Below, piece after piece: positions 1-5,359 of a stretch of 5,359 nt of DNA (the stretch's first letter is position 1; the number at the start of each line of letters is the position of its first letter). The translations under genes were made by a program, and so were the position numbers. The notes beneath the pieces are model-generated. The model saw only the letters and a list, made by a program, of their open reading frames with translations. It did no database searches and had not been told where the DNA came from. Origin of the DNA: Clostridia bacterium (GTDB taxonomy: Bacteria > Bacillota_A > Clostridia > Oscillospirales > CAG-272); the NCBI GenBank assembly GCA_017630995.1, contig JAGBUD010000125.1:1-5359 (forward strand), read 5' to 3'.

Positions 1-111
1 CTTCAACTTGACCCAAATCGGAAAGTAGGACATCACCGCGAGCGCGGTGGGCACTACCGCAAGGATAATGCCTATTGCCGAAAACAAAAGCTTTCTGTTT
101 CTATCGCTCAT
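1..111 (-). CDS. Holin-like small membrane protein, N-terminal part (cut by window edge)
   Basis: Only the first 37 codons are visible; the gene runs off the left edge. It starts with ATG at 111, and that ATG overlaps the TGA stop of the preceding gene (ATGA, 4 nt shared), so translation is probably coupled; only a weak GGTGG lies upstream, inside the preceding gene. The peptide begins MSDRNRKLL, a positively charged head, followed by a hydrophobic stretch at about residues 8-34 (FSAIGIILAVVPTALAVMSY, then FPIW) and then Lys residues, as in a membrane-spanning segment. From memory, small phage proteins with an AVVP...SYFP pattern sit near the end of structural modules in gut Firmicutes phages and are often labelled holin. 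That label is inference, because the second half, the presence of a second membrane helix and any downstream endolysin cannot be seen. It could equally be a small membrane protein unrelated to lysis. Confidence 0.6.
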   Translation of the reverse strand, partial: MSDRNRKLLFSAIGIILAVVPTALAVMSYFPIWVKLK

Positions 112-827
112 TTTTCGCCACCGCCCGCAAGTCGTTTCTTCATTTCGCTTATTTTCTCACCCACGTTGTCCTTCGAGTATTGGGGCAGGGAGCTGTGCAT
201 AAAAACGTCGTAAAGCATTTCCACCTCGGTGAGCATTGCTTCCTTGAGGCTTTGAATTGCGGCTCTCTCCTCGTCTGCCTCCCTGATTCTCTCGCAAATA
301 AGCTCTATGCTGTTTGAAAGCTCCTCAACGGTGTTTTCGCAAAACGCAAATCTCTCCGAAAGAAACTTAACCGTTTCCTCGGTCTTTTCGATTGCGCAGC
401 TTGCCTGCTTTTCAAATTTTCCAACGCTGCCGCCAAGGCTTGAAAGGGCGGCTTTCACAAGGGGGATAAGCCCCTTTTTATATGCAAACGCAAGCACGAG
501 CGAAGCTATAAAGGCAAGGGCGGAGAGAAACTTGTCTATGTTTTCCAGAGTGAAGTCATACATCACTTGAAATAGGCTCTCGTCCGCACCCGTGTCGCCT
601 AAAACGTCACCTTTTTCTTCATTCTCTGTGAGGTATGAAGGGTTTTCCGTTAGGTTTTCATCGCTTGAGGTGCCACCCGCAGTCTCGAGCGCGCAAGGCT
701 CTTCTTGGGTGATGGCGGACTCATTCTCCGCGCCGCCGCTATCCTTTGCAAATGCCGCAAAGGAAAAGGAGAAAAGCAGGGCGCAAATTGCCGCCGCGCA
801 TAAAATTTTCTTGAATATCTTTTTCAT
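108..827 (-). CDS. Signal-peptide, single-membrane-span, coiled-coil phage protein of unknown function
   Basis: This 239-aa protein has no function I recognise with certainty. Residues 1-27 form a classical signal peptide: MKKIFKKIL head, hydrophobic core, and AFA-KD as the likely cleavage site. Residues 28-90 are acidic, low complexity (Glu, Ser, Thr, Asn, Gly) and carry one Cys (45). Residues about 97-116 (DKFLSALAFIASLVLAFAY) form a membrane span followed by KKG. Residues about 133-205 are charged and helical with heptad-like spacing, suggesting a coiled coil, and the tail is basic (MKKRLAGGGEK). The positive charge after the span predicts an outside N-terminus and a cytoplasmic C-terminus. 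The start is ATG at 827, preceded by AAAGGA at 5-nt spacing. It lies between a coiled-coil tail-type protein and a holin-like gene, whose ATG overlaps its stop. Candidate roles are lysis accessory, membrane anchoring during DNA entry, or superinfection exclusion; none is proven. Confidence 0.85.
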   Translation of the reverse strand: MKKIFKKILCAAAICALLFSFSFAAFAKDSGGAENESAITQEEPCALETAGGTSSDENLTENPSYLTENEEKGDVLGDTGADESLFQVMYDFTLENIDKFLSALAFIASLVLAFAYKKGLIPLVKAALSSLGGSVGKFEKQASCAIEKTEETVKFLSERFAFCENTVEELSNSIELICERIREADEERAAIQSLKEAMLTEVEMLYDVFMHSSLPQYSKDNVGEKISEMKKRLAGGGEK

Positions 828-854
828 AATTTTCCTTTCTTCTTATGCCGTGAA

Positions 855-1250
855 TTAAAATATGGTTTTTCCGTATACCGCAACGTAAAGCTCGGAGAAT
901 GCCTTTTCGAGCCTTGCGTTCTTTTCCGTTAATGCGGCGAGGTGCTTTGCAAGGAGTCTTGCGCTCTCATCGGCGCTCCTTGCGAGCGTGATTCTTCCCG
1001 CCTCGCATTTTATCGGCTCGCAAAGAAATTCCTTGCCGTCTGCGGTCTTGATTATCGGAGTCAGTATGCCGCGTCCGAGAAGGTCGGTTTTAACTGTCGT
1101 GTGGTCACCGTTAAGGAAAAAATCCTTTCCGCCCAAGATAAGCTTTGTATAGCTGCCGCCTAAAAAGCGAAACCTTATTTCGCTTTCGCGTCTTTCGTCG
1201 AGGGTGCATATCACGTAAGTGTCGCCGAGCCTTATGTATTCAATAAGCAT
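855..1250 (-). CDS. Small phage protein with beta-rich N-terminus and C-terminal coiled coil (probable tail-associated)
   Basis: This 131-aa protein has two visible parts. Residues 1-90 alternate short hydrophobic and polar strands (for example EIRFRFLGG, TKLILGGKDFFLNGDH, GILTPIIKTADG) and look like a compact beta sandwich. Residues about 92-125 are a heptad-patterned helix (ARLLAKHLAALTEKNARLEK) likely to oligomerise, and the protein ends in KTIF. This layout resembles, from memory, small proteins beside tail genes in Firmicutes gut phages and is compatible with a trimeric fibre or baseplate decoration; that role is inferred. The start is ATG at 1250, sharing one base with the TAA stop of the upstream gene (TAATG), with a strong GAGGAGGT ribosome site 7 nt ahead. 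The strong site plus overlap suggest high, coupled expression. Twenty-seven nt separate its stop from the next gene. Confidence 0.85.
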   Translation of the reverse strand: MLIEYIRLGDTYVICTLDERRESEIRFRFLGGSYTKLILGGKDFFLNGDHTTVKTDLLGRGILTPIIKTADGKEFLCEPIKCEAGRITLARSADESARLLAKHLAALTEKNARLEKAFSELYVAVYGKTIF

Positions 1251-1540
1251 TAGTTTACCTCCTCAATTTCGAGCCTTGCTTTTATTATTGCTATGTCGGA
1301 TTGCATAGTCTTAAACGGCTCAAGAGTTATGAGAAATTCTCCGAGTGCCCCGCTTTCAACGTCGTCAACGAGGGTGTTGAAGCTCTCGATTATTTTGAGC
1401 GGAAGCTTGTCAAATGCCGCCTTCATCTCGGTGGGCGTGTAACCTTTTCCGCCAAAAGCGGTGGGCGCCGTCGGCCTTGTGGGGAGTGCGGCAATCTTGA
1501 GGGGTTCAATCTCCGAACTAGTGATTTTTTTAGTGTTCAT
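1250..1540 (-). CDS. Small conserved-looking phage protein of unknown function (after tail nozzle gene)
   Basis: This 96-aa protein has no recognised enzyme or binding motif. Residues 1-18 are polar, residues 20-33 are a Pro/Thr/Gly-rich flexible stretch (PTRPTAPTAFGGKG), residues about 36-61 form a predicted amphipathic helix (TPTEMKAAFDKLPLKIIESF), and residues 63-93 form a second, partly coiled helix. I recall similar short proteins with the APTAFGGKGY-type stretch next to tail genes in gut Firmicutes phages, without a proven role. A conserved loop followed by helices would suit docking onto the tail, but this is inference. The start is ATG at 1540 with AGAGGA 6 nt upstream. It follows the nozzle gene after 44 nt and overlaps the next gene by 1 nt (TAATG), so it belongs to the same operon. 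Confidence 0.85.
   Translation of the reverse strand: MNTKKITSSEIEPLKIAALPTRPTAPTAFGGKGYTPTEMKAAFDKLPLKIIESFNTLVDDVESGALGEFLITLEPFKTMQSDIAIIKARLEIEEVN
1257..1264 (-). promoter_or_regulatory. Strong ribosome binding site inside the end of the upstream gene
   Basis: The minus strand reads GAGGAGGTAAACTAATG. The near-perfect anti-16S match GAGGAGGT sits in the last codons (Glu-Glu-Val-Asn) of the 96-aa gene, 7 nt before the ATG of the 131-aa gene, so the same bases encode protein and drive the next start. It is the strongest such site in the window and fixes the start at 1250. Confidence 0.85.
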
Positions 1541-1555
1541 TCTTCGTCCTCTTTC

Positions 1556-1576
1556 GTAAGTCGCAGTCGGACTTAC
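1556..1576. repeat. Small inverted repeat between nozzle gene and 96-aa gene
   Basis: GTAAGTC (1556-1562) and GACTTAC (1570-1576) are perfect complements around a 7-nt loop, filling half of the 44-nt gap. No T-run follows on the minus strand; the AGAGGA ribosome site of the 96-aa gene (1547-1552) comes next. It is therefore not a standard terminator. It could modulate translation or RNA processing, or be chance. Confidence 0.45.
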
Positions 1577-1584
1577 TCTCTCTT

Positions 1585-4275
1585 TTAGGTGTATTTGATT
1601 CTGCCTGCAACCGTAAATCTGTAGGATACGGTTTCAATGGCAATCGGTGAGCAAAAATCGTCGCAGTAAAACGCGAGCGCCTTTTCAACCCACCCCTTTT
1701 CTTTCTCCTTTATCGGAATTGTAACGCTATCGCGTGAGTCGAGGGTGAGGGAGCTGAAATTCCAATTTGAAAAATCGGGAGCCTCGTTTGGCAGCGCGCA
1801 AAGCTCGCTATATCCCGCCTTGTCGGTTTCAACCTCGCAGCGCAGCCGTCCCGCACCGCTCAAATCGCATTTGACGGTCAGCGAGTTTTTAACCGTGTTT
1901 TTGGCAAGACCGCCCAAGCCGCAGTTGTCCGAAGCGGTAACAAGGGCGCACCTCATCGCGTGGTCGTGAAAGCCGTAAAAGCTTGGGTGAAGCCGCGAGC
2001 CGTAAGCCACCTTGTATTCCTCAAGGTTGAAATCGGGTGAGATGGAAATCTGCGCGGGCGGAATCCCGCGCATATCGTTATTGAATATGCAAAGGTCGCC
2101 GTTGTCGGTTCCAAAAAGGAGCAGGTCATCGCCTATACATTTGAGGTAGGTGAGGGGGTGAAATTCTCCGCCAACCATTTCCTCGGTGGCGTAAACGCAA
2201 ATTTTATCATCTGCGTTCTTGACGTAATATATAAACCCGTCCTCGCCCATATCGCTGAAAACGGTTCCGCTCGCCACCTCGTCGGGATATGGGAAAACCT
2301 TGTACCCCGCGGGAGCAATATGCGAGTATCTATATACCCGTGTCGCCTTTTTATAGGTTCCAACGTGGTTAAAATAGAACCATTCATACTCTCGCGAGCC
2401 TGTTTCGTGGGTAAAGGTCGCTCTTGAATCTGCAAGGAATATCTGCCCGTTAATGCCAATGGCAAGGTATCCGCACCATTCGGTGAGCGTGGCTTTTGTG
2501 AGGTCCTCGCAAAGCAGACGCGCGTTGACGTTATGCGAGCGCGCCGCAATGCTTCGCTCAAGGTTTATCGTGCGCTTGTCGAGAGCGAAAACTCCGTTCT
2601 TTGAAATAAATATCGGGTCGTCGAAAAAGGATATCGCGCCGCCGATAGCTCCGATTCCGTTGTGGGTGTAAGCTATCGGATAGGTCTTTGGTATGAAGTC
2701 GTCGCCCGTTTCCTTTGGGGTGTGGTAGAAGATACTGCCGCCACCGTCGTCGCCCTTTTTGAAAACGGCAAGGGAGTCTGCCAAGGCGAGCATTGCCGTT
2801 ATCGGATATCTTCCAACCCCGTCGGAGAGGAAGTTGTACGAGCCAAAATAAAGCTTGCCATCTGTTTTCTCGGTTTCCCTTGCGGAGAAGAATACGGTGC
2901 CGCCAAGCTCCGCGTTTCCCGAAAGGAAAATGCGCCCGTCGAATTTCTCGCAAACCGTGCAAGCCGAAATGGCAGAAAATCCGTCACCCGCATGGCCGCA
3001 TTTCTCGAAAATACCAAGCGCACTACCCGATTCCGCGTCGGAGTCGTATTCCCAAACGCCCGAAATCACAACCTCCTTGCCCTCAACTGTGCGTCTGTCG
3101 TCAATGGGGAAGATTATGCTCTTGATTATGCCGTTTTCCCAAATGGGAAAGTAGCTGGGAGGCTCCTCGCCACCAAGGGTAACGGTGAGGATTTCTCTCG
3201 TCCTTGTGCAAACGGGAATTTCAACCGTTATCGAAAGGTCAGCGGAAAAGTATTCGAACAAAATCCCGTCGAAAAGCTCGTGGTTTTCGACGCTTTCAAA
3301 GTCCTCCTTGTTCGAGGCATAGGAAACCGACGTGAGTGACTCGCAACCGTCGCTAACCGCCGCACCAAGCCTTTCAAGACCAAGACCAAGGTAGAGCTTA
3401 TGCAGTGACGTGCAGCCCGAGAACGCACCCGTGTCAATTATTCCGATGCTGTCGGGGCAAAAAACCGATTGCAGCGCGGTGCAGCCCTTAAATGCGAATT
3501 TTCCGACGCGGTAAACGCCCATGGCGATTTTTACACTGTAAACCGTTCTGCTTTCGAGAAACGCGTTGTCGAAAATCTCGTAAACCTTATATAGCTTTCC
3601 GCCAATCCTCGTGTATGCGGGAATATTAATCTCGCCGCCCTGAAAGCCTTGGGAAATTCCGATAACCGCGCAAAGTCCCTTTTCCTCGTTCGTTATTCCG
3701 TAAAGGAGGTCCGGGGTGCCGTATGAAACAGTTTCTGCCGCGCCTATCACGTATTTTTCCTTGAATTTATTAATAAGAAGATTTTTCTGTTCAAAGGGTA
3801 GAGCGTTGAGATAGGTGGTCGGAACGTATGCGTCCTCCTCGGAGCTTGTAATTCTTCTTGTCGCGCCGCTATCGTCAATTCTGATTATTCCGCCGTCGTC
3901 GACAAGGTAAAAGGTATTTCCAAGCAAAAATCCAATGCTCTTTGAATCCCGCGCGTCAAAAATCGGGGCAAGTGAGAAAATCATATCCTTGTCCTTTGTA
4001 TTGAAGCGGTATACCTTGTCCCCCGCGTGCACTATCACGTATTCCTCGGAGGATGCGTCGCGTTGGGTGTAAATTCCGTGTATCTCGCCCGCAAGGGTGG
4101 TGAGAAGTCTGAAGCCCGGGGCGCTTTCAATTACCGAGCCGCCGCGTCCGCTATAGTCCTTATACATATTTTCAAGGTAGCGAAACCTCTTTCTTTCCGA
4201 GGTCGTGGCAGAGAAGTCCACTCCGCGCATATCGCGCAGTGTGAGGGTGTATTCGTTTTTTCCTCTCATTCCCAT
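1585..4275 (-). CDS. Tail nozzle / DNA-stabilisation-type phage protein with inserted leucine-rich repeats
   Basis: This long gene encodes 896 aa from ATG at 4275. That ATG shares a base with the preceding stop (TAATG); an in-frame GTG at 4284 would add 3 residues, and I prefer the ATG. Residues here are numbered from the GTG. Residues 10-150 carry GVDFSATTSERKRF, a Tyr/Gly-rich strand set and two short blades (VIVHAGDKVYRF, LLGNTFYLVDDGGIIRI) like a beta-propeller. Residues about 190-330 are a BspA-like leucine-rich-repeat insert. Residues about 440-740 resume propeller-like blades (CEKFDGRIFLSGN, GSIFYHTPK, SKNGVFALDK, YLAIGINGQIFLADSR, DLLLFGTDNGDLCIF). Residues 790-899 are a beta-rich end domain. 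The arrangement and position after an adaptor gene resemble, from memory, short-tailed phage nozzle proteins (P22 gp10 and T7 gp12 type), which close the tail and hold DNA in. No frameshift is visible. An alternative is another tail-tip protein. Confidence 0.8.
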   Translation of the reverse strand: MGMRGKNEYTLTLRDMRGVDFSATTSERKRFRYLENMYKDYSGRGGSVIESAPGFRLLTTLAGEIHGIYTQRDASSEEYVIVHAGDKVYRFNTKDKDMIFSLAPIFDARDSKSIGFLLGNTFYLVDDGGIIRIDDSGATRRITSSEEDAYVPTTYLNALPFEQKNLLINKFKEKYVIGAAETVSYGTPDLLYGITNEEKGLCAVIGISQGFQGGEINIPAYTRIGGKLYKVYEIFDNAFLESRTVYSVKIAMGVYRVGKFAFKGCTALQSVFCPDSIGIIDTGAFSGCTSLHKLYLGLGLERLGAAVSDGCESLTSVSYASNKEDFESVENHELFDGILFEYFSADLSITVEIPVCTRTREILTVTLGGEEPPSYFPIWENGIIKSIIFPIDDRRTVEGKEVVISGVWEYDSDAESGSALGIFEKCGHAGDGFSAISACTVCEKFDGRIFLSGNAELGGTVFFSARETEKTDGKLYFGSYNFLSDGVGRYPITAMLALADSLAVFKKGDDGGGSIFYHTPKETGDDFIPKTYPIAYTHNGIGAIGGAISFFDDPIFISKNGVFALDKRTINLERSIAARSHNVNARLLCEDLTKATLTEWCGYLAIGINGQIFLADSRATFTHETGSREYEWFYFNHVGTYKKATRVYRYSHIAPAGYKVFPYPDEVASGTVFSDMGEDGFIYYVKNADDKICVYATEEMVGGEFHPLTYLKCIGDDLLLFGTDNGDLCIFNNDMRGIPPAQISISPDFNLEEYKVAYGSRLHPSFYGFHDHAMRCALVTASDNCGLGGLAKNTVKNSLTVKCDLSGAGRLRCEVETDKAGYSELCALPNEAPDFSNWNFSSLTLDSRDSVTIPIKEKEKGWVEKALAFYCDDFCSPIAIETVSYRFTVAGRIKYT
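3295..3717 (-). other. BspA-type leucine-rich-repeat cassette inside the nozzle protein
   Basis: The boundaries are approximate, covering residues about 190-330 (numbered from GTG 4284). It opens with a cap resembling those of BspA-family surface proteins (LLYGITN..., GGEINIPAY, KLYKVYEIFDNAF). About four 23-residue units follow between residues 234 and 323. Three exact-period positions are visible: Cys 268, 291 and 314, with Gly at 267, 290 and 313 and Leu at 271, 294 and 317. Ala-Phe pairs recur at 241, 264 and 287. Typical unit cores are FKGCTALQSV, FSGCTSLHKLYLG and DGCESLTSV. It ends with VSYASNKEDFESV, like the end cap of such arrays. The family (LRR_5) is common on surface proteins of Bacillota, Bacteroidetes and Treponema and often mediates binding. 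A receptor-binding role here is inferred. Confidence 0.85.
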
Positions 4276-4277
4276 TA
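4273..4277 (-). promoter_or_regulatory. TAATG stop-start overlap, adaptor to nozzle gene
   Basis: On the minus strand the TAA ending the 279-aa gene and the ATG of the nozzle gene share one A. Only a weak G-rich stretch (GGGGTGGG) precedes it, so the nozzle gene probably depends on ribosomes finishing the upstream gene. This helps choose ATG 4275 over GTG 4284. A matching TAATG occurs at 1248-1252. Confidence 0.7.
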
Positions 4278-5114
4278 TGCCCACCCCGTAACGTTGCGGT
4301 ATCCGCCGCCGAGGCGGCGGGTATCGTTATATCTCGTCGCGCGGAGCGCGTCCTTGTAGAGTGAAAGATAAAATTCCGCCTTGTCAGCATCGTCGTCAAG
4401 CCAATAGTAAGCCGCAGCAAGAAGTGCAACGAGATGTTCGATTTCAGAGGGGAGCGAAAGTTCCTCGCCCAAGTTGTCAAGGCTCACGTGTGGTGCTGCC
4501 GCCTTGTAGGTGAGGTTGACTCTGCCGCTAAAGCTGCTTGGCAAAATCAGCTTTTCGTCTAAAAGGTGCGCGCCCGAGATTTCTTTTTCTTCTGCGTCAA
4601 GCGGCAGGGAGGAGAAGGAATGAAAATCGGGTGCGAGCGATTTCATTCTGTATTCGTACGGGTGGGAATAGAGGGGGATTTCTTCCTCTCTCACGGTAGA
4701 AAGAGCGGAAAACGTGGCAAGCGAGATAACCGCAAACCGACTCTCTCCGTAAAACTCTATTTTTGCCTCCGAGGAGATAAAACCGCGCCATACCGCCGTA
4801 GGCGTGTCAAATTTATGCTCGGTTTTCTTGCCGCCCTCCGTTATCGAAAATGCGCCTCTGCCGCTCGTTTTAAAGGAGTAAGCCTCGCCTGTCAGCAAAT
4901 ACTCTTCTCTCTTTTCGGGATTATGGCGCAAAAGCTCGAAAATCAGGCTCGGCTCTGTCGGATAATGCTCAAGTGTGAGCGTTTTGTAAACCGAGCGCTC
5001 GGTGTAAATCGTTCTTAACGCGCGCCGCACCGCAATTATAAAATTCTTGTCGGCACTTATTTCGCTGTCAAAGCCGAGCGCCGATATTTCATCTTTTAAA
5101 TCGTTAAGTGTCAT
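4275..5114 (-). CDS. Head-tail adaptor-type phage protein (portal-nozzle connector)
   Basis: This 279-aa protein has three parts. Residues 1-48 are helical (MTLNDLKDEI..., FIIAVRRALRTIYTE). Residues about 50-205 are a beta-rich region with a recognisable strand at 115-132 (EAKIEFYGESRFAVI). Residues 222-258 are a long helix, with PSEIEHLVALLAAAYYWLDD followed by KAEFYLSLYKDALR, a pattern common in phage neck adaptors, followed by a basic tail ending VTGWA. Neck adaptors of P22 gp4 and T7 gp11 type are shorter (about 170-200 aa), so the beta domain may be an insertion. The role inferred is to sit between portal and nozzle and extend the tail channel. The start is ATG at 5114 with AGAGG 5 nt upstream. 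The stop overlaps the nozzle start. I am fairly sure of the structural module, less sure of the exact neck position. Confidence 0.8.
   Translation of the reverse strand: MTLNDLKDEISALGFDSEISADKNFIIAVRRALRTIYTERSVYKTLTLEHYPTEPSLIFELLRHNPEKREEYLLTGEAYSFKTSGRGAFSITEGGKKTEHKFDTPTAVWRGFISSEAKIEFYGESRFAVISLATFSALSTVREEEIPLYSHPYEYRMKSLAPDFHSFSSLPLDAEEKEISGAHLLDEKLILPSSFSGRVNLTYKAAAPHVSLDNLGEELSLPSEIEHLVALLAAAYYWLDDDADKAEFYLSLYKDALRATRYNDTRRLGGGYRNVTGWA
4303..4320. repeat. GC-rich inverted repeat near the adaptor gene end
   Basis: CCGCCGCC (4303-4310) and GGCGGCGG (4313-4320) are perfect complements with a 2-nt gap, in the codons for Arg-Arg-Leu-Gly-Gly-Gly of the 279-aa protein. In RNA a slightly larger loop would form. 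It lies about 28 nt before the nozzle ATG and could affect ribosome passage or start access. It may also simply reflect the RRLGGG codons. Confidence 0.35.
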
Positions 5115-5139
5115 CTTTTCCTCTTTTCGTTTTTAAGGT

Positions 5140-5165
5140 GGGGCAGCGTCATTCGATGCTGCCCC
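5140..5165. terminator. Strong hairpin after the capsid gene, terminator- or processing-like
   Basis: An 11-bp stem (arms 5140-5150 and 5155-5165, core GGGGCAGC/GCTGCCCC, one G-T wobble) with a 4-nt loop (ATTC) fills the gap between capsid and adaptor genes. On the transcribed minus strand it is followed by ACCTTAAAAACG, without the usual U-run; on the plus strand it is followed by GTTTGGTTTTA, which is T-rich. It is therefore not a canonical minus-strand terminator. It may be a leaky terminator or RNA-stabilising hairpin raising capsid mRNA over downstream genes. Confidence 0.45.
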
Positions 5166-5195
5166 GTTTGGTTTTAGGCGCTTACTTTAGCCGCG

Positions 5196-5359
5196 TTACA
5201 TATTGCTCGTGGTGCTGTCGTAAGCGTAAAGGATATGCTTGTAGGAGCCGAAGCCAACACCGAATCTGCATCTGCCGTTCCACACGTAGTTGCCGGTATG
5301 GTTATCCACCCAGTTGGTGACGGTCAGAGGTACACGGTTGAAGAACATGTTGCCGCAAA
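5196..5359 (-). CDS. Probable major capsid protein, C-terminal end (cut by window edge)
   Basis: Only the last 53 codons plus TAA (5198-5196) are visible; the start lies beyond the right edge. The readable peptide includes CGNMFFNRVPLTVTNWVD, GNYVWNGRCRFGVGFGSYKH and a tail ILYAYDSTTSNM. Aromatic and Gly-rich strands and a short polar tail suit the C-terminus of a phage coat protein. From memory, gut Firmicutes phage coat proteins often have an NRVP...W.D..TGN..W.GR.RF.GF-like end; that comparison is unverified. Position supports it: directly upstream of an adaptor gene, followed by a strong hairpin, as capsid genes often are. It could instead be another head protein. The start, full length and fold cannot be judged. 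Confidence 0.6.
   Translation of the reverse strand, partial: CGNMFFNRVPLTVTNWVDNHTGNYVWNGRCRFGVGFGSYKHILYAYDSTTSNM

What the first reader, a model, noticed from the sequence alone, without database searches (positions are those of the whole stretch)
3295..3717. BspA-type leucine-rich-repeat cassette embedded in a phage tail nozzle protein
Seen: a complete array with front cap, about four 23-residue units (Cys 268/291/314, Gly 267/290/313, Leu 271/294/317) and an end cap lies between beta-propeller-like segments of an 896-aa tail protein. Known: LRR_5/BspA arrays are typical of bacterial surface and adhesion proteins. Inferred: the phage captured a host-type adhesion module and mounted it on the tail tip, possibly for receptor or mucus contact.
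Basis: partly seen in the sequence, partly recalled or inferred. Interest (0 to 1): 0.8.

Follow-up and report, generated by a model that had tools for sequence, protein, structure and literature searches.

The report
Leucine-repeat tip on phage-like nozzle
A short phage-type tail protein carries an adhesion-type repeat where the tail tip should be, and its close relatives sit in most sampled species of one gut-bacterial genus as a chromosomal gene cluster that looks more like a domesticated DNA-packaging particle than an ordinary phage.

The parts
1585..4284 (-). tail nozzle protein, 899 aa (GTG start; ATG alternative at residue 4)
3295..3720 (-). BspA-type LRR solenoid with N-cap, residues ~189-330 (profile core 216-330 = 3295..3639)
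   Evidence: Pfam LRR_5, PDB sequence and fold matches, model pLDDT 91-96
2965..3768 (-). insertion slot of the nozzle (residues 173-440): LRR plus a following beta-rich part
   Evidence: alignment of 253 nozzle proteins; slot 84-475 aa over all, 84-391 aa in those without LRR
3052..3264 (-). six strands after the LRR (residues 342-411), possible counterpart of the small tip domain of LRR-less relatives
   Evidence: strand pattern in two models; sequence test inconclusive
3769..4113 (-). first two propeller blades (residues 58-172), by strand count
   Evidence: secondary structure of the model; inference
2365..2964 (-). propeller core (residues 441-640), best conserved part of the family
2125..2361 (-). 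beta-rich, fast-evolving stretch (residues 642-720); possible fibre dock by position
   Evidence: compared with T7 and SU10 papers; inference
4275..5114 (-). head-tail adaptor protein, 279 aa
   Evidence: Pfam SU10_adaptor 25.1 bits, just under the 27-bit cut-off; 37-40% identical to cassette adaptors
5196..5357 (-). C-terminal end of the major capsid protein (cut by the window edge)
   Evidence: 86-88% identical over 50-51 aa to cassette MCPs
1250..1540 (-). c4: tail-fibre anchor stub, 96 aa
   Evidence: same N-terminal domain as longer genes of LRR-less relatives; 60-69% identical over 67-70 aa to cassette c4
855..1250 (-). gene in c12 position, 131 aa, fast evolving
   Evidence: position; weak match E 0.001 to c12 of L006
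108..827 (-). c7: signal-peptide-like start, hydrophobic stretch and coiled coil (by eye), 239 aa
   Evidence: matches c7 in 26 loci
1..111 (-). start of c9, small membrane protein (holin-like by eye), cut by the window edge
   Evidence: matches c9 in 20 loci

Best explanation
The window holds part of a podovirus-type head-tail cassette whose nozzle carries a BspA-type LRR solenoid in the propeller's tip slot (six copies per tail if it forms a hexamer as solved nozzles do). SHOWN by computation: nozzle fold, LRR fold, slot, insertion relative to LRR-less relatives, short fibre-anchor gene next door, cassette gene order, chromosomal setting of related loci, presence in most sampled species of one genus, low dN/dS of capsid and terminase. 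INFERRED: (1) in this genus the cassette is a domesticated, mostly vertically inherited, gene-transfer-agent-like element rather than a self-propagating phage; (2) the exposed LRR faces bind a surface structure of recipient cells, taking over wholly or partly the job that tail fibres do in relatives; (3) contact at the tip helps to open the nozzle for DNA delivery, as proposed for T7 and crAss tails. The window itself has no flanks, so (1) rests on its relatives.
Against: MCP and scaffold distances do not clearly track RpoB (r 0.12, p 0.22; r 0.26, p 0.06), and rank correlations are low. LRR nozzles with long fibre genes exist (L184, 683 aa; L110, 600-aa collagen protein), and 9 of 21 LRR loci of the genome scan keep c18 and/or c19, which look fibre-like by eye. 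The LRR is not the fastest part of the nozzle. dS is high in two of the three pairs. No endolysin was recognised. G012 has an integrase 8.6 kb from the nozzle. Some cassette contigs are short (8.8 kb for G002, 19 kb for G718), so missing integrases there say little. No experiment shows packaging, delivery or binding.
Confidence: 0.5

Rival explanations
1. An ordinary temperate phage, or a decaying prophage, of gut Clostridia with an LRR-decorated nozzle; shared neighbours reflect a favoured insertion site.
For: Contigs of about 40-48 kb exist for LRR-less relatives (completeness not tested). Second capsid hits in G003, G004 and G012, and a second nozzle hit in G005, look like separate prophages, the one in G005 with an integrase about 19 kb away. 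The window is a fragment without flanks.
Against: No integrase on the cassette contig in 23 of 24 genus genomes; host-type genes directly at both ends of most mapped cassettes; MCP in 56 of 69 species genomes without internal stops; low dN/dS.
Confidence: 0.25
2. The LRR is only an architectural tip (spacer, gate support or protection of the nozzle mouth) and binds nothing outside the particle.
For: Fixed length in 116 full-length relatives; the LRR evolves only slightly faster than blades 1-2 (lower identity in 472 of 723 pairs).
Against: The same kind of module is on a fibre-anchor gene in L028; nozzles with the same core exist with and without it; the anchor gene is short next to it in the window's clade.
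Confidence: 0.2
3. The cassette makes a tailocin-like or PBSX-like particle that kills relatives instead of delivering DNA, with the LRR as its targeting tip.
For: The FpGTA authors leave this open for their element (passage); packaging genes alone do not prove delivery.
Against: Recognisable terminase, portal and capsid genes with low dN/dS, which a mere killing device would need less; this is a weak argument, since PBSX packages DNA too (recalled).
Confidence: 0.1

Closest known systems
FpGTA of Faecalibacterium (Borodovich et al. 2026, PMC12946183; abstract, passages, sections 9 and 26 seen)
   Same: Podovirus-like operon with TerS, TerL, portal, scaffold and MCP in gut Clostridia, in all twelve Faecalibacterium genomes its authors examined, no replication genes; 10.5 kb plus a 5.5 kb second operon
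   Different: FpGTA has fibre, receptor-binding and lysis genes in a second operon; here a single 10.6-14.6 kb cassette. 'Leucine-rich' and 'nozzle' occur 0 times in that paper's main text. Sequence homology with FpGTA was not tested.
Tail nozzle proteins: SU10 gp17, T7 gp12, P22 gp10, crAss001 muzzle
   Same: Platform plus beta-propeller fold, tip domain inserted in the propeller in SU10, crAss001 and T7
   Different: Tip domains there are Ig-like, beta-barrel or crass fold; here a BspA-type LRR. Profile comparison with SU10 gp17 and T7 gp12 found no sequence similarity.
BspA/LRR_5 proteins with solved structures (4oju, 4fs7, 4gt6, TpLRR 6mlx)
   Same: Repeat register and solenoid fold
   Different: Here a short array of about four units lies between two parts of a propeller protein

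Membership tests
LRR_5 / BspA-type leucine-rich repeat | Match to Pfam PF13306 above the curated cut-off | tested here: met
   48 bits vs 27.7, E 1.5e-12
LRR_5 / BspA-type leucine-rich repeat | LRR solenoid fold | tested here: met
Podovirus tail nozzle | Platform plus beta-propeller fold | tested here: met
Podovirus tail nozzle | Gene follows MCP and adaptor | tested here: met
   Window order MCP, adaptor, nozzle; the adaptor's Pfam match is just under its cut-off
Podovirus tail nozzle | Tip insertion between blades 2 and 3 | tested here: inconclusive
   Strand count in the model agrees; no residue-level superposition available
Podovirus tail nozzle | Hexamer at the tail end | not testable with these tools
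   Single-chain prediction only
Gene transfer agent (definition of Kogay et al. 2022, PMC9662315, passages) | Caudoviricete-derived particle proteins | tested here: met
   TerL, portal, MCP and nozzle matches
Gene transfer agent (definition of Kogay et al. 2022, PMC9662315, passages) | Genome fully endogenised in host genomes | tested here: inconclusive
   Host-type genes flank related cassettes and 23 of 24 have no integrase on the contig, but other excision routes were not excluded and the window's own flanks are unseen
Gene transfer agent (definition of Kogay et al. 2022, PMC9662315, passages) | Mostly vertical inheritance, co-diversification with hosts | tested here: inconclusive
   56 of 69 species genomes of one genus; distance correlations mixed
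Gene transfer agent (definition of Kogay et al. 2022, PMC9662315, passages) | Packages mostly random host DNA | not testable with these tools
   needs virion DNA
Gene transfer agent (definition of Kogay et al. 2022, PMC9662315, passages) | Particle too small for its own genome | not testable with these tools
   needs packaged DNA length
Gene transfer agent (definition of Kogay et al. 2022, PMC9662315, passages) | Delivers DNA to other cells | not testable with these tools
   needs a transfer assay

The most novel reading that the evidence does not exclude
A podovirus-type gene transfer agent, present in most species of a genus of ruminant gut Clostridia and of separate origin from FpGTA (not tested), recognises recipient cells through BspA-type LRRs built into its nozzle tip. 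Since the host genomes carry many LRR ORFs of their own, the tip may come from host adhesins and bind kin, replacing the fibre whose anchor survives as a stub.
Probability: 0.33. Interest if true: 0.88.

Novelty: new variant of a known kind. Interest (0 to 1): 0.72.

Why it matters
Few gene transfer agents are described outside Alphaproteobacteria (said so in PMC12946183, passage), and how such particles choose recipients is poorly known (recalled). A genus-wide cassette with an identifiable adhesion-type module at the DNA-exit tip would give a concrete, testable recipient-recognition part. It also shows the nozzle tip slot as a place that holds different domains in related elements, and one module (LRR) that occurs on a fibre in one relative and on the nozzle in others.

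Tried and rejected
Recent capture: rejected (fixed length, equal GC, presence in the listed close relatives).

Single clade of LRR nozzles: holding the 28 LRR rows of a 60-row set as one clade is rejected (AU p 1.2e-25; quick tree, long branches present). Tree counts (6 changes; at least 3 or 2 forced by well supported branches) cannot separate gains from losses. The LRR label comes from a local profile built on the window's clade, so very divergent LRRs may be missed; it disagreed with precomputed Pfam for 2 proteins.

Clean swap 'LRR in, fibre out': rejected as a rule. Counterexamples are L184 (683-aa anchor gene) and L110 (600-aa collagen protein); L186 (338), L004 (295), L112 (290) and L009 (288) are intermediate; 9 of 21 LRR loci have c18 and/or c19. 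Some LRR-less relatives have short anchor genes too (L107 109, L088 176, L085 203 aa).

Strong diversifying selection on the LRR: not shown. Mean identity at matched core divergence 0.535 for the LRR, 0.565 for blades 1-2, 0.505 for residues 642-720, 0.446 for residues 335-435 (723 pairs). In the pair with the lowest dS (L010-L020): LRR 0.45, residues 340-440 0.44, TerL 0.13, MCP 0.064.

Homology of the small tip domain of LRR-less relatives with the part after the LRR: inconclusive (hhalign probability 8.9). Profile comparison with SU10 gp17 and T7 gp12: nothing. Two scans of viral contigs for other LRR lineages gave 2 new loci, L110 and L111, the latter a contig already seen as L049. NCBIfam gave nothing for nozzle and adaptor. 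One search used wrong reading frames for some RpoB loci and is replaced. One search stopped at a printing error after giving the numbers quoted. Searches started from three genomes and returned the same genus, so they are one result.

Full report
WHAT IS THERE. The minus-strand ORF 1585..4284 encodes 899 aa from GTG (896 aa from the ATG at residue 4). Pfam finds one family above its cut-off, LRR_5, at residues 236-327 (E 1.5e-12). Solved BspA-type LRR proteins match by sequence (4fs7 1.5e-28) and more strongly with a family profile (4fs7 1.8e-58).

PRESENCE AND ABSENCE. Searching with residues 345-899 only, so without the LRR, gave 585 proteins; of the 120 listed, 119 carry PF13306 in their precomputed Pfam, and the remaining one (P0072, 606 aa) matches a local LRR profile at 7e-7. 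In 116 full-length sequences (the window's included) the array has essentially no gaps. Searching from an LRR-less relative reached LRR-less nozzles and further LRR-bearing ones (132 proteins, 120 listed). Of 253 aligned nozzles, 186 have the LRR, 66 do not and 1 is weak. A scan of viral contigs found 279 relatives, of which the best 80 were kept as 79 loci; of 74 new ones examined, only L032 has an LRR nozzle by the local profile. On core trees that leave the insert out, the basal lineages (small-slot forms, L028, L051, the L038 group, P0216) lack the LRR, the window's clade (85 rows, 12) all has it with support 100, and the rest are mixed: 6 changes, with one clade of all LRR rows rejected. 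The insertion is derived, and was gained and/or lost more than once.

THE NEIGHBOUR GENE. Right after the nozzle comes a gene with a conserved N-terminal anchor (c4). In relatives this domain begins proteins with collar (L085), collagen (L027), or fibre-repeat and tail-tip domains (L033); other long ones gave no clear family. In 25 LRR loci with the anchor the gene is 80-295 aa long (median 134; window 96); in 39 LRR-less loci 109-1160 aa (median 526) (L114 and L116 repeat L003 and L013, and several LRR-less contigs are near copies). Three other LRR loci (L032, L113, L115) have no anchor there; the next gene looks like c7 (by eye; for the genomes of L113 and L115 also by BLAST). Against a simple swap: L184 (LRR with a 683-aa anchor gene), L110 (LRR with a 600-aa collagen protein), and c18 and/or c19 in 9 of 21 LRR loci; c18 and c19 look fibre-like by eye and have no Pfam match. 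For it: L028, whose nozzle has no LRR by the local profile, carries LRR_5 on its 571-aa anchor gene (E 2.1e-18). So the module occurs on a fibre-type gene in one relative and on the nozzle in others.

THE ELEMENT. Genome relatives come from Clostridia MAGs: 22 loci, 19 with a ruminant sample in the record title. The usual order is TerS-TerL-portal-c13-scaffold-decoration-MCP-adaptor-nozzle-c4-(c18-c19)-c12-c7-c9-c6; TerL, portal and MCP have family matches, TerS a weak one, the rest are named by position. TerS to c6 spans 10.6-14.6 kb in 18 loci. An ABC-F gene lies upstream in 12 of 19 loci (in two of them behind one antisense ORF) and a DinG-like helicase downstream in 10 of 18, often followed by MTAN, LuxS and GlyRS genes. 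Farther flanks of G001 and G011 hold signal peptidase II, pseudouridine synthase, peptidyl-tRNA hydrolase, a tRNA synthetase, YidC, MnmE and ATP synthase genes among others, and three of the flanking ORFs have no Pfam match. Tyrosine-recombinase hits occur in 15 of 16 and 10 of 10 genomes searched, but on the cassette contig in 1 of 24 genus genomes (G012, 8.6 kb away); outside the genus, G559 has a weak one about 12 kb from its MCP gene. Serine recombinase was sought in 16 genomes: 6 have it, none on a cassette contig. Contig lengths differ widely, so short ones tell little.

DISTRIBUTION. The cassette's MCP is in 56 of 69 species genomes of the genus at E <= 1e-100, without internal stops; at that threshold G003, G004 and G012 have a second, 52-56% identical hit (129 and 130 return the same genus). 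Completeness of these genomes is not told. In a sample of 395 genomes of the family, 35 have a hit at 1e-40: 17 are members of this genus, and of the 18 others only G559 exceeds 60% identity. Of 24 genus genomes mapped, 23 have an LRR nozzle; G718 does not and has a 928-aa anchor gene. RpoB distances correlate with those of TerL (r 0.67), portal (0.58), adaptor (0.52), nozzle core (0.50), LRR (0.44), c7 (0.74) and c6 (0.64), all p <= 0.001, but not clearly with scaffold (0.26, p 0.06) or MCP (0.12, p 0.22), with 12-13 genomes and lower rank correlations. dN/dS is 0.04-0.07 for MCP and 0.05-0.13 for TerL in three pairs, with high dS in two of them. The window's MCP end is 86-88% identical to cassette MCPs and its other genes match cassette genes in order, c12 only weakly, so it belongs to this family; its own flanks are unseen, and no near match to the window is in the phage collection.

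COMPARISON. The closest published system seen is FpGTA, a podovirus-like GTA-like element of Faecalibacterium (PMC12946183: abstract, passages, sections 9 and 26). Against the six-point GTA definition (PMC9662315, passages) one point is met, two are inconclusive though favourable, and three need experiments. I therefore call it GTA-like, not a GTA. Searches of the held library for an LRR in a nozzle or phage tail, or for gene transfer agents in Clostridia or rumen, listed no such report (listings and starts of abstracts only, capped, apart from the papers named).

MECHANISM. Most likely the tip LRRs contact the recipient surface and help to trigger opening of the nozzle. Position and fold are computed; binding, partner and trigger are inferred. 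The host genomes encode further ORFs that match the LRR part of the profile, so a host origin and kin recognition are possible but untested.

Noticed in passing
L028:12607-14322: Relative whose nozzle has no LRR by the local profile, while its fibre-anchor gene carries LRR_5 (best stretch residues 361-453).
   Followed up: partly
L182/L183 (G377:C14): Rearranged cassette: TerS-TerL-portal lie downstream of c9 instead of upstream of the scaffold gene, with an ABC-F gene further on.
   Followed up: no
L146, L149, L152, L153 and L027-L029: Related prophage-like loci have a very large ORF (about 840 to 2440 aa) upstream of the capsid genes.
   Followed up: no
window 108..827 and c7 in L003-L023: c7 (signal-peptide-like start, hydrophobic stretch, coiled coil) stays next to membrane proteins c9 and mostly c6, also where the fibre anchor is gone; function unknown.
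   Followed up: partly
L184 (G658), L110: LRR nozzle together with a long fibre gene: counterexamples to fibre replacement.
   Followed up: partly
L088, ORF of 276 aa: A separate LRR-bearing ORF in a contig whose nozzle has no LRR by the local profile.
   Followed up: no
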